From Oscillospiraceae bacterium (GTDB taxonomy: Bacteria > Bacillota > Clostridia > Oscillospirales > CAG-272), in assembly GCA_015063305.1 (NCBI GenBank), contig SVUJ01000006.1, positions 1 through 64,000 on the forward strand: 64,000 nt of DNA, given 5' to 3'. How positions within the stretch are numbered: position 1 is the first letter of the stretch; the number at the start of each line of letters is the position of its first letter. A program made the translations under genes and the position numbers. The notes under the pieces are model-generated. The model was not told the DNA's origin and did no database searches. It worked only from the letters and a program-made list of their open reading frames with translations. Below, in pieces: positions 1 through 64,000 of the stretch.

Positions 1-497
1 ATCTTCTTGAAAACAAGGGCGACGGCAACCAAAATTGCAAGTATGATAAATCCTCTGACGTCGGGGGCAAATCCGCCTGTGAGAGTTGTGAAGCTGAGCA
101 GTGTGCTTGCCGCCATCGTAACAGCCGTTGCAAGAATGAGTGCTACTATGCAAGGACGAACACCGCCGAGAAACGCCTGAACGCCCTTGTACTTGAGGAA
201 ATTGCGGATCAGGGCGCACACGAGCAGAATGATAATAAACGAAGGAAGCACAACGCCAAGCGTCGCAACAAACGAGCCGAGAACTCCGCCCTGTGTAGAG
301 CCGACAAAGGTCGCCATATTCACAGCGATAGGACCCGGAGTGGATTCCGATACCGCTATCATGTTCAGTAGCTCTTCCTCGGTCAGCCAACCGAGTGCCA
401 AAGCCTTGTCGCGTATGAGCGAGATCATGGCATACCCGCCACCAAAGGTGAACATACCGATCTCAAAGAAGGTCAGAAATAATTTGAGATATATCAT
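1..497 (-). CDS. Chromate transporter (ChrA-type, second half of a split pair), 3' end outside window
   Basis: This is a membrane protein of the CHR (chromate ion transporter) family. The N-terminus carries the family signature F-T-F-G-G-G-Y-A-M followed by E-S-T-P-G-P-I-A-V-N, then hydrophobic segments, and the frame is open to the window edge. Its ATG (495-497, read leftwards) overlaps the TGA of the preceding CHR gene by ATGA, so the two are translationally coupled. Bacterial short-chain CHR proteins of about 190 residues usually occur as such tandem pairs that work together. The substrate could be chromate or another oxyanion; the sequence cannot decide. The C-terminus is not visible. Confidence 0.85.
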   Translation of the reverse strand, partial: MIYLKLFLTFFEIGMFTFGGGYAMISLIRDKALALGWLTEEELLNMIAVSESTPGPIAVNMATFVGSTQGGVLGSFVATLGVVLPSFIIILLVCALIRNFLKYKGVQAFLGGVRPCIVALILATAVTMAASTLLSFTTLTGGFAPDVRGFIILAILVAVALVFKK

Positions 498-1066
498 TTC
501 GTCTCTCCTTTCTTCTTCATCGCTTTAAGAAAATAGGCGAAAAGACCGATACAACCGCAGATGAGAATATAGAGGATAGTCGAGAACTTAACGGCAAACA
601 GAGAAAATAGGATCATACACAGCATTACCGCTGAAACAATGGTTATTGAAAACGCTGTCTTTTTCATTGACTTAAGCATCTTAAGTCCTGCCGAGAAAAT
701 GAGATAAATGACACATACCTGTATGCCGCGGAATGCGTATTCCACAAGTGTAAATGACAGAAAGGCATCAAAGAACAGCGAGATCGCAAAAATGATGATA
801 AAGGACGGAATGACAACGCCAACCGTCGCCATAAGCGAGCCGAGAAAGCCCGCACGCTTGTAGCCGAGATAGGTTGCAGCATTTATGGCAATAGGGCCGG
901 GTGTCGATTCGGCAATCGCCACCATGTCAAGAAACTCGTCTTTTTCTATGTACTTTTTCTTCTCAACAAATTCATTCTCAAGCAGAGCGATCATTGCATA
1001 CCCACCGCCAAAGGTGAATAAACCGATCTTCATCATCGTGAGAAAGAGACTCATATATTTTTTCAT
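494..1066 (-). CDS. Chromate transporter (ChrA-type, first half of a split pair)
   Basis: This is a 190-residue integral membrane protein of the CHR family, the usual length for a single-domain short-chain ChrA. The N-terminus shows F-T-F-G-G-G-Y-A-M-I and then E-S-T-P-G-P-I-A-I-N-A-A-T, both family hallmarks, followed by several hydrophobic helices. It ends in a lysine-rich tail. The start overlaps the stop of the upstream hydrolase by ATGA, and its own stop overlaps the next CHR gene, making a three-gene minus-strand operon. The two halves are homologous and expected to form a heteromeric antiporter. Chromate as substrate is family knowledge, not shown here. Confidence 0.88.
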   Translation of the reverse strand: MKKYMSLFLTMMKIGLFTFGGGYAMIALLENEFVEKKKYIEKDEFLDMVAIAESTPGPIAINAATYLGYKRAGFLGSLMATVGVVIPSFIIIFAISLFFDAFLSFTLVEYAFRGIQVCVIYLIFSAGLKMLKSMKKTAFSITIVSAVMLCMILFSLFAVKFSTILYILICGCIGLFAYFLKAMKKKGETK

Positions 1067-1794
1067 TTTAAAACCTTTATTATACTTTCAACTGTCAATC
1101 GAATCTGCTCGTGGTTTGAGATCGTAGGAGTGCCGTCGCCGTCCTGCGCGCCGTACATACCGAAATAGGCGTGACAGCCGCCCTCAATGACGACCTCGCA
1201 AAAGCCGTCGGGCAGGTTTGATTTGTTTTCGTCGTACTTTTCACGGTTCAGTACCTTATCCTCACTGCCAAAGATCGACAACACGTCAAGGTCGGTATCG
1301 GACAGATCTGCAGTGGAATAAGAGCCGAGCAATATCAGCCCCTCATATTCGTCCACGTGGTCGGCAAGATAGGACGCCGCCATAGAGCCGCCGAGGGAAT
1401 GACCGCCGATGTACCAATCTTCGATATGGGGATATTGCTCCTGTATTCCGTCAGCCGCATTGATATCGAATACGGCGAGATTAAAGGGCATTTCCACAAG
1501 TACGCAGAGAACACCCTCGCGGGCAAGCTCCGCCAACAAGGGCTGATAAGCATTTGCCTCGACCTTTCCGCCTGGGTAGAAGATGAATCCGACCGTTGCG
1601 TTTTGCGGTTCAAATACAACGTTCCCGCCATCAATCGTGGAGACCGAAACGTTGTCCTCGGGAGTAAATACTGCTATAGCCCCCTCGTCCGCACGGTAGT
1701 AATCACCGAGATATATCGCACATGCTCCAAAGATGATTGCAAGTGCCGCGACAATAGAAATCGATATAATCAGTATTTTTCTTTTGTTCTTCAT
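1063..1794 (-). CDS. Membrane-anchored or secreted alpha/beta hydrolase
   Basis: This is a 243-residue alpha/beta-hydrolase-fold protein. Residues about 7-28 form one hydrophobic segment after a basic start (K-N-K-R-K), so it is anchored or exported. The nucleophile elbow is G-H-S-L-G-G with Ser133. Asp179 (in G-S-E-D-K) and His208 (in G-G-C-H-A-Y-F-G-M-Y-G) complete a plausible triad. The pattern resembles the Abhydrolase_5 (PF12695) group of small lipoprotein-like hydrolases; the substrate is unknown. It is the first gene of an operon with the two CHR genes, and a consensus promoter lies upstream. A role in chromate transport is not implied by the fold. Confidence 0.8.
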   Translation of the reverse strand: MKNKRKILIISISIVAALAIIFGACAIYLGDYYRADEGAIAVFTPEDNVSVSTIDGGNVVFEPQNATVGFIFYPGGKVEANAYQPLLAELAREGVLCVLVEMPFNLAVFDINAADGIQEQYPHIEDWYIGGHSLGGSMAASYLADHVDEYEGLILLGSYSTADLSDTDLDVLSIFGSEDKVLNREKYDENKSNLPDGFCEVVIEGGCHAYFGMYGAQDGDGTPTISNHEQIRLTVESIIKVLK

Positions 1795-1828
1795 AGCTTT
1801 GCCTTTCGAGTAATGATCACTATATTAA

Positions 1829-1857
1829 ATTATATCAAAAAATCTCGTATATTTCAA
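1829..1857 (-). promoter_or_regulatory. Sigma-A-type promoter for the hydrolase-CHR operon
   Basis: On the minus strand TTGAAA (1852-1857) is followed after 17 bases by TATAAT (1829-1834). The hydrolase start codon lies about 35 bases downstream of the -10 box. Spacing and hexamers match the housekeeping consensus. Confidence 0.7.
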
Positions 1858-1933
1858 TACTTCCGCTGGACTTTTCCTTGCCTTTGTGATATTGTAGTGT
1901 TGCGACCTTGAGGTACGTTCGTCGGCAAACTAA

Positions 1934-2053
1934 CATATTCAGATGTGGCTTGGCCACTCGGATATCGGCACGACCGGAAACATTTATAGCCACCTTGACA
2001 GTCACAGTAAGGTACAGACCGGTGCGGCGATATACGATGCGTTGACGGATTAA
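1934..2053 (+). pseudogene. Remnant of a tyrosine recombinase (phage-type integrase), C-terminal end only
   Basis: About 40 codons from 1934 to the TAA at 2051-2053 encode a recombinase tail: Q-M-W-L-G-H-S-D-I-G-T-T-G-N-I-Y-S-H-L-D. This contains the L-G-H-S...T-T...Y pattern of the catalytic histidine and tyrosine box of XerC/D-like integrases. An in-frame TAA sits at 1931-1933 and no upstream part of the domain is visible, so only the 3' end of a deleted integrase remains. A tRNA-Ser gene lies 1 kb downstream, a typical integration target. The fragment marks a former mobile element and cannot encode an active enzyme. Confidence 0.8.
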
Positions 2054-2058
2054 ATGGG

Positions 2059-2087
2059 AATGAAAAAGGGCTACCAGACGGTAGCCC
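2059..2087 (-). terminator. Rho-independent terminator of the methyltransferase gene
   Basis: GGGCTACC (2068-2075) and GGTAGCCC (2080-2087) form a perfect 8-bp stem with a 4-base loop. Read on the minus strand the stem is followed by TTTTTCATT, so it terminates the leftward methyltransferase transcript. Confidence 0.75.
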
Positions 2088-2126
2088 TTAGGAAATTAAC
2101 AATTTGACAAATTGGAATTTGACGGT

Positions 2127-2777
2127 TCATTTAACTGCTTTTATGGTATAAGTTGCACCCCAATTATTTAACACTTCAATTGATGAAAAGCCTGCTTGGG
2201 CAAGTGCTTCTGTTTCATGTTTTACAGTAAGTGGAGTGTCGTAATGATAAAATTTATTATCCGCAATCCCTTGTTCTTCTTTCAAAGACCTTAGATTCCG
2301 TCTGTGCATTTGTTCTTCCTCGTCGGATAGCGAAAAATAATCCGTAAGGATAAAGTAACCGTCATTCTTTAATGCCATATGTAGTTTAGCGTATAACGCA
2401 ACCTTTTCCTCTTTTTCGAAATGATGCAGACTTTCCACTGATACGGCGGCATCAAACACATTCTTGCCGAGAGGCACATCAAAATATGAGCCATGTATCA
2501 AGGTTATATCCTTGCCAACAAATTTTCGTTTGAGTTCAGATAACATTCCTTGCGAAAGATCTATTCCTGTTACCCTTGCTGTTGGGTTAAACGTATAATA
2601 TTCTTGCAGTTCCAATCCCGTACCACATCCCAAATCAAGTATTTGGCAGCTTTCGGAAATCGGCAATTGTTTTGCTGTAAAGGGATAGAACTCGTTTGCG
2701 GATTCAATGTTGGTCATCATATGCTCATCATATCCGTCAAGTCGCGCTTCAAAGAAATCACTCATTTTTTCAAGCAT
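2127..2777 (-). CDS. Class I SAM-dependent methyltransferase
   Basis: This 216-residue protein has a Rossmann-type methyltransferase fold. Motif I is I-L-D-L-G-C-G-T-G (residues 46-54), with an acidic residue after strand 2 (T-G-I-D-L-S) and the post-I segment A-V-S-V-E-S-L-H-H-F, typical of the Methyltransf_11/25 families. A good SD (AAGGAGG, 6 bases before the ATG at 2777) fixes the start. It stands alone between its own promoter and terminator. Nothing in the sequence identifies the methyl acceptor; small-molecule methylation is the commonest role of this family. Confidence 0.85.
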   Translation of the reverse strand: MLEKMSDFFEARLDGYDEHMMTNIESANEFYPFTAKQLPISESCQILDLGCGTGLELQEYYTFNPTARVTGIDLSQGMLSELKRKFVGKDITLIHGSYFDVPLGKNVFDAAVSVESLHHFEKEEKVALYAKLHMALKNDGYFILTDYFSLSDEEEQMHRRNLRSLKEEQGIADNKFYHYDTPLTVKHETEALAQAGFSSIEVLNNWGATYTIKAVK

Positions 2778-2815
2778 ACATAACCTCCTTCAAATTCTTA
2801 TTTATCGATGAGATT

Positions 2816-2844
2816 ATTATACCACAAAATAGTAAAAACCGCAA
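2816..2844 (-). promoter_or_regulatory. Promoter of the methyltransferase gene
   Basis: The minus strand shows a perfect -10 TATAAT (2816-2821) and a weak -35 TTGCGG (2839-2844) at 17-base spacing, about 40 bases before the start codon. Confidence 0.55.
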
Positions 2845-2861
2845 TCCTTTTTTAGAATATA

Positions 2862-3004
2862 GCAGAGAGGGATTCGTTCTTGATTTTTGCCCGACGTTTC
2901 GGATATTATCTTTTGTTACGTCGTGCAAAAATCTTCGGTCACCGTTCACAAAACAACACACCGTGTTGTTTTGTTCACTGCGTTCGAACCCCGCTCTCTC
3001 CGCC
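2862..3004. repeat. MITE-like palindromic element with ends resembling the tRNA-Ser 3' end
   Basis: No gene is visible here, but the stretch is highly palindromic. GATTTTTGC (2882-2890) pairs with GCAAAAATC (2925-2933), and a 12-bp perfect inverted repeat ACAAAACAACAC (2948-2959) pairs with GTGTTGTTTTGT (2963-2974). The right end, 2982-3004, matches the 3' end of the adjacent tRNA-Ser in 21 of 23 positions but in inverted orientation (tRNA copy 3050-3072). The left end (2862-2875) has a shorter match in the opposite direction. It could be a miniature element or a rearranged tRNA fragment. Confidence 0.5.
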
Positions 3005-3013
3005 GTTTAGAAA

Positions 3014-3049
3014 AAGAAAGAACCACCCGATTGGGTGGTTCTTCTTTTT
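3014..3049 (-). terminator. Rho-independent terminator after tRNA-Ser
   Basis: GAACCACCC (3020-3028) and GGGTGGTTC (3033-3041) form a 9-bp stem with a 4-base loop. On the minus strand it is followed by TTTCTTTTT and starts just past the tRNA 3' CCA. A T-run also exists on the other strand, so it may work both ways. Confidence 0.8.
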
Positions 3050-3137
3050 GGCGGAGAGAGAGGGATTCGAACCCTCGTGTGCTTGCGCACAAACTGATTT
3101 CGAGTCAGCCCCGTTATGACCACTTCGATATCTCTCC
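3049..3137 (-). tRNA. tRNA-Ser (anticodon CGA)
   Basis: The minus strand folds as a class II tRNA. The acceptor stem is GGAGAGA paired with TCTCTCC. The anticodon loop CTCGAAA carries CGA (complement of 3100-3102), reading UCG serine codons. The variable arm is long, with a GTGCGCAAGCAC hairpin as in serine tRNAs, and the T arm has GGTTCGAATCC. The discriminator base is G and the CCA tail is encoded (3051-3049). It is flanked upstream by repeat units and downstream by a terminator. Confidence 0.93.
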
Positions 3138-3480
3138 ATAATTATGATGCAACAGCGTGCATCATAATTATGGAGCTTGATTCGATGAGGCTCAATGAGC
3201 TTGCTCATTGAATCCACTTCGCATTCGCAACTCGGAGGTCGGGGAGCTTGCTCACCAGACGTAGAGTTAGCGAATCCTTGCCAAAGGCGAGATAACTCTC
3301 CATGATGCATACTGTACATTTTTGATTTTATGATGCACAAGTGTGCATCATAATTATGGAGCTTGATTCGATGCGGCTCAATGAGCTTTGCTCATTGAAT
3401 CCACTTCGCATTCGCGTAGCGAATCATCGCCGCAGGCGATATATCTCTCCATGATGCATACTGTACATATTTGATTGTTG
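3136..3480. repeat. Two tandem palindromic repeat units sharing sequence with the tRNA-Ser 5' end
   Basis: Two near-copies lie directly upstream of tRNA-Ser on its strand (3138-3301 and 3302-3450, about 164 and 149 bases). Each contains a GTGCATCATAATTATGGAG block, a CAATGAGC-TTGCTCATTG hairpin and a CACTTCGCATTCGC block, and each begins on the minus strand with ATGGAGAG followed by TTAT or ATAT, like the tRNA 5' end. A perfect 16-bp inverted repeat (3136-3151 with 3158-3173) overlaps the first two bases of the tRNA. The first unit carries an extra segment near 3229-3270. No ORF is credible here. Confidence 0.75.
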
Positions 3481-3533
3481 GAATTTTGATAGAAAATGAG
3501 AATCACCCTCGCTTTCATCAAACCAACAGCGGT

Positions 3534-3562
3534 ATTATATCACAAAGAAATTTATTTTTCAA
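3534..3562 (-). promoter_or_regulatory. Candidate promoter for the tRNA-Ser transcript
   Basis: The minus strand has TTGAAA (3557-3562), a 17-base spacer and TATAAT (3534-3539). The only gene downstream is tRNA-Ser, about 390 bases away, so the precursor would run through both repeat units. Confidence 0.5.
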
Positions 3563-3600
3563 GTCCTTTTTTAAAAATATATAAAAAATATATCATTTTA

Positions 3601-3630
3601 TTGACAAACACTCCTTAGGAATGTTAAAAT
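3601..3630 (+). promoter_or_regulatory. Promoter of the TerB-ATPase-helicase operon
   Basis: TTGACA (3601-3606) is followed after 18 bases by TAAAAT (3625-3630). A strong SD (GGGGGAGGTGAT) precedes the ATG at 3664. Confidence 0.6.
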
Positions 3631-3663
3631 AATATAATACGAATTTTCGGGGGAGGTGATGAT

Positions 3664-5313
3664 ATGGACTTTAAAAACGACCGTTCAAGAAAAAAAGAGC
3701 TTGACGATTTTTGGGATATCTATATGATAACTCCAAAAGTCTCGAAGCCGCTTCGCCCATCGGGCAAATCGACCGATACCGTTGAGATCACGGTTTCATC
3801 TGTCCTTGAGAGTATGGCTGACGATAATATCTTCAAATCCGAAAAGCTATCGTCAAACTTAAATAATGGCGGAACGATACACAAGTATATCTCTCCCGTC
3901 GACACACCGCCAAAAGCTCAGACAGAGCCCCCCGAGCTTGAATATTTCCCTCGGAATTCACTCATACACAAGGTTAGTGTTTTTAAGTGGGGGTCGCCCT
4001 ACAACTATTACGAGGACTTTTACCAAGATGCCCTGAGGCTTATGGCACAGAGGGGAAGTAAGACCGAACACGTTCCGTTCTTTTCTTACGTTCCGCAATA
4101 CAACCAGCTTAACAAAAAGCAGATGGCGTTTTATCTGTATTTCAGAGAGCGCGCAAGGCAAGGGGAGTACATTGAAGCCGATCAGAGCTATATACTTCTA
4201 TACGTTTATGAGATAATAAATCTTGGCGAGGCGATGGACGTGCGCTTCGGGCAGTCACAGCTCGCCGCTCTGTGGAGCGCTTATTCCGAAAAATATCCGC
4301 GTATCAACAAAATGCTGCTTGAATGGATATGCGATTACAGCTTGATACACCGTCTTACGCCGCCCGCTGGGCTTGATCTTCAAAGGGTTGCAGCCTCTTG
4401 CACCCTGAAGGAATTTTTTGTGGCTCAGGGCAGAAACGATTACGAGGATTACGCGCGGATACTTCTGGCGTTTTCGAGCTCGTACGATTTTCACACAAGC
4501 AAATTTGCCACGGGTGAAAATCTGCTAATATATGAAAAATACGTGCCGCAGGCGCTTGCGGTAGCGCTGAAGGCGCTTTCGGGCAATGGAATACTCTCAG
4601 ACGTCGGGTTTAACGACTGCACTCTGCCGCGCGATGCCTATTCGGGTGCGCTTTGCTCACACCGCATAAAAAGGCGCATAGAGATAGAATACTGTTCTTT
4701 TTCAAGAACGAACGATCTTCGGTATATGATCGGGGATATGGTTAAATATTGCGAGAACAAAATAAGGGCGCATATCGGTGTGAAATCGCGGCTTAGCTGT
4801 TATTCGCTGAGTGTGGAGATGAGAAAGATACTTGACGAATTCTTTGATATCAACCTCGTCAGGGAGAGAAAACGGCAGATAAAGACCAAGAAGCAGGAGT
4901 ATGACGTTCTTTATGATCTTCCTGTAAAACCGCTCTCGCTCTCACACGCCGAGAGGATAGAGGCGGAGTCGTGGGAAACGACGAAAGACCTTATCGAGGC
5001 GTTTGACGGTGAAGAGGATATCGAGGCTGAACAGAGCGAGGAGATATTCGTTTACGATAGCGCCAAGACCGATGCTAAAGAAGAGTCGGAGCTTATCGGC
5101 GCTCTTGGAAAATATGCCGACTTTGCCCACGCGGTCTTTATTTCTGATGTTAACAAGCAAAGGGAGCTGTCCGCCGCGCTCGGAAGTATGCCCGATAGCA
5201 TCGTTGACAAAATAAACGAGATAAGCTATGACGTTATTGGCGACATTCTGATAGAGCACGACGGAGAAAAATACGTTGTGATAGATGATTATAAGTGTTA
5301 TATGGAGGAATAG
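3664..5313 (+). CDS. TerB-N / TerB-C domain protein
   Basis: This 549-residue soluble protein is the first gene of a three-gene cassette. Residues about 90-260 match the TerB-N pattern (Y-V-P-Q-Y-N-Q-L...Q...Y-L-Y-F-R...R-Q-G-E-Y...D-Q-S-Y-I-L-L-Y-V-Y-E-I-I-N). The last roughly 60 residues look like TerB-C. The middle is helical and charged. Comparative work on tellurite-resistance (Ter) domains predicted that TerB-N/TerB-C proteins belong to DNA-processing complexes with an ATPase and an SF2 helicase, which is exactly the arrangement here. The next gene starts on the base after its stop. The biochemical role is unknown; a scaffold or metal/membrane sensor is inference. Confidence 0.82.
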   Translation: MDFKNDRSRKKELDDFWDIYMITPKVSKPLRPSGKSTDTVEITVSSVLESMADDNIFKSEKLSSNLNNGGTIHKYISPVDTPPKAQTEPPELEYFPRNSLIHKVSVFKWGSPYNYYEDFYQDALRLMAQRGSKTEHVPFFSYVPQYNQLNKKQMAFYLYFRERARQGEYIEADQSYILLYVYEIINLGEAMDVRFGQSQLAALWSAYSEKYPRINKMLLEWICDYSLIHRLTPPAGLDLQRVAASCTLKEFFVAQGRNDYEDYARILLAFSSSYDFHTSKFATGENLLIYEKYVPQALAVALKALSGNGILSDVGFNDCTLPRDAYSGALCSHRIKRRIEIEYCSFSRTNDLRYMIGDMVKYCENKIRAHIGVKSRLSCYSLSVEMRKILDEFFDINLVRERKRQIKTKKQEYDVLYDLPVKPLSLSHAERIEAESWETTKDLIEAFDGEEDIEAEQSEEIFVYDSAKTDAKEESELIGALGKYADFAHAVFISDVNKQRELSAALGSMPDSIVDKINEISYDVIGDILIEHDGEKYVVIDDYKCYMEE

Positions 5314-6681
5314 ATGGAACAGGATATAAACATACAAAAGATACCTAAAAGAGTATTGAATTCACTCCTTGCGTCTGTGTCTGCAGGGGTAGTTCCGAGG
5401 ACGGGAGCGCCCTATATCGCCATAGGGCGAAAGGACGAGATATCGGCGCTGCTTTCCGACCTTTCCGCGGTCAACGAGGGCTGCGGAACTATGCGCTTTA
5501 TCATAGGAAGATACGGAAGCGGAAAGAGCTTTCTTATGCAGCTCATACGCGGATATGCTCTTGAGAGGGATTTTCTCACGGCTGACGCCGATCTCTCGCC
5601 CGAGCGCCGTCTTTACGGCTCGTCGGGAAGCGGAGTTGCGACCTACAGAGAGCTTATAAAGAACCTCGCATCAAAATCCTCTCCCGACGGCGGAGCTCTG
5701 CCGAGGATAATCGCCCGTTGGATAGACACTATGCAGTCCGAGATACTTGCAACAGGAGCAGAGGCGGGAAGTGATGAATTTGCCAGAGCGCTTGGCGTGT
5801 GCGCTTCGGAGAAGCTGAGGGATATGGAATTCCTTGTTGGCGGCTTTGATTTTTCACGCGTTATAAGCGAATACTACAAGGCTTATGTGAACGGAGATGA
5901 CGACAAGCGAAGCGCTTGTCTGCGCTGGCTCAGGGGAGAATTTGCGAGTAAGACCGAGGCAAGGGGAGCGCTTGGATTTTCGGTTTCGGTGATAATCGAC
6001 GATGAGAATTGGTACGATTTTCTGAAGCTCTGGGCGTGTCTTTCTAAGACTATGGGATACAGAGGTCTTATAGTCTTTATCGACGAGTGCGTCAATCTGT
6101 ATAAGATAAACCATAGAGTGAGCAGAGAGAACAATTACGAGAAGATACTCTCTATGTTTAACGACACCCTTCAGGGAAGAGCGCCCGGCCTTGGGCTTAT
6201 ACTCGGCGGAACGCCTCAATTTCTTGATGACACCAGAAGGGGACTTTTCAGCTATGAGGCGCTCAGAAGCCGACTTTGCGACAGCCGTTTTGCCATTGAC
6301 GGAGCGGTGAACCTCATAGGACCTGTCATAAGACTTCGCCGTCTTAGCGATGACGAGCTTTTCGCGCTCATATCGAGAGTGACAAAGCTTTACGCTCAGA
6401 ATTACGGAGTAGAGGTTCGTATAAGCGACGAGGAAAAGGTAAAATTTCTTGAGATATGCCTATCCCGCGCGGGCGCTGACAGTATGATAACCCCCCGCGA
6501 GATGCTAAGGGACTATATGACGGTGATGAATCTGTTGATGCAGAACAAGGAGCTTTCATTTGAGGATATAGTGGGTACGGCGGTGACCCTTAAGACCGAG
6601 GTTGACGGTGATGCCCCGACCACAACGGCTGTCCCGAAGGATACAAGATATAATTACACACCCGAGGATATTGTTTTTTAG
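5314..6681 (+). CDS. BrxD-like P-loop ATPase (DUF2791 / PF10923 type)
   Basis: This 455-residue AAA-like ATPase has Walker A G-R-Y-G-S-G-K-S (residues 65-72), Walker B L-I-V-F-I-D-E (252-258) and the family-specific block L-G-G-T-P-Q-F-L-D-D-T-R-R-G-L-F-S-Y-E-A-L (297-317). That block is characteristic of DUF2791 proteins, called BrxD in BREX defence loci. Its ATG immediately follows the TAG of the TerB gene, so the two are strictly coupled. The partner helicase follows after 9 bases. In BREX, BrxD pairs with the helicase BrxHI; here the pair comes with TerB-N/C instead of PglX/PglZ. No methyltransferase or nuclease gene is adjacent. Confidence 0.85.
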   Translation: MEQDINIQKIPKRVLNSLLASVSAGVVPRTGAPYIAIGRKDEISALLSDLSAVNEGCGTMRFIIGRYGSGKSFLMQLIRGYALERDFLTADADLSPERRLYGSSGSGVATYRELIKNLASKSSPDGGALPRIIARWIDTMQSEILATGAEAGSDEFARALGVCASEKLRDMEFLVGGFDFSRVISEYYKAYVNGDDDKRSACLRWLRGEFASKTEARGALGFSVSVIIDDENWYDFLKLWACLSKTMGYRGLIVFIDECVNLYKINHRVSRENNYEKILSMFNDTLQGRAPGLGLILGGTPQFLDDTRRGLFSYEALRSRLCDSRFAIDGAVNLIGPVIRLRRLSDDELFALISRVTKLYAQNYGVEVRISDEEKVKFLEICLSRAGADSMITPREMLRDYMTVMNLLMQNKELSFEDIVGTAVTLKTEVDGDAPTTTAVPKDTRYNYTPEDIVF

Positions 6682-6690
6682 GAGAGAAAT

Positions 6691-8922
6691 ATGACAGAAG
6701 CCGATAGAGTTTTTGAAAGATTTCCAGATTTTATAAAAGAGTTTATATATTCAAATTCCTGGGAAGAGCTCAGAGCCGTACAGATAGCCGCGGCAAAGAC
6801 TATATTTGAGAGCGACAATGATCTGCTCCTGACCTCGTCCACCGCCAGCGGCAAGACAGAGGCAGCGTTCTTTCCTATCATCACAGAGCTTTATTATGAT
6901 CCGCCCGCAAGTATAGGCGCGCTTTATATAGCGCCGCTCAAAAGTCTTATCAACGACCAGTTTGAGAGAATAGATACCTTGCTTGAGGAGAGCGGAATAA
7001 AGGTGACGCATTGGCACGGCGACGTTGCCGCCTCACACAAAAAGAAGCTGCTTTCAAAGCCCGAGGGGATACTTCAGATAACCCCCGAATCGCTTGAGGC
7101 TATGCTCATAAACCGCTCTAACGATATCCCGCGCCTTTTTGGGGATCTGAGATACGTGGTGATAGACGAGATACACACACTTATGGGGAGCGACAGGGGA
7201 AATCAGATAATATGTCAGCTTGCGAGAATATCGAAGCTCATAGGACGTTCCCCCAGAAGAATAGGACTTTCGGCAACAGTAGGAGAGCCGAGGAGCGCGG
7301 CTGATTGGCTCAGCGCGGGAAGTGGAAGAAAGACCGATATTCCCGTCTTTGAAGCCGAGCAGATAAGGTGGCGCTTGGGTATGGAGCATTTCTTTATACA
7401 CGATAAGTCGCTCGACCAGAGCGGAGCGACAGAAAAGGGCAATATTGCCGACAATTCCACGGCGCTTGACGCGGGATACGAATATATGTATGACTGTGTA
7501 AAGGATAAAAAGTCGCTTGTCTTTTCTAACTCGAGAGAGGATACAGAGTACGTCTGCGCCACGCTCCGTCAGATAGCCGAGAAGAGGGGAGAGAGGGATA
7601 TATTCCTTATCCACCACGGAAATCTTTCGGCATCGCTCCGTGAGGAGGCCGAGATGAAGATGAGGGATAACGATATCCACGCCGTCACCTGCGCGACTGT
7701 CACTATGGAGCTTGGAATAGACATTGGAAAGCTTGAGCGGATAGTACAGAACGACGCGCCAAACTCGGTGTCAAGCTTTTTACAAAGGCTTGGACGCTCG
7801 GGCAGACGCGGACAGCCGCCCGAGATGATGACGGTCTTCCGCGAGGAAGAGCCGCTTCCGAACGCGCCCCTGCCGCAGCTTATACCTTGGGGACTTCTGA
7901 GAGCTATAGCTATAACTCAGCTTTATATTGAGGAGAGGTTTATAGAACCGCCCACGGAGAAAAAGCAGCCTATGAGTCTGCTCTTTCATCAGACACTCAG
8001 TGTCTTGGCATCAAGCGGGGAGCTGAGCGTGGCGGAGCTTGCGAAGAGAGTTTTGTCCTTGCCGCCGTTTAAAGAGATATCAAGAGATGATTATAAGGCG
8101 CTTATCGTGTCTATGCTCAATTCGGATATGATAGAGATGACCGAGGAAAAGGGTCTTATCATTGGACTTTCGGGAGAGAGATTGCTTGGAAGCTTCAAGT
8201 TTTACGCGGTCTTTAACGACAGCGAGGATTTTACCGTCAGATGTGAGTCGGAGGAGATAGGAACTATAACCACTCCGCCGCCCGCGGGCGACAGATTTGC
8301 CCTTGCGGGTAAGGTCTGGGAGGTAATTGAAACAGACGTATCAAGAAGACTTGTTTACGTAAAGAGCGTCGAGGGGAAGATGGAGATATCCTGGCCCGGA
8401 GATTACGGTGAGATACACACGAGAATACTTGAGCGAATGAAGCAGATACTATGCGAGGATACCGTCTATCCTTATCTCAAGGAAAACGCGCGCCGCCGCT
8501 TGGACATTGCGAGAAGGGTTGCAAGAGCAACGGGTATGACGAAGAATTCTCTCGTTCACCTTGGCGGATACACGTGGTGTCTTTTCCCTTGGCTCGGAAC
8601 GCGCTCCTTCAGAACGCTGAGAAAATTTATCACTCTTCACGCCCATAGATTTGGCATCTCGGGTATAGAGTTTGAGGGGTGCTATTACATTACCTTCAGA
8701 ATGGAGAAGGGAGACGGGGAGGAGCTTATAAGATATATGAGAGAGTACGTTGAAAGGTATGGGATAGACCCACTCACGCTCGTATCCTCTAAGGAGCTTC
8801 CTGTCTTTGAAAAGTACGATAGATTCGTTCCCGGAGAGCTTTTGAGATACGCCTATTCGGTCGATAAGCTCAATACCGCCGAAGCAGGGGCAAGAATATG
8901 CGATATTTACAAAGAATATTAA
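6691..8922 (+). CDS. Superfamily 2 DEAD/DEAH helicase, Lhr/BrxHI-like
   Basis: This 743-residue helicase has motif I S-S-T-A-S-G-K-T-E-A (49-58), motif Ia A-P-L-K-S-L, motif II D-E-I-H (159-162), motif III S-A-T (194-196), motif V near 336-346 (T-V-T-M-E-L-G-I-D-I-G) and motif VI Q-R-L-G-R-S-G-R-R-G-Q (365-375). The Lhr-like architecture is followed by a C-terminal half of winged-helix and unassigned sequence. SD AGGAGAG lies 4 bases from the ATG. It is the last gene of the TerB-ATPase-helicase cassette. The likely action is ATP-driven 3'-5' DNA or hybrid translocation, from family knowledge. Confidence 0.88.
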   Translation: MTEADRVFERFPDFIKEFIYSNSWEELRAVQIAAAKTIFESDNDLLLTSSTASGKTEAAFFPIITELYYDPPASIGALYIAPLKSLINDQFERIDTLLEESGIKVTHWHGDVAASHKKKLLSKPEGILQITPESLEAMLINRSNDIPRLFGDLRYVVIDEIHTLMGSDRGNQIICQLARISKLIGRSPRRIGLSATVGEPRSAADWLSAGSGRKTDIPVFEAEQIRWRLGMEHFFIHDKSLDQSGATEKGNIADNSTALDAGYEYMYDCVKDKKSLVFSNSREDTEYVCATLRQIAEKRGERDIFLIHHGNLSASLREEAEMKMRDNDIHAVTCATVTMELGIDIGKLERIVQNDAPNSVSSFLQRLGRSGRRGQPPEMMTVFREEEPLPNAPLPQLIPWGLLRAIAITQLYIEERFIEPPTEKKQPMSLLFHQTLSVLASSGELSVAELAKRVLSLPPFKEISRDDYKALIVSMLNSDMIEMTEEKGLIIGLSGERLLGSFKFYAVFNDSEDFTVRCESEEIGTITTPPPAGDRFALAGKVWEVIETDVSRRLVYVKSVEGKMEISWPGDYGEIHTRILERMKQILCEDTVYPYLKENARRRLDIARRVARATGMTKNSLVHLGGYTWCLFPWLGTRSFRTLRKFITLHAHRFGISGIEFEGCYYITFRMEKGDGEELIRYMREYVERYGIDPLTLVSSKELPVFEKYDRFVPGELLRYAYSVDKLNTAEAGARICDIYKEY

Positions 8923-8987
8923 AAATAATTGTGAGTTATGCCTAAAAAATACTTTAGCATAGAACGAAATGTTGTGGAGAATAAATA

Positions 8988-9016
8988 TTGACAATTTCGG
9001 ATAAAAGGAGTATCAT
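8988..9016 (+). promoter_or_regulatory. Promoter of the ilvA T-box transcript
   Basis: TTGACA (8988-8993), a 17-base spacer and TATCAT (9011-9016) lie just upstream of the T-box stem I. Confidence 0.7.
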
Positions 9017-9020
9017 ATAC

Positions 9021-9295
9021 TCAATGCTGTGATAGGGAGCGGCGTTGTCGAGTCTTTTTCAGAGATCCGTCGGTCGGTGCGAGACGGAAAAGGGCGGCAA
9101 GGTTAAATCACCCTTGAGCTGACCGTCGAAATTTTGATGATCTTATCGGAAGAGTAGAACGGTACGTATTTCTGCGTTAAAGAAAAATGTATGAAAAGTA
9201 CATTGAGTGCCCCTGAGGATCTTTTGGGGGAATTAGAGTGGTACCGCGGAGCTTTTACTCTCCGTCTCTTTTATGAGACGGAGAGTTTTTTATTT
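9021..9295 (+). promoter_or_regulatory. T-box riboswitch, apparent isoleucine specifier
   Basis: The leader has stem I with the distal pattern CAGAGA...GGTCGGTGCGA and a specifier context TTAA-ATC-ACCCTTGAG. This makes ATC (9107-9109), an Ile codon, the likely specifier. The T-box sequence AGAGTGGTACCGCGG is at 9235-9249. A perfect 12-bp terminator stem (9257-9268 with 9275-9286) plus a T-run follows. Uncharged tRNA-Ile would stabilise the antiterminator and switch on ilvA-ridA. The specifier was read by alignment to memory of the consensus, so it is less certain than the T-box itself. Confidence 0.92.
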
Positions 9296-9312
9296 TCAGA
9301 AAGGAGCATAAA

Positions 9313-10512
9313 ATGCTTACACTTGACAAAGTCTATCATGCGGCGTACGTCCTTAAGGACGTTATAAGAGAGACCGCGCTTATTAAATCGAATATCAATC
9401 CCGATTGCCGGACCTATCTTAAGACAGAGAACCTTCAGGTCACAGGTTCGTTTAAGGTGAGAGGAGCGGGATATATGATATCCCAGCTTACCGAGGAGGA
9501 AAAGGCAAAGGGTGTTATAGCTTGTTCTGCGGGAAATCACGCGCAGGGAGTTGCTCTTGCGGCATCAAAATACGGAATAAAGGCAACTATCTGTCTTCCC
9601 GACGGAGCGCCTATATCCAAGGTCGAGGCTACCAAGAGTCACGGCGCTGAGGTGGTTATGGTAAAGGGAGTTTACGACGACGCCTACAAACGCGCTCTCG
9701 AGCTGCGTGACGAGATGGGATATACCTTCGTTCACCCCTTTGATGACGATAACGTTATCGCGGGACAGGGAACTATCGGACTTGAGATACTCAACGAGCT
9801 TGACGGAGTTGATGCTGTTGTAGTGCCGATAGGCGGAGGAGGACTTATCTCGGGTATCGCATACGTTGTAAAGCATCTTGCTCCCCACGTAAAGGTCTAC
9901 GGAGTACAGTCTGCGGGCGCGCCGAGTATGTATAACTCTATAAAGGACGGAAAGATAGAGCGCCTTAAGAGCGTTTCTACTATCGCAGACGGAATTGCCG
10001 TGAAAGAACCGGGCGCGAACACTTTTGAGCTTTGCTCCAAATACGTTGACGATATAGTTACGGTGAACGAGGACGAGATATCCTCGGCGATACTTGCGCT
10101 CATAGAGCAGCATAAGATGATCGCGGAGGGCGCGGGTGCGGTTTCCGTGGCGGCTGTAATGCACAACAAGATACCCGTACAGGGTCAGAACGTCGTTTGC
10201 GTGGTCTCGGGAGGTAATATAGACGTTACTATACTTTCCAGAGTGATCGAGAGAGGTCTTCTGACATCGGGAAGGACCTGCAACCTTTGCATCGAGCTTA
10301 TGGATAAGCCTGGTCAGCTTATGGACGTATCGAGGATAATCGCATCTCTCGGAGCTAACGTTATCTCTGTACACCACGAGAGAGCGAGTGAGACCAAGGA
10401 TATCAACGGATGCTATCTCAGACTTGTTCTTGAAACTAAGAATTACGAGCATATAGAAATGATAACCAAGGCGCTTGCCGATGAGGGCTTTGGTATAGTA
10501 TCGGTCCAGTAA
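9313..10512 (+). CDS. ilvA: Threonine dehydratase (threonine ammonia-lyase) with ACT domain
   Basis: This PLP enzyme converts threonine to 2-oxobutanoate and ammonia, the first step of isoleucine synthesis. The PLP lysine lies in T-G-S-F-K-V-R-G-A (Lys48), substrate loop S-A-G-N-H-A-Q-G is at 72-79, and a glycine-rich P-I-G-G-G-G-L-I-S-G phosphate cradle follows. The C-terminal 75 residues (M-D-K-P-G-Q-L-M-D-V onward) form one ACT domain. At 399 residues it is the shorter TIGR01127-like type. It sits behind an Ile-type T-box and ahead of ridA, supporting a biosynthetic role. Confidence 0.93.
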   Translation: MLTLDKVYHAAYVLKDVIRETALIKSNINPDCRTYLKTENLQVTGSFKVRGAGYMISQLTEEEKAKGVIACSAGNHAQGVALAASKYGIKATICLPDGAPISKVEATKSHGAEVVMVKGVYDDAYKRALELRDEMGYTFVHPFDDDNVIAGQGTIGLEILNELDGVDAVVVPIGGGGLISGIAYVVKHLAPHVKVYGVQSAGAPSMYNSIKDGKIERLKSVSTIADGIAVKEPGANTFELCSKYVDDIVTVNEDEISSAILALIEQHKMIAEGAGAVSVAAVMHNKIPVQGQNVVCVVSGGNIDVTILSRVIERGLLTSGRTCNLCIELMDKPGQLMDVSRIIASLGANVISVHHERASETKDINGCYLRLVLETKNYEHIEMITKALADEGFGIVSVQ

Positions 10513-10537
10513 ATTTTATTTAAAGGAGAATATTACG

Positions 10538-10912
10538 ATGAGTGAAAAGGTATATACAAAAAATGCGCCCGAGGCAATAGGTCCTTATTCCCAGGCAGTC
10601 AAATGCGGAGGACTTGTTTTTACATCGGGACAGATAGCTATAGACCCCACAAGCGGAAAGGTCGAGGCGCAGACTATAGAGGGACAGACAGAGCAGATAT
10701 GCAAAAATCTGAGTGCCGTGCTTGAGGCGGCGGGAACTTCTATGGACAAGGCTGTAAAGACTACCTGCTTCCTCGCTGATATGGCAGACTTTGCGGTATT
10801 TAACGAGGTATACGGAAGATATTTCACCTCTAAGCCCGCGCGCTCCTGCGTGGCGGCAAAGGAGCTTCCTCGCGGAGTTCTTGCAGAGGTAGAGGTAATA
10901 GCAGAGCTCTGA
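10538..10912 (+). CDS. ridA: RidA family 2-iminobutanoate/2-iminopropanoate deaminase
   Basis: This 124-residue YjgF/YER057c/UK114 protein hydrolyses the reactive enamine/imine released by PLP dehydratases such as IlvA, protecting other PLP enzymes. Family marks are G-P-Y-S-Q-A (15-20), F-T-S-G-Q-I (28-33), the conserved Arg102 in P-A-R-S-C-V and the closing E-V-E-V-I-A. The length matches the usual trimer-forming subunit. It follows ilvA by 25 bases with an SD (AAAGGAG) and shares its T-box control, a direct functional pairing. Confidence 0.95.
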   Translation: MSEKVYTKNAPEAIGPYSQAVKCGGLVFTSGQIAIDPTSGKVEAQTIEGQTEQICKNLSAVLEAAGTSMDKAVKTTCFLADMADFAVFNEVYGRYFTSKPARSCVAAKELPRGVLAEVEVIAEL

Positions 10913-11005
10913 GGCTGAAATATACGTTGATTTGATACAAAATGCCGCCAAATGTCGAAAAAAACTGTGCATATTTATAAAAATAAAAAAAGTAATTAAA
11001 TATTG

Positions 11006-11034
11006 TTGACAAGGGCAGTTTTTTGTGGTAAAAT
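11006..11034 (+). promoter_or_regulatory. Promoter of the ilvB-ilvE T-box operon
   Basis: TTGACA (11006-11011), exactly 17 bases, then TAAAAT (11029-11034), followed by a T-box leader. Between ridA and this promoter (10913-11005) I see only AT-rich sequence. Confidence 0.75.
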
Positions 11035-11041
11035 AACTGCA

Positions 11042-11316
11042 ATATTTATTTAGGCGTTTAAGGGAATTAGTAACACGCTGGCATTTTCAGAAAGTTGGCG
11101 GTCGATGCGAGCCGATATTGCGACCGTGTGAATCTCCTCCCCCAGCCTCCGCTTGAAGACCGTTTTCGGTTGTGTAGACGCGGACGGAATGTCACCGTTA
11201 TCATAGACAGTTCACTGATTGGTGAAGCAGAGCGGCCGTGTAACGGCAATAAGAGTGGTACCGCAGAGTGTTAATGACCTTTGTCTCTTGAACTTAAGAG
11301 ATAAAGGTCTTTTTTA
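11042..11316 (+). promoter_or_regulatory. T-box riboswitch, apparent leucine specifier
   Basis: A second T-box leader has the distal stem I pattern CAGAAAG..GGTCGATGCGA. The specifier region GTGTGAATCTCCTCC most simply reads CTC (11134-11136, Leu); ATC one step earlier is an alternative. The T-box AGAGTGGTACCGCA is at 11252-11265. The terminator stem GACCTTT-TCTCTT with AAGAGA-AAAGGTC (11276-11309) is followed by TTTTTT. It would control the whole ilv-leu operon. Leucine sensing matches the known logic of the B. subtilis ilv-leu leader. Confidence 0.9.
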
Positions 11317-11389
11317 GGTAATGCGGTAAATTTGTTATTTTGAAATATGTTTTGCGGGTCTTGCAATTCCCGCATAAAAGGAGGTAAAA

Positions 11390-13048
11390 ATGATATTAAA
11401 TGGCTCTGAGATACTTGTAAACGTACTCATAGAGCAGGGCGTTGATACCGTATTCGGATACCCGGGAGGGTCTGTGCTCAATATATACGACGCGCTTTAT
11501 AAGTATAGCGACAAGATACATCATTACATTACAGCGCACGAGCAGGGAGCGGCTCACGCGGCGGATGGATATGCAAGATCCACCGGAAAGACGGGAGTTG
11601 TTATAGCAACGAGCGGCCCCGGCGCTACCAACCTTGTTACCGGAATAGCTACCGCTTATATGGACAGCGTTCCTATGGTAGCGATAACGGGAAACGTTCC
11701 CACACAGCTTATTGGTTGCGATAGCTTCCAGGAGGTATATATAGCGGGTATCACGATGCCCATCACAAAGCACAACTTTGTGGTAAGAAAGGTAGAGGAG
11801 CTTGCCGACGTTGTAAGAGAGGCGTTCAAGATAGCTGCCAGCGGCAGACCCGGACCTGTTCTTATAGATATCCCAAAGGATGTTACGGCAAACAAGACCA
11901 CCTTTATTCCCGCGCCGAAGGTTGAGCCCGAGCGCACTCCCGCAAGACTCAGAAACGTTAAGGAGATAGCCGAGCTTATCAATCACGCAGAGAAGCCCTT
12001 CATATATTTTGGCGGCGGAGTGAGAATCTCGGGAGCGGGAGATGAGCTCCGTGAGCTTATCGAGAGAGCGGATATACCCGCGGCGCACACGCTTATGGCG
12101 GCGGGCGTTCTCGGATACAACGAAAAGAACAACCTCGGACTTATCGGTATGCACGGCTGCTATTCGGCAAACGCCGCGGCAAACAGGGCGGACCTGATGC
12201 TTGCGATAGGTACTCGCTTTAGCGACCGCGTTGCGCTGAACACACAGAAGTTCGGCCACAACTCGCGTATCGTACATATTGATATAGACCCCGGTGAGAT
12301 AAATAAGATAATCGTTGCAGACCACAGCATCATTGGAGACGTTAAAGAGGTTCTCACGGAGCTTCTTAAATACGTCAAGCCCGCAAAGCACGAGGCTTGG
12401 AGCGAGCAGATAGCGAAGTGGAAGCGCGATGATTATATTCCCGAGGATAGCGAAGATGTCCTCAAGCCCCATCAGGTGGTAGATATAGCTTGCAAGCACG
12501 CGGGAGAGGAGGCGATATACGTTACCGACGTAGGTCAGCACCAGCTCTGGGCGGCACAGTATCTCCGTCACGTTAAGCCGAGAAACTTCCTCACGAGCGG
12601 AGGACTTGGCACTATGGGATACGGATACGGAGCGGCTATCGGTGCTCAGGTGGCAAATCCCGATAAGCGCGTGGTACACTTCACATCGGACGGTTCGCTT
12701 CATATGAATATGAACGAGCTTTGCACGGCAGTAAGCTTTGAGCTTCCCGTTGTAACGGTCATTATGAACAACGCCGTTCTCGGAATGGTAAGACAGTGGC
12801 AGGGGGTATTCTACGACCGTAGATTTTCCGCAAGTGAGCCCGAGAGAAAGACCGATTACGTAGCCGTGGCAAAGGCGTTTGGAGCAGAGGGTTACCTTTG
12901 CGAAACTCCCGCTCAGCTTGAAGAAGCTATGAAGAAGGCGATGACGGCAAAGGGACCCGTTTGGATAGATTGCAGAATAGACCGCGAGGAAAAGGTTCTT
13001 CCTATGATCCCTGCGGGACAGACTGTTCACGACACCATTTTCAAATAA
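11390..13048 (+). CDS. ilvB: Acetolactate synthase, large (catalytic) subunit
   Basis: This 552-residue ThDP enzyme condenses two pyruvates to acetolactate, or pyruvate and 2-oxobutanoate to acetohydroxybutyrate. The catalytic glutamate is in T-A-H-E-Q-G-A-A-H (Glu51), F-G-Y-P-G-G-S marks the N-terminal PYR domain, and the ThDP/Mg2+ motif is S-D-G-S-L-H-M-N-M-N-E-L. The length fits the family. SD AAAGGAGG precedes the ATG. It is the first gene behind the second T-box, with the regulatory subunit 13 bases downstream. Confidence 0.95.
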   Translation: MILNGSEILVNVLIEQGVDTVFGYPGGSVLNIYDALYKYSDKIHHYITAHEQGAAHAADGYARSTGKTGVVIATSGPGATNLVTGIATAYMDSVPMVAITGNVPTQLIGCDSFQEVYIAGITMPITKHNFVVRKVEELADVVREAFKIAASGRPGPVLIDIPKDVTANKTTFIPAPKVEPERTPARLRNVKEIAELINHAEKPFIYFGGGVRISGAGDELRELIERADIPAAHTLMAAGVLGYNEKNNLGLIGMHGCYSANAAANRADLMLAIGTRFSDRVALNTQKFGHNSRIVHIDIDPGEINKIIVADHSIIGDVKEVLTELLKYVKPAKHEAWSEQIAKWKRDDYIPEDSEDVLKPHQVVDIACKHAGEEAIYVTDVGQHQLWAAQYLRHVKPRNFLTSGGLGTMGYGYGAAIGAQVANPDKRVVHFTSDGSLHMNMNELCTAVSFELPVVTVIMNNAVLGMVRQWQGVFYDRRFSASEPERKTDYVAVAKAFGAEGYLCETPAQLEEAMKKAMTAKGPVWIDCRIDREEKVLPMIPAGQTVHDTIFK

Positions 13049-13061
13049 GGAGGATACGAAT

Positions 13062-13559
13062 ATGAGAAAGCAATGTATGGTTCTTCTTGTTCAGAACAAT
13101 GCGGGTGTTCTTGCTCGTATAACCTCGCTCTTTATGCAGAGAGGATTTAACATAGATTCTCTTACCGTTTCATCGACCGACTGTCCGAACGTCTCGCGAA
13201 TAACCGTTATGACAACGGGAGACAGCAGGACATTCAGCCAGATAATGAAGCAGACAGACAAGCTTGTTGAAACAAAGATGATATTCTCGGTAGAGCCCGA
13301 ATTCAGCCTTATACGCGAAACGCTTATGGTGAAGTTTTCAAGAGCTACGGAGGATATAGATGAGCTTAAGAAGATAATCTCGGATTTCGGCGCTCACATA
13401 ATCGATATGTCACACGGATGCTTCGTTGCCGAGCTTACGGAAGCGCCTAACAAGATAGACGCTTTTCTTGAGGCTGTGAAGGCATTCAAGATTATAGAGA
13501 TGTGCCGCTCGGGTGCTATCGCACTTGAACGCGGTCTTATAGACTATGAACTCAAATAA
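13062..13559 (+). CDS. ilvN: Acetolactate synthase, small (regulatory) subunit
   Basis: This 165-residue protein has an N-terminal ACT domain (N-N-A-G-V-L-A-R-I-T-S-L-F and R-G-F-N-I-D-S-L-T-V, residues about 10-40) and the C-terminal ALS_ss_C domain. It binds valine and restrains the IlvB catalytic subunit. Length and layout match the IlvH/IlvN family; the single-ACT form is usual. It lies 13 bases after ilvB with SD AAGGAGG and should be co-translated to form the holoenzyme. Confidence 0.95.
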   Translation: MRKQCMVLLVQNNAGVLARITSLFMQRGFNIDSLTVSSTDCPNVSRITVMTTGDSRTFSQIMKQTDKLVETKMIFSVEPEFSLIRETLMVKFSRATEDIDELKKIISDFGAHIIDMSHGCFVAELTEAPNKIDAFLEAVKAFKIIEMCRSGAIALERGLIDYELK

Positions 13560-13590
13560 TTAAATTAAAATATTTAAGGAGATAGAAAAA

Positions 13591-14601
13591 ATGATCACAA
13601 AGTATTATGATACCGATTGTAACATCGGTCTGCTTGACGGAAAGACAGTTTCGGTTATAGGTTTTGGTAGCCAGGGACACGCTCATTCGATGAACCTCGC
13701 TGAGAGCGGAGTAAACGTTGCTGTTGGTCTTAGACGTGGAAGCGCTCATTGGAAGAAGGCAGAGGATTTCGCCGCAACACATCCTAACTTCAAGGTTATG
13801 GAGATAGAGGATGCTGCTAAGGCGGGAGATCTCGTTATGATGCTCGTTCCCGATGAGCTTGCAGCGGATATCTACAACAAGCAGGTAGCTCCCTACATGA
13901 AGGACGGCGACGTTCTTATGTTCGCGCACGGCTTCAACATTCACTTCAACTTCATTCAGCCCGCTAAGAACATAGACGTTATCATGGTCGCTCCCAAGGG
14001 ACCCGGACACACCGTCAGAAGCCAGTATCAGGAGGGCAAGGGAGTTCCCAGCCTTATCGCGGTACATCAGGACTACACAGGCAAGGCTAAGGATTACGCT
14101 CTCGCATACGCAAGCGGAATCGGAGCGGGAAGAGCAGGTATCCTCGAAACATCCTTCAGAGAGGAAACCGAGACCGACCTCTTCGGTGAGCAGGCTGTTC
14201 TTTGCGGCGGTGTTACCGAGCTTATGAAGGCAGGCTTTGATACTCTCGTAGCTGCAGGCTACGAGCCCGAGATGGCTTACTTCGAGTGTATCCACGAGAT
14301 GAAGCTTATCGTTGACCTTATCAACAACGGCGGCTTTGCTATGATGAGATATTCGATATCCAACACAGCTGAGTACGGTGATTACAGAACAGGTAAGAGA
14401 CTTATCACCGAGGAGACCCGTAAGGAGATGAAGAAGGTACTTTCCGAGATCCAGGACGGTACTTTTGCATCTGAGTTTATGCAGGAATTCTCTGCAGGAA
14501 GAAAGGCTAAATTCCTTGCAACACGCCGCAAGGAGAGTGAGCACCAGCTTGAGAAGACAGGAGCAGAGCTCCGTCAGATGATGAGCTGGCTCAAGAAATA
14601 A
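13591..14601 (+). CDS. ilvC: Ketol-acid reductoisomerase, class I
   Basis: The 336-residue enzyme converts acetolactate to 2,3-dihydroxyisovalerate (and the isoleucine analogue) using NAD(P)H and Mg2+. Rossmann motif G-F-G-S-Q-G-H-A spans residues 24-31. The cofactor loop L-R-R-G-S-A-H-W suggests NADPH preference through the arginines, an inference. Metal ligands come from the C-terminal knotted domain ([10 protein letters not shown]). The length is typical of short class I KARI. A stable hairpin lies just after the stop, before the coaX-like gene. Confidence 0.96.
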
Positions 14602-14614
14602 TTTTACTTAGATC

Positions 14615-14644
14615 TCTGTTCGGGGGTAAACACCCCCGAACAGA
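14615..14644 (+). other. Stable intercistronic hairpin after ilvC without a T-run
   Basis: TCTGTTCGGGGGT (14615-14627) and ACCCCCGAACAGA (14632-14644) form a perfect 13-bp stem with an AAAC loop. It is followed by ATAAAAAG, not a uridine run, so it is a poor intrinsic terminator. It may protect the upstream mRNA 3' end or weaken read-through into the coaX-like gene. Confidence 0.7.
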
Positions 14645-14666
14645 ATAAAAAGAGGAGGGGATAGAT

Positions 14667-15467
14667 ATGCTGATGGCGGTGAATGTGGGTAATACCAGAA
14701 TATCCGTGGGCTTTTTTGATGATGATAACTCCTCGGTAAAATACGCCTTTGAGATATCTACCGACCCCTCAAAGACGGTTGATGAATATTTTTTAACTAT
14801 AAAGCTAATAGCTGCCGAGCGCGGAGTTGACCTAAGAGAGGCGGACGGAGGAATAGTTTCTTCTGTAGTGCCTCAGCTTACCGCAACTATCTGTGAAACG
14901 GTCAGCAGATTTTGCTCCAAAGAGCCCTTGGTCGTAGGACCGGGGGTTAAAACGGGCTTTCCGATAAAGATCGATTCGCCCGCTGAGCTTGGCGGAGATA
15001 TGGTGGCAAATGCCGCCGCAGTCGTTTCTGTAATGAAACAGAAAAATGATATGAGAGCAACTGTCATCGTAGACGTTGGCAGCGTTACCACGGTGTCCGC
15101 GATAAACGCGCGCGGGGAATACGTTGGTTGCTCGATAATGCCCGGAGTGCAGATGTCGCTTGAAGCACTCCACGGGAAAACGGCGTTGCTTCCCAACGTT
15201 TCATATCTGTCACAGACGAAGGCGATCGGTAAAAATTCACAGGAGGCGGTATTGTCGGGCGTTATGCTCGGACACGCCATTATGATAGACGGTTTCGTTA
15301 CAAAATTTGCTAAGGAGATGAAGGCGGAGGCGTTCTCTTGTGTTATCACGGGAGAATACGCAAAGCATGTGATACCGCTATGCCGAAGCGCTTTTGAATA
15401 TGAGCGAGAGCTTACCTTGAAGGGACTCTACTTCATATATCAAAGATCAAAAGAAACTAAGGTTTGA
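14667..15467 (+). CDS. coaX: CoaX-like type III pantothenate kinase, divergent
   Basis: This 266-residue protein has the ASKHA fold and overall pattern of type III pantothenate kinase, which makes 4'-phosphopantothenate: V-G-N-T-R-I at the start, S-S-V-V-P near 64-68, V-G-P-G-V-K-T-G, V-D-V-G-S-V-T-T and P-G-V-Q-M-S-L-E-A-L. Several usual residues differ: the first Asp of D-x-G-N-T is Asn6, the G-A-D-R loop reads G-G-D-M (the Asp is kept), and the A-T-G-G motif is I-T-G-E. It may be active, altered or a regulator. It sits between ilvC and an ECF S component; ketoisovalerate from the ilv pathway is the pantothenate precursor. Confidence 0.72.
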   Translation: MLMAVNVGNTRISVGFFDDDNSSVKYAFEISTDPSKTVDEYFLTIKLIAAERGVDLREADGGIVSSVVPQLTATICETVSRFCSKEPLVVGPGVKTGFPIKIDSPAELGGDMVANAAAVVSVMKQKNDMRATVIVDVGSVTTVSAINARGEYVGCSIMPGVQMSLEALHGKTALLPNVSYLSQTKAIGKNSQEAVLSGVMLGHAIMIDGFVTKFAKEMKAEAFSCVITGEYAKHVIPLCRSAFEYERELTLKGLYFIYQRSKETKV

Positions 15468-15496
15468 TAATAACAGGCGTTGCCTTTATTATATAT

Positions 15497-15605
15497 TTTT
15501 ACGCGTCGTACCTATAACGGACGGCAGCACCGAGTGAGAGTCTCGGAGAGAGGAACAGAGATGTTCAGGTTTTCATTATTAAAGACAGCACAGATGGCTG
15601 TACTT
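15497..15605 (+). other. Possible structured leader before the ECF S-component gene
   Basis: Three consecutive small inverted repeats occupy the gap: CCGAG/CTCGG (15530-15534, 15542-15546), GAACA/TGTTC (15553-15557, 15562-15566) and ACAGC/GCTGT (15585-15589, 15597-15601). The last ends a few bases before the SD CGGAGGTG. I recognise no known riboswitch class. Short stems like these can also arise by chance. Confidence 0.3.
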
Positions 15606-15619
15606 TCGGAGGTGTCATT

Positions 15620-16240
15620 ATGAGGGCAAATCAACAGCAGAGAATATTAAACATGGCTATTTTGGCAATGCTTCTCGCGCTTGTCATAGTCCTTCAGATC
15701 TTTGCGGGATTTATTAAGGTGGGACCGTTTTCGCCGTCCTTTGTATTGATACCGATAGTTGTTGCCGCTATTTTGACAGGCCCTAAGGGTGGAGCGTTCA
15801 TAGGCGCGGCATTTGGCGTTGTTGTTATAATTCAATGCTTTAGCGGTATCGACGCGGGCGGATTTATCCTTTGGGGTATAAATCCTTTTCTGACAGCGCT
15901 TATATGCCTTGTCAAGGGAATTGCGGCAGGTGTTGTTCCCGGAGTTGTATACAAGGCAATAGCGGGTAAAGAGCCCAAAGACGGTCGCATTCTCGTAGCG
16001 GCGGTGCTTGCCTCGCTGACAGCACCTGTGGTCAATACAGGATTGTTTATAATCGGTCTGTCAACCTTTTTCACAGAAACTCTGTATGCTTGGAGCGGCG
16101 GAACTAACGTTATGCTCTATATACTTACAGGACTTATAGGAATAAACTTTATAATCGAATTTTCTATCAATGCTGTGGTGTCCCCCGCGATATCCACGGT
16201 TACTAAGATAGCTACAAAGAAATTAATAAAGAAAAATTAA
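15620..16240 (+). CDS. ECF transporter substrate-binding (S) component, possibly pantothenate
   Basis: This is a 206-residue very hydrophobic protein with about six membrane segments, of the ECF S-component type (PF12822-like). The pattern includes V-G-P-F-S-P-S-F-V-L-I-P-I and L-T-G-P-K-G-G-A-F-I-G-A-A-F-G. S components capture a vitamin and dock on a shared EcfAAT energising module encoded elsewhere. The immediate neighbour is a CoaX-like gene, so pantothenate (PanT) is the best guess for substrate; this rests on context, not on a specificity motif. It is embedded in the ilv operon, 35 bases before ilvD. Confidence 0.75.
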   Translation: MRANQQQRILNMAILAMLLALVIVLQIFAGFIKVGPFSPSFVLIPIVVAAILTGPKGGAFIGAAFGVVVIIQCFSGIDAGGFILWGINPFLTALICLVKGIAAGVVPGVVYKAIAGKEPKDGRILVAAVLASLTAPVVNTGLFIIGLSTFFTETLYAWSGGTNVMLYILTGLIGINFIIEFSINAVVSPAISTVTKIATKKLIKKN

Positions 16241-16274
16241 AAATATATCGTAGATATTTTGAAAGGAAAAGATC

Positions 16275-17939
16275 ATGTCACTTCGTTCTGATAACGTAAC
16301 AAAGGGCGCGGAGAGAGCGCCGAACAGAAGTCTGTTTTACGCGATGGGTTACACCAAGGAAGAGCTTGAAAGACCTCTTATTGGTGTTGTCAGCGCACAT
16401 AGCGAGATAGTTCCCGGACATATACACCTTGATAAGATCGCCGAGGCGGTCAAGGCGGGAGTAAGAATGGCGGGCGGAACACCCGTGCTTATACCCGCGA
16501 TAGGCGTTTGTGACGGTATAGCTATGGGACATATAGGAATGAAGTATTCTCTGGCAAGCCGTGAGCTTATATGCGACAGCGTTGAAACGATGACTATGGC
16601 GCACCAGCTTGACGGTCTTGTGCTCATTCCCAACTGCGACAAGATAGTTCCCGGTATGGTAATGGCGGCGGTTAGAATGAACGTTCCCGCAGTCGTTTGC
16701 AGCGGCGGACCTATGCTCGCGGGACGTTATGACGGAGAAGAGGTCAGCCTTTCGAAAATGTTTGAGGCTGTGGGCGCTTACAAGGCGGGTATGATAGACG
16801 AATGTAAGCTCCACGAATGCGAAACAGGTGTTTGTCCCGGTTGCGGAAGCTGCGCGGGAATGTACACGGCGAACAGTATGAACTGCCTTTGCGAGGCTGT
16901 TGGTATAGCGCTTCCCGGCAACGGAACGATACCTGCTGTAAGCAACAAGAGAGTGATACTTGCAAAGCACGCGGGAATGGCTATTATGGAGCTTGTTAAG
17001 AATAATATCTGCGCCCGCGATATAATAAATGAAAAGTCTATAATGAACGCCCTTGCTTGTGATATGGCGCTTGGTTGCAGCTCTAACAGCGTGCTCCACC
17101 TTCTGGCTATCTCAAACGAGGCGGGAGTTAAGCTTGATCTTGACCTTTTCAATAAGACGAGTGACAGAGTTCCGAACCTCTGCCACCTTGCCCCCGCAGG
17201 GCCTACACATATGCAGGATCTTGATATGGCGGGCGGAATACCCGCCGTACAGGCAGAGCTCCTTAAGCGCGGACTTATCGACGGAACTGCGCTTACCGTT
17301 ACTTCTAAGACTGTAGCCGAGAATATAGAAGGCGCTTACATAAAGGATACGAGATCAATAAGACCTATCGACGATCCGTACAGCGCAACAGGCGGTATAC
17401 AGATACTGTGGGGCAATATCGCGCAGAACGGCTCGGTCGTAAAGAGAAGCGCCGTGGCTCCCGAGATGCTGAAGCACAGCGGTCCTGCAAGAGTGTTTGA
17501 CTCTGAGGATGAGGCTATCGCGGCTATATATAACGGCAAGATAGTTGACGGTGATGTTGTTGTAATAAGATACGAAGGACCTAAGGGTGGACCGGGTATG
17601 AGAGAGATGCTCAACCCCACGAGCGCCCTTGCTGGAATGAAGCTCGATAAAACTGTAGCGCTTATCACCGACGGAAGATTTTCGGGAGCTTCGCGAGGAG
17701 CGTCTATTGGACACGTGAGCCCTGAAGCGGCGGATCACGGAAATATCGCGCTGCTCAGAGAGGGCGATATAATAGATATAGACATTCCGAACGCTTCTCT
17801 TAATGCAAGAGTAAGCGACGAGGAATTCGCCAAGAGAAGAGAGAGCTACGTACCCCGTGAGCCTAATATAAAGACAGGCTGGCTCTCGCGCTACTCGAAG
17901 CTTGTAAGCGGTGCTGAAAACGGCGCTGTTATGAAATAA
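16275..17939 (+). CDS. ilvD: Dihydroxy-acid dehydratase
   Basis: The 554-residue Fe-S enzyme dehydrates 2,3-dihydroxyisovalerate to ketoisovalerate, and the isoleucine analogue. Cluster and Mg2+ regions are visible: [26 protein letters not shown] and G-C-S-S-N-S-V-L-H. The C-terminal swivel domain has G-G-P-G-M-R-E-M and the catalytic region [10 protein letters not shown]. Length is standard. SD GAAAGGA precedes the ATG. It continues the ilv operon after the coaX-ECF insertion. Confidence 0.96.
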
Positions 17940-17972
17940 AACTGAAAGGATTGCTTTGCAATAAGGATATAA

Positions 17973-19640
17973 ATGAAGAACACAGAAAAATATACACGAC
18001 AGTATTTTCCCGCGCCTTCAATACAGATGAAATGGGCAGAGAAGAATTATATTACAAAGCCCCCTGTTTGGTGCTCGGTAGACCTTAGAGATGGAAATCA
18101 GGCTCTTATGGTTCCTATGAATCTTGAAGAAAAGCTTGAGTTCTTTAAGCTCTTGGTCGATATCGGATTTAAGGAGATAGAGGTCGGTTTTCCCGCAGCG
18201 TCCGAAACAGAATATAAGTTTCTTCGCACCCTTATAGAAGAGAACCTTATCCCCGATGACGTAACCGTTCAGGTGCTTACACAGTCGCGTGAGCATATAA
18301 TAAAGAAGACATTTGAGAGTCTCAGAGGAGCTAAGAACGCTATAGTTCACCTTTATAATTCCACTTCGGTGGCTCAGCGTGAGCAGGTCTTCAAGAAGCC
18401 CAAGCAGGAGATAATAGATATCGCTATTGCGGGAGCTGAGCTCTTCAATAAGTATAATGCCGAGGAGGGCAATAAATACCGCTTTGAGTATTCGCCCGAG
18501 TCGTTTACAGGAACAGAGCCCGAATTTGCGCTTGAGATATGCAACGCGGTTCTTGATGTCTGGAAGCCTACACCCGACAGAAAGGTTATTATAAACCTTC
18601 CTGTTACCGTTCAGGTGTCTATGCCTCACGTTTACGCAAATCAGGTTGAATATATGTCCGAAAACCTCAAATACCGTGAGAACGTATTGATATCTCTCCA
18701 TCCTCATAACGACAGAGGATGCGCGGTGGCAGATACCGAGATGGGAATCTTGGCGGGAGCTGACCGAGTTGAGGGAACTCTCTTTGGAAACGGCGAAAGA
18801 ACGGGTAACGTTGATATCATTACAGTTGCGCTCAATATGTATTCTCAGGGTGTTGACCCCGGTCTTGAGCTTGGAAATATGCCCCGCATAACCGAGGTTT
18901 ATGAGAGAGTTACCCGTATGCACGTTTACGACAGAACTCCTTACGGCGGAAAGCTTGTATTTGCGGCATTCTCGGGCTCACATCAGGACGCTATAGCAAA
19001 GGGAATGAAGTGGAGAGAGGATCATACCTGCCGTTATTGGACTGTGCCCTATCTTCCTATCGACCCTCAGGATGTTGGAAGGGAATACGAGACAGACGTT
19101 ATCAGGATCAATTCTCAGTCGGGCAAGGGCGGTATCGGATATCTGCTTGAACACAATTACGGATACGTTCTCCCCTCGAAGATGCGCGAGGACGTGGGAT
19201 ATACCGTCAAGGGCTATTCCGACCGTTCGCACAAGGAGCTTTCTGCCGATGAGGTCAGAGATATATTCCGCAACGAGTATATCAATCTTGAAACTCCCGT
19301 TAACGTTATCGACTGTCACTTTGTAAGAAACAGCGATAGCATTAAGGCTATAATAACCATCGATGCTCCCGAGGGACACGTTGACGTCTCCGCAAGAGGT
19401 AACGGACGTCTTGACGCGGTAAGTAACGCGCTCAAGAAGTACCTTGGAATAGAGTACTCCAACCTCACTTACTCAGAGCACGCGCTCTCTGTAGGCTCGT
19501 CCTCTCAGGCGGCTACCTACGTAAGCGTTACCTTTGAGGACGGTAAGATAAGCTGGGGCGCGGGTGTTCACGACGATATTATCTTTGCGTCGGTCAATGC
19601 GCTCGTTTCGGCTATAAACCGTAAGCTTTTATCAAAATAA
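17973..19640 (+). CDS. leuA: 2-isopropylmalate synthase, long (LeuA type 2) form
   Basis: The 555-residue enzyme condenses ketoisovalerate with acetyl-CoA, the committed step to leucine. The DRE-TIM barrel signature appears as D-L-R-D-G-N-Q-A (residues about 37-44), with the metal-binding L-H-P-H-N-D-R-G-C. The N-terminal extension ([12 protein letters not shown]) and overall pattern match the TIGR00970-like class seen in actinobacteria and yeast, rather than the E. coli type. The C-terminal roughly 130 residues are the LeuA regulatory domain, so leucine feedback is likely. Confidence 0.94.
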
Positions 19641-19659
19641 TCTAACAGAGGTGATAAAA

Positions 19660-20922
19660 ATGGCTATGACGATGACACAGAAGATCCTTGCGGCACACGC
19701 GGGACTTGACTCTGTGAGAGCAGGTCAGCTCATCATGGCGAAGCTCGATATGGTGCTTGGAAATGATATTACATCTCCTGTGGCTATAAACGAGTTCAAG
19801 AAGAGCGGATTTGAGTCTGTATTTGATAATGAAAAGATATCTATGGTAATGGACCATTTTGCGCCCAACAAGGATATCAAGGCGGCAGAGCAGTGTAAGC
19901 AGTGCCGTATGTTTGCAAAGAATTTTTCTATAAAGAATTACTATGATGTTGGAGAGATGGGCATAGAGCACGCTCTGCTTCCCGAAAAAGGACTTGTTGC
20001 CCCCGGTGAGGCTGTTATAGGAGCTGACTCACACACCTGTACTTACGGTGCGCTCGGAGCATTCTCAACAGGTGTCGGAAGCACCGATATGGCTGCGGGA
20101 ATGGCTACAGGCGAGGCTTGGTTCAAAGTGCCTTCGGCTATAAAATTCGAGCTTGAGGGCGAGCTTCGTCCCTTCGTTTCAGGTAAGGACGTTATTCTTC
20201 ACATCATCGGTATGATAGGTGTTGACGGAGCGCTTTACAGATCTATGGAGTTCACGGGAAGCGGACTTAAGTCGCTTTCTATGGACGATAGACTTTGTAT
20301 GGCTAATATGGCTATCGAGGCGGGTGCTAAGAACGGCATATTTGAGGTCGATGAGATAACTTTGGCTTATGTAAATGAGAGAGTTACAAGACCCTTTACA
20401 GTATACAAGGCAGATGAGGATGCTGAGTATGACGAGGTCTATAAGATAAACCTTTCTGAGATAGAGCCCACAGTTGCATGTCCTCACCTTCCCGAAAATA
20501 CCAAGGAAGCAAGAGAGCTTTCGGGTATAATACCCGATCAGGTAGTGATAGGCTCTTGTACCAACGGCAGACTTTCGGATATGAAGGCGGCGGCAGAGAT
20601 ACTTAAGGGAAGACATATCGCAAAGGATATCAGATGTATCGTTATTCCCGCAACACAGAAGATATATAAGGATTGTATCAAACTTGGATATATAGATACC
20701 TTTATAGACGCGGGGTGCGTTGTATCCACACCTACCTGCGGTCCTTGCCTCGGCGGATATATGGGAATACTCGCCGCGGACGAGATAGCTGTGGCTACCA
20801 CAAACAGAAACTTTGTGGGACGTATGGGACATGTTAGCTCAAAGATATATCTTGCAAGTCCCGAGGTTGCGGCGGCTACCGCGGTGATGGGCAGAATATG
20901 CGATCCCAGAGATGTGAAGTGA
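19660..20922 (+). CDS. leuC: 3-isopropylmalate dehydratase, large subunit
   Basis: Aconitase-family protein that with LeuD isomerises 2- to 3-isopropylmalate. Cluster and substrate motifs: [16 protein letters not shown] and C-G-P-C-L-G-G. At about 420 residues it is the shorter archaeal-like LeuC/HacA class. I place the start at the ATG at 19660, not at the in-frame GTG at 19651, because that GTG is part of the SD AGAGGTG itself. leuD follows after 13 bases. Confidence 0.94.
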
Positions 20923-20935
20923 GAGGAGGAGCGTT

Positions 20936-21421
20936 ATGAATACAAAAGGTTACGTACATAAATACGGTGATAACGTTGACACGGACGTTATAATCCCCGC
21001 AAGATACCTTAATACATCCGATCCCGTAGAGCTCGCTTCGCACTGTATGGAGGATATAGACAAGGAGTTTACAAAGAAGGTAAAGGCTGGAGATATCATT
21101 GTGGGCGGCGCGAATTTCGGTTGCGGATCGTCACGTGAGCACGCGCCCCTTGCTATAAAGACTTCGGGAGTTTCCTGCGTTATAGCAAAGACATTTGCGA
21201 GAATATTCTTCAGAAACGCGATAAATATAGGTCTTGCTATACTCGAGTGTCCCGAGGCGAGCGAGAAGATAGATAACGGCGACGAGGTCGCTATAGACTT
21301 CGACACGGGTGTTATAACCAACTACACTAAGGGAGAGAGCTACAAGGCAGAGCCCTTCCCGGATTTTGTTAAGAATATCATAAAGTCTGACGGACTTCTG
21401 AATTCTATTAAGAACAGATAA
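20936..21421 (+). CDS. leuD: 3-isopropylmalate dehydratase, small subunit
   Basis: The 161-residue swivel-domain subunit partners LeuC. It shows the family's [11 protein letters not shown] near residues 16-26, [15 protein letters not shown] (about 58-72) and [10 protein letters not shown]. The short length matches the archaeal-like LeuD that accompanies the short LeuC. The SD GGAGGAG overlaps the space after leuC, and leuB follows after 14 bases. Confidence 0.95.
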
Positions 21422-21435
21422 GAGGGTGAGTTTAA

Positions 21436-22506
21436 ATGGTTAAGAATATAACAGTACTCAAGGGTGACGGAATAGGACCTGAGATAGTCAATGAGGCTAT
21501 AAAGGTGCTTGATAAGATAGGCGAGAAATATTCCCATAGCTTCAAATATACCGAAGTAGATATCGGTGGCTGCAGCATAGATAAGCACGGCGTTCCGATA
21601 ACAAAAGAGGGAATGGAGCTCTGCAAGAGTGCGGACAGCGTTCTTCTCGGAGCGGTCGGTGGACCTAAGTGGGATAGTGTTGACCCGTCCATAAGACCCG
21701 AAAAGGCGCTTTTGGCTGTAAGAAGTGAGCTTGGTCTTTTCGCAAATCTCAGACCTACAAAGCTTTTCGCACAGCTTGCCGATTCCTCTCCGCTCAAAGA
21801 GAGCATCGTAGGTAACGGAATAGACCTTATGATAGTCAGAGAGCTGACGGGTGGTATCTATTTCGGCGACCGCAGAACAGAGGTAGTTGACGGCGAAAAG
21901 GTCGCTGTTGATGAAATGAAATACAGTGAGCACGAGATAGAGAGAATAGGCAGAGTTGCGTTTGAGTCGGCGCGTAAGCGCTCACACAGACTTGCGTCGG
22001 TGGACAAGGCAAACGTGCTTGATTCCTCTCGTCTTTGGAGAGCTGTGATGCACAGACTCGCAGAGGAGTACAGCGACGTTGAATACAGCGACGTGCTGGT
22101 TGACAATGCGGCTATGCAGCTTATTAAAAATCCCTCGCAGTTTGACGTTATAGTTACCGAGAATATGTTTGGAGATATCCTTTCCGATGAGGCAAGTATG
22201 CTGACAGGCTCTATAGGAATGATGCCCTCGGCAAGTCTTTCGGACAGCACACTCGGTATGTATGAGCCTATACACGGCTCAGCTCCCGATATCGCGGGTA
22301 TGGATATAGCGAACCCCATAGGAACGATAATGTCCTGCGCTATGATGCTCAGATATTCCTTTGATATGGTAAAGGAAGCCGATGATATAGAGGCGGCAGT
22401 AAACAAGGCGCTTGACGACGGATACCGCACGGCGGATATCTACAAGGACGGATTTACTAAGGTCAAGTGCTCCGAGATGGGCAGCATAATCGCGGCAAAT
22501 ATATAA
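21436..22506 (+). CDS. leuB: 3-isopropylmalate dehydrogenase
   Basis: The 356-residue NAD-dependent oxidative decarboxylase produces 2-oxoisocaproate. It begins with [10 protein letters not shown]. The substrate-binding region contains [10 protein letters not shown] and the catalytic tyrosine-lysine region D-N-A-A-M-Q-L. The signature [17 protein letters not shown] is intact, and [12 protein letters not shown] is near the C-terminus. SD AGAGGGTG precedes the ATG. ilvE, the final transaminase, follows. Confidence 0.96.
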
Positions 22507-22527
22507 TTAGAGAAAGGATCTGATAAA

Positions 22528-23598
22528 ATGCTTAACATTAAGTACGAATTGGTTGCAAACAGAAAAGAGAAGCCCGATTTTAATAAGCTTGGCTTCGGAA
22601 AATATTTTACCGACCATATGTTCATTATGGACTACACAGAAGGAAAGGGATGGCATGACGCGCGCGTGGTGCCTTATCAGAACCTTTCGCTTGACCCTGC
22701 TTGTATGGTATTCCACTATGCTCAGGAGATGTTTGAGGGACTTAAGGCGTATAGAACTCCCACAGGAGAGATACAGCTTTTCAGACCCGATAAGAATATC
22801 GAGCGTATGAACAACACCAACGAGCGTCTTTGCATTCCTAAGATAGACCCCGCAGACGCGCTTGACGCTATCAAGGCTATCGTTGAGGTCGAGAAGGAGT
22901 GGGTACCCGACGTTGAGGGAACATCTCTTTATATCCGTCCCTTTATCATAGCTACAGACGTTCAGCTCGGAGTTCATCCTTCAAAGAGCTATAAGTTTAT
23001 GATAATACTCTCTCCCGTAGGCGCGTACTACGCAGAGGGAATAAAGCCTGTAAAGATATTTGTCGAGCGTGAGTACGTAAGAGCAGTAAGAGGCGGAACG
23101 GGATTTGCGAAGATAGGCGGAAACTACGCGGCATCTCTTATCGGCCAGGAGAAAGCAGAGAAGATGGGATATTCTCAGGTGCTTTGGCTTGACGGTATCG
23201 AGCATAAGTATATAGATGAGGTCGGCGCGATGAACGTCTTCTTCGTTATCGACGGAACTGTTGTTACTCCCGCGCTGAACGAGGGCAATATCCTTCCCGG
23301 TGTCACACGCGCATCCTGCATAAAGCTGCTCGAGAGTATGGGATACAAGGTAGAGGAGAGAAAGCTTTCCGAGGAAGAGGTTATCGAGGCGTATAAGGCG
23401 GGTAAGCTGAACGAGGCGTTCGGTACGGGTACAGCGGCTGTTGTATCGCCTATAGGACTTCTCGATGACGGAAACATAAAGATGACGATAAACAACGGAG
23501 AGATTGGAGCTATAGCGCAGAAGCTTTACGATACCCTTACAGGTATTCAGTGGGGCAAGATAGAAGATACCTTCGGTTGGATAGTCAAGGTAAACTGA
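22528..23598 (+). CDS. ilvE: Branched-chain amino acid aminotransferase
   Basis: The 356-residue fold-type IV PLP aminotransferase makes Val, Leu and Ile from their keto acids. Visible motifs are Y-A-Q-E-M-F-E-G-L-K-A-Y-R, the PLP-lysine region I-E-H-K-Y-I-D-E-V-G-A-M-N, and F-G-T-G-T-A-A-V-V-S-P near the end. The N-terminal half resembles the BCAT2 (TIGR01123) longer type. It is the last gene of the operon and a terminator-like hairpin follows directly. Confidence 0.95.
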   Translation: MLNIKYELVANRKEKPDFNKLGFGKYFTDHMFIMDYTEGKGWHDARVVPYQNLSLDPACMVFHYAQEMFEGLKAYRTPTGEIQLFRPDKNIERMNNTNERLCIPKIDPADALDAIKAIVEVEKEWVPDVEGTSLYIRPFIIATDVQLGVHPSKSYKFMIILSPVGAYYAEGIKPVKIFVEREYVRAVRGGTGFAKIGGNYAASLIGQEKAEKMGYSQVLWLDGIEHKYIDEVGAMNVFFVIDGTVVTPALNEGNILPGVTRASCIKLLESMGYKVEERKLSEEEVIEAYKAGKLNEAFGTGTAAVVSPIGLLDDGNIKMTINNGEIGAIAQKLYDTLTGIQWGKIEDTFGWIVKVN

Positions 23599-23605
23599 TT
23601 TAGTT

Positions 23606-23637
23606 ATACGGGAGAAGCAGATGCTTTTCCCGTATTT
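23606..23637 (+). terminator. Hairpin at the end of the ilv-leu operon
   Basis: ATACGGGAGAAGCA (23606-23619) pairs with TGCTTTTCCCGTAT (23622-23635) over 14 positions with one G-U pair. The trailing T-run is short (TT before CC), so termination efficiency is uncertain. Confidence 0.55.
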
Positions 23638-23663
23638 CCACGCTTGAAAATATACAAAAAATA

Positions 23664-23676
23664 TGAATATTATTCA
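23664..23676 (+). promoter_or_regulatory. ARG-box-like operator, distal
   Basis: TGAATATTATTCA fits the ArgR/AhrC half-site pattern TGAAT-N3-ATTCA found upstream of arginine genes. It lies about 260 bases before the argG promoter in a gene-free AT-rich stretch. Confidence 0.55.
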
Positions 23677-23858
23677 TTAAGTATTTATTGTGAATAGGAA
23701 ATTTTTGGGGCGGGTAATTCTGCTCAAAAAGGAAAAGCCATACAGTTCAAAAAAATTGCGAAAAAAATAAAAAAATCTTTTTAAAAAGAAAAATGAATAT
23801 TTCTGTTGCTGTATTCAAGGCGTTATAGGTATTTCAAGGCGCAAAATGAATAAATGTG

Positions 23859-23871
23859 TGAATAATATTCA
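23859..23871 (+). promoter_or_regulatory. ARG-box-like operator, middle
   Basis: TGAATAATATTCA is a near-perfect ArgR-type palindrome about 60 bases upstream of the -35 box. Another TGAAT half-site starts at 23846, suggesting paired boxes, as hexameric ArgR prefers. Confidence 0.65.
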
Positions 23872-23932
23872 TTGTTGTGCATATTGACCGTAAAAGGGTA
23901 TATAATGTTGAAAAATATTGTCATTAAAGGTA

Positions 23933-23966
23933 TTGACAAGAAAGGTGAAATGATGTATAATATTCA
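23933..23966 (+). promoter_or_regulatory. Promoter of the arginine operon with overlapping ARG box
   Basis: TTGACA (23933-23938), 17 bases, then a perfect TATAAT (23956-23961). TGTATAATATTCA (23954-23966) differs from the upstream ARG-box palindrome at one base and covers the -10 box. ArgR bound with arginine would therefore block polymerase directly. The argG SD and ATG follow about 35 bases later. Confidence 0.75.
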
Positions 23967-24002
23967 CCGTAATGCGAATATATATGCATAAAGGAGAAAG
24001 TT

Positions 24003-25232
24003 ATGAATAAAACCGACATCAAAAAAGTAGTTCTTGCATATTCCGGAGGACTTGATACCTCCATAATCATTCCGTGGCTTAAGGAAAATTATAATAACTG
24101 TGAGGTGATCGCTGTCAGCGGTAACGTTGGTCAGAGCGATGAGCTTGACGGTCTTGAGGAGAAGGCTATAAAGACCGGTGCTTCTAAGATATACATAGAA
24201 GACCTCACCGATGAGTTTATTGACGATTACGTTATCCCCACTGTTATGGCGGGCGCTAAGTACGAGGAGTATATGCTTGGTACTTCTTTTGCGCGTCCCA
24301 TTATAGCAAAGCGTATCGTTGAGATAGCTAAGGCAGAGGGAGCAGATGCTATCTGCCACGGCTGCACAGGTAAGGGAAATGACCAGGTTCGTTTCGAGCT
24401 TACAATAAAGGCTTTCGCACCCGATATGCCCATAATCGCTCCTTGGCGTGAGTGGGATATCAAATCCCGTGAGGAAGAGATAGATTACGCAGAGGCGCAC
24501 AACGTTCCTCTTAAGATAAACCGTGAGACCAACTACTCCAAGGATAAGAATATGTGGCACCTCAGCCACGAGGGACTTGACCTTGAGGATGCGGGTAACG
24601 AGCCTCAGTACGAGAAGCCCGGATTCCTTGAGATGGGTGTTTCTCCCATTATGGCTCCCGACGCTCCTACATACATCACACTTGAGTTTGAAAAGGGACG
24701 TCCCGTTGCTTTCAACGGAGAAAAGATGAGCGCGAAGAACATAGTTCTCGCGCTTAACAAGGTTGGTGGGGAGAACGGTATCGGTCTTCTCGATATCGTT
24801 GAGAACCGTCTTGTAGGTATGAAGTGCCGTGGCGTGTACGAAACTCCCGGCGGAGAGATACTCTATGCGGCTCATAAGTATCTTGAGACCCTTTGCCTTG
24901 ATAAGTACACAGCGCACAAGAAGGACGAGCTTTCTGTAACCTTCGCTGATCTCGTTTACAACGGTCAGTGGTTCACACCTCTTCGTGAGGCTCTCTCGGC
25001 ATTCGTTGATAAGACCCAGGAGAACGTAACCGGTAAGGTTCGCCTCAAGCTCTACAAAGGTAATATAATCAAGGCGGGTGCATGGAGTGACTATTCGCTC
25101 TACTCCGAGGAGATAGCTACCTTCGGTGAGGATCACGTTTTTGATCAGGCAGACGCTACAGGATTTATCAACCTCTTCGGACTTCCGATAAAGGTTCAGG
25201 CTCAGGTAAACGAGCAGAATAAGAATAAATAA
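24003..25232 (+). CDS. argG: Argininosuccinate synthase
   Basis: The 409-residue enzyme joins citrulline and aspartate with ATP to give argininosuccinate. The N-type ATP pyrophosphatase motif is A-Y-S-G-G-L-D-T-S (residues about 12-20), with [14 protein letters not shown] and the tail region G-F-I-N-L-F-G-L-P. It is the first gene of the arginine operon, with SD AAGGAGA. ArgR-type control is predicted from the operator cluster. argH follows after a 62-base gap holding a hairpin. Confidence 0.96.
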
Positions 25233-25245
25233 TCTCTGAGGAGAA

Positions 25246-25279
25246 GTTTTGCCTGCCACCGAAAGGTGACGGGCAAAAC
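25246..25279 (+). other. Intercistronic hairpin between argG and argH
   Basis: GTTTTGCC (25246-25253) pairs with GGCAAAAC (25272-25279). An inner CACC/GGTG stem with a GAAA tetraloop forms after a 3-by-3 internal loop. No T-run follows, so it is not a standard terminator. A GAGGAG sequence lies just before it, while argH has no evident SD. Confidence 0.6.
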
Positions 25280-25294
25280 GTGTATAAATAAGTT

Positions 25295-26671
25295 ATGGAA
25301 AAAATGTGGGCAGGACGCTTTTCTAAGTCGCTCGACCAGAAAGCGGATGATTTTAACTCGTCTATTTCCTTTGACAGCAGAATGTACAAGCAGGACATCA
25401 CGGGCTCTATGGCTCATGCTTCTATGCTTGCTAAGCAGGGGATAATAGCTACCGAGGATTGCGAAAAAATAATAGACGGTCTTGCGGCTATACTTGCGGA
25501 TATAGAGAGCGGAGCACTCGAGATAGATATGGGCTGTGAGGATATACACATGTTCGTTGAGGCAGAGCTTACCGCAAGGATAGGCGATGCGGGTAAAAAG
25601 CTTCATACCGCGAGAAGCCGAAACGACCAGGTGGCGGTCGATATAAGACTTTATATGCGCGACAAGTCCGAAGAGATAATTGCGCTTCTCAAAGAGCTTA
25701 TAGAGGCTGTGACCGAACAGGCAGAGGCTAATAAAGGGGTCATACTTCCGGGATATACCCATCTGCAAAGAGCGCAGCCGATAACCTTCGGACATCATCT
25801 TATGGCTTACGCTATGATGTTTTTGAGGGATATATCGAGAATAAAGGTCGCTATTGCGAGAATGAATTATTCTCCGCTCGGCTCTTGCGCGCTTGCGGGT
25901 ACGACGTATAACACTGACAGAATGTTTGCCGCAGAGAAGCTTGGCTTTGACGGTATCACGAGAAACAGTATAGACGGCGTTTCGGACAGAGATTTCTGCC
26001 TTGAGCTTATGAGCGATTTTTCGATAGTGATGATGCACCTCTCAAGGTTTTCCGAGGAAATAATCCTTTGGTCGAGCTGGGAGTTTTCATTCGTTGAGCT
26101 TGACGATTCCTTTACCACGGGCTCGTCTATAATGCCCCAGAAGAAGAATTCCGATATGGCGGAGCTCGTCAGAGGAAAGACGGGAAGAGTGTACGGAAAT
26201 CTTATGGCGCTGCTCACCACACTTAAGGGACTTCCGCTTGCATACAACAAGGATATGCAGGAGGATAAGGAAGCAATATTTGATTCGGTCGATACGGTCG
26301 CGATATGCCTTGAGGTCTTCGCGCCTATGATAAAGACCATGAAGGTAAAGCGTGAGAATATGTATCGCGCGGCGCAAAAGGGCTTTATCAATGCTACCGA
26401 CCTTGCTGACTACCTGACCAAGAAGGGTATGCCCTTCAGAAGCGCATACAAGATAGTCGGACAGATAGTTGCAGAGTGTATTGAAAAGAACTGTGTGCTC
26501 GATACACTTTCGCTTGAAGAATATAAAAAGCATACCGATATGTTTGAGGCTGATCTGTTTGATGAGATATCTCTCGAGACCTGTGTTTCGAAGAGAATAT
26601 CCGCGGGCGGAACTTCGGTTGGCTCGGTCGAGGAGCAGATAGCCTACGTAAAAGAGGAACTTTCAAAATGA
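25295..26671 (+). CDS. argH: Argininosuccinate lyase
   Basis: The 458-residue fumarase-superfamily enzyme splits argininosuccinate to arginine and fumarate. It shows W-A-G-R-F, H-T-A-R-S-R-N-D-Q-V, G-Y-T-H-L-Q-R-A-Q-P (catalytic histidine region) and the signature loop G-S-S-I-M-P-Q-K-K-N. Length is normal. No SD is visible within 15 bases of the ATG; the nearest is GAGGAG before a hairpin, so translation may depend on coupling or on the fold. Its end overlaps argC by ATGA. Confidence 0.95.
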   Translation: MEKMWAGRFSKSLDQKADDFNSSISFDSRMYKQDITGSMAHASMLAKQGIIATEDCEKIIDGLAAILADIESGALEIDMGCEDIHMFVEAELTARIGDAGKKLHTARSRNDQVAVDIRLYMRDKSEEIIALLKELIEAVTEQAEANKGVILPGYTHLQRAQPITFGHHLMAYAMMFLRDISRIKVAIARMNYSPLGSCALAGTTYNTDRMFAAEKLGFDGITRNSIDGVSDRDFCLELMSDFSIVMMHLSRFSEEIILWSSWEFSFVELDDSFTTGSSIMPQKKNSDMAELVRGKTGRVYGNLMALLTTLKGLPLAYNKDMQEDKEAIFDSVDTVAICLEVFAPMIKTMKVKRENMYRAAQKGFINATDLADYLTKKGMPFRSAYKIVGQIVAECIEKNCVLDTLSLEEYKKHTDMFEADLFDEISLETCVSKRISAGGTSVGSVEEQIAYVKEELSK

Positions 26672-27603
26672 CCAAGGTATTTATCGACGGAAAGGCAGGC
26701 ACTACGGGTCTGCGAATATATGAGCGCCTTGAGGCAAGAGATGATGTGGAGATAATAACCCTCTCCGAGGAAGAAAGAAAGCTTCCCGAGGCAAGAAAGA
26801 GAGCGCTTAACTCCTGTGATATCGCGTTTCTGTGTTTGCCCGATGATGCGGCGAGAGAATCGGTTTCTATGATAGAAAACGATAAGGTGACGGTGATCGA
26901 TACGTCAACGGCGCATAGGACAGACGCCGCGTGGTGCTACGGATTTCCCGAGCTCTCGGAGGAATATGAGCAGAAGCTCCTTGGAGCGAAGCGCATAGCA
27001 GTGCCGGGTTGCCATGCAAGCGGTTTTATAGCGCTTGTTTATCCGCTTATTAAGAAGGGGATCATCAATGCTGACGCGTATCTTACCTGTCACTCGATAA
27101 CGGGATACAGTGGCGGCGGAAAAAAGATGATAGCAGAATATGAGGCTGCAGTGGGGCGTTCTGTCCTTCTCGATGCTCCAAGACAGTATGGAATATCCCA
27201 GCAGCATAAGCACCTCAAGGAGATGAAGGCTATTACGGGTATTGACAAAGCACCCTGCTTCTGTCCGATAGTTTCGGATTTTTACAGCGGAATGCTGGTT
27301 ACCGTGCCGCTCTTCAAGGAACAGCTTAACGAGGGGTATGATATAAACAGTATCCGAAAGGTCTATGCCGAGAAATATTGCACAGAGATAGTAAAATATA
27401 CCGAGAGCCTTGATGAGGGCGGCTTTGTTGCGGCTAACGCTGTAGCGGGCAAGGATATCATGCTCGTTTCGGTAAACGGCAACGAGGATAGGATCATCCT
27501 TTGCGCGCTTTACGATAACCTTGGAAAGGGAGCGTCGGGCGCGGCGGTAGAGTGTATGAATACTGTGATGAAAGTTGACAAAACCACAGGTCTTGTTTTA
27601 TAA
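26668..27603 (+). CDS. argC: N-acetyl-gamma-glutamyl-phosphate reductase, short (type 2) form
   Basis: The 311-residue NADPH enzyme reduces N-acetylglutamyl phosphate to the semialdehyde. The start F-I-D-G-K-A-G-T-T-G-L is the Rossmann nucleotide loop. The catalytic cysteine is in V-P-G-C-H-A-S-G-F, and H-R-T-D-A-A-W-C-Y-G-F-P-E-L is typical of the type 2 (TIGR01851) group, about 30 residues shorter than type 1. It is coupled to argH by a 4-base overlap. Confidence 0.94.
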   Translation: MTKVFIDGKAGTTGLRIYERLEARDDVEIITLSEEERKLPEARKRALNSCDIAFLCLPDDAARESVSMIENDKVTVIDTSTAHRTDAAWCYGFPELSEEYEQKLLGAKRIAVPGCHASGFIALVYPLIKKGIINADAYLTCHSITGYSGGGKKMIAEYEAAVGRSVLLDAPRQYGISQQHKHLKEMKAITGIDKAPCFCPIVSDFYSGMLVTVPLFKEQLNEGYDINSIRKVYAEKYCTEIVKYTESLDEGGFVAANAVAGKDIMLVSVNGNEDRIILCALYDNLGKGASGAAVECMNTVMKVDKTTGLVL

Positions 27604-27624
27604 TATAGTTTAGAGGTAATAACA

Positions 27625-28836
27625 ATGAAGAATATAACAGGCGGCATTTGCGCCGCAAAGGGATTTACCGCAAACGGAATTCACTGCGGTATCCGAAAGA
27701 ATAAAACCAAGCGCGACCTTGCGCTCATATATAGTGAAGTTCCCGCATCTGCGGCTGCTGTTTACACAACTAATCTTGTTAAGGGAGCCCCCCTTACCGT
27801 TACAAAGGATAATATATCCAACGGTATCGCGCAGGCGGTGATATGTAACAGCGGTAACGCGAACACCTGTAATGCGAACGGTATAGAGATAGCAACTCAG
27901 ATGTGTGAGCTTCTCGGCAAGGAGCTGGGTATGCCCGCGAACAACGTTATCGTTGCTTCAACGGGAGTTATAGGTCAGCCTCTTGACATAACACCTATCG
28001 CAAACGGAATTCCCGCGCTTGTTGCGGGACTTGGAGATAACAGCGGGTATGCCGCTGAGGGCATAATGACTACCGACGTCAAGGTCAAGGAGATAGCTGT
28101 TGAGTTTGAGATAGGCGGTGAGGTCTGCCGTATGGGCGGTATAGCCAAGGGAAGCGGAATGATCCACCCCAATATGGCAACTATGCTCGTCTTTGTAACT
28201 ACAGACTGCGCTATTTCTCCCGCTATGCTTTCCGAGGCGCTTTCCGAGGACGTAAAGACGTCCTTCAATATGATAAGCGTTGACGGTGATACATCGACCA
28301 ACGATATGGTTTCTGTTATGGCAAACGGTCTTGCGGGTAACAAGACTATAACAGAGAAGGGCGAGGATTTTGATAAGTTCTGCGAGGCTCTTCATGCTGT
28401 TACTTCTTATCTTTGCCGTATGATCGCTGCTGACGGCGAGGGAGCTTCCAAGCTCCTCGAATGTACCGTAAAGGGCGCAAAGGATACCGACAACGCGAGA
28501 AAGGTTGCAAAATCGGTAGTCTGCTCGTCGCTCTTCAAGGCGGCTATGTTCGGAGCTGACGCAAACTGGGGACGTGTGCTTTGTGCTGTAGGATACAGCG
28601 GAGCGGACGTTGATATCAACAAGGTAGACGTTGCGTTTGAATCCGAAAAGGGAATCATAGACGTTTGCCACAACGGCTCGGGAGTTGCTTTTTCCGAGGA
28701 GAAGGCAAAGGAGATACTTCTCTGTGACGAGATACATATACTCATAGGTCTTGGCGACGGTGACGGTGAGGCTGTTGCATGGGGCTGCGACCTTACCTAT
28801 GATTACGTCAAGATAAACGGAGATTACAGAACATAA
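27625..28836 (+). CDS. argJ: Bifunctional ornithine acetyltransferase / N-acetylglutamate synthase
   Basis: The 403-residue Ntn-type enzyme recycles the acetyl group from acetylornithine to glutamate, so no argA or argE is needed. The self-cleavage site is the conserved K-G-S-G-M-I-H-P-N-M-A-T-M-L, with the bond expected between Ala185 and Thr186; Thr186 becomes the nucleophile of the beta chain. The oxyanion region S-T-G-V-I-G is at 112-117. SD AGAGGT precedes the ATG, and argB follows after 28 bases. Confidence 0.96.
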   Translation: MKNITGGICAAKGFTANGIHCGIRKNKTKRDLALIYSEVPASAAAVYTTNLVKGAPLTVTKDNISNGIAQAVICNSGNANTCNANGIEIATQMCELLGKELGMPANNVIVASTGVIGQPLDITPIANGIPALVAGLGDNSGYAAEGIMTTDVKVKEIAVEFEIGGEVCRMGGIAKGSGMIHPNMATMLVFVTTDCAISPAMLSEALSEDVKTSFNMISVDGDTSTNDMVSVMANGLAGNKTITEKGEDFDKFCEALHAVTSYLCRMIAADGEGASKLLECTVKGAKDTDNARKVAKSVVCSSLFKAAMFGADANWGRVLCAVGYSGADVDINKVDVAFESEKGIIDVCHNGSGVAFSEEKAKEILLCDEIHILIGLGDGDGEAVAWGCDLTYDYVKINGDYRT

Positions 28837-28864
28837 GGCATTTGAGTGAAAGAGGAAGATAGAG

Positions 28865-29731
28865 ATGGATCAGAGTGTTATGCAGCGCGCCAACATTCTT
28901 ACAGAGGCGCTGCCCTATATAAAGAAATATTACAATAAGGTGATCGTTGTCAAGTACGGCGGAAACGCTATGATAAACGACGAGCTTAAGGATGCGGTCA
29001 TGGGAGATATAGTTCTTCTCTCACTTATAGGCATCAAGGTCGTGCTCGTTCACGGCGGCGGTCCTGAGATAACCGATATGCTCTCAAAGATAGGCAAGAA
29101 GAGTGAGTTTGTAAACGGTCTGCGCGTTACCGATAAGGAGAGCGTGGATATCGTACAGATGGTTCTTGCGGGTAAGGTCAATAAGAACCTTGTTAACCTT
29201 ATTCAGAATAAGGGCGGCAAGGCAATAGGTCTTTGCGGTATCGACGGCCATATGATAAAGGCTGAGATGCTTGATAAGAAGCTTGGCTACGTCGGAGAGA
29301 TAACCGATGTCAACGTCACTCCTATTCTCGACGTTCTGGAGAAGGGATATATTCCTGTTATATCGACTATCGGATGTGATGATGAGGGCAATTCCTACAA
29401 CATAAATGCAGACACTGCCGCTGCAAGAATTGCGGGACAGCTTGGCGCTGAAAGCCTTATATCGATGACCGATATAGAGGGAATACTTCGCGATAAGAAC
29501 GATCCATCAACACTCATTTCAAAGATATACGTAAGTGATGCGCCCGAGCTTATGAGAAACGGAATTATAAGCGGTGGAATGATACCTAAGGTGAACTGCT
29601 CCATAGAGGCGATAAGACGTGGAGTTAAGAAGGTATTTATCATTGACGGAAGAATACCTCATGCAATACTCATCGAAACGCTGACAAATGAAGGAATCGG
29701 AACGATGTTCCTCTCGGGTAACAATATATGA
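28865..29731 (+). CDS. argB: Acetylglutamate kinase
   Basis: The 288-residue amino acid kinase phosphorylates N-acetylglutamate. It has V-V-K-Y-G-G-N-A-M (phosphate-binding Lys/Gly), V-H-G-G-G-P-E-I, and the N-x-N-A-D-T-A-A loop. A roughly 20-residue N-terminal helix before the core (Q-R-A-N-I-L-T-E-A-L-P-Y-I) is the type associated with hexameric, arginine-inhibited NAGKs, so feedback inhibition is likely. The stop overlaps argD by ATGA. Confidence 0.95.
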   Translation: MDQSVMQRANILTEALPYIKKYYNKVIVVKYGGNAMINDELKDAVMGDIVLLSLIGIKVVLVHGGGPEITDMLSKIGKKSEFVNGLRVTDKESVDIVQMVLAGKVNKNLVNLIQNKGGKAIGLCGIDGHMIKAEMLDKKLGYVGEITDVNVTPILDVLEKGYIPVISTIGCDDEGNSYNINADTAAARIAGQLGAESLISMTDIEGILRDKNDPSTLISKIYVSDAPELMRNGIISGGMIPKVNCSIEAIRRGVKKVFIIDGRIPHAILIETLTNEGIGTMFLSGNNI

Positions 29732-30891
29732 TGATCAAGGATATTGATAAGGAATACGTTGCTAATACATACGCGAGGTTTCCTCTGACGCTCGTCAGCG
29801 GAAAGGGCTCGCTTGTGTATGACGAGAACGGAAAAGAATATATAGACCTTGGAACGGGTATTGCGGTCAATACCTTTGGAATAGGCGATGAGGAGTGGAT
29901 AGGCGCGATAAATGCGCAGCTTGGAAAGATACAGCACACATCCAATCTCTATTACAGCGAACCCTGTGCCAACCTTGCAAAGATGCTTTGCGAGAGAACG
30001 GGAATGAAGAAGGTCTTCTTCTCAAATTCGGGAGCTGAGGCGAACGAATGCGCTATAAAGGCGGCTCGTAAATACGGAGAGAATACAAAGGGAGAGGGAT
30101 ATACAACTATCATCACCCTTAAGAACAGCTTCCACGGAAGAACCTTGACGACCCTTGCGGCAACGGGACAGGATACCTTCCATAACGATTTCAAGCCGCT
30201 CACTCCCGGATTTGTATACGCCGAGGCGAACAATATTGAGGATATAAAGCGCTTGTGCGCCGAGAATAAATGCTGTGCGGTTATGTTTGAGGTCGTTCAG
30301 GGAGAGGGCGGAGTAAATCCGCTTGACCGAGAATACCTCACAGAGCTTGCCGCGTTTGCAAAGGAGAAGGATATTCTTCTCATTGCAGACGAGGTTCAGA
30401 TAGGTAACGGACGAAGCGGTATGCTTTACGGATATATGAACTACGGTATCACACCCGATATAGTTTCAACAGCTAAGGGACTTGCGGGAGGACTTCCGAT
30501 AGGAGCTACTCTGCTTGGCGAAAAGGTGAAGGAGGTCTACACACCCGGACTTCACGGCTCGACTTTCGGCGGAAATCCGATATCCTGCGCGGCGGCAATA
30601 AGCATTATATCAAGGCTTGACGAGGCTATGCTTGACGGAGTCAAGAAGAGAAGCAAGTTTATATTTGATGAGCTTTCGGATGCCGAGGGGGTCAAGAGCG
30701 TAAGCGGTCTTGGACTTATGATAGGCGTTGAAACGGCTCGTCCCGCATCAGATATAATATCCGAATGTATGGAGCGCGGAGTTCTTGTTATAAAGGCAAA
30801 GAACAAGGTAAGAATGTTACCGGCTCTCAATATCACGATGGAACAATTAAAAATTGCTATAGATATATTTAAGGAGGTATGCAGAAAATGA
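29728..30891 (+). CDS. argD: Acetylornithine aminotransferase
   Basis: The 387-residue class III PLP aminotransferase converts N-acetylglutamate semialdehyde to N-acetylornithine. It shows F-F-S-N-S-G-A-E-A-N-E, F-H-G-R-T, A-D-E-V-Q-I-G-N-G-R-S-G and the PLP lysine in S-T-A-K-G-L-A-G-G-L-P-I-G. The start overlaps the argB stop; a second ATG three bases on is an equally possible start. The end overlaps argF by ATGA. Confidence 0.95.
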   Translation: MMIKDIDKEYVANTYARFPLTLVSGKGSLVYDENGKEYIDLGTGIAVNTFGIGDEEWIGAINAQLGKIQHTSNLYYSEPCANLAKMLCERTGMKKVFFSNSGAEANECAIKAARKYGENTKGEGYTTIITLKNSFHGRTLTTLAATGQDTFHNDFKPLTPGFVYAEANNIEDIKRLCAENKCCAVMFEVVQGEGGVNPLDREYLTELAAFAKEKDILLIADEVQIGNGRSGMLYGYMNYGITPDIVSTAKGLAGGLPIGATLLGEKVKEVYTPGLHGSTFGGNPISCAAAISIISRLDEAMLDGVKKRSKFIFDELSDAEGVKSVSGLGLMIGVETARPASDIISECMERGVLVIKAKNKVRMLPALNITMEQLKIAIDIFKEVCRK

Positions 30892-31790
30892 AGCATTTGC
30901 TTAAGCTTATGGATCTGACCGAGAAGGAGATATGTGAGATACTCAACACGGCAGATCAGCTTAAATACGAGAAAAGAAATAAGATTCCGCACCACATTTT
31001 GGAGGGGAAAACACTTGGAATGATCTTTGAGAAGTCTTCCACAAGAACCAGAGTTTCCTTCGAGGTGGGTATGTACGACCTTGGCGGAGCTGCACTCTTC
31101 CTTAGCTCGAGAGACCTTCAGATAGGCAGAGGCGAGCCTGTAGAGGATACCGCGAGAGTTCTTTCACGTTACCTTGACGGTATTATGATAAGAACCTTCG
31201 ATCAGGAGGAGGTCGAAGCGCTTGCGGCTGTTGGAAGCATTCCCGTAATAAACGGACTTACCGACTATTGCCACCCCTGTCAGGTACTTGCTGACCTTAT
31301 GACCATACGTGAGCATAAGGGAACTACCAAGGGACTTAAGCTCTGCTATATCGGCGACGGTAATAATATGACCAACTCCTTGATAGTTGGCGGAATAAAG
31401 ATGGGTATGAGCGTGTCTGTTGCTTGTCCTAAGGGATATGAGCCCGATGAAAAGATAATGAAGTGGGCTGAGTCTACGGGAAGCTTCGTTTGCACAGATG
31501 ACGTGCTTGAGGCGGCTAAGGATGCGGACGTTCTTTATACCGACGTATGGGCTTCTATGGGACAGGAAGGCGAGGCTGAAGAGAGAAAGAAGATATTCAG
31601 CGGATATCAGATAAACAGCGAGGTTATGGCGGTTGCCGATAAGGAAGCTATGGTGCTTCACTGTCTGCCCGCGCACCGCGAGGAGGAGATAACCGCAGAG
31701 GTCTTTGAAGCGCACGCGGAGGAGATATTCGATCAGGCAGAGAACAGACTTCACGCTCAGAAGGCTGTGCTTGTAAAATGTCTTGCATAA
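30888..31790 (+). CDS. argF: Ornithine carbamoyltransferase
   Basis: The 300-residue enzyme makes citrulline from ornithine and carbamoyl phosphate. It contains K-S-S-T-R-T-R (carbamoyl phosphate site), the ornithine-binding loop H-C-L-P-A-H-R, and D-Y-C-H-P-C-Q. I choose the ATG at 30888: the earlier in-frame ATG at 30879 is only one base from SD AAGGAGG, while 30888 is ten bases away, overlaps the argD stop as ATGA, and gives the usual start M-K-H-L-L-K-L. Confidence 0.95.
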   Translation: MKHLLKLMDLTEKEICEILNTADQLKYEKRNKIPHHILEGKTLGMIFEKSSTRTRVSFEVGMYDLGGAALFLSSRDLQIGRGEPVEDTARVLSRYLDGIMIRTFDQEEVEALAAVGSIPVINGLTDYCHPCQVLADLMTIREHKGTTKGLKLCYIGDGNNMTNSLIVGGIKMGMSVSVACPKGYEPDEKIMKWAESTGSFVCTDDVLEAAKDADVLYTDVWASMGQEGEAEERKKIFSGYQINSEVMAVADKEAMVLHCLPAHREEEITAEVFEAHAEEIFDQAENRLHAQKAVLVKCLA

Positions 31791-31802
31791 GGAAGGTATT
31801 GT

Positions 31803-32876
31803 ATGAAGAAAGCATATTTGATTCTTGAGGACGGACATATTTTCGAAGGAACAGCTTTTGGAGCTGAGGTTGAATCTGTTGGCGAGTTGGTGTTCACAAC
31901 AGGAGTTGTCGGATACACCGAAACCTTGACAGACCCCAGCTATTACGGTCAGATAGTTCTTCAAACATTCCCGCTTATAGGAAACTACGGTATAATTCCC
32001 GAGGATGCAGAGGGAAAGAGCTACCTTAAGGGATACGTTGTAAGAGAGTGGTGCGATACTCCCTCTAACTTCAGAAGTGAGTACGATATAGACAAGTATC
32101 TCAAAGAGGAGGGGATCCCCGGAATTTACGGCGTGGACACCCGTGAGATAACTGCTATGATCCGTGAGAAGGGCGTTATGAACGCGGCTATCTGCTATGA
32201 AGTTCCCGAAAATCTCGACTTTATTAAGGATTACGCTGTTACCGATGCGGTCAGCGCTGTTACCGATAAGGAGATATATACGGTAGCGCCCGAGGCAGAG
32301 GCAAAGTTCAACGTAGCGCTTATAAACTACGGCAAGAAGAACGGAATAATCAGGGAGCTCGTGGCAAGAGGCTGTAAGGTAACAGTCCTTCCCGCAGACG
32401 CTAAGGCAGAGGATGTCACCGCTATCGCTCCCAACGGAATAGTTCTTTCAAACGGCCCCGGTGATCCCGCTGAGAATACCGATAGCATTGAGTGTGTCAA
32501 GAAGCTCCTTGGTAAATATCCGATGCTTGGAGTATGTCTTGGACATCAGATATTGGCACTTGCAAACGGCGGAGTGACCTTCAAGCTCAAGTACGGCCAC
32601 AGAGGCTCTAATCAGCCTGTTAAGGATCTTAACGGTATAAATACCTATATAACCGTACAGAACCACGGATATGCAGTTGCACCCAACAGCATAACCGGCG
32701 GAAAGGTAACACTCGTTAACGCTAACGACGGAACCTGTGAGGGAATAGAATATCCTGCTATCAACGCTTTTTCGGTACAGTTCCATCCCGAGGCTTGTAC
32801 AGGACCTATCAACACCGCATTCGTGTTTGACAGATTTATAAAAATGATGGGAGGTACGGAAGATGCCGCTGAGTAA
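31803..32876 (+). CDS. carA: Carbamoyl-phosphate synthase, small (glutaminase) subunit
   Basis: The 357-residue subunit hydrolyses glutamine and channels ammonia to CarB. The class I amidotransferase triad is visible: Cys in G-V-C-L-G-H-Q, and His/Glu in F-H-P-E-A. The N-terminal CPSase_sm_chain domain has F-T-T-G-V-V-G-Y-T-E-T-L-T-D-P-S-Y. It sits after argF, so this enzyme probably supplies arginine synthesis. Its 3' end overlaps carB by 14 bases. Confidence 0.95.
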   Translation: MKKAYLILEDGHIFEGTAFGAEVESVGELVFTTGVVGYTETLTDPSYYGQIVLQTFPLIGNYGIIPEDAEGKSYLKGYVVREWCDTPSNFRSEYDIDKYLKEEGIPGIYGVDTREITAMIREKGVMNAAICYEVPENLDFIKDYAVTDAVSAVTDKEIYTVAPEAEAKFNVALINYGKKNGIIRELVARGCKVTVLPADAKAEDVTAIAPNGIVLSNGPGDPAENTDSIECVKKLLGKYPMLGVCLGHQILALANGGVTFKLKYGHRGSNQPVKDLNGINTYITVQNHGYAVAPNSITGGKVTLVNANDGTCEGIEYPAINAFSVQFHPEACTGPINTAFVFDRFIKMMGGTEDAAE

Positions 32877-35800
32877 GGATATAAGAAAAGTACTTGTAAT
32901 AGGCTCAGGCCCTATAGTTATAGGACAGGCTGCAGAGTTTGACTATGCGGGCGCTCAGGCGTGTCACGTACTCAAGGAGGCGGGAGTAAACGTTGTTCTT
33001 GTAAACTCCAACCCCGCTACAATAATGACAGACAACGCTATGGCAGACGAGATATATCTCGAGCCTCTCACAGTTGATACTATAAAAAGAGTTATAGAAA
33101 AGGAAAAGCCCGACAGTCTTCTTGCGGGACTTGGCGGACAGACAGGTCTTACACTTGCTATGCAGCTCTCGCACGAGGGATTTCTCAAGGAGCATAACGT
33201 AAGACTCCTTGGTACTGATGCTAAAGCGATCGATAAGGCAGAGGACAGACAGCTCTTCAAGGATACGATGGAGGAGATAGGTCAGCCCTGCATACCTTCT
33301 GATATAGCAAATGATATAGACTATGCACTTATGATAGGTGCGAGAATAGGATATCCCGTTATAGTACGCCCTGCGTTCACACTTGGCGGTGCAGGCGGCG
33401 GAGTTGCTTATAATGCAGAGGAGCTTGCAATAATTGCAAAGAACGGTCTTGATGCTTCTCCCATTTCGCAGATACTTGTGGAAAAGTATATTTTCGGTTG
33501 GAAAGAGATAGAGTTCGAGGCTATGCGAGACTCGGCTGGAAACGCTATCGCCGTGTGTAGTATGGAAAACGTAGACCCCGTTGGAGTTCATACGGGTGAC
33601 TCTATAGTTGTTGCTCCTGCGCTCACTCTTTCGCCTAAGGAATATCAGATGCTCCGCAACGCGTCCTTGAGCATAGTTTCGGCTCTCGGAATAGTCGGAG
33701 GCTGTAACTGTCAGTTTGCTCTTAATCCCGACTCTATGGAGTATGCGGTCATAGAGGTAAACCCCCGTGTATCCCGTTCCTCGGCACTTGCAAGTAAGGC
33801 TACAGGATACCCGATAGCAAAGATAACCACCAAGATAGCACTTGGATATACACTTGATGAGATAACCAACGACATTACGGGAAAGACATGCGCTTGTTTT
33901 GAGCCTACAGTTGACTACGTAGTTGTAAAATTCCCCAAGTGGCCCTTCGAGAAGTTCACGGGCGCGAGCCGTAAGCTCGGCACTCAGATGAAGGCTACGG
34001 GTGAGGTAATGTCGATAGCGCCGAGCTTTGAGATGGCGCTTATGAAGGCGGTCAGAGGTGCGGAGATATCTCTTGATACTCTCAATGCCGCGCCTATAAG
34101 CGATCTTCCCGTTATGGAGCGTCTTAAGATATCGGACGACAGAAGAATATTCACGGTATTTGAAGCTATCAAGAGCGGAGTTGCGCTTGAAGCTATCAAC
34201 GATATCACAAGAATAGATATGTTCTTCCTCAATAAGCTCAAGAAGCTTGCCGATTTCGAGCTTGATATCGCCGAGAACGGAATGGGAATAGAGGAATATA
34301 AGAGAGGAAAGAAGCTGGGATATACCGACAAGGCTCTTATGCGTATCGGCGGTGAGATAGAACACCCTGAGATGAACGCAAGCTATAAGATGGTCGATAC
34401 CTGTGCGGCTGAATTTGACGCTCAGACTCCCTATTTCTACTCTACCTATGACAGCGCCTGTGAGGCGCGCTCCTTCAAGAAGTCGGGCAAGGAAACGATA
34501 GTGGTCCTTGGCTCAGGTCCTATAAGAATAGGACAGGGAATAGAGTTTGACTATTCCTCTGTACACTGCGTATGGACACTTAAGGAGCTTGGATATGATG
34601 TTGTTATAGTTAACAACAACCCCGAGACCGTATCTACCGACTATGATACCGCGGACAGGCTCTATTTTGAGCCCCTTACTCCCGAGGACGTTATGAATAT
34701 CCTCAAGGTTGAAAAGCCGATAGGTGTCGTTGTTGCGTTCGGTGGACAGACAGCTATCAAGCTTACAAAGTTCCTTGATGACAACGGAATAAGAATTCTC
34801 GGAACTTCGGCAGAGGGTATAGATACGGCAGAGGACAGAGAAAAGTTCGATGCGCTCCTTGAAAGATTTAACGTAAAGCGTCCTGTGGGAACAAGCGTTA
34901 TGACGCTTGAGGAAGCGCTTGAGGCTGCTAACAGTATAGGATACCCCGTGCTTCTCCGTCCCTCGTACGTTATAGGCGGACAGAATATGTCTATAGTTTA
35001 TAACGACAGAGAGGTTGAGACCTATATGAAGCGTATACTTGCAACAGGAATCGAGAATTCGGTGCTGGTTGATAAGTATATGATGGGAACAGAGCTTGAG
35101 GTAGACGTTATATCCGACGGAACAGATGTTCTTATACCGGGTATAATGCAGCACGTTGAGCGCGCAGGAGTACACAGCGGCGACTCTATCGCGGTATATC
35201 CGCCCTACAGCATAAATGATAAGATGCTTAAAACTGTTGTTGAAACCTCTGAGAACCTTGCGCTTGCGCTTGGCACAAAGGGGCTTGTAAACATTCAGTA
35301 CCTTATATACCAGAACGAGCTCTACGTTATAGAAGTTAACCCCAGAGCGTCGAGAACAGTTCCTTACATCAGTAAGGTTACGGGTGTCCCGATGGTCGAT
35401 CTCGCAACAAGAGTAATGCTTGGCACACCTCTGTGTGAGCTTGGATTTGGTTCAGGACTCTACAAGATACCGCCTTACTATGCTGTAAAAGTGCCTGTAT
35501 TCTCCTTTGAAAAGCTGACAGACGCAAACTCCTACCTTGGTCCGGAGATGAAGTCCACAGGTGAGGTGCTTGGACTTGGTAAGAACCTCAATGAGGCTAT
35601 ATTCAAGGGACTTACCTCAGCGGGCTTTAAGCTCAAACATCCGAGTGCGGGTGTTGACGTTGGCGTATTTATCAGCGTAGGTGAGCACGACCTCTTTGAG
35701 ATAGTTTCACTTGCAAAGAAGCTTGACGATATCGGAATGAAGATATACGCTACCAAGGAGACCGCACAGTCTATAGAGGGACTTGGCACTAAGGTCACAG

Positions 35801-36897
35801 CCGTTGGCTCTATAAACGACAGCGATGACGTTTATAAGCTCATTGAGCAAGAGAAGATAAGCTATATCGTTTATACAGGAACACTCTTTGATTCTACCCT
35901 TAACGATTATATCAATCTTCACAGAAAGGCTCTTCACCATTCTGTGGCTTGTCTTACATCTCTCGATACAGCTAACGCTTTGGCGGATATAATCGCAAGT
36001 AAGTACAACCAGCAGAATACCGAGCTTGTCGATATCAACAATATGGCGTCTGAGCACAGACTTATCAAGTTCTCCAAGATGGAGGGAACAGGTGACGACT
36101 ATATCTTTATCGAGAATTTCGATAACAGCATAAACTGTCCCGAGTCGCTCTGCCTTAAGATGTGCGACAGACACTACGGTATCGGCGGATACGGAATAGT
36201 TCTCCTTGAGAAGTCGGACGTTGCCGATGCGAAGATGAGAATATTCAACCGTGACGGAAGTGAAGGAAAGATGGCAGGTAACTGTATCCGTTGCGTAGGA
36301 AAGTATCTGTATGATAATAAGATAGTCAAGAAGGAAAGAATGGCTATAGAAACGGGAAGCGGAATCAAGGATCTCACGCTTTACACAAGAAACGGAAAGG
36401 TTTCGACCGTATCGGTAGATATGGGTAAGGCAAGTATCCTTTCTAAGAATATTCCTACCACCATTGATGCCGAGAGAGTTATAAACTATCCTCTCACGGT
36501 TGGCGGAAAGGAATATAAGGTGACCTGCGTTTCTATGGGTAACCCGCACTGCGTGGTATTTACCGATTACGTGGACGGCGTGGACGTTAAGAAGATAGGT
36601 CCTATGTTCGAAAACGCTCCAGAATTCCCCGAGAGAATAAATACCGAGTTCATTCGCGTGGTAAACCCCACAACTATTAAGATGCGAGTCTATGAGAGAG
36701 GTAACGGTGAGACCCTCGGATGCGGAACAGGTGCTTGCGCGGCAGTCGTTGCGGCTGTTGAGAACGGCATCTGCAAGATGGGCGAGGATATCACAGTTAA
36801 GCTTCGCGGCGGAGATCTTATAGTAAACTATACAGATGACGGAGTTACTCTCACGGGTAATGCAGACCTTATATATCAAGGATATTTCAAGGACTAA
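32863..36897 (+). CDS. carB: Fusion: carbamoyl-phosphate synthase large subunit (CarB) with C-terminal DapF-like epimerase domain
   Basis: One open frame of 1344 codons. Residues 1 to about 1055 are a complete CarB: two ATP-grasp halves (G-S-G-P-I-V-I-G-Q-A-A-E-F-D-Y at the start, its repeat G-S-G-P-I-R-I-G-Q-G-I-E-F-D-Y near 546) and the MGS-like allosteric domain. Residues 1061-1344 (284) are a full-length diaminopimelate epimerase-like domain: I-K-F-S-K-M-E-G-T-G, F-N-R-D-G-S-E-G, S-M-G-N-P-H-C, V-Y-E-R-G-N-G-E-T and G-C-G-T-G-A-C-A (Cys1287, the Cys217 equivalent). Sites usually catalytic or conserved differ: Ala1138 at the Cys73 position (Cys1141 nearby), Asp1078 at Asn11, Tyr1110 at a conserved Asp. 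No SD precedes Met1061. It is the last arginine operon gene. Confidence 0.93.
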   Translation: MPLSKDIRKVLVIGSGPIVIGQAAEFDYAGAQACHVLKEAGVNVVLVNSNPATIMTDNAMADEIYLEPLTVDTIKRVIEKEKPDSLLAGLGGQTGLTLAMQLSHEGFLKEHNVRLLGTDAKAIDKAEDRQLFKDTMEEIGQPCIPSDIANDIDYALMIGARIGYPVIVRPAFTLGGAGGGVAYNAEELAIIAKNGLDASPISQILVEKYIFGWKEIEFEAMRDSAGNAIAVCSMENVDPVGVHTGDSIVVAPALTLSPKEYQMLRNASLSIVSALGIVGGCNCQFALNPDSMEYAVIEVNPRVSRSSALASKATGYPIAKITTKIALGYTLDEITNDITGKTCACFEPTVDYVVVKFPKWPFEKFTGASRKLGTQMKATGEVMSIAPSFEMALMKAVRGAEISLDTLNAAPISDLPVMERLKISDDRRIFTVFEAIKSGVALEAINDITRIDMFFLNKLKKLADFELDIAENGMGIEEYKRGKKLGYTDKALMRIGGEIEHPEMNASYKMVDTCAAEFDAQTPYFYSTYDSACEARSFKKSGKETIVVLGSGPIRIGQGIEFDYSSVHCVWTLKELGYDVVIVNNNPETVSTDYDTADRLYFEPLTPEDVMNILKVEKPIGVVVAFGGQTAIKLTKFLDDNGIRILGTSAEGIDTAEDREKFDALLERFNVKRPVGTSVMTLEEALEAANSIGYPVLLRPSYVIGGQNMSIVYNDREVETYMKRILATGIENSVLVDKYMMGTELEVDVISDGTDVLIPGIMQHVERAGVHSGDSIAVYPPYSINDKMLKTVVETSENLALALGTKGLVNIQYLIYQNELYVIEVNPRASRTVPYISKVTGVPMVDLATRVMLGTPLCELGFGSGLYKIPPYYAVKVPVFSFEKLTDANSYLGPEMKSTGEVLGLGKNLNEAIFKGLTSAGFKLKHPSAGVDVGVFISVGEHDLFEIVSLAKKLDDIGMKIYATKETAQSIEGLGTKVTAVGSINDSDDVYKLIEQEKISYIVYTGTLFDSTLNDYINLHRKALHHSVACLTSLDTANALADIIASKYNQQNTELVDINNMASEHRLIKFSKMEGTGDDYIFIENFDNSINCPESLCLKMCDRHYGIGGYGIVLLEKSDVADAKMRIFNRDGSEGKMAGNCIRCVGKYLYDNKIVKKERMAIETGSGIKDLTLYTRNGKVSTVSVDMGKASILSKNIPTTIDAERVINYPLTVGGKEYKVTCVSMGNPHCVVFTDYVDGVDVKKIGPMFENAPEFPERINTEFIRVVNPTTIKMRVYERGNGETLGCGTGACAAVVAAVENGICKMGEDITVKLRGGDLIVNYTDDGVTLTGNADLIYQGYFKD

Positions 36898-36909
36898 TAA
36901 AATAAGATA

Positions 36910-36951
36910 CCGACGGGAAACTTCTTTGAGGTTTCCCGTCGGGTGTTTTTA
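36910..36951 (+). terminator. Terminator of the arginine operon
   Basis: CCGACGGGAAAC (36910-36921) pairs perfectly with GTTTCCCGTCGG (36931-36942) and is followed by GTGTTTTT. Confidence 0.88.
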
Positions 36952-36971
36952 GATATATTTTAAGACATATT

Positions 36972-36998
36972 TGTAGGGACAGGCGTCCTCGACTGTCC
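36972..36998. repeat. Short palindromic dispersed-repeat-like sequence
   Basis: TTGTAGGGACAG-GCGTCCTCGA-CTGTCC is a GTAGGG-led hairpin of a kind that recurs between genes in many gut Clostridia. Only one copy is in this window, so repeat status rests on memory of similar genomes. Confidence 0.35.
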
Positions 36999-37025
36999 AA
37001 AAAATCCCCCGTAACGGGGGATTTT
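36998..37025 (-). terminator. Terminator of the amino acid ABC transporter operon
   Basis: AAATCCCCCG and CGGGGGATTT (37002-37024) form a stem with a 3-base loop. On the minus strand it ends in ATTTTTT, just past the ATPase gene stop. Confidence 0.75.
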
Positions 37026-37036
37026 GAAATTCAATA

Positions 37037-37825
37037 TTAAAACATTTCCAGTGATTTTCTGAGAAATGCCTGAGTTTTTGGAGATTTGGGAGAATCGAAT
37101 ATCTCGGCGGGAGTACCCATTTCCTCGATAACGCCGTCTGCCATGAAGATGACCTCGTCGGAAACGTTCTTTGCGAACTCCATCTCGTGTGTTACCACTA
37201 TCATTGTGGTATTTGACGATTTCAGGTCGCAAATTACCTTCAGCACCTCGCCTGTAAGCTCGGGGTCAAGAGCACTGGTAGGCTCGTCAAAGCAGAGGAT
37301 ATCGGGGGAGAGAGCAAGGGCACGGGCAATAGCCACGCGCTGCTGCTGTCCACCAGAGAGCTCACACGGATAATTTTTTGCTTTGTTTACGAGATCAACC
37401 TTTTCAAGCAGCGACCAAGCGTTTGCCTCTATTTCTTCAATTCGAGCCTTTCTTTCCTCCTTTGATAAATTTTCCTCTTTCAATCTGAGCTTAGGAGCTA
37501 AGGTCAGATTATCGATTACGTTATACTGGGGGAAGAGATTGAAGGACTGGAAAACAAGACCGAAACGAAGTCTGTTTCGTCTTATTTCGGCATCGGATAA
37601 CTTTTGATGTGATGCCGCGTCAAAGATAACGTTGTTATCAATGGACATAGTGCCTTCGTCGGGCGTTTCCAAGAAGTTAAGGCAGCGGAGCAGGGTGGTC
37701 TTTCCGCTTCCCGAAGAACCGATTATCGAAAGAGCTTTTCCTCGTTCAAGTTCGAAGTCTATGCCTTTTAACACCTCAACCTTGCCAAAGCTTTTTTTGA
37801 TATTTGAAACTTTAAGTAATGACAT
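37037..37825 (-). CDS. Polar amino acid ABC transporter, ATP-binding protein (GlnQ type)
   Basis: 262-residue ABC ATPase. Walker A G-S-S-G-S-G-K-T-T, signature L-S-G-G-Q-Q-Q-R, Walker B L-C-F-D-E-P-T-S and switch histidine V-T-H-E are all present, with the family's L-N-F-L-E-T-P-D-E-G segment. I start at 37825 (M-S-L-L-K-V) because SD AAAGGAG lies 5 bases before it; a longer in-frame reading would run back into the permease gene. It forms an importer with the two genes upstream. Confidence 0.93.
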   Translation of the reverse strand: MSLLKVSNIKKSFGKVEVLKGIDFELERGKALSIIGSSGSGKTTLLRCLNFLETPDEGTMSIDNNVIFDAASHQKLSDAEIRRNRLRFGLVFQSFNLFPQYNVIDNLTLAPKLRLKEENLSKEERKARIEEIEANAWSLLEKVDLVNKAKNYPCELSGGQQQRVAIARALALSPDILCFDEPTSALDPELTGEVLKVICDLKSSNTTMIVVTHEMEFAKNVSDEVIFMADGVIEEMGTPAEIFDSPKSPKTQAFLRKSLEMF

Positions 37826-37835
37826 AAATTCTCCT

Positions 37836-38480
37836 TTAAGCCTTGTAATAGTTGAGCTTCTTCTCAAAGTAACCGAAGAGAAGGGATAGCAGACCGACAA
37901 ATATCAAGTAGAAGACAGCCGTATAGAACAGAGGCCACATAAGACCGTAAGCTGCAAAGTTCTGAGCGGCCTGGATAATTTCTACTATCATAATTACTCT
38001 TGCAAGAGCGGTATCCTTAACAAGTGTTATGATTTCATTAGACATAGGCGCAAGTATACGCTTCACGACCTGCATAAGGATTACCTTAAAAAACACCTGT
38101 GTTTTAGTCATACCAAGGACCTGACCAGCCTCATATTGACCTTTGGAGATGCTTTCGATTCCACCGCGATATATTTCGGAAAAGTAGCAGGCGTAGTTGA
38201 TAACAAAGGCCGCCACTACAGACCCAAAGCGGGAAAAGAGAGGCGTTCCAAAAAGGAATCCCGGTACGTAAAAAACAATTATTACTTGAAGCATAAGCGG
38301 GACGCCGCGTATTATCCAAACGAATATTTTAGTTATGTAAGCAAGGGGCTTGAATTTTGACATAGAGCCAAAAGATATGACCAAACCCAAAGGAAGCGCT
38401 AACACAAGTGTTAGCGCAAATATCAGGCAGGTCTGTTCAAGTCCCTGGAGTAATTTTAAGGTGACTTCCCAAAAACCCAT
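37836..38480 (-). CDS. Polar amino acid ABC transporter, permease (HisM/GlnP type)
   Basis: This 214-residue membrane protein of the HEQRo/His-Gln permease family has about five helices. The EAA coupling loop appears as E-A-G-Q-V-L-G-M-T-K-T-Q-V-F-F-K-V-I-L-M-Q, with the Q-V-I-I-V-F-Y and F-S-E-I-Y-R-G-G-I-E-S-I segments typical of the group. It ends 10 bases before the ATPase start. A single permease implies a homodimer channel. Confidence 0.92.
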   Translation of the reverse strand: MGFWEVTLKLLQGLEQTCLIFALTLVLALPLGLVISFGSMSKFKPLAYITKIFVWIIRGVPLMLQVIIVFYVPGFLFGTPLFSRFGSVVAAFVINYACYFSEIYRGGIESISKGQYEAGQVLGMTKTQVFFKVILMQVVKRILAPMSNEIITLVKDTALARVIMIVEIIQAAQNFAAYGLMWPLFYTAVFYLIFVGLLSLLFGYFEKKLNYYKA

Positions 38481-38527
38481 ATTATAAATCCTTTGTAAAT
38501 GTAAAAATAACTGACCGGAGCGCTATA

Positions 38528-39322
38528 TTACTCAATAGTTTCGGTAACCTTGAGAACATTTTCAAAGCCATATTTCTTTGCGAGTTCCAAAAGCTTTCCG
38601 TTCTGCTCAAGCTCTTTGATAGCTTCATTTACCTTTGCGGTAAGATCGCTGCCTTTCTTGAAGCCAACAGCATAGATCTCGGATTCGAGTTTAATATTTT
38701 CAACGATAGAGAGATCAGCGTAATCACCCTGACCGCAGAGGTTCTGAGCCAAAACGATATCAACTACGATAAAGTCAACAGCGCCGGACTTAAGCTCGGG
38801 GAATGCCTTTATCTGAGATGTAGCCTTAAGCACTTTAGCTTCGTCAGTTGCGGTCTTAGCATAAGCCTCACCTGCGCTTCCGCCTTCAACGCAAGCAGTT
38901 TTGCCCTTAAGCACTTCTGCAGAGGTGTAGTTTGCAAGCTCAGATGTCTTAACTACTATACACTGCTGGTTGAGCATATAGCCATAAGAGAAATCAACGA
39001 GGTCGCTTCTCTTTACGCCGTTGTCGCTGGAGTTAGCGGTAAAGCCGTTCCAAATGCAGTCGATAGCTCCGGAATTGAGCTCGTTATATTTCTGTTCCCA
39101 TTCGATTTCCTGGAATTCGACCTTCATACCGATTATCTCGCCGACAGCCATAGCAAATTCGGATTCAAAACCGGTCCAGTTTCCGTTTTCGTCTTTTTCG
39201 TTCATGTTTTCGAAAATAGTTACACCGCAAACGAGTGTATCATCTTCCTTTTTACAACCAACAAATGCAAACATACAAATAATGCCTGCGAGTATCAAAC
39301 ATAAAACCTTTTTCATATTCAT
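38528..39322 (-). CDS. Polar amino acid ABC transporter, substrate-binding lipoprotein
   Basis: 264-residue SBP of family 3. Signal peptide with lipobox A-F-V-G-C (Cys23) makes it a lipoprotein. The N-lobe has G-F-E-S-E-F-A-M-A-V-G and E-W-E-Q-K-Y-N-E-L-N-S-G-A-I-D-C-I-W-N-G-F; the C-lobe has K-T-A-C-V-E-G-G-S-A-G-E-A-Y. SD GGAGGA precedes the first ATG. Ligand class is polar amino acids (cystine, Gln, Glu or basic); the exact ligand is not readable. Confidence 0.9.
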   Translation of the reverse strand: MNMKKVLCLILAGIICMFAFVGCKKEDDTLVCGVTIFENMNEKDENGNWTGFESEFAMAVGEIIGMKVEFQEIEWEQKYNELNSGAIDCIWNGFTANSSDNGVKRSDLVDFSYGYMLNQQCIVVKTSELANYTSAEVLKGKTACVEGGSAGEAYAKTATDEAKVLKATSQIKAFPELKSGAVDFIVVDIVLAQNLCGQGDYADLSIVENIKLESEIYAVGFKKGSDLTAKVNEAIKELEQNGKLLELAKKYGFENVLKVTETIE

Positions 39323-39395
39323 AGAGTTCCTCCCACCGCATAGGTCGCGGTTAAAATTAAGATGTTTTATCGCTTTACCTTAGTAAAACATATAT

Positions 39396-39424
39396 ATCAT
39401 AACACAGTTCGATATTTTTGTCAA
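39396..39424 (-). promoter_or_regulatory. Promoter of the amino acid ABC operon
   Basis: Minus strand TTGACA (39419-39424), 17 bases, TATGAT (39396-39401), about 70 bases before the substrate-binding protein start. Confidence 0.75.
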
Positions 39425-39494
39425 TAGATAAATGAATTTTGTGGTAAAATAAAAATATATTTCAAAAAAATGTATAAAGAATATCTATTCTGTA

Positions 39495-39523
39495 TTGAAA
39501 AAGTATAAAGTATGGGTTATAAT
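39495..39523 (+). promoter_or_regulatory. Promoter of the phosphohexomutase gene
   Basis: TTGAAA (39495-39500), 17 bases, perfect TATAAT (39518-39523), 35 bases before the ATG. Confidence 0.78.
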
Positions 39524-39558
39524 GTACTTGTACGTAAATAAATTCAAGGAGGCTGTTT

Positions 39559-41235
39559 ATGAGCTACAAAGATACTTACAAGCATTGGCTGGAGAGTCCT
39601 TTTACCGATGAGGATACAAAAAAGGAGCTTTTGGCTATTGCGGATAATGATTCGGAGATAAAGGAGCGCTTTTCAAGGGAAATTGAATTTGGAACAGCGG
39701 GACTTCGCGGAGTGCTCGGAGCAGGTACTAACAGGATAAATAAATACATCGTAAGAAAGGTCACTCAAGGATATGCCGACTATATAAAGGCGGCTGGTGA
39801 GGATGCTTGTCGCGCGGGTGTCGTTATCGCGCACGATAACAGACGTTGCAGCGTTGAATTCTCAAACGAAACCGCAGGTGTTCTTGCGGCAAACGGCATT
39901 AAGGCTTATGTTTTTGATTCTCTTCGCCCCACTCCCGAGCTTTCCTTCTCGGTAAGAGAGCTCAAGGCTTTCGGCGGAGTTATGATAACCGCTTCTCACA
40001 ATCCCCCCGAGTATAACGGCTACAAGCTGTATGACGAAAGAGGCTGTCAGCTCGTTCCTCATATAAACGCAAAGGTCATCGACTGCATAGCGAAGATAGA
40101 AGATCCGCTTTCGGTCAAGTCGCTGGGCGCAGAAGAGGCTAAGGATTTTGTGATATGCCTTGATAATACTGTGGACGAAAAGTACTATGATGCGGTAATG
40201 TCGATAGCTATAAACAAAGATCTTAAAAAGGACGATCTCAAGATAGTTTACTCACCCCAGCACGGAACGGGAAATATCCCCGTGAGAACGGTTCTCGCTC
40301 GTCTTGGATATAACGTTATTCCCGTTGAGGAACAGTGCGTTCCCGATACCGAATTCAGCAAGACCGAAAACCCCAACCCCGAGGTTGCGGGTGCTTATAC
40401 TCTTGCGCTTGAGTATGCAAAGAAGGCTGATGCCGATATAGTTATCACCACCGACCCCGACTGTGACCGACTTGGCGTTGCTGTTAAGCAGGGAGAAGAT
40501 TATATCCGTATGACGGGTAACCAGTCGGCGGCGGTTCTTCTCGAGTACGTGCTCTCACAGAAAAAGGCAAAGGGTACTCTTCCCGAGAACGGTGTTATGT
40601 TCAATACCATCGTTACCTCCGACCTCGGCGACAGAATATGCGAGGCTTACGGAGTTGAGGTCGAGAAAACGCTTACAGGCTTCAAGTTTATAGGTGACAA
40701 GATATATTCACACGAGATAGGCGACAAGAAGCAGTTTGTCTTTGGATACGAGGAGAGCTATGGTTGCCTTATGGGCGACTTCGTTCGCGATAAGGATGCG
40801 GTTCAGGCATCGCTGATGCTTTGCGAGGCGGCGGCTTACTATCAGGCGCAGAACAAGACGCTTATAGATGCGCTTAACGATCTGTACGAGAAGTACGGCT
40901 ATTATCTTGACGCTCTTGATAACTTCACCTTCAAGGGACTTGACGGAACCGAGAAGATAGCGGCGCTTGTTGAGGCGCTCAGAAACGATCCCCCCACGGC
41001 GGTTGAGGATATAAGGGTGGTCAGATTTGAGGACTACCAGACCGCTGAGATGATAGAGAAGGGCTTCTCCAAATCCAACGTTCTCCGCTTCATTCTTGAG
41101 GACGGAAGCTGGGTAGCGGTAAGACCGAGTGGAACAGAGCCTAAGTGTAAGTTCTATTTCTGTGTCGTAGGTAAGGATAAGGCTGCGGCTGAGGAAAAGC
41201 TTGCGCTTATGAAGAAGGTCTTTGAGCAGAGCTAA
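39559..41235 (+). CDS. Phosphoglucomutase / phosphomannomutase (PgcA type)
   Basis: 558-residue alpha-D-phosphohexomutase interconverting hexose 1- and 6-phosphates. Phosphoserine loop T-A-S-H-N-P-P-E-Y-N-G-Y-K, Mg2+ loop D-P-D-C-D-R-L-G, sugar loop G-Y-E-E-S-Y-G and phosphate-binding R-P-S-G-T-E-P-K are all intact. The N-terminus (G-T-A-G-L-R-G-V-L-G-A-G-T-N-R-I) matches Bacillus PgcA. SD AAGGAGG. A single-gene unit with its own promoter and terminator. Confidence 0.95.
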   Translation: MSYKDTYKHWLESPFTDEDTKKELLAIADNDSEIKERFSREIEFGTAGLRGVLGAGTNRINKYIVRKVTQGYADYIKAAGEDACRAGVVIAHDNRRCSVEFSNETAGVLAANGIKAYVFDSLRPTPELSFSVRELKAFGGVMITASHNPPEYNGYKLYDERGCQLVPHINAKVIDCIAKIEDPLSVKSLGAEEAKDFVICLDNTVDEKYYDAVMSIAINKDLKKDDLKIVYSPQHGTGNIPVRTVLARLGYNVIPVEEQCVPDTEFSKTENPNPEVAGAYTLALEYAKKADADIVITTDPDCDRLGVAVKQGEDYIRMTGNQSAAVLLEYVLSQKKAKGTLPENGVMFNTIVTSDLGDRICEAYGVEVEKTLTGFKFIGDKIYSHEIGDKKQFVFGYEESYGCLMGDFVRDKDAVQASLMLCEAAAYYQAQNKTLIDALNDLYEKYGYYLDALDNFTFKGLDGTEKIAALVEALRNDPPTAVEDIRVVRFEDYQTAEMIEKGFSKSNVLRFILEDGSWVAVRPSGTEPKCKFYFCVVGKDKAAAEEKLALMKKVFEQS

Positions 41236-41257
41236 CTTAGTCGAAGGTATAAATGAT

Positions 41258-41300
41258 AAAAACAGACTGACGAAATTTACTTTTTCGTCAGTCTGTTTTT
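41258..41300. terminator. Bidirectional terminator between convergent genes
   Basis: AAAAACAGACTGACGAAA (41258-41275) pairs with TTTCGTCAGTCTGTTTTT (41283-41300). A-runs and T-runs on both sides serve the rightward mutase and leftward acetyltransferase; it overlaps the last bases of the latter. Confidence 0.88.
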
Positions 41301-41769
41301 ATAGATTTTCAAGCGCTTCGCCGCTGAGTCTGTAGGTGGTCCAGCCCTCCATAGGACGTGCGCCGAGAGATAGATAGAACTCTACGCTTCGGCGATTCCA
41401 ATCAAGACAACACCATTCAAGCCTTCCGCAGTTGCGTTCACGGGCTATGGCGGCAAGCTTTCTCAGAAGCGCTTTTCCGCAGCCCTTTCCACGGTATTCT
41501 TTTTCCACATACAGGTCTTCGAGATGTATGCCGCATCTTCCAAGCATCGTTGAGAAGTTGTGGTAAAATACCGCAAAACCGACCTCACGCCCGTCATACA
41601 GGCAAAAGATGACCTCGGCTTTTTCTTTTTCAAACAGCCATTCACAGAGTAACTCCTCGGTGGCTATCATTTCTTCTCCAAGCTTTTGATACTCGGCCAA
41701 TTTTTTTATAAAATAAAGCACCTTGCCCACGTCCTCACGTGTGGCAGAGCGGAAGGTTATATCCCCCAT
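41299..41769 (-). CDS. GNAT acetyltransferase, spermidine/spermine N1-acetyltransferase (SSAT)-like
   Basis: 156-residue GNAT. The acetyl-CoA loop is E-Y-R-G-K-G-C-G-K-A-L-L. The order I-K-K-L-A-E-Y...G-F-A-V-F-Y-H-N-F-S-T...L-E-D-L-Y-V...W-N-R-R-S-V-E-F-Y-L-S-L-G-A resembles eukaryotic SSAT closely, including the L-x-L-E-D-L/F block. The substrate may be a polyamine, thialysine or another amine; this is inferred. SD AAAGGA. It converges with the mutase gene. Confidence 0.82.
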   Translation of the reverse strand: MGDITFRSATREDVGKVLYFIKKLAEYQKLGEEMIATEELLCEWLFEKEKAEVIFCLYDGREVGFAVFYHNFSTMLGRCGIHLEDLYVEKEYRGKGCGKALLRKLAAIARERNCGRLEWCCLDWNRRSVEFYLSLGARPMEGWTTYRLSGEALENL

Positions 41770-41849
41770 AAATTTATTCCTTTCAACAAATAAAAGTCAA
41801 TTTATTATATATTATATGAAGATAGAAGTAATAAAATATATAAAAAGTG

Positions 41850-41878
41850 TTGAAAATATTATCTATATGTGGTATAAT
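41850..41878 (+). promoter_or_regulatory. Promoter of rimM-trmD
   Basis: TTGAAA (41850-41855), 17 bases, TATAAT (41873-41878), about 55 bases before rimM. Confidence 0.75.
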
Positions 41879-41932
41879 TACCCTGTATTTTTATAAAATC
41901 GGTAAGTCTATGCTATCGGCAGAGGTGCTTTA

Positions 41933-42445
41933 ATGGATAAAAAACAGTATATAGAATGTGGTAAGATAATAAATACTCACGGATTTAAAGGCGGACTTAA
42001 GCTTGAGTCCTGGTGCAACAGTGCGGCAGACCTTGCGGCGCTTAAAAGACTTTTTGTATTGGAAAACGGAAGCTATAAGGAATTCAAGGTGTTGCGCGCG
42101 TCTGTTTTTAAACAGTTCGTTATTGCCGAGCTTGGGGGCGTTGAGGATATGGATGCCGCGATGGCACTTAAAAATACCGTTTTGTATGCGGCAAGAAAGG
42201 ATTTTAAGCTCGCAAAGGGAGAGTATTTTATAAGCGACCTTGTGGGACTTCCCGTTATTGATGCCGACAGCGGAAAGGTGTACGGAACACTTCTTGAAAC
42301 GGTGAATCGAGGGGCATCGGACATATACGTTGTAAAGACCGACGCAGGGGAGAGAATGATACCCGCGGTCAAGGAATTTGTCGACAGAGTAGACGTGAAC
42401 AGCGGAATATACGTAAGACCTATTCCCGGAATGCTTGAAGATTGA
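41933..42445 (+). CDS. rimM: Ribosome maturation factor RimM
   Basis: 170-residue 16S processing factor that binds S19 and helps 30S head assembly. It shows the RimM N-domain I-I-N-T-H-G-F-K-G-G-L-K-L-E-S, and the PRC-barrel part with Y-F-I-S-D-L-V-G-L-P-V and M-I-P-A-V-K-E-F-V. SD AGAGGTG. trmD follows 22 bases later, the conserved partner; rpsP and the KH protein that usually precede are absent. Confidence 0.93.
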   Translation: MDKKQYIECGKIINTHGFKGGLKLESWCNSAADLAALKRLFVLENGSYKEFKVLRASVFKQFVIAELGGVEDMDAAMALKNTVLYAARKDFKLAKGEYFISDLVGLPVIDADSGKVYGTLLETVNRGASDIYVVKTDAGERMIPAVKEFVDRVDVNSGIYVRPIPGMLED

Positions 42446-42467
42446 TCGTTAGTGGCGGAGATAAAAT

Positions 42468-43157
42468 ATGAGATTTGACATAATGACTCTTTTTCCCGAA
42501 TTTGTTGAGGGTATATTGAAGGAGAGTATTATAGGACGGGCGCAAAAAAGCGGCGCGATAGAGGTGTGTTGCCATAATATCAGGGACTACTCGGAGGATA
42601 AGCACCGAAGAGTGGACGATACTCCGTACGGCGGAGGCAAGGGAATGCTTATGATGGCGCCCCCGATATATGAATGTTACCGAGCTATAGTTGATATGCA
42701 GAAAAGCGATGCTGATATCAGCCGACGTGTGGTATATATGTCGCCTGCGGGTACTGTCTTTAATCAGAAAAAGGCAGAGGAGCTTGCGAAGTACGATAAT
42801 CTGATAATACTTTGCGGTCATTACGAGGGCGTTGACCAAAGAATAATAGACGAGATAGTTGATGAGGAGATATCTATCGGAGATTTCGTTCTAACGGGCG
42901 GAGAGCTTCCCGCGTGTATCGTCACCGACAGCGTTGCAAGGCTTGTTGACGGGGTGCTTTCCGATGCCGAGTGTCATCTGAATGAGAGCATTTCAAGCGG
43001 AATGCTCGAATATCCTCAGTATACAAGACCCTTTGAGTTCCACGGAGTGAGTGTGCCCGAGGTGCTTATATCGGGAAATCACGGAAACATAGATAAATGG
43101 AGAAAAGAGCAGGCTTTGGAGAAGACCAAGACCCGAAGACCTGATTTGTTGAAATAA
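42468..43157 (+). CDS. trmD: tRNA (guanine37-N1)-methyltransferase
   Basis: 229-residue SPOUT methyltransferase adding m1G37 next to the anticodon to prevent frameshifting. Key pieces: I-M-T-L-F-P-E-F, D-D-T-P-Y-G-G-G-K-G-M, the knot loop C-G-H-Y-E-G-V-D-Q-R and the L-T-G-G-E-L-P-A region. Length is normal. rplS (L19), its common downstream neighbour, is missing; an O-antigen-ligase-like gene follows instead. Confidence 0.95.
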   Translation: MRFDIMTLFPEFVEGILKESIIGRAQKSGAIEVCCHNIRDYSEDKHRRVDDTPYGGGKGMLMMAPPIYECYRAIVDMQKSDADISRRVVYMSPAGTVFNQKKAEELAKYDNLIILCGHYEGVDQRIIDEIVDEEISIGDFVLTGGELPACIVTDSVARLVDGVLSDAECHLNESISSGMLEYPQYTRPFEFHGVSVPEVLISGNHGNIDKWRKEQALEKTKTRRPDLLK

Positions 43158-43186
43158 AATTACGACCGAAAGGAGAGTGAGTCGGC

Positions 43187-45187
43187 TTGAATAAAAAAGA
43201 AAAAGTAAACGTCGAAAGCGCATCTGCGCATTCAAAGTCTACCAAAAAAGTTCGCGGCGGAAATTCAAAAGCTTTTTCTACAAGTCTTATACTGGGACTT
43301 TTAGACAAGCTGACCGATGCCGTATATAACGCCGTTATGAACGGTCTTTTTGGAAGGATATTTACGGCATATTCCTCCGAGCAGGCGGCGTTTGAGCGCG
43401 GATTTGTAAAGAATTATCTTGCAGATGAGATAAATTCTAACAACAAATTCCACAGAATACGTTCAAAGCTCTCAAAGGCTTTCGAGGGAAGTATATTTAT
43501 CGGAAAGCTTGGGGATATGGTCAGAAGTATGCTTTCAACCTCTCTGAAGCTCTACGGAAATTTCTTGCTTTGCTTTGGACTTTATTCGATACTCATATAT
43601 TTTCTGCGCGCTCTCATTCCCGAGCTTGGGGGATATGATTTATGGGAGCTTGCAGTTCCTGTGGTATCTATTCTTCTTTCGCTTCCGCTTTTGATGTCAA
43701 GAAAGAGTCTTGGCAGAGCGGTAGGATATAGCAGAATATTGCGATTGCTTTTTACAGAGGGCTTTGGATTTAAAGATGAAAGCTTTGATATCCCTGTAAA
43801 AAGGTCTAACAGAAAAGCGAATTTTGCTATCATACTTGGTATGATAGCAGGACTTTCCACCTTCTTCATAGATCCGATAGTAATTCCTGTACTCATTCTT
43901 GCCTTCTTGGCAATATCTATGGTTATAATAACCCCCGAGATAGGAATTATCTGTTCTATATTTTTCCTTCCGTTTCTTTCGATTTCTGAATATCCGTCGG
44001 TCATTCTTGCGCTGCTTGTTTTTGTTACCACGATCGGATATGTTATAAAGCTACTCAGAGGAAAGCGAATATTCAAGATAGAATTGCTTGATCTTTTCGT
44101 TATCTTTTTCGGAGTGATCATATTTATGGCAGGTATAATAAGCGCGGGCGGCGCGGATTCTCTAGCCTCGGCGATACTTTCATGTGTTCTTATGCTGGGA
44201 TTTTTCCTTGTGGTGAACACTATGAGGACCGAAAAATGGATCAATCGCTGTGTCAGCGCGCTTGTGGCTTCATCGGTTATCGTTGCGATGATAGGAATAT
44301 GGGAATACGTATCGGGGGCGGCAACCGTTGCCTGGATAGATAAGAATTATTTCCCCGATATCGAAGGACGCGTGGTCTCTGTGTTTCAAAATCCCAACGT
44401 GTTGGCTACCTACCTGACACTCTGTCTGCCGCTCGTTATAGCAAAGATGCAGAGAGCCGAAACGGGCAGGGGAAGGCTGCTGGGCTTTGTGTCAACGCTT
44501 GTTATGATAGGCTGTCTGATATTGACTTGGTCAAGAGGGGCGTGGCTTGCGGTGATAATAAGTCTGCTTATAATGGCGCTTATAAACAACAGAGGTGCGT
44601 TCAAGGCGCTCTTTGTTCTGGGGCTTTGCGTTCCGGCATTGCCGTTTGTCCTGCCCGATAATATAGTTTCAAGATTTATGAGTATAGGCGACCTTTCCGA
44701 TTCCTCCAGCTATTACAGAGTGTATACGTGGAGAGGTACTATAGAGGCTATAAAGGACTATTTTGTTGGAGGAATAGGGTACGGCAATCTGGCTTATTCC
44801 GAGATATATCCGCAGTACGCTTATGCGGGCATAGAGGCAGCCGAGCATAGCCATAACCTGTTTTTACAGATGTTTTTGGGATCGGGAATATTCGGACTGC
44901 TGATATTCCTTATGGTAATATTCCTCTTCTTCCAGAAGAATCTTGAATTTTTGAGATGTACAGATGACAAGAATCTGAAGATATTCGTTTCAGCGGCATT
45001 TTCCGCGATATGCGGCGCGCTGATAATGGGTATGTTTGATTATATATGGTATAACTACAGAGTATTCTTCGTCTTTTGGATAGTGTTTGCGATATCCTGC
45101 GCGTATATAAGATTTGGAAACAGAGAGGTAGAGCGCCAAAGAGTTACTAACGATTCGAATGCGGATGCCGCTGCAATAGATATATAA
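43187..45187 (+). CDS. O-antigen ligase / Wzy-like polytopic membrane protein
   Basis: 666-residue protein with about 12 membrane segments after a 40-residue basic, soluble N-terminus. The Wzy_C (PF04932) region, roughly 430-590, has W-S-R-G-A-W and the large loop Y-R-V-Y-T-W-R-G-T-I-E-A-I-K-D...G-I-G-Y-G-N...E-H-S-H-N-L-F-L-Q, the usual catalytic histidine motif. The start is a TTG at 43187, 11 bases from AGGAG; no better ATG fits. Likely role: polymerising or ligating a surface glycan. It follows trmD by 29 bases and precedes two DUF4330 genes. Confidence 0.85.
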   Translation: MNKKEKVNVESASAHSKSTKKVRGGNSKAFSTSLILGLLDKLTDAVYNAVMNGLFGRIFTAYSSEQAAFERGFVKNYLADEINSNNKFHRIRSKLSKAFEGSIFIGKLGDMVRSMLSTSLKLYGNFLLCFGLYSILIYFLRALIPELGGYDLWELAVPVVSILLSLPLLMSRKSLGRAVGYSRILRLLFTEGFGFKDESFDIPVKRSNRKANFAIILGMIAGLSTFFIDPIVIPVLILAFLAISMVIITPEIGIICSIFFLPFLSISEYPSVILALLVFVTTIGYVIKLLRGKRIFKIELLDLFVIFFGVIIFMAGIISAGGADSLASAILSCVLMLGFFLVVNTMRTEKWINRCVSALVASSVIVAMIGIWEYVSGAATVAWIDKNYFPDIEGRVVSVFQNPNVLATYLTLCLPLVIAKMQRAETGRGRLLGFVSTLVMIGCLILTWSRGAWLAVIISLLIMALINNRGAFKALFVLGLCVPALPFVLPDNIVSRFMSIGDLSDSSSYYRVYTWRGTIEAIKDYFVGGIGYGNLAYSEIYPQYAYAGIEAAEHSHNLFLQMFLGSGIFGLLIFLMVIFLFFQKNLEFLRCTDDKNLKIFVSAAFSAICGALIMGMFDYIWYNYRVFFVFWIVFAISCAYIRFGNREVERQRVTNDSNADAAAIDI

Positions 45188-45208
45188 GGGAAAGGAAAGT
45201 GAGCTTGA

Positions 45209-45745
45209 ATGAAAAAAACACCCAAGAATAATATAAGCGGTGAAATAAAAGCTTCCTCAAAGCCGCGCCGTCGCTTCAATTTTATAGATTTTCTGTTGAT
45301 ACTGTTTGTTTTGGCGGTGGTTTTTGTTGCTGTCAATATTGTGTCACCTATGTCGCTTATAGATAAGCTAAGACCGGATACAACGCATACAATACAGTAT
45401 ACGGTAGAATTTACAGGGGTCAGCGCGGAGTATATAGAGAAGATAAAAGAAAACGATACGGTGGTTGATGCCGTATCAAAGCAGACGCTGGGTTCTGTTA
45501 CTGCCGTTGATAATAATACGAAATATACCGTTCTTGAATACAACGAAGCTGCAAATGCGGGGGTTTTGGTAGAGTATCCCGACAGATATAATATCATAGT
45601 TACGATAAGCGCAAGTGCTACTTATCGCGATGAGATAGGCTACAGAGTCAATGACCGAAGAATAGCTGTTGGTGAAAAAATGGCGCTTCGTTTTCCTGAT
45701 TTTGTACATGAGGGGTACTGTATTGGCCTCTCGGTTGAGTCTTAA
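45209..45745 (+). CDS. DUF4330 membrane-anchored protein (copy 1)
   Basis: 178-residue protein with a basic N-terminus, one hydrophobic segment after F-N-F-I-D-F-L-L-I (about 28-47) and an extracellular beta-rich domain with V-E-F-T-G-V-S and I-A-V-G-E-K-M-A-L-R. Pattern and length match DUF4330 (PF14221), whose function is unknown. It lies 21 bases after the O-antigen-ligase-like gene and 14 before a paralogue. The context suggests a role with surface polysaccharide, which is inference only. Confidence 0.7.
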   Translation: MKKTPKNNISGEIKASSKPRRRFNFIDFLLILFVLAVVFVAVNIVSPMSLIDKLRPDTTHTIQYTVEFTGVSAEYIEKIKENDTVVDAVSKQTLGSVTAVDNNTKYTVLEYNEAANAGVLVEYPDRYNIIVTISASATYRDEIGYRVNDRRIAVGEKMALRFPDFVHEGYCIGLSVES

Positions 45746-45759
45746 GGGGGTGCATAAGT

Positions 45760-46308
45760 ATGGCAAGAGTTAAAAAGACAAAAGCAGAAAGAAAGAATGC
45801 GCCTCACTTTAACGTTATTGACGCAATGATAATCATATTGGTCATAGCGGCGGTTGTGGGAATATATTTCAGATACAATATAATTGATTTTCTCACCAAC
45901 GACAAAAATAACGACGAGTACGTGGTGTCCTTCTCGGTTGAAAACGTGAGGTATACTACACCTAACTATATTCGCGTTGGAGATACCGTGTATTTCAAAT
46001 CAAATGGGGAGATCTTGGGCGAATTTATAAGTGAGTCTGAAAACCAGAATCCGCTCAATATAACCATTGCTTCCGAGGACTTTGTTAAGTCAAACGGAGA
46101 GATAGTTAAAATACATTATCCCGATGGGGAGTCGAGAGTTAATTTGTCGGGACGCTTGCTTTGTGAGGGAAGCTATAGCCCCGAGACCGGATTTTGCATA
46201 GACGGAAGCACATATATCGCGCCAGGTCAGAGCATAGAGGTATATACCGAAACGGTAAGCTTCGTGTTGAGTGTGACCTCAATAGAGCTATATCAAGAGG
46301 AAAATTAA
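45760..46308 (+). CDS. DUF4330 membrane-anchored protein (copy 2)
   Basis: 182-residue paralogue of the preceding gene: K-K-T-K-A-E-R-K basic start, F-N-V-I-D-A-M-I-I-I-L-V-I-A-A-V-V-G-I transmembrane segment, then V-S-F-S-V-E-N-V-R-Y and a terminal domain with I-A-P-G-Q-S-I-E-V-Y-T. The two copies share layout but are clearly diverged, so they may form a heteromer. SD AAGGGGGTG. Function unknown. No clear terminator follows. Confidence 0.68.
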   Translation: MARVKKTKAERKNAPHFNVIDAMIIILVIAAVVGIYFRYNIIDFLTNDKNNDEYVVSFSVENVRYTTPNYIRVGDTVYFKSNGEILGEFISESENQNPLNITIASEDFVKSNGEIVKIHYPDGESRVNLSGRLLCEGSYSPETGFCIDGSTYIAPGQSIEVYTETVSFVLSVTSIELYQEEN

Positions 46309-46532
46309 GCTTGTTTGGGCGCAAATGCTGTCAAAAAACAGCAATATGTGACACTTTTTGCAAATTTATGTGCAAAATGTGTCAAAGTTGTGTCTATATG
46401 CTAAAAAAGTTTATAAAAAATCACCAAAGCTTGGCTATTGATTTTGTTTCGATTTTTTGATATACTATTATATGTAGATTAAACAAATAAATGTATTCTG
46501 AGTGGATATTTCGAGAACAGGAGCAGGATTTT

Positions 46533-46796
46533 ATGTTGACTAAAGATGTAACAATAACTAATAATATAGGATTGCACGCAAGACCGGCAACCTTCTTTAT
46601 ACAGAAGGCTAACTCGTATAAGTCTTCGATCTGGGTAGAGAAGGACGATCGCAAGGTCAATGCGAAGAGCTTGCTCGGAGTTCTTTCGTTGGGTATTGCT
46701 AAGGGTATGACTGTTACTTTGATTGCTGACGGTCAGGACGAGGAAAGCGCAATAAACGGCTTGATAGAGCTTGTTCAAACCGGATTCGCTGAATAA
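46533..46796 (+). CDS. ptsH: Phosphocarrier protein HPr
   Basis: 87-residue HPr. His15 in G-L-H-A-R-P-A is the PEP-dependent phosphorylation site and Ser46 in A-K-S-L-L-G-V is the HPr-kinase site. The ATG at 46533 is chosen because it gives this canonical numbering; an in-frame ATG at 46491 would add 14 unsupported residues. AGGAG lies about 9 bases before. It stands alone; ptsI and hprK are not nearby. It serves PTS sugar uptake and catabolite control. Confidence 0.93.
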   Translation: MLTKDVTITNNIGLHARPATFFIQKANSYKSSIWVEKDDRKVNAKSLLGVLSLGIAKGMTVTLIADGQDEESAINGLIELVQTGFAE

Positions 46797-46804
46797 ATAT
46801 CTTC

Positions 46805-46832
46805 GGAGCTGTCGTAAGGCAGCTCCTTTTTT
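46805..46832 (+). terminator. Terminator of ptsH
   Basis: GGAGCTG (46805-46811) and CAGCTCC (46820-46826) form a 7-bp stem followed by TTTTTT. Confidence 0.85.
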
Positions 46833-46850
46833 GTAAAGGAGGTGGGGATA

Positions 46851-48695
46851 ATGCCTCAGAGTGAGAAAAGAAAACAAGAGCTTCTTGAAAAGGCAAATTC
46901 TCTGCCTGTCTGTCCCGGAGTATATATTATGCGGGACAAGGGAAATAAGGTCATATACGTTGGAAAATCAAGAAAGCTTAAAAACAGGGTTTCACAGTAT
47001 TTTCAAAATAGCAGGAAGAATTTCAAGACCGAAAAGATGGTCAGAGCAACCGAGGATTTTGATTATATAGTCTGCTCAACCGAGATAGAGGCGCTCAGCC
47101 TTGAAAATACGCTTATAAAGCAACATTCTCCAAGGTACAATATACGCCTTAAGGACGCGAAGTCCTATCCCTATATCAAGATAACCGCGGAGGAATATCC
47201 CCGACTTGTTTACACAAGAACAAGACTTTCGGATAAGGCGCGGTATTTTGGGCCCTTTACGGGAACGGCAACGGTATTCACGCTTTTGGACGTGATAAAA
47301 AAATCACTCGGAATTCCCAACTGTAAGAGAAGATTTCCTCAGGATATAGGCAAAGAGCGCCCCTGCCTTTATTACCAGATGAACCAATGCTGCGGTGTCT
47401 GCACGGGAAAGGTGAGCGCCGAGGAGTATAATGCGCTGATAAAATGTGCGGCGGATATACTCAAGGGCAATATATCCTCGTCTGTAAGAATACTTGAGGA
47501 GCAGATGATGGATTTTGCCGATAAGGAGAATTTTGAAGCCGCGGCAAGGTGCAGGGATACGATAAACGCGCTCAAACGCCTTAACGAAAAACAGCAGATG
47601 GTGTCAGCGCCCGGCACGGATCAGGACGTGTTTGGTATCTATACCGACGACCTTTGTGCCTGTATTTCCGTGATGTACGTCAGGGACGGCGCGGTTACCG
47701 ATAAATCCGACCACGTGTTTGGCGCGGAAACGCTTGTGGACAGCACCTCGCTGTCGTCCTTTATAATTGATCATTACCGAGTGTACGACTATATACCAAA
47801 GACTATCCTTATTTCTTTTTCGCTTGAAGAAGAGGATAGCCAGATGATATCCGAGTACCTTTCACAGAAGGCAGGGTATAAGGTTTCTCTTCGTACCCCC
47901 GAAAGAGGCGACCTTCACAAGCTTTGCGCAACGGTGGACGATAACGCGGCTGAAAAGGCAAGACAGTTCCTTGCCGCTACAAGAAAGGACGAGAGTGTGC
48001 TTGTGGAGCTTGCCGAGCTTTTGCAGCTTGAAGTCCTGCCCGAAAGGATAGAGGCATACGATGTGTCCAATTTCGGCTCGGACAATAAGGTGTGCGGAAT
48101 GATAGTTTGCTCGAACGGTAAGTTTGATCGCGCCGATTATAGGTCTTTCAATATAAAAAGTGTTGAGGGAACTGACGACTACGCCTGTATGAGAGAGGCG
48201 CTCAGCCGAAGATTTGAGCATCTTGAGAGCGACGCGGCGGGCTCTTTTTCAAAGCTTCCCGACCTTATATTGCTTGACGGAGGCAAAGGACACGTTTCGG
48301 TTATAAAAGAGATGATGAGAGAGCGCGGGATAATGGATATACCTGTTTTCGGTATGGTCAAGGACGACTTCCACAAAACGAGGGCGCTTTCTACCGACAC
48401 AGAGGAGATAAATATAGCCAAGCATAGGTCGGTCTTTATGCTGATATACCGAATTCAAGATGAAGTTCACAGATTTTCGGTGAGCAAGACAACAAAGGCG
48501 AAGAGCTCTACGTTAAAGCGCTCTTCACTTGAAAAGATATCGGGTATCGGAAAGGCTAAGGCGGCGATACTCTTGCGGGAGCTTGGCGGACTTGCCGCGG
48601 TAAAGCGCGCGAGTGTGGAAGAGCTGTCTGCCATAAAGGGAATAAGCAAGAGCGATGCCACAAATATATTTGAGTATTTTCACGCCGAGAAATGA
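46851..48695 (+). CDS. uvrC: Excinuclease ABC subunit C
   Basis: 614-residue nuclease making both incisions in nucleotide excision repair. Domains: GIY-YIG (C-P-G-V-Y-I-M-R-D...V-I-Y-V-G-K-S), a cysteine-bearing region (C-L-Y-Y-Q-M-N-Q-C-C-G-V-C), UVR motif near 200-235, RNase H-like C-terminal nuclease (A-Y-D-V-S-N, L-I-L-L-D-G-G-K-G-H) and a tandem HhH at the end (I-S-G-I-G-K-A-K-A-A). The ATG at 46851 is 7 bases from AAGGAGG; an in-frame GTG at 46842 lies inside that SD and is rejected. Confidence 0.96.
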   Translation: MPQSEKRKQELLEKANSLPVCPGVYIMRDKGNKVIYVGKSRKLKNRVSQYFQNSRKNFKTEKMVRATEDFDYIVCSTEIEALSLENTLIKQHSPRYNIRLKDAKSYPYIKITAEEYPRLVYTRTRLSDKARYFGPFTGTATVFTLLDVIKKSLGIPNCKRRFPQDIGKERPCLYYQMNQCCGVCTGKVSAEEYNALIKCAADILKGNISSSVRILEEQMMDFADKENFEAAARCRDTINALKRLNEKQQMVSAPGTDQDVFGIYTDDLCACISVMYVRDGAVTDKSDHVFGAETLVDSTSLSSFIIDHYRVYDYIPKTILISFSLEEEDSQMISEYLSQKAGYKVSLRTPERGDLHKLCATVDDNAAEKARQFLAATRKDESVLVELAELLQLEVLPERIEAYDVSNFGSDNKVCGMIVCSNGKFDRADYRSFNIKSVEGTDDYACMREALSRRFEHLESDAAGSFSKLPDLILLDGGKGHVSVIKEMMRERGIMDIPVFGMVKDDFHKTRALSTDTEEINIAKHRSVFMLIYRIQDEVHRFSVSKTTKAKSSTLKRSSLEKISGIGKAKAAILLRELGGLAAVKRASVEELSAIKGISKSDATNIFEYFHAEK

Positions 48696-48714
48696 TTGTT
48701 AAGAGGTAATTTAT

Positions 48715-49278
48715 ATGATGAGGATAATAACGGGAAATGCGAAGGGGGTCAGACTTGCAACCCTTGAGGGTGATGCAACAAGACCTACCACCGAAAGGGC
48801 AAAGGAAGCGCTCTTTTCGATGCTTCAATTTGATATCGAGGGCAGAGTGGTGCTTGACCTTTTTGCAGGTTGCGGTCAGCTTTCTCTTGAAGCGCTGAGC
48901 CGAGGCGCAGCACACGCCGTTATGATAGACAAAGCGCCTGATGCTATCAAAATAATAAAAACGAATGCGCTCAAAACAAAGCTCGATGGACTGTGCGAGA
49001 TATATAACTGTGATTTTAGCGAGTATATCCGCAAAAATCGCGGCAAGAAGTTCGATATCGTATTTATAGACCCGCCGTATGCTTCAAATCTCTGCGTAAG
49101 CGCACTTGAGAAGCTGGTAGAGGCGGATATGCTGAAGCCCTCGTCGGTCGTGGTGTGCGAAACGGGAAACGAGGATCTTTTCCTTGGAAATAATTCGCTG
49201 GCGGAGAAATTTGAGATTGTGAAGCAGGTGCGATACAGCAGGTCATATCTGACTATCCTGAACCCTGCCAAGGAGTGA
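48715..49278 (+). CDS. rsmD: 16S rRNA (guanine966-N2)-methyltransferase RsmD
   Basis: 187-residue methyltransferase. It starts M-R-I-I-T-G-N-A-K-G, has R-P-T-T-E-R-A-K-E-A-L-F, motif I V-L-D-L-F-A-G-C-G-Q-L-S-L-E-A-L-S-R-G-A and catalytic motif IV D-P-P-Y. The classic G-S-G-x-L-G-x-E of the family reads G-C-G-Q-L-S-L-E. It precedes coaD by 4 bases, a conserved pair in Firmicutes. Confidence 0.93.
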   Translation: MMRIITGNAKGVRLATLEGDATRPTTERAKEALFSMLQFDIEGRVVLDLFAGCGQLSLEALSRGAAHAVMIDKAPDAIKIIKTNALKTKLDGLCEIYNCDFSEYIRKNRGKKFDIVFIDPPYASNLCVSALEKLVEADMLKPSSVVVCETGNEDLFLGNNSLAEKFEIVKQVRYSRSYLTILNPAKE

Positions 49279-49282
49279 GAAA

Positions 49283-49780
49283 ATGGAAGCAAAAAAGCGT
49301 ATAGCGATAGTCCCCGGGAGCTTCGACCCTATCACAAACGGACATCTTGATATCGTCCGCAGGGCGGCAGAGCTTTATGATAAGGTCTATCTTGCGGTTA
49401 TGATAAATTCTGAAAAGAGATATATGTTTACGCTTCAACAGCGCAAAAAGATAGCAGAGACAGCGGTCTTGGGTATCGATAAGGTAGAGGTAATATCCTC
49501 TGAGGGGTATCTGTGGAAGCTAGCGGAGGAGCTTGACGCCTGCGCGATAGTTAAAGGTGTCAGAAACAGCGTCGACAGAGAATACGAGCTTAAAATGGCT
49601 GAATATAACTCGGCGCACAATCCCAAAGCCGAAACGGTGCTTCTCGATACTGCGGACGGTCTTGGGGGCGTAAGCTCAACCCTTGTGCGCGAGAAGATAA
49701 TGAGAGGCGAGGATATCTCGTCTTATCTCCCCGACAGCGCCATATGTGAAATATACAAAATAATCCCGCAGAGGATATGA
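49283..49780 (+). CDS. coaD: Phosphopantetheine adenylyltransferase
   Basis: 165-residue nucleotidyltransferase adding AMP to 4'-phosphopantetheine, the penultimate CoA step. T/HxGH motif P-G-S-F-D-P-I-T-N-G-H-L-D, V-K-G-V-R-N-S-V-D-R-E-Y-E-L and the S-S-T-L-V-R-E loop are present. SD AAGGAG sits within the rsmD 3' end. Pathway partner of the CoaX-like protein encoded 34 kb away. Confidence 0.95.
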   Translation: MEAKKRIAIVPGSFDPITNGHLDIVRRAAELYDKVYLAVMINSEKRYMFTLQQRKKIAETAVLGIDKVEVISSEGYLWKLAEELDACAIVKGVRNSVDREYELKMAEYNSAHNPKAETVLLDTADGLGGVSSTLVREKIMRGEDISSYLPDSAICEIYKIIPQRI

Positions 49781-49847
49781 TATTATTAAGGGGACACCTT
49801 TTGAGGAAAGGGTCGGCAGTGCCGACAGCCAATCTTCGGGAACGTTT

Positions 49848-50270
49848 ACCTTGATTGTTTAACCCCACCCGATGGTGGGGTTATGCTCTATAAAAGCCTT
49901 CTCCTCCGGGAGGAAGGGGGGACCGCATAGCGGTGGAAGGAGAATGCGGAACATTAAAATTAAGTTGACTTTCTTGTAACGCACTCTCCCTCAGTCGCTT
50001 CGCGCCAGCTCCCTCCCGGAAGGAGCCTTTTTTGAAGTCTGCCTTAATTGTTTATAATCCTCCGATGGTGGGGTTATGCTCTATAAAAGCCTTCCTCCGG
50101 GAGGAAGGGGGACCGCATAGCGGTGGAAGGAGCCCGCGTAACGTTAAATTTAGGCTAATTTTATTGTAGCGCACTCTCCCTCAGTCGCTTCGCGCCAGCT
50201 CCCTCCCGGAAGGAGCTTTTTTGAAGTCTGCCTTAATTGTTTATAATCCTCCAATTGGTAGGTTTATGCT
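49848..50270. repeat. Two full and one partial tandem copies of a ~190-bp REP-like palindromic element
   Basis: Copies at about 49848-50040 and 50041-50229, with a third start from 50230. Each has GATGGTGGGGTTATGCTCTA (49871, 50064), a TCCGGGAGGAAGGGGGACCG block, GCATAGCGGTGGAAGGAG, and CACTCTCCCTCAGTCGCTTC followed by GCGCCAGCTCCCTCCCGGA. The start block and end block are largely complementary to each other, so each copy can fold on itself. This family recurs in many Oscillospirales genomes (memory). The preceding stretch 49781-49847 holds only a small GTCGGCA-G-TGCCGAC palindrome. No gene is visible. Confidence 0.88.
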
Positions 50271-50297
50271 TATTTTTTGCCGAAATAATTCTGCTTC

Positions 50298-50326
50298 GCA
50301 TAAAATTGTCCTATACCCCATATATT
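50298..50326 (+). promoter_or_regulatory. Candidate sigma-E (sporulation) promoter of spoIVA
   Basis: GCATAAA (50298-50304), 14 bases, then CATATATT (50319-50326) resembles the mother-cell sigma-E consensus (ATA-type -35, CATACANT -10). No good sigma-A promoter is placed here. It starts right after the repeat array. Confidence 0.45.
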
Positions 50327-50358
50327 TTATTGACAAATATACGGGAGGAAATATTTTT

Positions 50359-51837
50359 ATGGCAGAACATTCAATTTACCGCGACATTGCGGAGCGTACG
50401 GGCGGTGACATATATATCGGTGTCGTTGGACCTGTGAGAACGGGAAAATCAACCTTTATAAAGAGATTTATGGAGTCGCTGGTGCTTCCCAACATAGGCG
50501 ACGGCTATTCAAGAGATAGGGCAAGGGACGAGATGCCACAGTCGGCGGCAGGGAAGACTGTTATGACCACAGAGCCAAAGTTCGTTCCCGATGAGGCGGT
50601 TAGTATCACGATAGACGATTGCGCGTCCCTGCGAGTAAAAATGATTGATTGCGTGGGGTACATAGTCCCCGAGGCGCTCGGAACTATAGAAAACGGTCAG
50701 CCGAGAATGGTTCACACACCGTGGCAACAAGAGCCGATGCCCTTTGTCGAGGCGGCTGAGATGGGTACGGAGAAGGTAATTAAGGAGCACTCGACTATAG
50801 GTATGCTCATAAGCACCGACGGTACTATCGGCGAGATATCGCGTGAGAGCTACGTCGCGGCAGAGGAAAGGATAGTTGGTGAGCTTAAAGCTCTCGGTAA
50901 GCCATTTGCTATGGTGCTGAATTCGGCAGACCCTTCCTCTGAAAGTTCTATTGCTCTTGCTTATGAGCTTGAAGCAAAATATGACGTTCCCGTGGCGCTC
51001 GTCAGCTGTATAGACCTTGACGCGGAGGATATCACTCGTATCCTCGAGCTTGTCTTGCACGAATTTCCCGTCAGCGAGATAAGGATAAAGATGCCATCCT
51101 GGATGTCTGCTCTTGATAGCTCCCACAAAATAAAGGCGTCGGTAAACGCCTCGGTATGTACCTGTGCAGACAAGATACGTAAAACGGGAGATATCAAGGA
51201 CGCTTTCGCCGAGCTTGGAAATAACGAATATATCAAATCAAGCATAATAGAGGACATTGACCTTGGCACGGGTAAGGCGGTCATGAACGTATCCTTTGAC
51301 GACGAGCTCTATTATTCTGTATTGAGTGAGCTGAGCGGCTTTGAGATAGCAAACGAAAGGGAACTGATATCCCTGCTCAAGGACCTCGCGCAGATGAAGA
51401 GCCGTTACGACAGAGTGGCAGAGGCGCTTACTATGGCAGAGGAAAAGGGATACGGAATCGTTATGCCTACGGTAGAGGAGCTTAGACTTGAAGAGCCGCA
51501 GATAGTAAAGCAGTCGGGCGGATACGGTGTCAAGCTTTGCGCGTCGGCACAATCGATACATATGATACGCGCTAACATAGAGACCGAGATAAATCCTATC
51601 GTCGGAACAGAGCAGCAGTCTGCCGAGATAGTGAAATATATGCTTCGTGAATTCGAGGAAGAGCCGGGCAGGATATGGGAGTCCAATATGTTTGGCAAGA
51701 GCCTTTACGAGCTTGTGAACGAGGGGCTTCACACCAAGCTCGAGCATATGCCCGAGGAGTCGAGATCTAAGATATCCGAAACGCTTGAGCGCATAATAAA
51801 CGAGGGCAGCAACGGACTTATCTGTATTATATTGTAA
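50359..51837 (+). CDS. spoIVA: Stage IV sporulation protein A
   Basis: 492-residue spore-coat basement ATPase, the same length as B. subtilis SpoIVA. Walker A G-P-V-R-T-G-K-S-T near residues 24-32, N-terminal R-D-I-A-E-R-T-G-G-D-I-Y-I-G and the hydrophobic C-terminal end L-I-C-I-I-L, which in B. subtilis anchors to SpoVM. The protein polymerises on the forespore surface. The ATG at 50359 follows GGGAGGA; upstream in-frame codons come from repeat DNA and are rejected. Good evidence the organism is an endospore former. Confidence 0.96.
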   Translation: MAEHSIYRDIAERTGGDIYIGVVGPVRTGKSTFIKRFMESLVLPNIGDGYSRDRARDEMPQSAAGKTVMTTEPKFVPDEAVSITIDDCASLRVKMIDCVGYIVPEALGTIENGQPRMVHTPWQQEPMPFVEAAEMGTEKVIKEHSTIGMLISTDGTIGEISRESYVAAEERIVGELKALGKPFAMVLNSADPSSESSIALAYELEAKYDVPVALVSCIDLDAEDITRILELVLHEFPVSEIRIKMPSWMSALDSSHKIKASVNASVCTCADKIRKTGDIKDAFAELGNNEYIKSSIIEDIDLGTGKAVMNVSFDDELYYSVLSELSGFEIANERELISLLKDLAQMKSRYDRVAEALTMAEEKGYGIVMPTVEELRLEEPQIVKQSGGYGVKLCASAQSIHMIRANIETEINPIVGTEQQSAEIVKYMLREFEEEPGRIWESNMFGKSLYELVNEGLHTKLEHMPEESRSKISETLERIINEGSNGLICIIL

Positions 51838-51858
51838 AAATGGTAAAGCAAAAAGAAA

Positions 51859-51898
51859 ACCGCCGAACACTCAGATGTGTTCGGCGGTAAAGCTTTTT
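51859..51898. terminator. Terminator between spoIVA and rpsR (convergent)
   Basis: ACCGCCGAACAC (51859-51870) and GTGTTCGGCGGT (51877-51888) form a 12-bp stem followed by AAAGCTTTTTT on the plus strand; the minus side has GTTTTCTTTTTGC. Confidence 0.85.
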
Positions 51899-51901
51899 TA
51901 A

Positions 51902-52156
51902 TTAGTCTGTTACGTAAGGAAGCAGAGCAACCTGTCTTGCACGCTTGATAGCTGTGTTAAGCTCTCTCTGGTGCTTTGCGCAAGTTCCGGAAATTCTTCT
52001 GGGAAGAATTTTGCCGCGCTCGCTGATGAACTTTCTCAGCTTTGCAGAATCCTTGTAGTCGATAAAGTCAACCTTATCAACACAGAATATGCAGACTTTC
52101 TTTCTTCTGCGCATAGCAGGCTTAGGTGCGCGCGCAGTATTTTCGGTTCTATCCAT
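51902..52156 (-). CDS. rpsR: 30S ribosomal protein S18
   Basis: 84-residue S18. Basic [10 protein letters not shown] start, D-Y-K-D and the conserved [25 protein letters not shown]. The C-x2-C plus later Cys and His suggest a zinc-binding (C+) paralogue. Third gene of rpsF-ssb-rpsR; SD AGGAGGA. Confidence 0.96.
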
Positions 52157-52197
52157 TATAAGATCCTCCTGTTAAATTCATTGTGTTTGACGATGCC

Positions 52198-52659
52198 TCA
52201 GAAGGGCAGATCGTCGTCTGTTTTGAGTTCCTCAAACTTAGGCGCAGTATCTGCGACCGAAGCGTATGAGGGAGCGCTGTAGGCGTCAGGCGTGTAGGGT
52301 GCAGAAGAGGGGGAAGACTCACTGCGGCTGTCAACAAAGGTGACCTCGTCTGCAATGATGTCGGTAGCATAGTGCTTCACGCCCTGCTGATCCGTCCATG
52401 TGCGATTCTGGAGAGAACCAACAACGCAAATGGAAGAACCTTTTCTGAAATACTTGGAAACAAACTCAGCTGTAGCTCTCCAAGCTGTTATATTGAAGAA
52501 ATCAGCCTGAGTCTGCTGTGATGCATCCTTAGAGTTGTATCTGCGGTTAACAGCGATGCTGAATGTGCAAACAGAAACGCCCGAGGGTGTCTGCTTGAGC
52601 TCAGGGTCAGCAGTGAGTCGACCGCCCATAATAACTTTGTTTAAATTGAAGTTAGCCAT
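52198..52659 (-). CDS. ssb: Single-stranded DNA-binding protein
   Basis: 153-residue SSB with an OB fold (N-K-V-I-M-G-G-R-L-T-A-D-P-E-L and W-R-A-T-A-E-F-V-S-K-Y), a Ser/Pro/Ala-rich linker and the acidic tip D-D-D-L-P-F that recruits repair and replication partners. Sits between rpsF and rpsR as in most Firmicutes. SD AAGGAGG. The operon link to S6/S18 makes it the main replicative SSB. Confidence 0.96.
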   Translation of the reverse strand: MANFNLNKVIMGGRLTADPELKQTPSGVSVCTFSIAVNRRYNSKDASQQTQADFFNITAWRATAEFVSKYFRKGSSICVVGSLQNRTWTDQQGVKHYATDIIADEVTFVDSRSESSPSSAPYTPDAYSAPSYASVADTAPKFEELKTDDDLPF

Positions 52660-52687
52660 TAAAACGCCTCCTTAAAAGTATTACGGA

Positions 52688-53092
52688 TTACTCCTCAACA
52701 GCGGGAACAGTTTCTTCAGCTGCAGCTTCTGCTTCAACAGCAACTTCAGCTGCGGGCTCGGAAACTTCAACAAGCTTAGCCTTTTTCTCTGCAGCGTCGT
52801 ACTCAAGCTTGATAACAAGAGAACGCATAACAGACTCGTCGATGTTCATAAGACGCTCGAGCTCGTTCGGAAATTCGGGAGCAGACTTGAAGGTAACTAC
52901 AGTGTAGAATCCTTCGGGCATATCGTTGATAGGATATGCAAGACGTCTCTTACCCCATTTTGCAACGTCAACTACCTCGGCGTTTGCCTCGATAACCGAC
53001 ACGAACTTGTTCACAGTTGCTTCTGTAGCTTCGTCGCCCTTGGAAACATCGGCAATGAACATAACTTCGTAAGAATTGATAACCTTATCCAT
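52688..53092 (-). CDS. rpsF: 30S ribosomal protein S6 with acidic Ala/Glu-rich tail
   Basis: 134-residue S6. Core residues 1-95 (Y-E-V-M-F-I, W-G-K-R-R-L-A-Y-P-I, G-F-Y-T-V) are standard. The last roughly 30 residues form a low-complexity Ala/Glu/Val extension, longer than the tail of B. subtilis S6. First gene of the operon; SD GGGAGGTG. S6 with S18 often binds its own leader. Confidence 0.95.
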   Translation of the reverse strand: MDKVINSYEVMFIADVSKGDEATEATVNKFVSVIEANAEVVDVAKWGKRRLAYPINDMPEGFYTVVTFKSAPEFPNELERLMNIDESVMRSLVIKLEYDAAEKKAKLVEVSEPAAEVAVEAEAAAEETVPAVEE

Positions 53093-53118
53093 TTTTTACA
53101 CCTCCCTATGGACTTAAG

Positions 53119-53156
53119 ACCGCGCACCTGAAAGAATAGTAGTATTTGTACGCGGT
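53119..53156 (-). promoter_or_regulatory. Candidate S6:S18 autoregulatory leader hairpin
   Basis: In the rpsF leader, ACCGCG and CGCGGT (53119-53124, 53151-53156) close a hairpin with a 26-base internal part. rpsF leaders in many bacteria carry an S6:S18-binding stem with a CCG bulge; the CCG here fits loosely. Fold not computed. Confidence 0.35.
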
Positions 53157-53199
53157 AGAGAGACGGGCGTTTTTTGAATTTTGCCCGTACCGAAAATGT

Positions 53200-53228
53200 A
53201 TTATATCATATTTTTTTTGCCTTGTCAA
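53200..53228 (-). promoter_or_regulatory. Promoter of rpsF-ssb-rpsR
   Basis: Minus strand TTGACA (53223-53228), 17 bases, TATAAT (53200-53205): a full consensus promoter about 110 bases before rpsF. Confidence 0.88.
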
Positions 53229-53247
53229 TCTTTTTTTAAAAATATAC

Positions 53248-53276
53248 TTGAAAAAAAAGCGAATAAGAGTTATAAT
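53248..53276 (+). promoter_or_regulatory. Promoter of the SDR gene
   Basis: TTGAAA (53248-53253), 17 bases, TATAAT (53271-53276). It is divergent from the rpsF promoter, 20 bases apart. Confidence 0.8.
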
Positions 53277-53307
53277 GTAGTAAATTTCAGTAGATTGGAG
53301 TGTGGAT

Positions 53308-54024
53308 ATGCAGAGGGTTCTTGTAACGGGTGGTTCAAGGGGAATCGGAGCTGCCTGTGTAAAAAGGTTTTCGGCGCTGGGATATAAGACCGCGTTCATT
53401 TATAAGAACAGCGATATATCCGCACGGGAATTGTCAGATATATACGGCGCTTATGCCATAAAGGCTGATATTTCAAACCCCGATGAAGCAAAGAGAGCCG
53501 CGCAGATGGCAATAGATTTTCTCGGTGGAATTGACGTCCTTGTAAATAACGCGGGTATTGCTCAATTCAAGCTCTTTGGCGATATAACCGACGAGGACTG
53601 GGACAGAATGATGTCGGTAAATCTTTCGGGTGTGTTTTACGTCACTCGCGCTCTTGTCGGCACGATGATATCTCAGCATAGCGGAAGGATAATAAACATA
53701 GGCTCTATGTGGGGCAAATGCGGCTCATCCTGCGAGGTGCATTATTCGGCGTCAAAGGCAGGGATAAGGGGAATGACGATGGCTCTTGCCAAAGAGCTCG
53801 GACCGTCGGGGATAACCGTGAACTGCATAGAACCCGGTGTGATAGACACCGATATGAATTCCGAGCTCAGCGACGAGGAGATGGTTGCGCTTTGTGAACA
53901 GACCCCGCTTTGCCGTATCGGCAAAGCAGAGGACGTGGCGCACCTCTCCGAGTTTCTCGCGTCTGAAAAGGCGTCCTTCATAACCGGACAGGTAATAGGC
54001 GTTGACGGCGGATTTGCTATATAG
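53308..54024 (+). CDS. Short-chain dehydrogenase/reductase, FabG-like
   Basis: 238-residue classical SDR. Cofactor loop T-G-G-S-R-G-I-G, N-N-A-G, catalytic Ser in N-I-G-S-M-W-G and Y-S-A-S-K (Tyr/Lys) are intact, and it ends with G-Q-V-I-G-V-D-G-G-F, typical of 3-oxoacyl-ACP reductases. ATG at 53308 has GGAG 7 bases before; an earlier in-frame GTG is too close to it. No fatty acid genes adjoin, so the substrate is uncertain. Confidence 0.85.
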   Translation: MQRVLVTGGSRGIGAACVKRFSALGYKTAFIYKNSDISARELSDIYGAYAIKADISNPDEAKRAAQMAIDFLGGIDVLVNNAGIAQFKLFGDITDEDWDRMMSVNLSGVFYVTRALVGTMISQHSGRIINIGSMWGKCGSSCEVHYSASKAGIRGMTMALAKELGPSGITVNCIEPGVIDTDMNSELSDEEMVALCEQTPLCRIGKAEDVAHLSEFLASEKASFITGQVIGVDGGFAI

Positions 54025-54052
54025 ATCAAACACAGATTATCAAGGAGATAAC

Positions 54053-54811
54053 ATGCAAAAATTATTCAGCAATGCTATGGATATAGGAGAGCAAATGCTT
54101 ATATGCGGTGCGGAAGTCCGCAGAGTTGAGGACACCGTCAGACGTATGTGCTCTGCTTTCGGAGCAAAGCGAACAGACGTATTTATAATACCCTCAAGTA
54201 TGGTGGTCACGGTATATATGCCAAACTCTGATACATATACGATGACGAGACGTATAACAGCCATAAGCACGGATATAGAGAAGCTTCACAATCTCAACAA
54301 TCTTTCCAGGAGAATATGCTCTAAAAAAGATATGGCGTCCGAGGATATACACAAGGAGTTCAAGCATATAATGAGCGGGAAGGCATATCCCTTCTGGGTA
54401 GGTCTCTTTTCCTATATGATCATTGCGGGAGCATTTGCTATATTCTTTGGCGGCGGGCTTGCGGATGCCTTGGCGGCGCTTATGATCGGCGGTGTTATGA
54501 GGATAGTCACCGTGCTTTTGGAACACGCCAAGATGAACCAGATATTCATAAAATTTGTATGTGCTTTTGGAATAAGTACATTTGCGTTGGGATTTATGAA
54601 AATGGGACTGATATCTTCTATAGACAGCGCTATAATAGGTAATATAATGTATTTGATACCCACTATAGGTCTTACTAACGGTCTTAGAGATCTGTTTGCG
54701 GGAGACAGCGTAGCGGGGCTGATACGCTTGATAGAAGCAATACTTAATGCCCTCGGTATAGCGGCAGGCTATTTCTTGTTCACCTTCTTGTTAGGAGGTG
54801 CGTTGGTATGA
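54053..54811 (+). CDS. Threonine/serine exporter family protein, ThrE N-part (DUF1212 / YjjP type)
   Basis: 252 residues: an N-terminal cytosolic roughly 110-residue region (I-C-G-A-E-V-R-R-V-E-D-T-V-R-R-M) and five membrane helices. The G-A-E-V-x-R-V-E-D-T motif is diagnostic of PF06738. With the next gene it makes a split ThrE-like exporter. ATG at 54053 follows CAAGGAG. Substrate in relatives: threonine/serine, or succinate for YjjPB. Confidence 0.88.
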   Translation: MQKLFSNAMDIGEQMLICGAEVRRVEDTVRRMCSAFGAKRTDVFIIPSSMVVTVYMPNSDTYTMTRRITAISTDIEKLHNLNNLSRRICSKKDMASEDIHKEFKHIMSGKAYPFWVGLFSYMIIAGAFAIFFGGGLADALAALMIGGVMRIVTVLLEHAKMNQIFIKFVCAFGISTFALGFMKMGLISSIDSAIIGNIMYLIPTIGLTNGLRDLFAGDSVAGLIRLIEAILNALGIAAGYFLFTFLLGGALV

Positions 54812-55266
54812 TGTATTATATTATTCACATTCTCTCCGGAGCTATCGGTACGGTTGGATTTGCGCTGCTCTACAATATAAGAGGGAAAAAGCTTATAATA
54901 GCCTGTATAGGAGGATTGATCTCGGGCACTCTTTTTGAGATGTTTAATATTTTCTTGCAAAACGAGGTTCTGGCATATTTTATAACGGCTATGATGGTGG
55001 CATTTTATGCTGAGATAATGGCAAGAGTGGTAAAAACACCTACAACTACCTTTATTGCCACGGCTCTCATACCGTTAGTCCCCGGAAGAGCGCTTTACTA
55101 TACGATGGCGTATGCTTTCGAAGGAAATGCAGGTTTGTTTGCTAACTACGGTCTTGCTACGGTGAAGATCGCAAGTGCGCTTGCGCTTGGTATAGCTGTG
55201 GCAACGGCCACCGCGAGAATAGTGCACAAGCTTATAGAAAAAAGGCACTACGATAAAGTAAATTAA
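54808..55266 (+). CDS. Threonine/serine exporter family protein, ThrE C-part (DUF3815 / YjjB type)
   Basis: 152-residue membrane protein with about four to five helices, P-T-T-T-F-I-A-T-A-L-I-P-L-V-P-G-R-A-L-Y-Y being the family core. The start overlaps the previous stop by ATGA; GGAGG lies 11 bases before. The pair corresponds to the two halves of Corynebacterium ThrE. A terminator follows. Confidence 0.88.
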   Translation: MMYYIIHILSGAIGTVGFALLYNIRGKKLIIACIGGLISGTLFEMFNIFLQNEVLAYFITAMMVAFYAEIMARVVKTPTTTFIATALIPLVPGRALYYTMAYAFEGNAGLFANYGLATVKIASALALGIAVATATARIVHKLIEKRHYDKVN

Positions 55267-55279
55267 GAATAGTGTTGAC

Positions 55280-55319
55280 TAAAAACAGAGTTTCATGATT
55301 TCATGAGGCTCTGTTTTTT
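55280..55319 (+). terminator. Terminator of the ThrE-type pair
   Basis: AAAACAGAG (from 55282) pairs with CTCTGTTTT (55309-55317), with an inner TCATGA/TCATGA stem, followed by a T-run. Confidence 0.8.
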
Positions 55320-55391
55320 GTATATGTTCCATAAAAATAATTGTTGCAAATATACAGAATGCAGAAAATGCTGTCAGTCATTGATTTGCTC

Positions 55392-55420
55392 TTGACAATC
55401 ACTTGACCGTGTGATATAAT
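55392..55420 (+). promoter_or_regulatory. Promoter of the DUF1836 gene
   Basis: TTGACA (55392-55397), 17 bases, TATAAT (55415-55420): perfect consensus, 35 bases before the ATG. Confidence 0.88.
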
Positions 55421-55455
55421 CATATTGTAAGATTGATGGAAGGGAGGTTAAAGAA

Positions 55456-56010
55456 ATGTCAACAACGTTTCCGGGGACAACTATAGAGGTTTCTTCTCTT
55501 CAAAAGGGAAGCTCAAGACGACTGTTTGACGGTATCTTTGCCACCGGAGGGGTGACCTTATCTCAGGTTTCGATAATGAGCGGGCTTGAACCCTATATCA
55601 TACAAAATTGGGTGAAGCGAGGTTTTTTATCTTCTCCTGTTAAGAGGCTGTATTCCAAGGGGCAATTTGCGCGGATCATTATAATCAATATGCTCCGCGA
55701 ATCTCTGCAGCTTGAGCGTATCTGCGGCTTGATAAGTATTATCAGCGGTGTTACCGATAGCGAGGCGGATGATCTTATCAGTGACGAGGAGCTCTATCAC
55801 CGTTACATAGATATGCTTTCGGAGAGGGATATCAGTGTTAACGACGAGCGGTCGGTGCTTTTGGCGGCGGAGCGCGCAACTGAGGACTTTGAGGAAAGGT
55901 TTCCAAATTCAAAGAAGCAGTTGATAAAGATACTTCAGGTCATGCTTTATGCGCATGCCGCGTCCGGACTGAGAAGATCGGCGGAAGATATACTTTGTGC
56001 TATGAAATGA
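55456..56010 (+). CDS. DUF1836 domain protein, MerR-like DNA-binding regulator
   Basis: 184-residue soluble protein. Residues about 25-70 form a helix-turn-helix of MerR type (L-S-Q-V-S-I-M-S-G-L-E-P-Y-I-I-Q-N-W-V-K-R-G), followed by S-P-V-K-R-L-Y-S-K-G-Q-F-A-R-I-I-I-I-N-M-L-R, the DUF1836 (PF08876) pattern. Likely a transcription regulator; target and signal unknown. It lies 39 bases before the NfeD-flotillin pair and may be cotranscribed with it. Strong SD GGGAGG. Confidence 0.8.
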   Translation: MSTTFPGTTIEVSSLQKGSSRRLFDGIFATGGVTLSQVSIMSGLEPYIIQNWVKRGFLSSPVKRLYSKGQFARIIIINMLRESLQLERICGLISIISGVTDSEADDLISDEELYHRYIDMLSERDISVNDERSVLLAAERATEDFEERFPNSKKQLIKILQVMLYAHAASGLRRSAEDILCAMK

Positions 56011-56049
56011 CAGTTATTAGTTTAGTAATATTGAGAAAGGAAATCAGAT

Positions 56050-56709
56050 ATGTTTATAAGTGATTGGTGGAACTCATTGAGTATTGTGTCGCAGGTTTTT
56101 GCGTGTATCGCTATACCGTCAACCCTGGTGTTGCTTATACAGACGATTATGATGTTTGTCGGTATGGAGGGGGACGGAGATGTTGACGTTGACTCCGGAG
56201 ATATCTCCGAAGTCGTGCCCGATGACATTGGTGATGCTGACGTTGGCGACGGTGTCTTTGGAGAGGATATTTCGGGTGAGCCCCTTGATCTTTCGGGACT
56301 GCAAGGACTTCGTATATTCACGGTGCGCGGAATTATAGCTTTCTTTGTGGTGTTAGGCTGGGTAGGAATGGTGCTTGACAGCGCGGGGGTAGGACTTGGA
56401 ATAACCTTGCCCGTGGCTATACTTTGCGGATCGATCATGATGATCGTTCTGGCGCTGCTTTTCAGAGCGGTTATGAACCTCAGAAGCGATGGAAACACAG
56501 ATAACAGAAACGCGATAGGTTGTTCGGGAAAGGTATATCTGACTATCCCGCCCTCAAGAACGGGAGAGGGAAAGGTCAGTGTTATGCTTCAAGGCTCTTA
56601 CGTGGAGAGAGATGCGGTCACCGATGCCGATGAGGCTATTCCCACAGGAAGCGAGATCGTGGTCGTTGGAATAAGCGGTCAGACCGATCTCGTTGTGAGA
56701 AAAAAATAA
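56050..56709 (+). CDS. NfeD-like membrane protein partner of flotillin (YuaF type)
   Basis: 219 residues. One N-terminal membrane helix, an acidic Asp/Gly/Val-rich stretch (about 38-75), two or three helices (about 95-145) and a C-terminal OB-fold-like domain (G-C-S-G-K-V-Y-L-T-I-P to V-V-V-G-I-S-G). This matches B. subtilis YuaF, encoded next to floT as here. The pair marks membrane microdomains; molecular role unsettled. Confidence 0.8.
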   Translation: MFISDWWNSLSIVSQVFACIAIPSTLVLLIQTIMMFVGMEGDGDVDVDSGDISEVVPDDIGDADVGDGVFGEDISGEPLDLSGLQGLRIFTVRGIIAFFVVLGWVGMVLDSAGVGLGITLPVAILCGSIMMIVLALLFRAVMNLRSDGNTDNRNAIGCSGKVYLTIPPSRTGEGKVSVMLQGSYVERDAVTDADEAIPTGSEIVVVGISGQTDLVVRKK

Positions 56710-56767
56710 ACTTGATTTTTAATTAATTTTTAATTAAAGATAAAAACTGCAACATGGAGGAAACATT

Positions 56768-58159
56768 ATGCAAACATCAATTATCATTTTAATCTGTGCC
56801 ATAGTTCTTATTGTGGCGTCGTTTATTGCCTGGGTATGCTCCAGATACAAGAAATGTCCCTCGGATAAGATAATGGTCGTCTACGGTTCTATCGGTAAGA
56901 ATAAGGACGGAACGAACAGAAGCGCCAAGTGTATTCACGGCGGTGCGGAATTCGTTATTCCGGTATTCCAGTCTTATGCTTATCTCGACCTGACACCTAT
57001 ATCCATTCAGGTCGACCTTAAGAACGCGCTTTCAAGACAGAACATAAGAATAGACGTTCCTTCAAGATTTACCGTAGGTATATCTACCGAGCCCGGCGTT
57101 ATGCAGAATGCGGCAGAAAGACTTCTCGGACTTCAGCTCTCTGAGATACAGGAGCTCTCCAAGGATATCATATTCGGTCAGCTTCGTCTTATCATAGCTA
57201 CCATGGATATCGAGGAGATCAACACAGACAGAGATAAGTTCTTGGCGGCGGTCAGCAGCAACGTTGAAACCGAGCTTAAGAAGATAGGTCTTAGACTTAT
57301 AAACGTAAACGTTACCGATATCAGCGACGAGTCTGGATACATAGCAGCTCTTGGTAAAGAGGCGGCTGCAAAGGCTATAAACGACGCTAAGAAGAGCGTT
57401 GCCGAGCAGGATAGAGAAGGTTCTATCGGTGAAGCTAACGCGAAGATGGAACAGCGTATCAAGGTGTCTGAGGCTGAGTCCATGGCTATACACGGTGAAA
57501 ACGAAGCAAAGATGAAGATAGCGATGTCCGAGGCGGCTCTTAAGGAAAAAGAGGCTGAGGCTATGAAGATCGCTACCACAGCTGAAAAGATACAAGCGGC
57601 TAAGGCGCTTGAGGAATCTTACGCGGCAGAGCAGGCAGCAGAGCAGGCAAGACGTGCAAAAGAGCAGGCAACGCTTGAGGCGGATATCATCGTTCGCGCG
57701 GAAGCGAAGAAGAAAGAGATGGAGCTTGAAGCAGAGGCAGAGGCTGAGCAGATGCGCAGAAAAGCAAAGGGTGAAGCTGACGCTATATACGCTAAGATGG
57801 AAGCAGAGGCGCGCGGTCTTGAAGAGATACTCAAAAAGCAGGCGGCAGGTTTTGCGGAGATCGTTAAGTCAGCGGGTGGAGATGCCGATGCGGCTCTCAA
57901 ACTGCTTATTGCAGATAAGCTTGAAGAGCTTATGCGCGTTCAGGTAGACGCTGTTAAGAACATCAAGATAGACAAGGTGACCGTTTGGGATGGCGGACAG
58001 AACGCAGACGGAAAAACATCTACCGCGAACTTCATTTCGGGTATGATGAAATCCGTTCCCCCACTTGAAGAGGTTTTCGGTATGGCAGGAATGCAGCTCC
58101 CCTCGCTTCTCGGCAAGAAGATAGAGGAACAGGATACAACCGAAGAGAAGGCTGAATAA
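56768..58159 (+). CDS. floT: Flotillin family (SPFH domain) protein
   Basis: 463 residues: N-terminal hydrophobic membrane hairpin (4-25), SPFH domain (about 40-210, with V-Y-G-S-I-G and N-V-T-D-I-S-D-E-S-G-Y), then a long alpha-helical coiled coil rich in Glu-Ala repeats (about 210-370) and a C-terminal assembly region. The same order as FloT/YuaG, slightly shorter. Organises membrane microdomains and signalling complexes. Follows the NfeD gene by 58 bases; SD GGAGGAA; its own terminator after it. Confidence 0.93.
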   Translation: MQTSIIILICAIVLIVASFIAWVCSRYKKCPSDKIMVVYGSIGKNKDGTNRSAKCIHGGAEFVIPVFQSYAYLDLTPISIQVDLKNALSRQNIRIDVPSRFTVGISTEPGVMQNAAERLLGLQLSEIQELSKDIIFGQLRLIIATMDIEEINTDRDKFLAAVSSNVETELKKIGLRLINVNVTDISDESGYIAALGKEAAAKAINDAKKSVAEQDREGSIGEANAKMEQRIKVSEAESMAIHGENEAKMKIAMSEAALKEKEAEAMKIATTAEKIQAAKALEESYAAEQAAEQARRAKEQATLEADIIVRAEAKKKEMELEAEAEAEQMRRKAKGEADAIYAKMEAEARGLEEILKKQAAGFAEIVKSAGGDADAALKLLIADKLEELMRVQVDAVKNIKIDKVTVWDGGQNADGKTSTANFISGMMKSVPPLEEVFGMAGMQLPSLLGKKIEEQDTTEEKAE

Positions 58160-58171
58160 TCTATAAATCAG

Positions 58172-58202
58172 GAGCGGCTCGTAAGAGCCGCTCTTCTTTT
58201 TT
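58172..58202 (+). terminator. Terminator of the NfeD-flotillin unit
   Basis: GAGCGGCTC (58172-58180), loop GTAA, GAGCCGCTC (58185-58193), then TTCTTTTTT. Confidence 0.9.
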
Positions 58203-58222
58203 ATAGAATTTGGATAAAACAC

Positions 58223-58250
58223 TTGACAAATTAAAAAAATATGGTAAAAT
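58223..58250 (+). promoter_or_regulatory. Promoter of the mntP riboswitch transcript
   Basis: TTGACA (58223-58228), 16 bases, TAAAAT (58245-58250), just ahead of the riboswitch. Confidence 0.75.
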
Positions 58251-58257
58251 AATAAAA

Positions 58258-58372
58258 GTTATGAGGGAGTAGCGAGCGCATATTCTGCGTAACAAGTCAA
58301 CATACTGATCCTGTGGGGTCTGGCTTGTTTTAAATTGCGAGACTCATGTATGGTATAAGCAAAACCGTACAG
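58258..58372 (+). promoter_or_regulatory. yybP-ykoY manganese riboswitch
   Basis: The leader has GAGGGAGTAGCGAGCGC, a CAAGTC/GGCTTG helix and TGCGAGACTCATG, which fit the conserved GGGGAGUAGC and GCAAGACC-type loops of the yybP-ykoY family. The gene it precedes is a manganese exporter. TGTATGG/CCGTACA flanks the 3' side. With the downstream terminator this should be a Mn2+-induced transcriptional on-switch. Confidence 0.85.
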
Positions 58373-58393
58373 GGGTCTTTTTATTTTTGATTT

Positions 58394-58420
58394 CGGTGTA
58401 CGGATGTGCGCCGATTTTTT
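58394..58420 (+). terminator. Riboswitch-controlled terminator upstream of mntP
   Basis: CGGTGTAC (58394-58401), loop GGAT, GTGCGCCG (58406-58413) with G-U pairs, then ATTTTTT ending 17 bases before the start codon. Confidence 0.7.
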
Positions 58421-58437
58421 CGTAAAGGATGAAAAAT

Positions 58438-59058
58438 ATGCCAACTGAAGTTATGTTTTACGGTGGGAACATTCTGCTTGGAGTAGCGCTTGCGATAGAC
58501 GCATTCTCGGTGTCGCTTGCTAACGGTCTTAACGAGCCCTGTATGAAAACGAGAAGACTCTGCCTTATCTCGGGTATGTTCGCCTTTTTTCAAGCGCTTA
58601 TGCCGTTTATAGGGTGGATACTGCTAACCAATATAATACAGTATTTTAAAGCCCTCGAGGCGTGGATTCCTTGGATCGCGCTCGTGTTGCTCAGCGCCCT
58701 TGGCATAAAGATGCTGCTCGACGGTATAAAAAACAAGGATTGCTGTCAGGAGTGTGGATGTGCGCCGAGACTTGGCTTTTGGGCGCTCGTGGTGCAGGGA
58801 ATAGCAACCTCGATAGATGCGCTTTCTGCGGGTATCAACTTCGGAACGTATAACGATATGGGAGAGTTTTTGCCTTACACACTTATGAGCGCGATCGTTG
58901 CCGCTCTGGTGATAGCTCTTGTAACCTTTATTATCTGCGCTTGCGGAGTGCAGATAGGAAAGAAGACAGGAACTAAGCTCGCGGGCAAAGCAAGTATTCT
59001 TGGCGGAGTGATCCTGATAGCGATAGGCATTGAGATATTCATAACAGGTATAATTTGA
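58438..59058 (+). CDS. mntP: Manganese efflux pump MntP
   Basis: 206 residues, six membrane segments in two homologous halves, each with the motif: A-I-D-A-F-S-V-S-L-A-N-G near 17-28 and A-T-S-I-D-A-L-S-A-G-I in the second half; the acidic residues bind Mn2+. A Cys-rich loop (C-C-Q-E-C-G-C) sits mid-protein. Start chosen at 58438, 9 bases from AAAGG; the ATG at 58429 abuts it. The Mn2+ riboswitch upstream fits the function. Confidence 0.93.
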   Translation: MPTEVMFYGGNILLGVALAIDAFSVSLANGLNEPCMKTRRLCLISGMFAFFQALMPFIGWILLTNIIQYFKALEAWIPWIALVLLSALGIKMLLDGIKNKDCCQECGCAPRLGFWALVVQGIATSIDALSAGINFGTYNDMGEFLPYTLMSAIVAALVIALVTFIICACGVQIGKKTGTKLAGKASILGGVILIAIGIEIFITGII

Positions 59059-59070
59059 AAAAATAAAGAT

Positions 59071-59097
59071 AAGGGCTGCGGCAATGCCGCAGCCCTT
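59071..59097. terminator. Terminator between convergent mntP and lipoprotein genes
   Basis: AAGGGCTGCGGC (59071-59082), loop AAT, GCCGCAGCCCTT (59086-59097). The T-rich side is on the minus strand (ATCTTTATTTTTT). Confidence 0.8.
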
Positions 59098-59107
59098 TGA
59101 AATTCAA

Positions 59108-60760
59108 TTATTTAGAGAATACGATGTAGATAGGTTCTTCGTCGAAGGACTGAGGGTTGGATACAACGACCATCTTATCGTGCTCATAAGATTCGCAGAT
59201 AAGACTCAGTTCGGTGGTTGTGCTCAAGATCCTTGTTCCGTCCTCGTTGTAATATGCATAATTTCCGTTGTCGTCCATTATGTAGTAAACGCCGTCACCG
59301 ATCAATTTGAATTCGGAAGTGGATTTCTTGGTGTGAGAATAGATCTCTTTTTCCTGTCCGTCGCAAAGAGCGGTTATCTTATACTTTTCATCGTCACCGA
59401 CCTTGATAAGTATTGTGTCGCCCAGAGTTCCTATAAGCTCAACATCCTTTTCGGTGAGGTCATATACCTTATTAAGCTCCAGATTGTATATAGCCTTTGT
59501 TCCAACAAAGTAGCTGCCTACTACGGGGAGAGCGGTGTTCATGGAATTAACTACCGTACCGTCGGCTTTGATCAAGGTAACTCCGCCGTCAAGCATTGTT
59601 ACAGAGTAAAGATCGTTAGCTATCTTCGTGGGAAGCTCGGCTGCCTGATTTGCTACCATCTTCAAAGAGCTGCCAAGCTCTGCTTCGTTGTCCATGAAGA
59701 GGATATCTTCGTCAGATGCAGAGGAGAGGATCTTTCCGTCAACTATAGGACGAACGGTAACGATGTTTTCGAAGGTGTTTACAAAGTAATTTTTCTCTGC
59801 GGCTTCGTCCTTATCATAAAGGTCGTAGTTTGTGGTAACGTCATCTATTACGTAGTCAAGCTTGAGCTCCTTGCTCTCGCCTGTTGCGGCAAGAATGAGG
59901 TTTGAAACAAGGTTTGCCTTTATGGTTTCACCGTCTTCTACTATGGAGAGATCGTACTTGGTAGCATCTTCATCAAGTGTTACGTAATACTGAACGAGCA
60001 TATCGCCGTTGTTGAGTATGTAGAAGTTCAGATCGGAGATACTGTCGTCGCCAAAGCTGGGAACAGACCACGAAGAAACGCGCTTGAAGGAACGGTCATA
60101 AACATATACAACATCGTTCATGCTTACGCCGTAGAAGTAGGTGTCGTTGTAGTCAAAGAGTATCTCAATGTTCATATATTCGGGGATCTCTATTTCTTTT
60201 ACAAGCTTACCTGTAGACTCTTCTATCTTGTACGCAACATCATCGCAAACGAAAAGGTCTGCGATCCAATTAATTTCGGGTTCGGTTTCCCAAGAATCAA
60301 CGAGCTGACCTGCTACATCGTAGAGGTAATAGGACTCGGTAACATCGATATCGAAGTCAAATTCGTCTGACTCGGAAATTACAGTTTTTGTTACCAGAAG
60401 AACGGGAGCGCCGCTGATAGCATTAAATGAGAAAGAGGTGGTTTCATCCGCTGTGAACTCGAGCTTTATAGAGTTGTCGCGAAGGCTGAGCACCTTATAT
60501 CTGATTTCTGTGAAATCTTCGTCGTCATACATTTCAAAGACTACAAATTCGTCAGATTCTGCAACGGGTACGGAAACCGCACCTTCGAGAGCAGTGATCT
60601 CTGAGCCGGTTGCATAGGGTTTTGAACTCAGGTCGTAACCAACGTTAAGTACTTCCGATACATTCTCCATAACTGCGGTCTTGCCACCTGTGCAAGATGT
60701 AAGAAGAATAGCGGACAGAACCAATGCTGTTACGATCAAAACAATTCTTGATCTTTTCAT
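59108..60760 (-). CDS. Lipoprotein of unknown function
   Basis: 550-residue exported lipoprotein. Signal peptide with lipobox L-T-S-C (Cys23) after M-K-R-S-R. The mature part is acidic, with many short beta-type segments and recurring aromatic-plus-D/N turns (Y-Y-L-Y-D-V, Y-F-Y-G-V-S-M-N-D-V-V-Y-V-Y-D, Y-Y-I-M-D-D-N-G-N-Y-A-Y-Y-N), which suggests a beta-propeller-like fold. I recognise no family. Start at 60760 is set by SD TAGGAGAC; the frame extends upstream without support. Own promoter, monocistronic. Confidence 0.75.
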   Translation of the reverse strand: MKRSRIVLIVTALVLSAILLTSCTGGKTAVMENVSEVLNVGYDLSSKPYATGSEITALEGAVSVPVAESDEFVVFEMYDDEDFTEIRYKVLSLRDNSIKLEFTADETTSFSFNAISGAPVLLVTKTVISESDEFDFDIDVTESYYLYDVAGQLVDSWETEPEINWIADLFVCDDVAYKIEESTGKLVKEIEIPEYMNIEILFDYNDTYFYGVSMNDVVYVYDRSFKRVSSWSVPSFGDDSISDLNFYILNNGDMLVQYYVTLDEDATKYDLSIVEDGETIKANLVSNLILAATGESKELKLDYVIDDVTTNYDLYDKDEAAEKNYFVNTFENIVTVRPIVDGKILSSASDEDILFMDNEAELGSSLKMVANQAAELPTKIANDLYSVTMLDGGVTLIKADGTVVNSMNTALPVVGSYFVGTKAIYNLELNKVYDLTEKDVELIGTLGDTILIKVGDDEKYKITALCDGQEKEIYSHTKKSTSEFKLIGDGVYYIMDDNGNYAYYNEDGTRILSTTTELSLICESYEHDKMVVVSNPQSFDEEPIYIVFSK

Positions 60761-60817
60761 GATTAGTCTCCTATCATTACAAAATATTTTGAACCGAAAA
60801 TTCGATCCATTGACCAT

Positions 60818-60846
60818 ATTATACACTCACAAGGCAAAAATGTCAA
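60818..60846 (-). promoter_or_regulatory. Promoter of the lipoprotein gene
   Basis: Minus strand TTGACA (60841-60846), 17 bases, TATAAT (60818-60823): perfect consensus. Confidence 0.88.
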
Positions 60847-60875
60847 GGATAAACAACCAAAAATTGAAAAAACGA

Positions 60876-60904
60876 TTGACATAGACAATTTTAAGGTGTA
60901 TAAT
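60876..60904 (+). promoter_or_regulatory. Promoter of the ArsB/NhaD-type permease gene
   Basis: TTGACA (60876-60881), 17 bases, TATAAT (60899-60904): perfect consensus, divergent from the lipoprotein promoter. Confidence 0.88.
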
Positions 60905-60947
60905 CCTCAGGGTCATAAAATAAATTGTCGAACAAAAAAGGTACGAA

Positions 60948-62249
60948 ATGTTTATAACACTTGGGATATCATTATTAGTAATATCGGTATTTATTGCGAG
61001 TATACTTTTTTTGCCATCGTTGGTGATAAGAAAGCATACGATAAAGGTCTACTCTATCATTCCTATGATAGGAGCGCTGCTTTTGATAATATTTGAAAGG
61101 GTAGATTTTTTCGACGTTATCAAAAGATTTTCGGAAAATACAGCGGTCAATCCTATAAAAATATTGATACTGTTTCTTTCGATGACTATATTTTCGCTCG
61201 TGCTTGAACAAACGGGCTTTTTCAGCTATGTATCAACTCGGGTCTTGCAAAAGGCGGGGAAAAATCAGTTTGTAGTATTTATTTCGCTGTACCTGGTGAT
61301 ATCTTTATTGACGGTGTTTACCTCTAACGATATCATAATTCTCACATTCACGCCTTTTATATGTCATTTTTGCAGGGCAGCTAAAATAAGACCGCTGCCG
61401 TACCTTATAATGGAATTTGTTGCGGCAAACACGTGGAGTCTTTTGCTTATAATAGGAAATCCTACCAACATCTATATATGCGGTGCGTTTGGTGTGGATT
61501 TTGTGGAGTATATCACCGTTATGGCGCTCCCAACCTTGGCGGCGGGTCTTACCTCGCTGGGGATAATGCTGCTACTCTTTGGAAAGTGCCTGAAAAAGAA
61601 GATGGGCGAATGCGACGAGCACGGAGAGATAAGCGACAGACCGGTTATGGTGATATCTCTTATACACCTGTTTGCGGTTATCTTGGGACTTGCGATTTCG
61701 GGTTACATAGGAATAGAAATGTGGGTGATATCGCTGGCGCTCTCAATCTCCGAAGTGGTAACGGTTTCCGTATGCCTTGCGGTGCGCCGTAAGGGACTGA
61801 ATATCACAAAGAGAGCGGTCGGCGGAATGCCCTTTGAGGTGATCCCCTTCATTATGGGAATGTTCGTTATGGTAATGGCGCTTGAGGATAGCGGTATAAC
61901 TCACCTTATAGAAAAAACGCTTGAGCCTCTTCCCGATATATTTACCTACGGATACCTGTCATTCTTGTCATCAAATATAGTAAATAATATACCTATGAGC
62001 GTATTTTTCTCAAAGATACTCTCGTCGTGTACCACGACCCATATAAATGCGGTTTACGCAACGGTAATAGGATCTAATATAGGAGCGTTTCTCACTCCGG
62101 TAGGTGCGCTTGCGGGTATAATGTGGTCAAATCTTCTGAAAAAGAACAGAATCAGGATATCCTTCAAAAGATTTGTGAAGTACGGAGTTATAATAGGAGT
62201 ACCAACTATGACCGCCTCTTTATTGACACTATATCTGATATTCAGATAA
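60948..62249 (+). CDS. ArsB/NhaD (ion transporter superfamily) permease
   Basis: 433 residues with about eleven membrane segments. The two re-entrant-type motifs are T-S-N-D-I-I-I-L-T-F-T-P near 122 and S-S-N-I-V-N-N-I-P-M-S in the second half; I-G-N-P-T-N-I-Y and G-S-N-I-G-A-F-L-T-P-V-G-A-L-A-G complete the IT-superfamily pattern. Relatives export arsenite or exchange Na+/H+ or dicarboxylates; no arsR or other ars gene adjoins, so the substrate is open. Confidence 0.85.
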   Translation: MFITLGISLLVISVFIASILFLPSLVIRKHTIKVYSIIPMIGALLLIIFERVDFFDVIKRFSENTAVNPIKILILFLSMTIFSLVLEQTGFFSYVSTRVLQKAGKNQFVVFISLYLVISLLTVFTSNDIIILTFTPFICHFCRAAKIRPLPYLIMEFVAANTWSLLLIIGNPTNIYICGAFGVDFVEYITVMALPTLAAGLTSLGIMLLLFGKCLKKKMGECDEHGEISDRPVMVISLIHLFAVILGLAISGYIGIEMWVISLALSISEVVTVSVCLAVRRKGLNITKRAVGGMPFEVIPFIMGMFVMVMALEDSGITHLIEKTLEPLPDIFTYGYLSFLSSNIVNNIPMSVFFSKILSSCTTTHINAVYATVIGSNIGAFLTPVGALAGIMWSNLLKKNRIRISFKRFVKYGVIIGVPTMTASLLTLYLIFR

Positions 62250-62256
62250 TATTAAA

Positions 62257-62295
62257 AGGACGAAGAAACCATCTCTTCGTCCTCTTTTTCTTTTG
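62257..62295 (+). terminator. Terminator of the permease gene
   Basis: AGGACGAAGA (62257-62266) and TCTTCGTCCT (62274-62283) form a 10-bp stem followed by CTTTTTCTTTT. Confidence 0.88.
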
Positions 62296-62353
62296 TATTG
62301 AGGAGAAAAATCTACTTTGCGATAAATGTTTACAATAAAAAATAAAATAACTG

Positions 62354-62382
62354 TTTACAAAAATTAATAAATGTAGTAAAAT
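62354..62382 (+). promoter_or_regulatory. Promoter of pyrH-frr-uppS
   Basis: TTTACA (62354-62359), 17 bases, TAAAAT (62377-62382), 63 bases before pyrH. Confidence 0.6.
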
Positions 62383-62445
62383 ATATATAATAGCGCCGAA
62401 AGTGTGTGTTTTTGCGCTACCAATATTTTTGTTACGGAGATTTTT

Positions 62446-63162
62446 ATGTGTAAGACAGACGTGAAATATAAAAGGATATTGCTCAAGCTCTCAGGCGAGG
62501 CTCTGAGCGGCGGAGAGGGCGGTATCTTGAATTTTGACTTTATTGCTGAAATCGCCGATGTTCTTAGGAAGTGCCTCGCCGAGGGAACACAGATAGGTAT
62601 TATAGTGGGCGCGGGAAATATATGGCGCGGCAGACAGGGCGGTGAGATGGACCGTGTGAGAGCCGACTCTATGGGAATGCTCGCAACAACTATAAACGCC
62701 CTCGCTCTTCAGGACACCTTTATCCAGAAGGGAATAGACACCGTTGTAATGACAGCGGTGGATATGAACGCTTTTGCCGAGCCGTATACGGCAAGAGGGG
62801 CGCATAAGGCGCTTGAGGAGGGCAAGGTGGTCATATTCGGTTGCGGACTTGGCTCGCCCTACTTCTCTACGGATACCGCGGCAGTTCTGCGCGCGGCTGA
62901 GATACAGGCAGACGCGATACTTATGGCGAAGAATATAGACGGCGTTTATTCTGCAGATCCCCTCAAAGATCCATCGGCTGTTAAGTACGACGAGATCACC
63001 TATAAGGAGATACTCGCAAAGGAGCTTAAGGCGCTTGATCTGACGGCAACGACCTTCTGTATGGAAAATGATATTAAAGTCTATGCTTTCGAGCTTAAAG
63101 ACCCGATGAATATATATCGAGTAGTAAAGGGCGAGGCTATAGGCACAGAGATACACAGATAA
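62446..63162 (+). CDS. pyrH: UMP kinase
   Basis: 238-residue amino-acid-kinase-fold UMP kinase making UDP. L-L-K-L-S-G-E-A-L, G-A-G-N-I-W-R-G, the uridylate-binding region G-L-G-S-P-Y-F-S-T-D-T-A-A and M-A-K-N-I-D-G-V-Y are intact. I start at 62446 (SD ACGGAGA); the in-frame ATG 14 codons upstream lacks an SD. It is followed by frr and uppS, a conserved gene order that usually also includes rpsB-tsf upstream, absent here. Confidence 0.95.
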   Translation: MCKTDVKYKRILLKLSGEALSGGEGGILNFDFIAEIADVLRKCLAEGTQIGIIVGAGNIWRGRQGGEMDRVRADSMGMLATTINALALQDTFIQKGIDTVVMTAVDMNAFAEPYTARGAHKALEEGKVVIFGCGLGSPYFSTDTAAVLRAAEIQADAILMAKNIDGVYSADPLKDPSAVKYDEITYKEILAKELKALDLTATTFCMENDIKVYAFELKDPMNIYRVVKGEAIGTEIHR

Positions 63163-63199
63163 AAATATAATTTATTGACTAATATAAACGGAGGCAGTT

Positions 63200-63754
63200 A
63201 TGAAACTTAACACAAAGGATTTTGAAGCAAGAATGGGCAAGGCAATAAATGCTTACGAGCAGAATATTGCAACTATAAGAGCGGGACAGGCAAGCACAGC
63301 CGTCCTCTCAAAGATCAATTTTGAGTATTGGGGCGCTCCCACACCTCTTATGTCTATGGCAGACGTGCGCGTTGCAGACAGCAAGACTGTTACTATCACA
63401 CCCTACGATGCTACAACTCTCAAGGCTATGGAGAAGGCTATACTTACATCTGACCTTGGAATAACCCCCACAAACGACGGTAAGATGATAAGACTCGTAT
63501 TCCCTCAGCCCACCGAGGAGCGCAGAAAAGAGCTGGTTAAGCAGGTTCAGAAGATGGCGGAGGAGGCTAAGGTTGCTATCAGAAATATCCGCCGTGATGC
63601 TAACGATCTTTGCAAGAAGATGAAGAAGGATTCCGAGATGACCGAGGACGAGCAGAAGGCATCGGAAAAGTCGGTTCAGGACCTTACAGACAAGTATATC
63701 AAGGATGTAGATGCAGTAACTGCAAGAAAAGAAAAAGAGATTATGCAGATATGA
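63200..63754 (+). CDS. frr: Ribosome recycling factor
   Basis: 184-residue RRF that, with EF-G, splits post-termination ribosomes. It has the R-A-G-Q-A-S conserved start region, Y-W-G-A-P-T-P-L, I-T-P-Y-D, P-Q-P-T-E-E-R-R-K-E-L and R-N-I-R-R-D-A-N-D, the standard full-length set. SD ACGGAGG. Lies 37 bases after pyrH. Confidence 0.97.
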   Translation: MKLNTKDFEARMGKAINAYEQNIATIRAGQASTAVLSKINFEYWGAPTPLMSMADVRVADSKTVTITPYDATTLKAMEKAILTSDLGITPTNDGKMIRLVFPQPTEERRKELVKQVQKMAEEAKVAIRNIRRDANDLCKKMKKDSEMTEDEQKASEKSVQDLTDKYIKDVDAVTARKEKEIMQI

Positions 63755-63766
63755 GGCTTCTGCTGA

Positions 63767-63800
63767 CCGGGCGGCCCTAACTCCGCCCGGATTTATTTTA
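63767..63800 (+). terminator. GC-rich hairpin between frr and uppS, weak terminator
   Basis: CCGGGCGG (63767-63774) and CCGCCCGG (63783-63790) form a perfect 8-bp stem; the tail ATTTATTTTA is T-rich but broken. May reduce rather than stop transcription into uppS, whose SD follows. Confidence 0.5.
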
Positions 63801-63813
63801 GGAGGCAAAACTT

Positions 63814-64000
63814 ATGTCAAAGTGCAAAGCGCCGATTGAGAACACGTCGGGTATAGAGCATATAGGCTTTATAATGGACGGTAACGGCAGGTGGGCGAAG
63901 AAGCGCGGTATGCCAAGAGAATATGGGCATAAATTCGGCGCGGAGAGCTTTAAGAAGGTAATGGAATACTGCGGAAAGATCGGTATACGCGCGGTAACCT
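63814..64000 (+). CDS. uppS: Isoprenyl transferase (undecaprenyl diphosphate synthase), 5' part only
   Basis: First 62 codons, open to the window end. H-I-G-F-I-M-D-G-N-G-R-W-A-K-K-R-G contains the catalytic Asp and the cis-prenyltransferase signature; G-H-K-F-G-A-E follows. SD AGGAGG 8 bases before the ATG. Makes the lipid carrier for cell wall synthesis. Third gene of pyrH-frr-uppS. Confidence 0.93.
   Translation, partial: MSKCKAPIENTSGIEHIGFIMDGNGRWAKKRGMPREYGHKFGAESFKKVMEYCGKIGIRAVT

Follow-up and report, generated by a model that had tools for sequence, protein, structure and literature searches.

A carbamoyl-phosphate synthase large subunit fused to a diaminopimelate epimerase domain that lacks a catalytic cysteine

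Carbamoyl phosphate is common to arginine and pyrimidine synthesis, and the balance between the two in bacteria with a single carbamoyl-phosphate synthase (CPS) is a classic question. In the large subunit of the Escherichia coli enzyme, CarB, I take Lys954 to be a residue of the nucleotide site and Asn1015, Thr1016 and Thr1017 to be positions of it. Lys993 of the same protein is reported to bind UMP (PMC6245113). Diaminopimelate (DAP) epimerase, DapF, depends on two cysteines: in the Corynebacterium glutamicum enzyme, alanine at either one is reported nearly to abolish activity, likewise alanine at each recognition residue, and alanine at N15 abolishes it (PMC5296763). The catalytically dead E. 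coli DapF(C73A,C217A) nonetheless is reported to activate RppH through binding (PMC4227774). A described enzyme that joins CarB to DapF was not found in the listed open-access papers, to which the search was confined, in agreement with the first-pass annotation of the DNA considered here, which knew of none. That DNA, a stretch of 64,000 nucleotides from a gut bacterium of the Oscillospiraceae, will be called the window.

The fusion gene and its residues

The first-pass annotation had described one 1344-codon frame joining CarB to DapF with neither a stop nor a Shine-Dalgarno sequence at the junction, the fused domain lying directly after the allosteric MGS domain, and the exact coordinates (Table 1) and the profile matches bear this out. 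By Pfam and NCBIfam profiles the protein has the CPSase domains and an MGS domain at residues 946-1032. The CarB part (residues 1-1055) belongs to the CarB family by TIGR01369 (1387 bits against a cut-off of 1027, residues 4-1042), and residues 1068-1341 are a full-length DapF, both halves included, by TIGR00652 (274 bits against 114.65). AlphaFold2 predicts the two-domain DapF fold, with a mean pLDDT of 89.1, and the top structure matches are DapF structures; the structure-match alignments (VIA-align rows) cover the DapF part of the model alone. The gene adjoining the fusion, named carA by reading, is the neighbour sought for a CarB. Arginine genes stand ahead of carA at 20/23 loci of the window's clade of fusions, as compared to 0/17 of other loci.

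Table 1. Features of the window around the fusion gene. Residue numbers are those of the fusion protein unless E. coli is named.
Feature	Position	Strand	Basis and remarks
argH, argC, argJ, argB, argD, argF, one run	25295..31790	+	ORFs; names by reading translations; syntenic in relatives
carA	31803..32876	+	ORF; name by reading; similarity carried to relatives; overlaps carB start
carB-dapF fusion gene	32863..36897	+	single frame, 1344 codons; ATG 32863, stop 36895-36897; same fusion in relatives
CarB part (CPSase large subunit)	32872..35988	+	TIGR01369 above cut-off
Leu944 at E. coli CarB Lys954 place (nucleotide site)	35692..35694	+	alignment to 1a9x
MGS allosteric domain	35698..35958	+	residues 946-1032; PF02142
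Ser983 at E. coli CarB Lys993 place (UMP binding)	35809..35811	+	alignment to 1a9x; PMC6245113
Tyr1004-Thr1005-Gly1006 at Asn1015-Thr1016-Thr1017 place	35872..35880	+	alignment to 1a9x
Thr1032 at Thr1042 place (ornithine site), kept	35956..35958	+	alignment
Linker with in-frame Met1061 (36043)	36043..36063	+	no Shine-Dalgarno-like sequence upstream
DapF domain	36064..36885	+	TIGR00652; predicted fold
Ala1138 (GCA) replacing catalytic Cys73	36274..36276	+	alignment
Cys1287 (= Cys217), kept	36721..36723	+	alignment
GC-rich inverted repeat and T run, terminator-like operon end	36910..36950	+	read from sequence

The Shine-Dalgarno-like sequence before carB is GGGAGG and that before carA is AAGGAAGG, and between the CarB and DapF parts neither a stop nor a ribosome-binding site occurs. 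A restart of translation at Met1061, which the first-pass annotation had named as a possible refutation, is not a conserved feature, since among the 71 full-length fusions in the window's clade there are 17 whose linker has no methionine, and I reject it.

The first-pass annotation took the domain for an ordinary DapF, overlooking the replacement of Cys73 by Ala1138, at the cysteine of the PROSITE signature ...C-[GI]-N-[GA]-x-R (quoted in PMC8225329). Cys73 is kept in 26 of 122 fused domains (intact fusions) and lost in the other 96 (disarmed fusions), among them all 71 full-length fusions of the window's clade; its state was scored in the order set, and for fusions found at the level of the class only where they are also in that set. 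All 59 stand-alone DapFs that were examined have both cysteines, and 42 of these come from genomes that also carry a disarmed fusion. Among 273 columns, that of Cys73 stands alone in being fixed to 92% or more in the intact type and to less than 15% in the window's clade. On the tree, at least five changes separate intact and disarmed states.

The window's domain keeps the DAP recognition residues N64, N157, N190, E208, R209 and T219; each of these, and C217, is conserved in 70 or 71 of the 71 domains of its clade, and all seven fall in the most conserved fifth of the 273 columns (P 1e-5). The position of Asn11, taken as the equivalent of C. glutamicum N15, is Asp1078 in the window and Asn in 43, Asp in 27 and Ala in 1 of the 71. 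The dN/dS of the DapF part is 0.034-0.048 in six pairs within the window's own genus and higher in some pairs, up to 0.28.

In the CarB part, the window has other residues at the places of Lys954, Lys993, Asn1015 and Thr1017, and so for the most part has its clade, in which Lys993 is kept in 16/71. Thr977 is kept and Lys993 is Ser, a combination that, judged by alignment, does not amount to a UMP site of the E. coli type, while Thr1042 of the putative ornithine site is kept in the window and in 69/71 of the clade. Outside that clade, the 17 disarmed fusions keep Lys954 in 17 cases and Lys993 in 13, so the two losses, that of Cys73 and that of the UMP site, go together only loosely.

The reading I prefer, with a probability of roughly 0.55, is that the protein is a CPS large subunit carrying at its C-terminus a DapF domain turned into a ligand-binding pseudo-epimerase. 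An unlikely but not fanciful alternative gives the domain a structural role: it would be kept to help CPS dimerise or to stabilise it, and would bind no regulatory ligand. Separate DapF is reported to be a dimer (PMC4227774), the oligomeric state of E. coli CPS is reported to shift with effectors (PMC6245113), and the predicted structure shows a folded domain of full length; however, the substrate cleft, which should not matter for dimerisation, includes some of the best-conserved residues of the domain in the disarmed clade. I think it improbable that Cys217 serves as the sole base of an enzyme for some other reaction, for example an elimination or a dehydration. The retention of Cys217 in 71/71 domains of the window's clade, in 17/17 disarmed ones outside it and in 72/72 fused GTDB domains, intact ones included, would suit such an enzyme, and dehydratases of the DapF fold are among the listed matches. 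Trans-3-hydroxyproline dehydratases, which share that fold, work by a one-cysteine mechanism. Nevertheless, the recognition sub-site is the same as in DAP epimerase, nothing in it points to a new specificity, and arginine synthesis is what the operon's genes appear to encode.

Routes to meso-DAP in genomes with the fusion

The genome of the window (94.6% complete) has a meso-DAP dehydrogenase (Ddh) and no match to DapL (LL-DAP aminotransferase; marker TIGR03542). As for a stand-alone dapF, which the first-pass annotation had suggested looking for, no second, divergent DapF was matched by PF01678 or TIGR00652, and the fused domain is the only DapF match. TIGR03540, tried as a marker of DapL, proved the wrong model (0/45 genomes above its cut-off). 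By TIGR03542, DapL is present in 40 of the 47 genomes with a two-cysteine DapF (and not found in the other 7), as compared to 2 of the 33 without one. A comparison of 15 phylogenetically independent pairs counts about 12 concordant against 0.5 discordant ones, with a median p of 0.001. Among 91 genomes with a disarmed fusion that were checked for both backups, 61 have a second DapF, a further 26 have Ddh and 4 have neither; the association of cysteine loss with a backup gives 2.4e-7 in Fisher's test, but on the tree it comprises just 5 independent pairs, which have no power.

Genome context suggests that the older fusion form, with both cysteines, is the cell's LL-DAP epimerase, and that the form in the window is not, meso-DAP there presumably coming from Ddh. 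It is very improbable that the disarmed domain is a slow or water-assisted DAP epimerase and the fusion simply bifunctional. Intact fusions are indeed very probably epimerases (DapL accompanies 18 of the 22 that are the only DapF, and by hand reading dapL lies within 3 kb downstream of 12 of the 26), and one genome, G268, has DapL with a disarmed fusion alone. On the other hand, the search for DapL was negative in 31 of the 33 genomes whose sole DapF is disarmed, single-cysteine mutants of enzymes of the DapF fold are nearly dead or much reduced, and the window's genome has Ddh.

G268 (99% complete) has no match to Ddh or to a second DapF, and its disarmed fusion may therefore be its sole epimerase. 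A PLP-type replacement epimerase, DapF2, has been described (PMC9026213); G268 has two alanine-racemase-like genes, but 9 out of 15 further genomes that were searched have such genes too, and none of 8 proteins examined near its dapL is a DapF2-like candidate. G051, G338 and G386 likewise show neither backup; congeners of the first two have a second DapF, and the fusion of G386 runs off its contig. In G223, dapL lies just upstream of the disarmed fusion.

Spread and history of the fusion

The window protein is not a singular curiosity but one member of a large family: as to the taxonomic spread that the first-pass annotation proposed to survey, among 396 genomes of the order at least 117 have the fusion, and among 333 of the class at least 44 do. 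The carriers are mostly uncultured Clostridia, with some Treponema; Ruminococcus sp. FC2018 is one that has an intact fusion. The presence of the same frame in so many separately assembled genomes, including the single-contig genome G579 and named strains, removes the worry of a frameshift or of an assembly or sequencing error hiding a stop near 36030, and for practical purposes refutes it.

The CarB tree comprises 24 of the 71 fusions of the window's clade and all 43 others. The 24 were chosen at random except for G000 and G303, with the long branches G095 and G376 kept out; unfused frames were picked by CarB motifs (G034 gave no such frame and was dropped; G709 proved to be fused). The minimum for this tree is a single fusion plus one loss, and the sequences are most simply read as the outcome of one fusion. 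Where carB and dapF are unfused neighbours, the gaps between them are 10-18 bases.

A proposed sensor and its known relatives

The pseudo-epimerase reading may be set out as follows. The ancestral CPS-epimerase fusion, with both cysteines, probably carried a working LL-DAP epimerase. In the window's clade the gene lies mostly at the end of the arginine operon and has lost Cys73 but kept the DAP pocket and Cys217; the DapF domain is under purifying selection there, and several residues of the CarB UMP/IMP site have disappeared. The domain may bind a diamino acid, with DAP as the first candidate and ornithine, lysine or arginine as alternatives, and, placed directly behind MGS, it might adjust the activity or assembly of CPS, partly replacing nucleotide control. 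Such a sensing role, which the first-pass annotation had also raised, seems to suit the evidence better than a working epimerase would. Against it stand the exception of G268, the loose coupling of the Cys73 and UMP-site losses, the dapL beside the disarmed fusion of G223, and the invariant Cys217 of the clade, a degree of conservation beyond the evident needs of a pure sensor.

More tentatively, the fusion could represent a new class of CPS allostery, in which an ex-enzyme domain senses DAP or another diamino acid in place of the UMP site and ties carbamoyl phosphate for arginine to the pool of lysine and cell-wall precursors, catalysis having been lost several times independently and the pocket kept. 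A large group of Clostridia, with some Treponema, appears to have altered its control of CPS by welding on, and then disarming, an enzyme from a different pathway. Intact and disarmed forms together make a natural series that offers a view of an enzyme becoming a pseudo-enzyme, with a leftover pocket open to tests. There is also a consequence for annotation: the window's domain exceeds the NCBI cut-off for DapF, and an automatic pipeline would therefore assign the cell a lysine/DAP route that is probably not in use there.

Compared with CarB of the E. coli type (TIGR01369), the window's protein has all CPS domains above cut-off and the ornithine-site threonine, but it adds the C-terminal DapF and differs at the four nucleotide-site positions. 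From described DapFs (TIGR00652; 9mro, 3ejx, 5m47) it differs in having Ala for Cys73 and Asp for Asn11, in being fused to CarB and, by genome context, in apparently not providing the cell's DAP route. Chlamydia DapF, a bifunctional epimerase/glutamate racemase (NF038284), is also reported to have the DapF fold in a widened role (PMC5885031); it is active, however, and the window's domain scores 107.6 against that model's cut-off of 350. In human CPS1 an amino-acid derivative, NAG, is reported to control CPS at the C-terminal region (PMC4655335), as a ligand might in the fusion, but NAG binds CPS's own C-terminal domain, whereas the fusion adds a foreign epimerase domain. The E. coli DapF-RppH pair offers, by analogy, a DapF scaffold that regulates another enzyme without epimerase activity (PMC4227774), as the fused domain may do; there, however, a separate active enzyme acts in a complex, while here the domain is joined covalently to CPS and has lost a catalytic residue.

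The fused gene and its distribution

The first-pass annotation had placed a carbamoyl-phosphate synthase (CPS) large subunit and a full diaminopimelate epimerase (DapF) in one frame, as is borne out by the features tabulated below. It had also seen no ribosome-binding site at the junction, and inspection of the sequence upstream of the in-frame Met1061 agrees. The gene is the last of the run argH-argC-argJ-argB-argD-argF-carA (names assigned from translations read by eye, backed by synteny with relatives) and is followed by a terminator-like repeat, read from the sequence rather than found by a scan. Long antisense frames comparable to those in the table also occur opposite the carB-dapF of relatives.

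Coordinates of the fused gene, its domains and neighboring features
Feature	Position	Strand	Remark
carB-dapF	32863-36897	+	single open frame, 1344 uninterrupted codons
CPS large subunit, complete	residues 1-1055		above NCBI curated cut-off
DapF domain, complete	residues 1068-1341		above NCBI curated cut-off
Open frame antisense to carB-dapF	32905-34365	-	486 codons
Open frame antisense to carB-dapF	35707-36879	-	390 codons
Amino-acid ABC transporter-like genes	37037-39322	-	ATPase, permease, binding protein; just past arginine operon

The whole protein as query, as the annotation proposed, found near-full-length matches without stops in congeners and other families. A search with the DapF part found the fusion in at least 117 of 396 genomes of the order, and a class-level draw gave at least 44 of 333 genomes with one stop-free match across DapF and the CarB allosteric (MGS) domain (hand count). 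The 117 genomes and five congeners from the whole-protein search make up the 122 fused genomes considered here, in a few of which (G149 and G024 among them) contig ends interrupt the fusion. Named GTDB records with the fusion include Ruminococcus sp. FC2018, Neglectibacter sp. X58, Treponema sp. C6A8 and many MAGs; the best 80 of at least 591 GTDB loci comprise 72 fused or cut fusions and 8 separate DapFs. Among the matches listed, the one closest to the window comes from sheep colon: MAG RGIG5350, at 79% across MGS and DapF. An assembly artefact is ruled out by stop-free fusions in congeners, other families, the order, the class and named records, and the hidden stop or frameshift considered by the annotation is not borne out; the fusion is genuine. 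No description of it was found among the open-access papers listed by the literature searches. Two of these turned out not to concern it: "Carb" in PMC8225329 means carbenicillin, and PMC11528492 is unrelated.

Catalytic cysteines and the ancestry of the fusion

DapF catalysis depends on a pair of cysteines, numbered Cys73 and Cys217 after the H. influenzae and E. coli enzymes. I will refer to fusions that keep Cys73 as intact and to those that have lost it as disarmed. The window has Ala1138 at the first position and Cys1287 at the second. Over the 122 fused domains (matches listed), the Cys73 position holds A in 74, C in 26, S in 9, G in 8 and F in 5. The 72 fused domains from named or GTDB records (among the best 80 of at least 591 loci) have A in 28, C in 25, G in 12, S in 4, F and T in 1 each and 1 unaligned, and all 72 possess Cys217. 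One genome of the order set, G029, keeps Cys73 but has Ser at Cys217. The four Treponema and Spirochaetaceae fusions observed (L235, L236, L244, L246) all lack Cys73. Both cysteines are present in 59 of 59 separate DapFs examined (42 from genomes with disarmed fusions, 3 from genomes with intact fusions and 14 from outside the 122), a check that covers 42 of the 61 genomes in which a second DapF accompanies a disarmed fusion.

A tree of 114 full-length fusions sets 71 rows, none with Cys73 (the window's clade), against 43 rows, 26 with Cys73; well-supported branches force at least five changes. In a FastTree tree of the CarB part only, containing fusions and 21 unfused CarBs, a single gain and a single loss suffice to explain the fusion, and the window's clade forms one fully supported group nested among other fusions, from which it seems likely that the two-cysteine fusion is ancestral and the window's form derived. 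The CarB of G026 (L303) is unfused yet lies inside the fusions on this tree; it has probably lost its DapF domain. In another CarB lineage, an unfused two-cysteine dapF lies 10-18 bases past carB, with a ribosome-binding-site-like stretch between them (genomes G015, G194, G095, G073; loci L284, L294, L299, L301), and the last three genomes also carry a disarmed fusion elsewhere. Such adjacent pairs show a plausible route to fusion and a recurrent association of carB with dapF.

Sources of meso-DAP

The window's genome has meso-DAP dehydrogenase (Ddh, 447 bits), and no match to LL-DAP aminotransferase (DapL) was found in it. The stand-alone dapF that the annotation suggested looking for was sought, and no DapF match besides the fusion turned up in this genome. 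Two MurE-like ligases exceed the cut-off (L260, L261), with third-amino-acid motifs DNSR vs DNPD; I take the Asn-Ser-Arg of the one to be a variant of the DAP-type motif.

Backup for the lost cysteine was counted in 117 fused genomes (five congeners lie outside the Ddh set), with eight weak Ddh matches treated as absent, a sub-cut-off DapF fragment in G414 left out and G030 assigned from its own Ddh-search row. Genomes that have lost Cys73 possess a second DapF over cut-off in 61 cases, Ddh only in 26 and neither in 4 (G338, G268, G386, G051); for those that keep it the counts are 4, 9 and 13. The association (Fisher 2.4e-7) is without phylogenetic support, because the tree offers just 5 independent pairs. 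DapL is the sharper test. In 80 genomes picked from the 122 (a sub-cut-off partial match in G056 counted as absent), 47 have a two-cysteine DapF somewhere and 40 of these have DapL, vs 2 of the 33 that lack such a DapF (G051, G268). Of 15 independent pairs on the tree (77 rows), about 12 agree with this association and 0.5 run against it, at a median p of 0.001. By hand count, 12 of the 26 intact fusions have dapL no more than 3 kb downstream, and at least 15 separate DapFs have it as a neighbor. One arrangement (L082, G226), an intact fusion followed immediately by a separate dapF and then dapL, looks like a duplication. There are two counter-cases. G223 has dapL upstream of a disarmed fusion, and G268 (L282; 99% complete) has DapL, a disarmed fusion as its sole DapF and no Ddh or second DapF match; it stands as an exception.

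The CarB nucleotide site and the retained pocket

CarB sites were mapped via 1a9x; Lys954, Asn1015 and Thr1017 presumably belong to the nucleotide site. The window has Leu at Lys954, Ser at Lys993, Tyr at Asn1015 and Gly at Thr1017. Its clade keeps Lys993 in 16 of 71 rows, Lys954 in 8, Asn1015 in 1, and Thr977 and Thr1042 in 69 each, while all 26 intact fusions keep Lys993 and have Ser at Asn1015 and Thr1017, and 25 of them keep Lys954. Thr977 and Lys993 are critical for UMP and Thr1042 is the ornithine residue, according to PMC6245113. Cys73 can be lost without loss of the UMP site, since the 17 disarmed fusions outside the window's clade keep Lys954 (17/17) and mostly Lys993 (13/17). Arginine genes lie 5' of carA at 20 of 23 loci of the clade (of the other three, two have too little sequence and G223 has none) and at 0 of 17 other loci, some of them cut by contig ends. 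Each of five own-genus genomes (G000, G001, G009, G012, G303) has one CarB over cut-off; many other fused genomes, among 74 searched, have a second, unfused CarB.

Within the 71-row clade, N64, N190, E208, C217 and T219 of the DapF domain are invariant and N157 and R209 are found in 70, all seven ranking in the top fifth of 273 columns by conservation (P 1e-5). At Asn11, 27 rows, the window's among them, have Asp and 1 has Ala. Cys73 alone among the columns is fixed to 92% or more in the intact type yet drops below 15% in the clade. Six own-genus pairs give dN/dS of 0.034-0.048 for DapF and 0.031-0.058 for CarB, rough values because they are near saturation; 26 hand-picked pairs give up to 0.28 for DapF, several not being computable.

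The simplest account is a retained pseudo-epimerase pocket. A structural role for the domain is a serious rival. Leftover or new chemistry has its best argument in the strict retention of Cys217. Changing either cysteine of C. glutamicum DapF to alanine nearly abolishes activity (PMC5296763), and Cys-to-Ser changes leave under 0.1% in PddB (PMC8225329) and cause a strong reduction in HisR (PMC11602996). Under the retained-pocket account, the pseudo-epimerase is kept for its pocket. It follows the allosteric domain of a CPS encoded in an arginine operon, and I infer that it may bind a ligand and regulate the synthase. A structure predicted for the MGS and DapF parts together (mean pLDDT 89, linker loose) superposes best on ligand-bound DapFs, 9mro at 1.3 A and 3ejx at 1.5 A.
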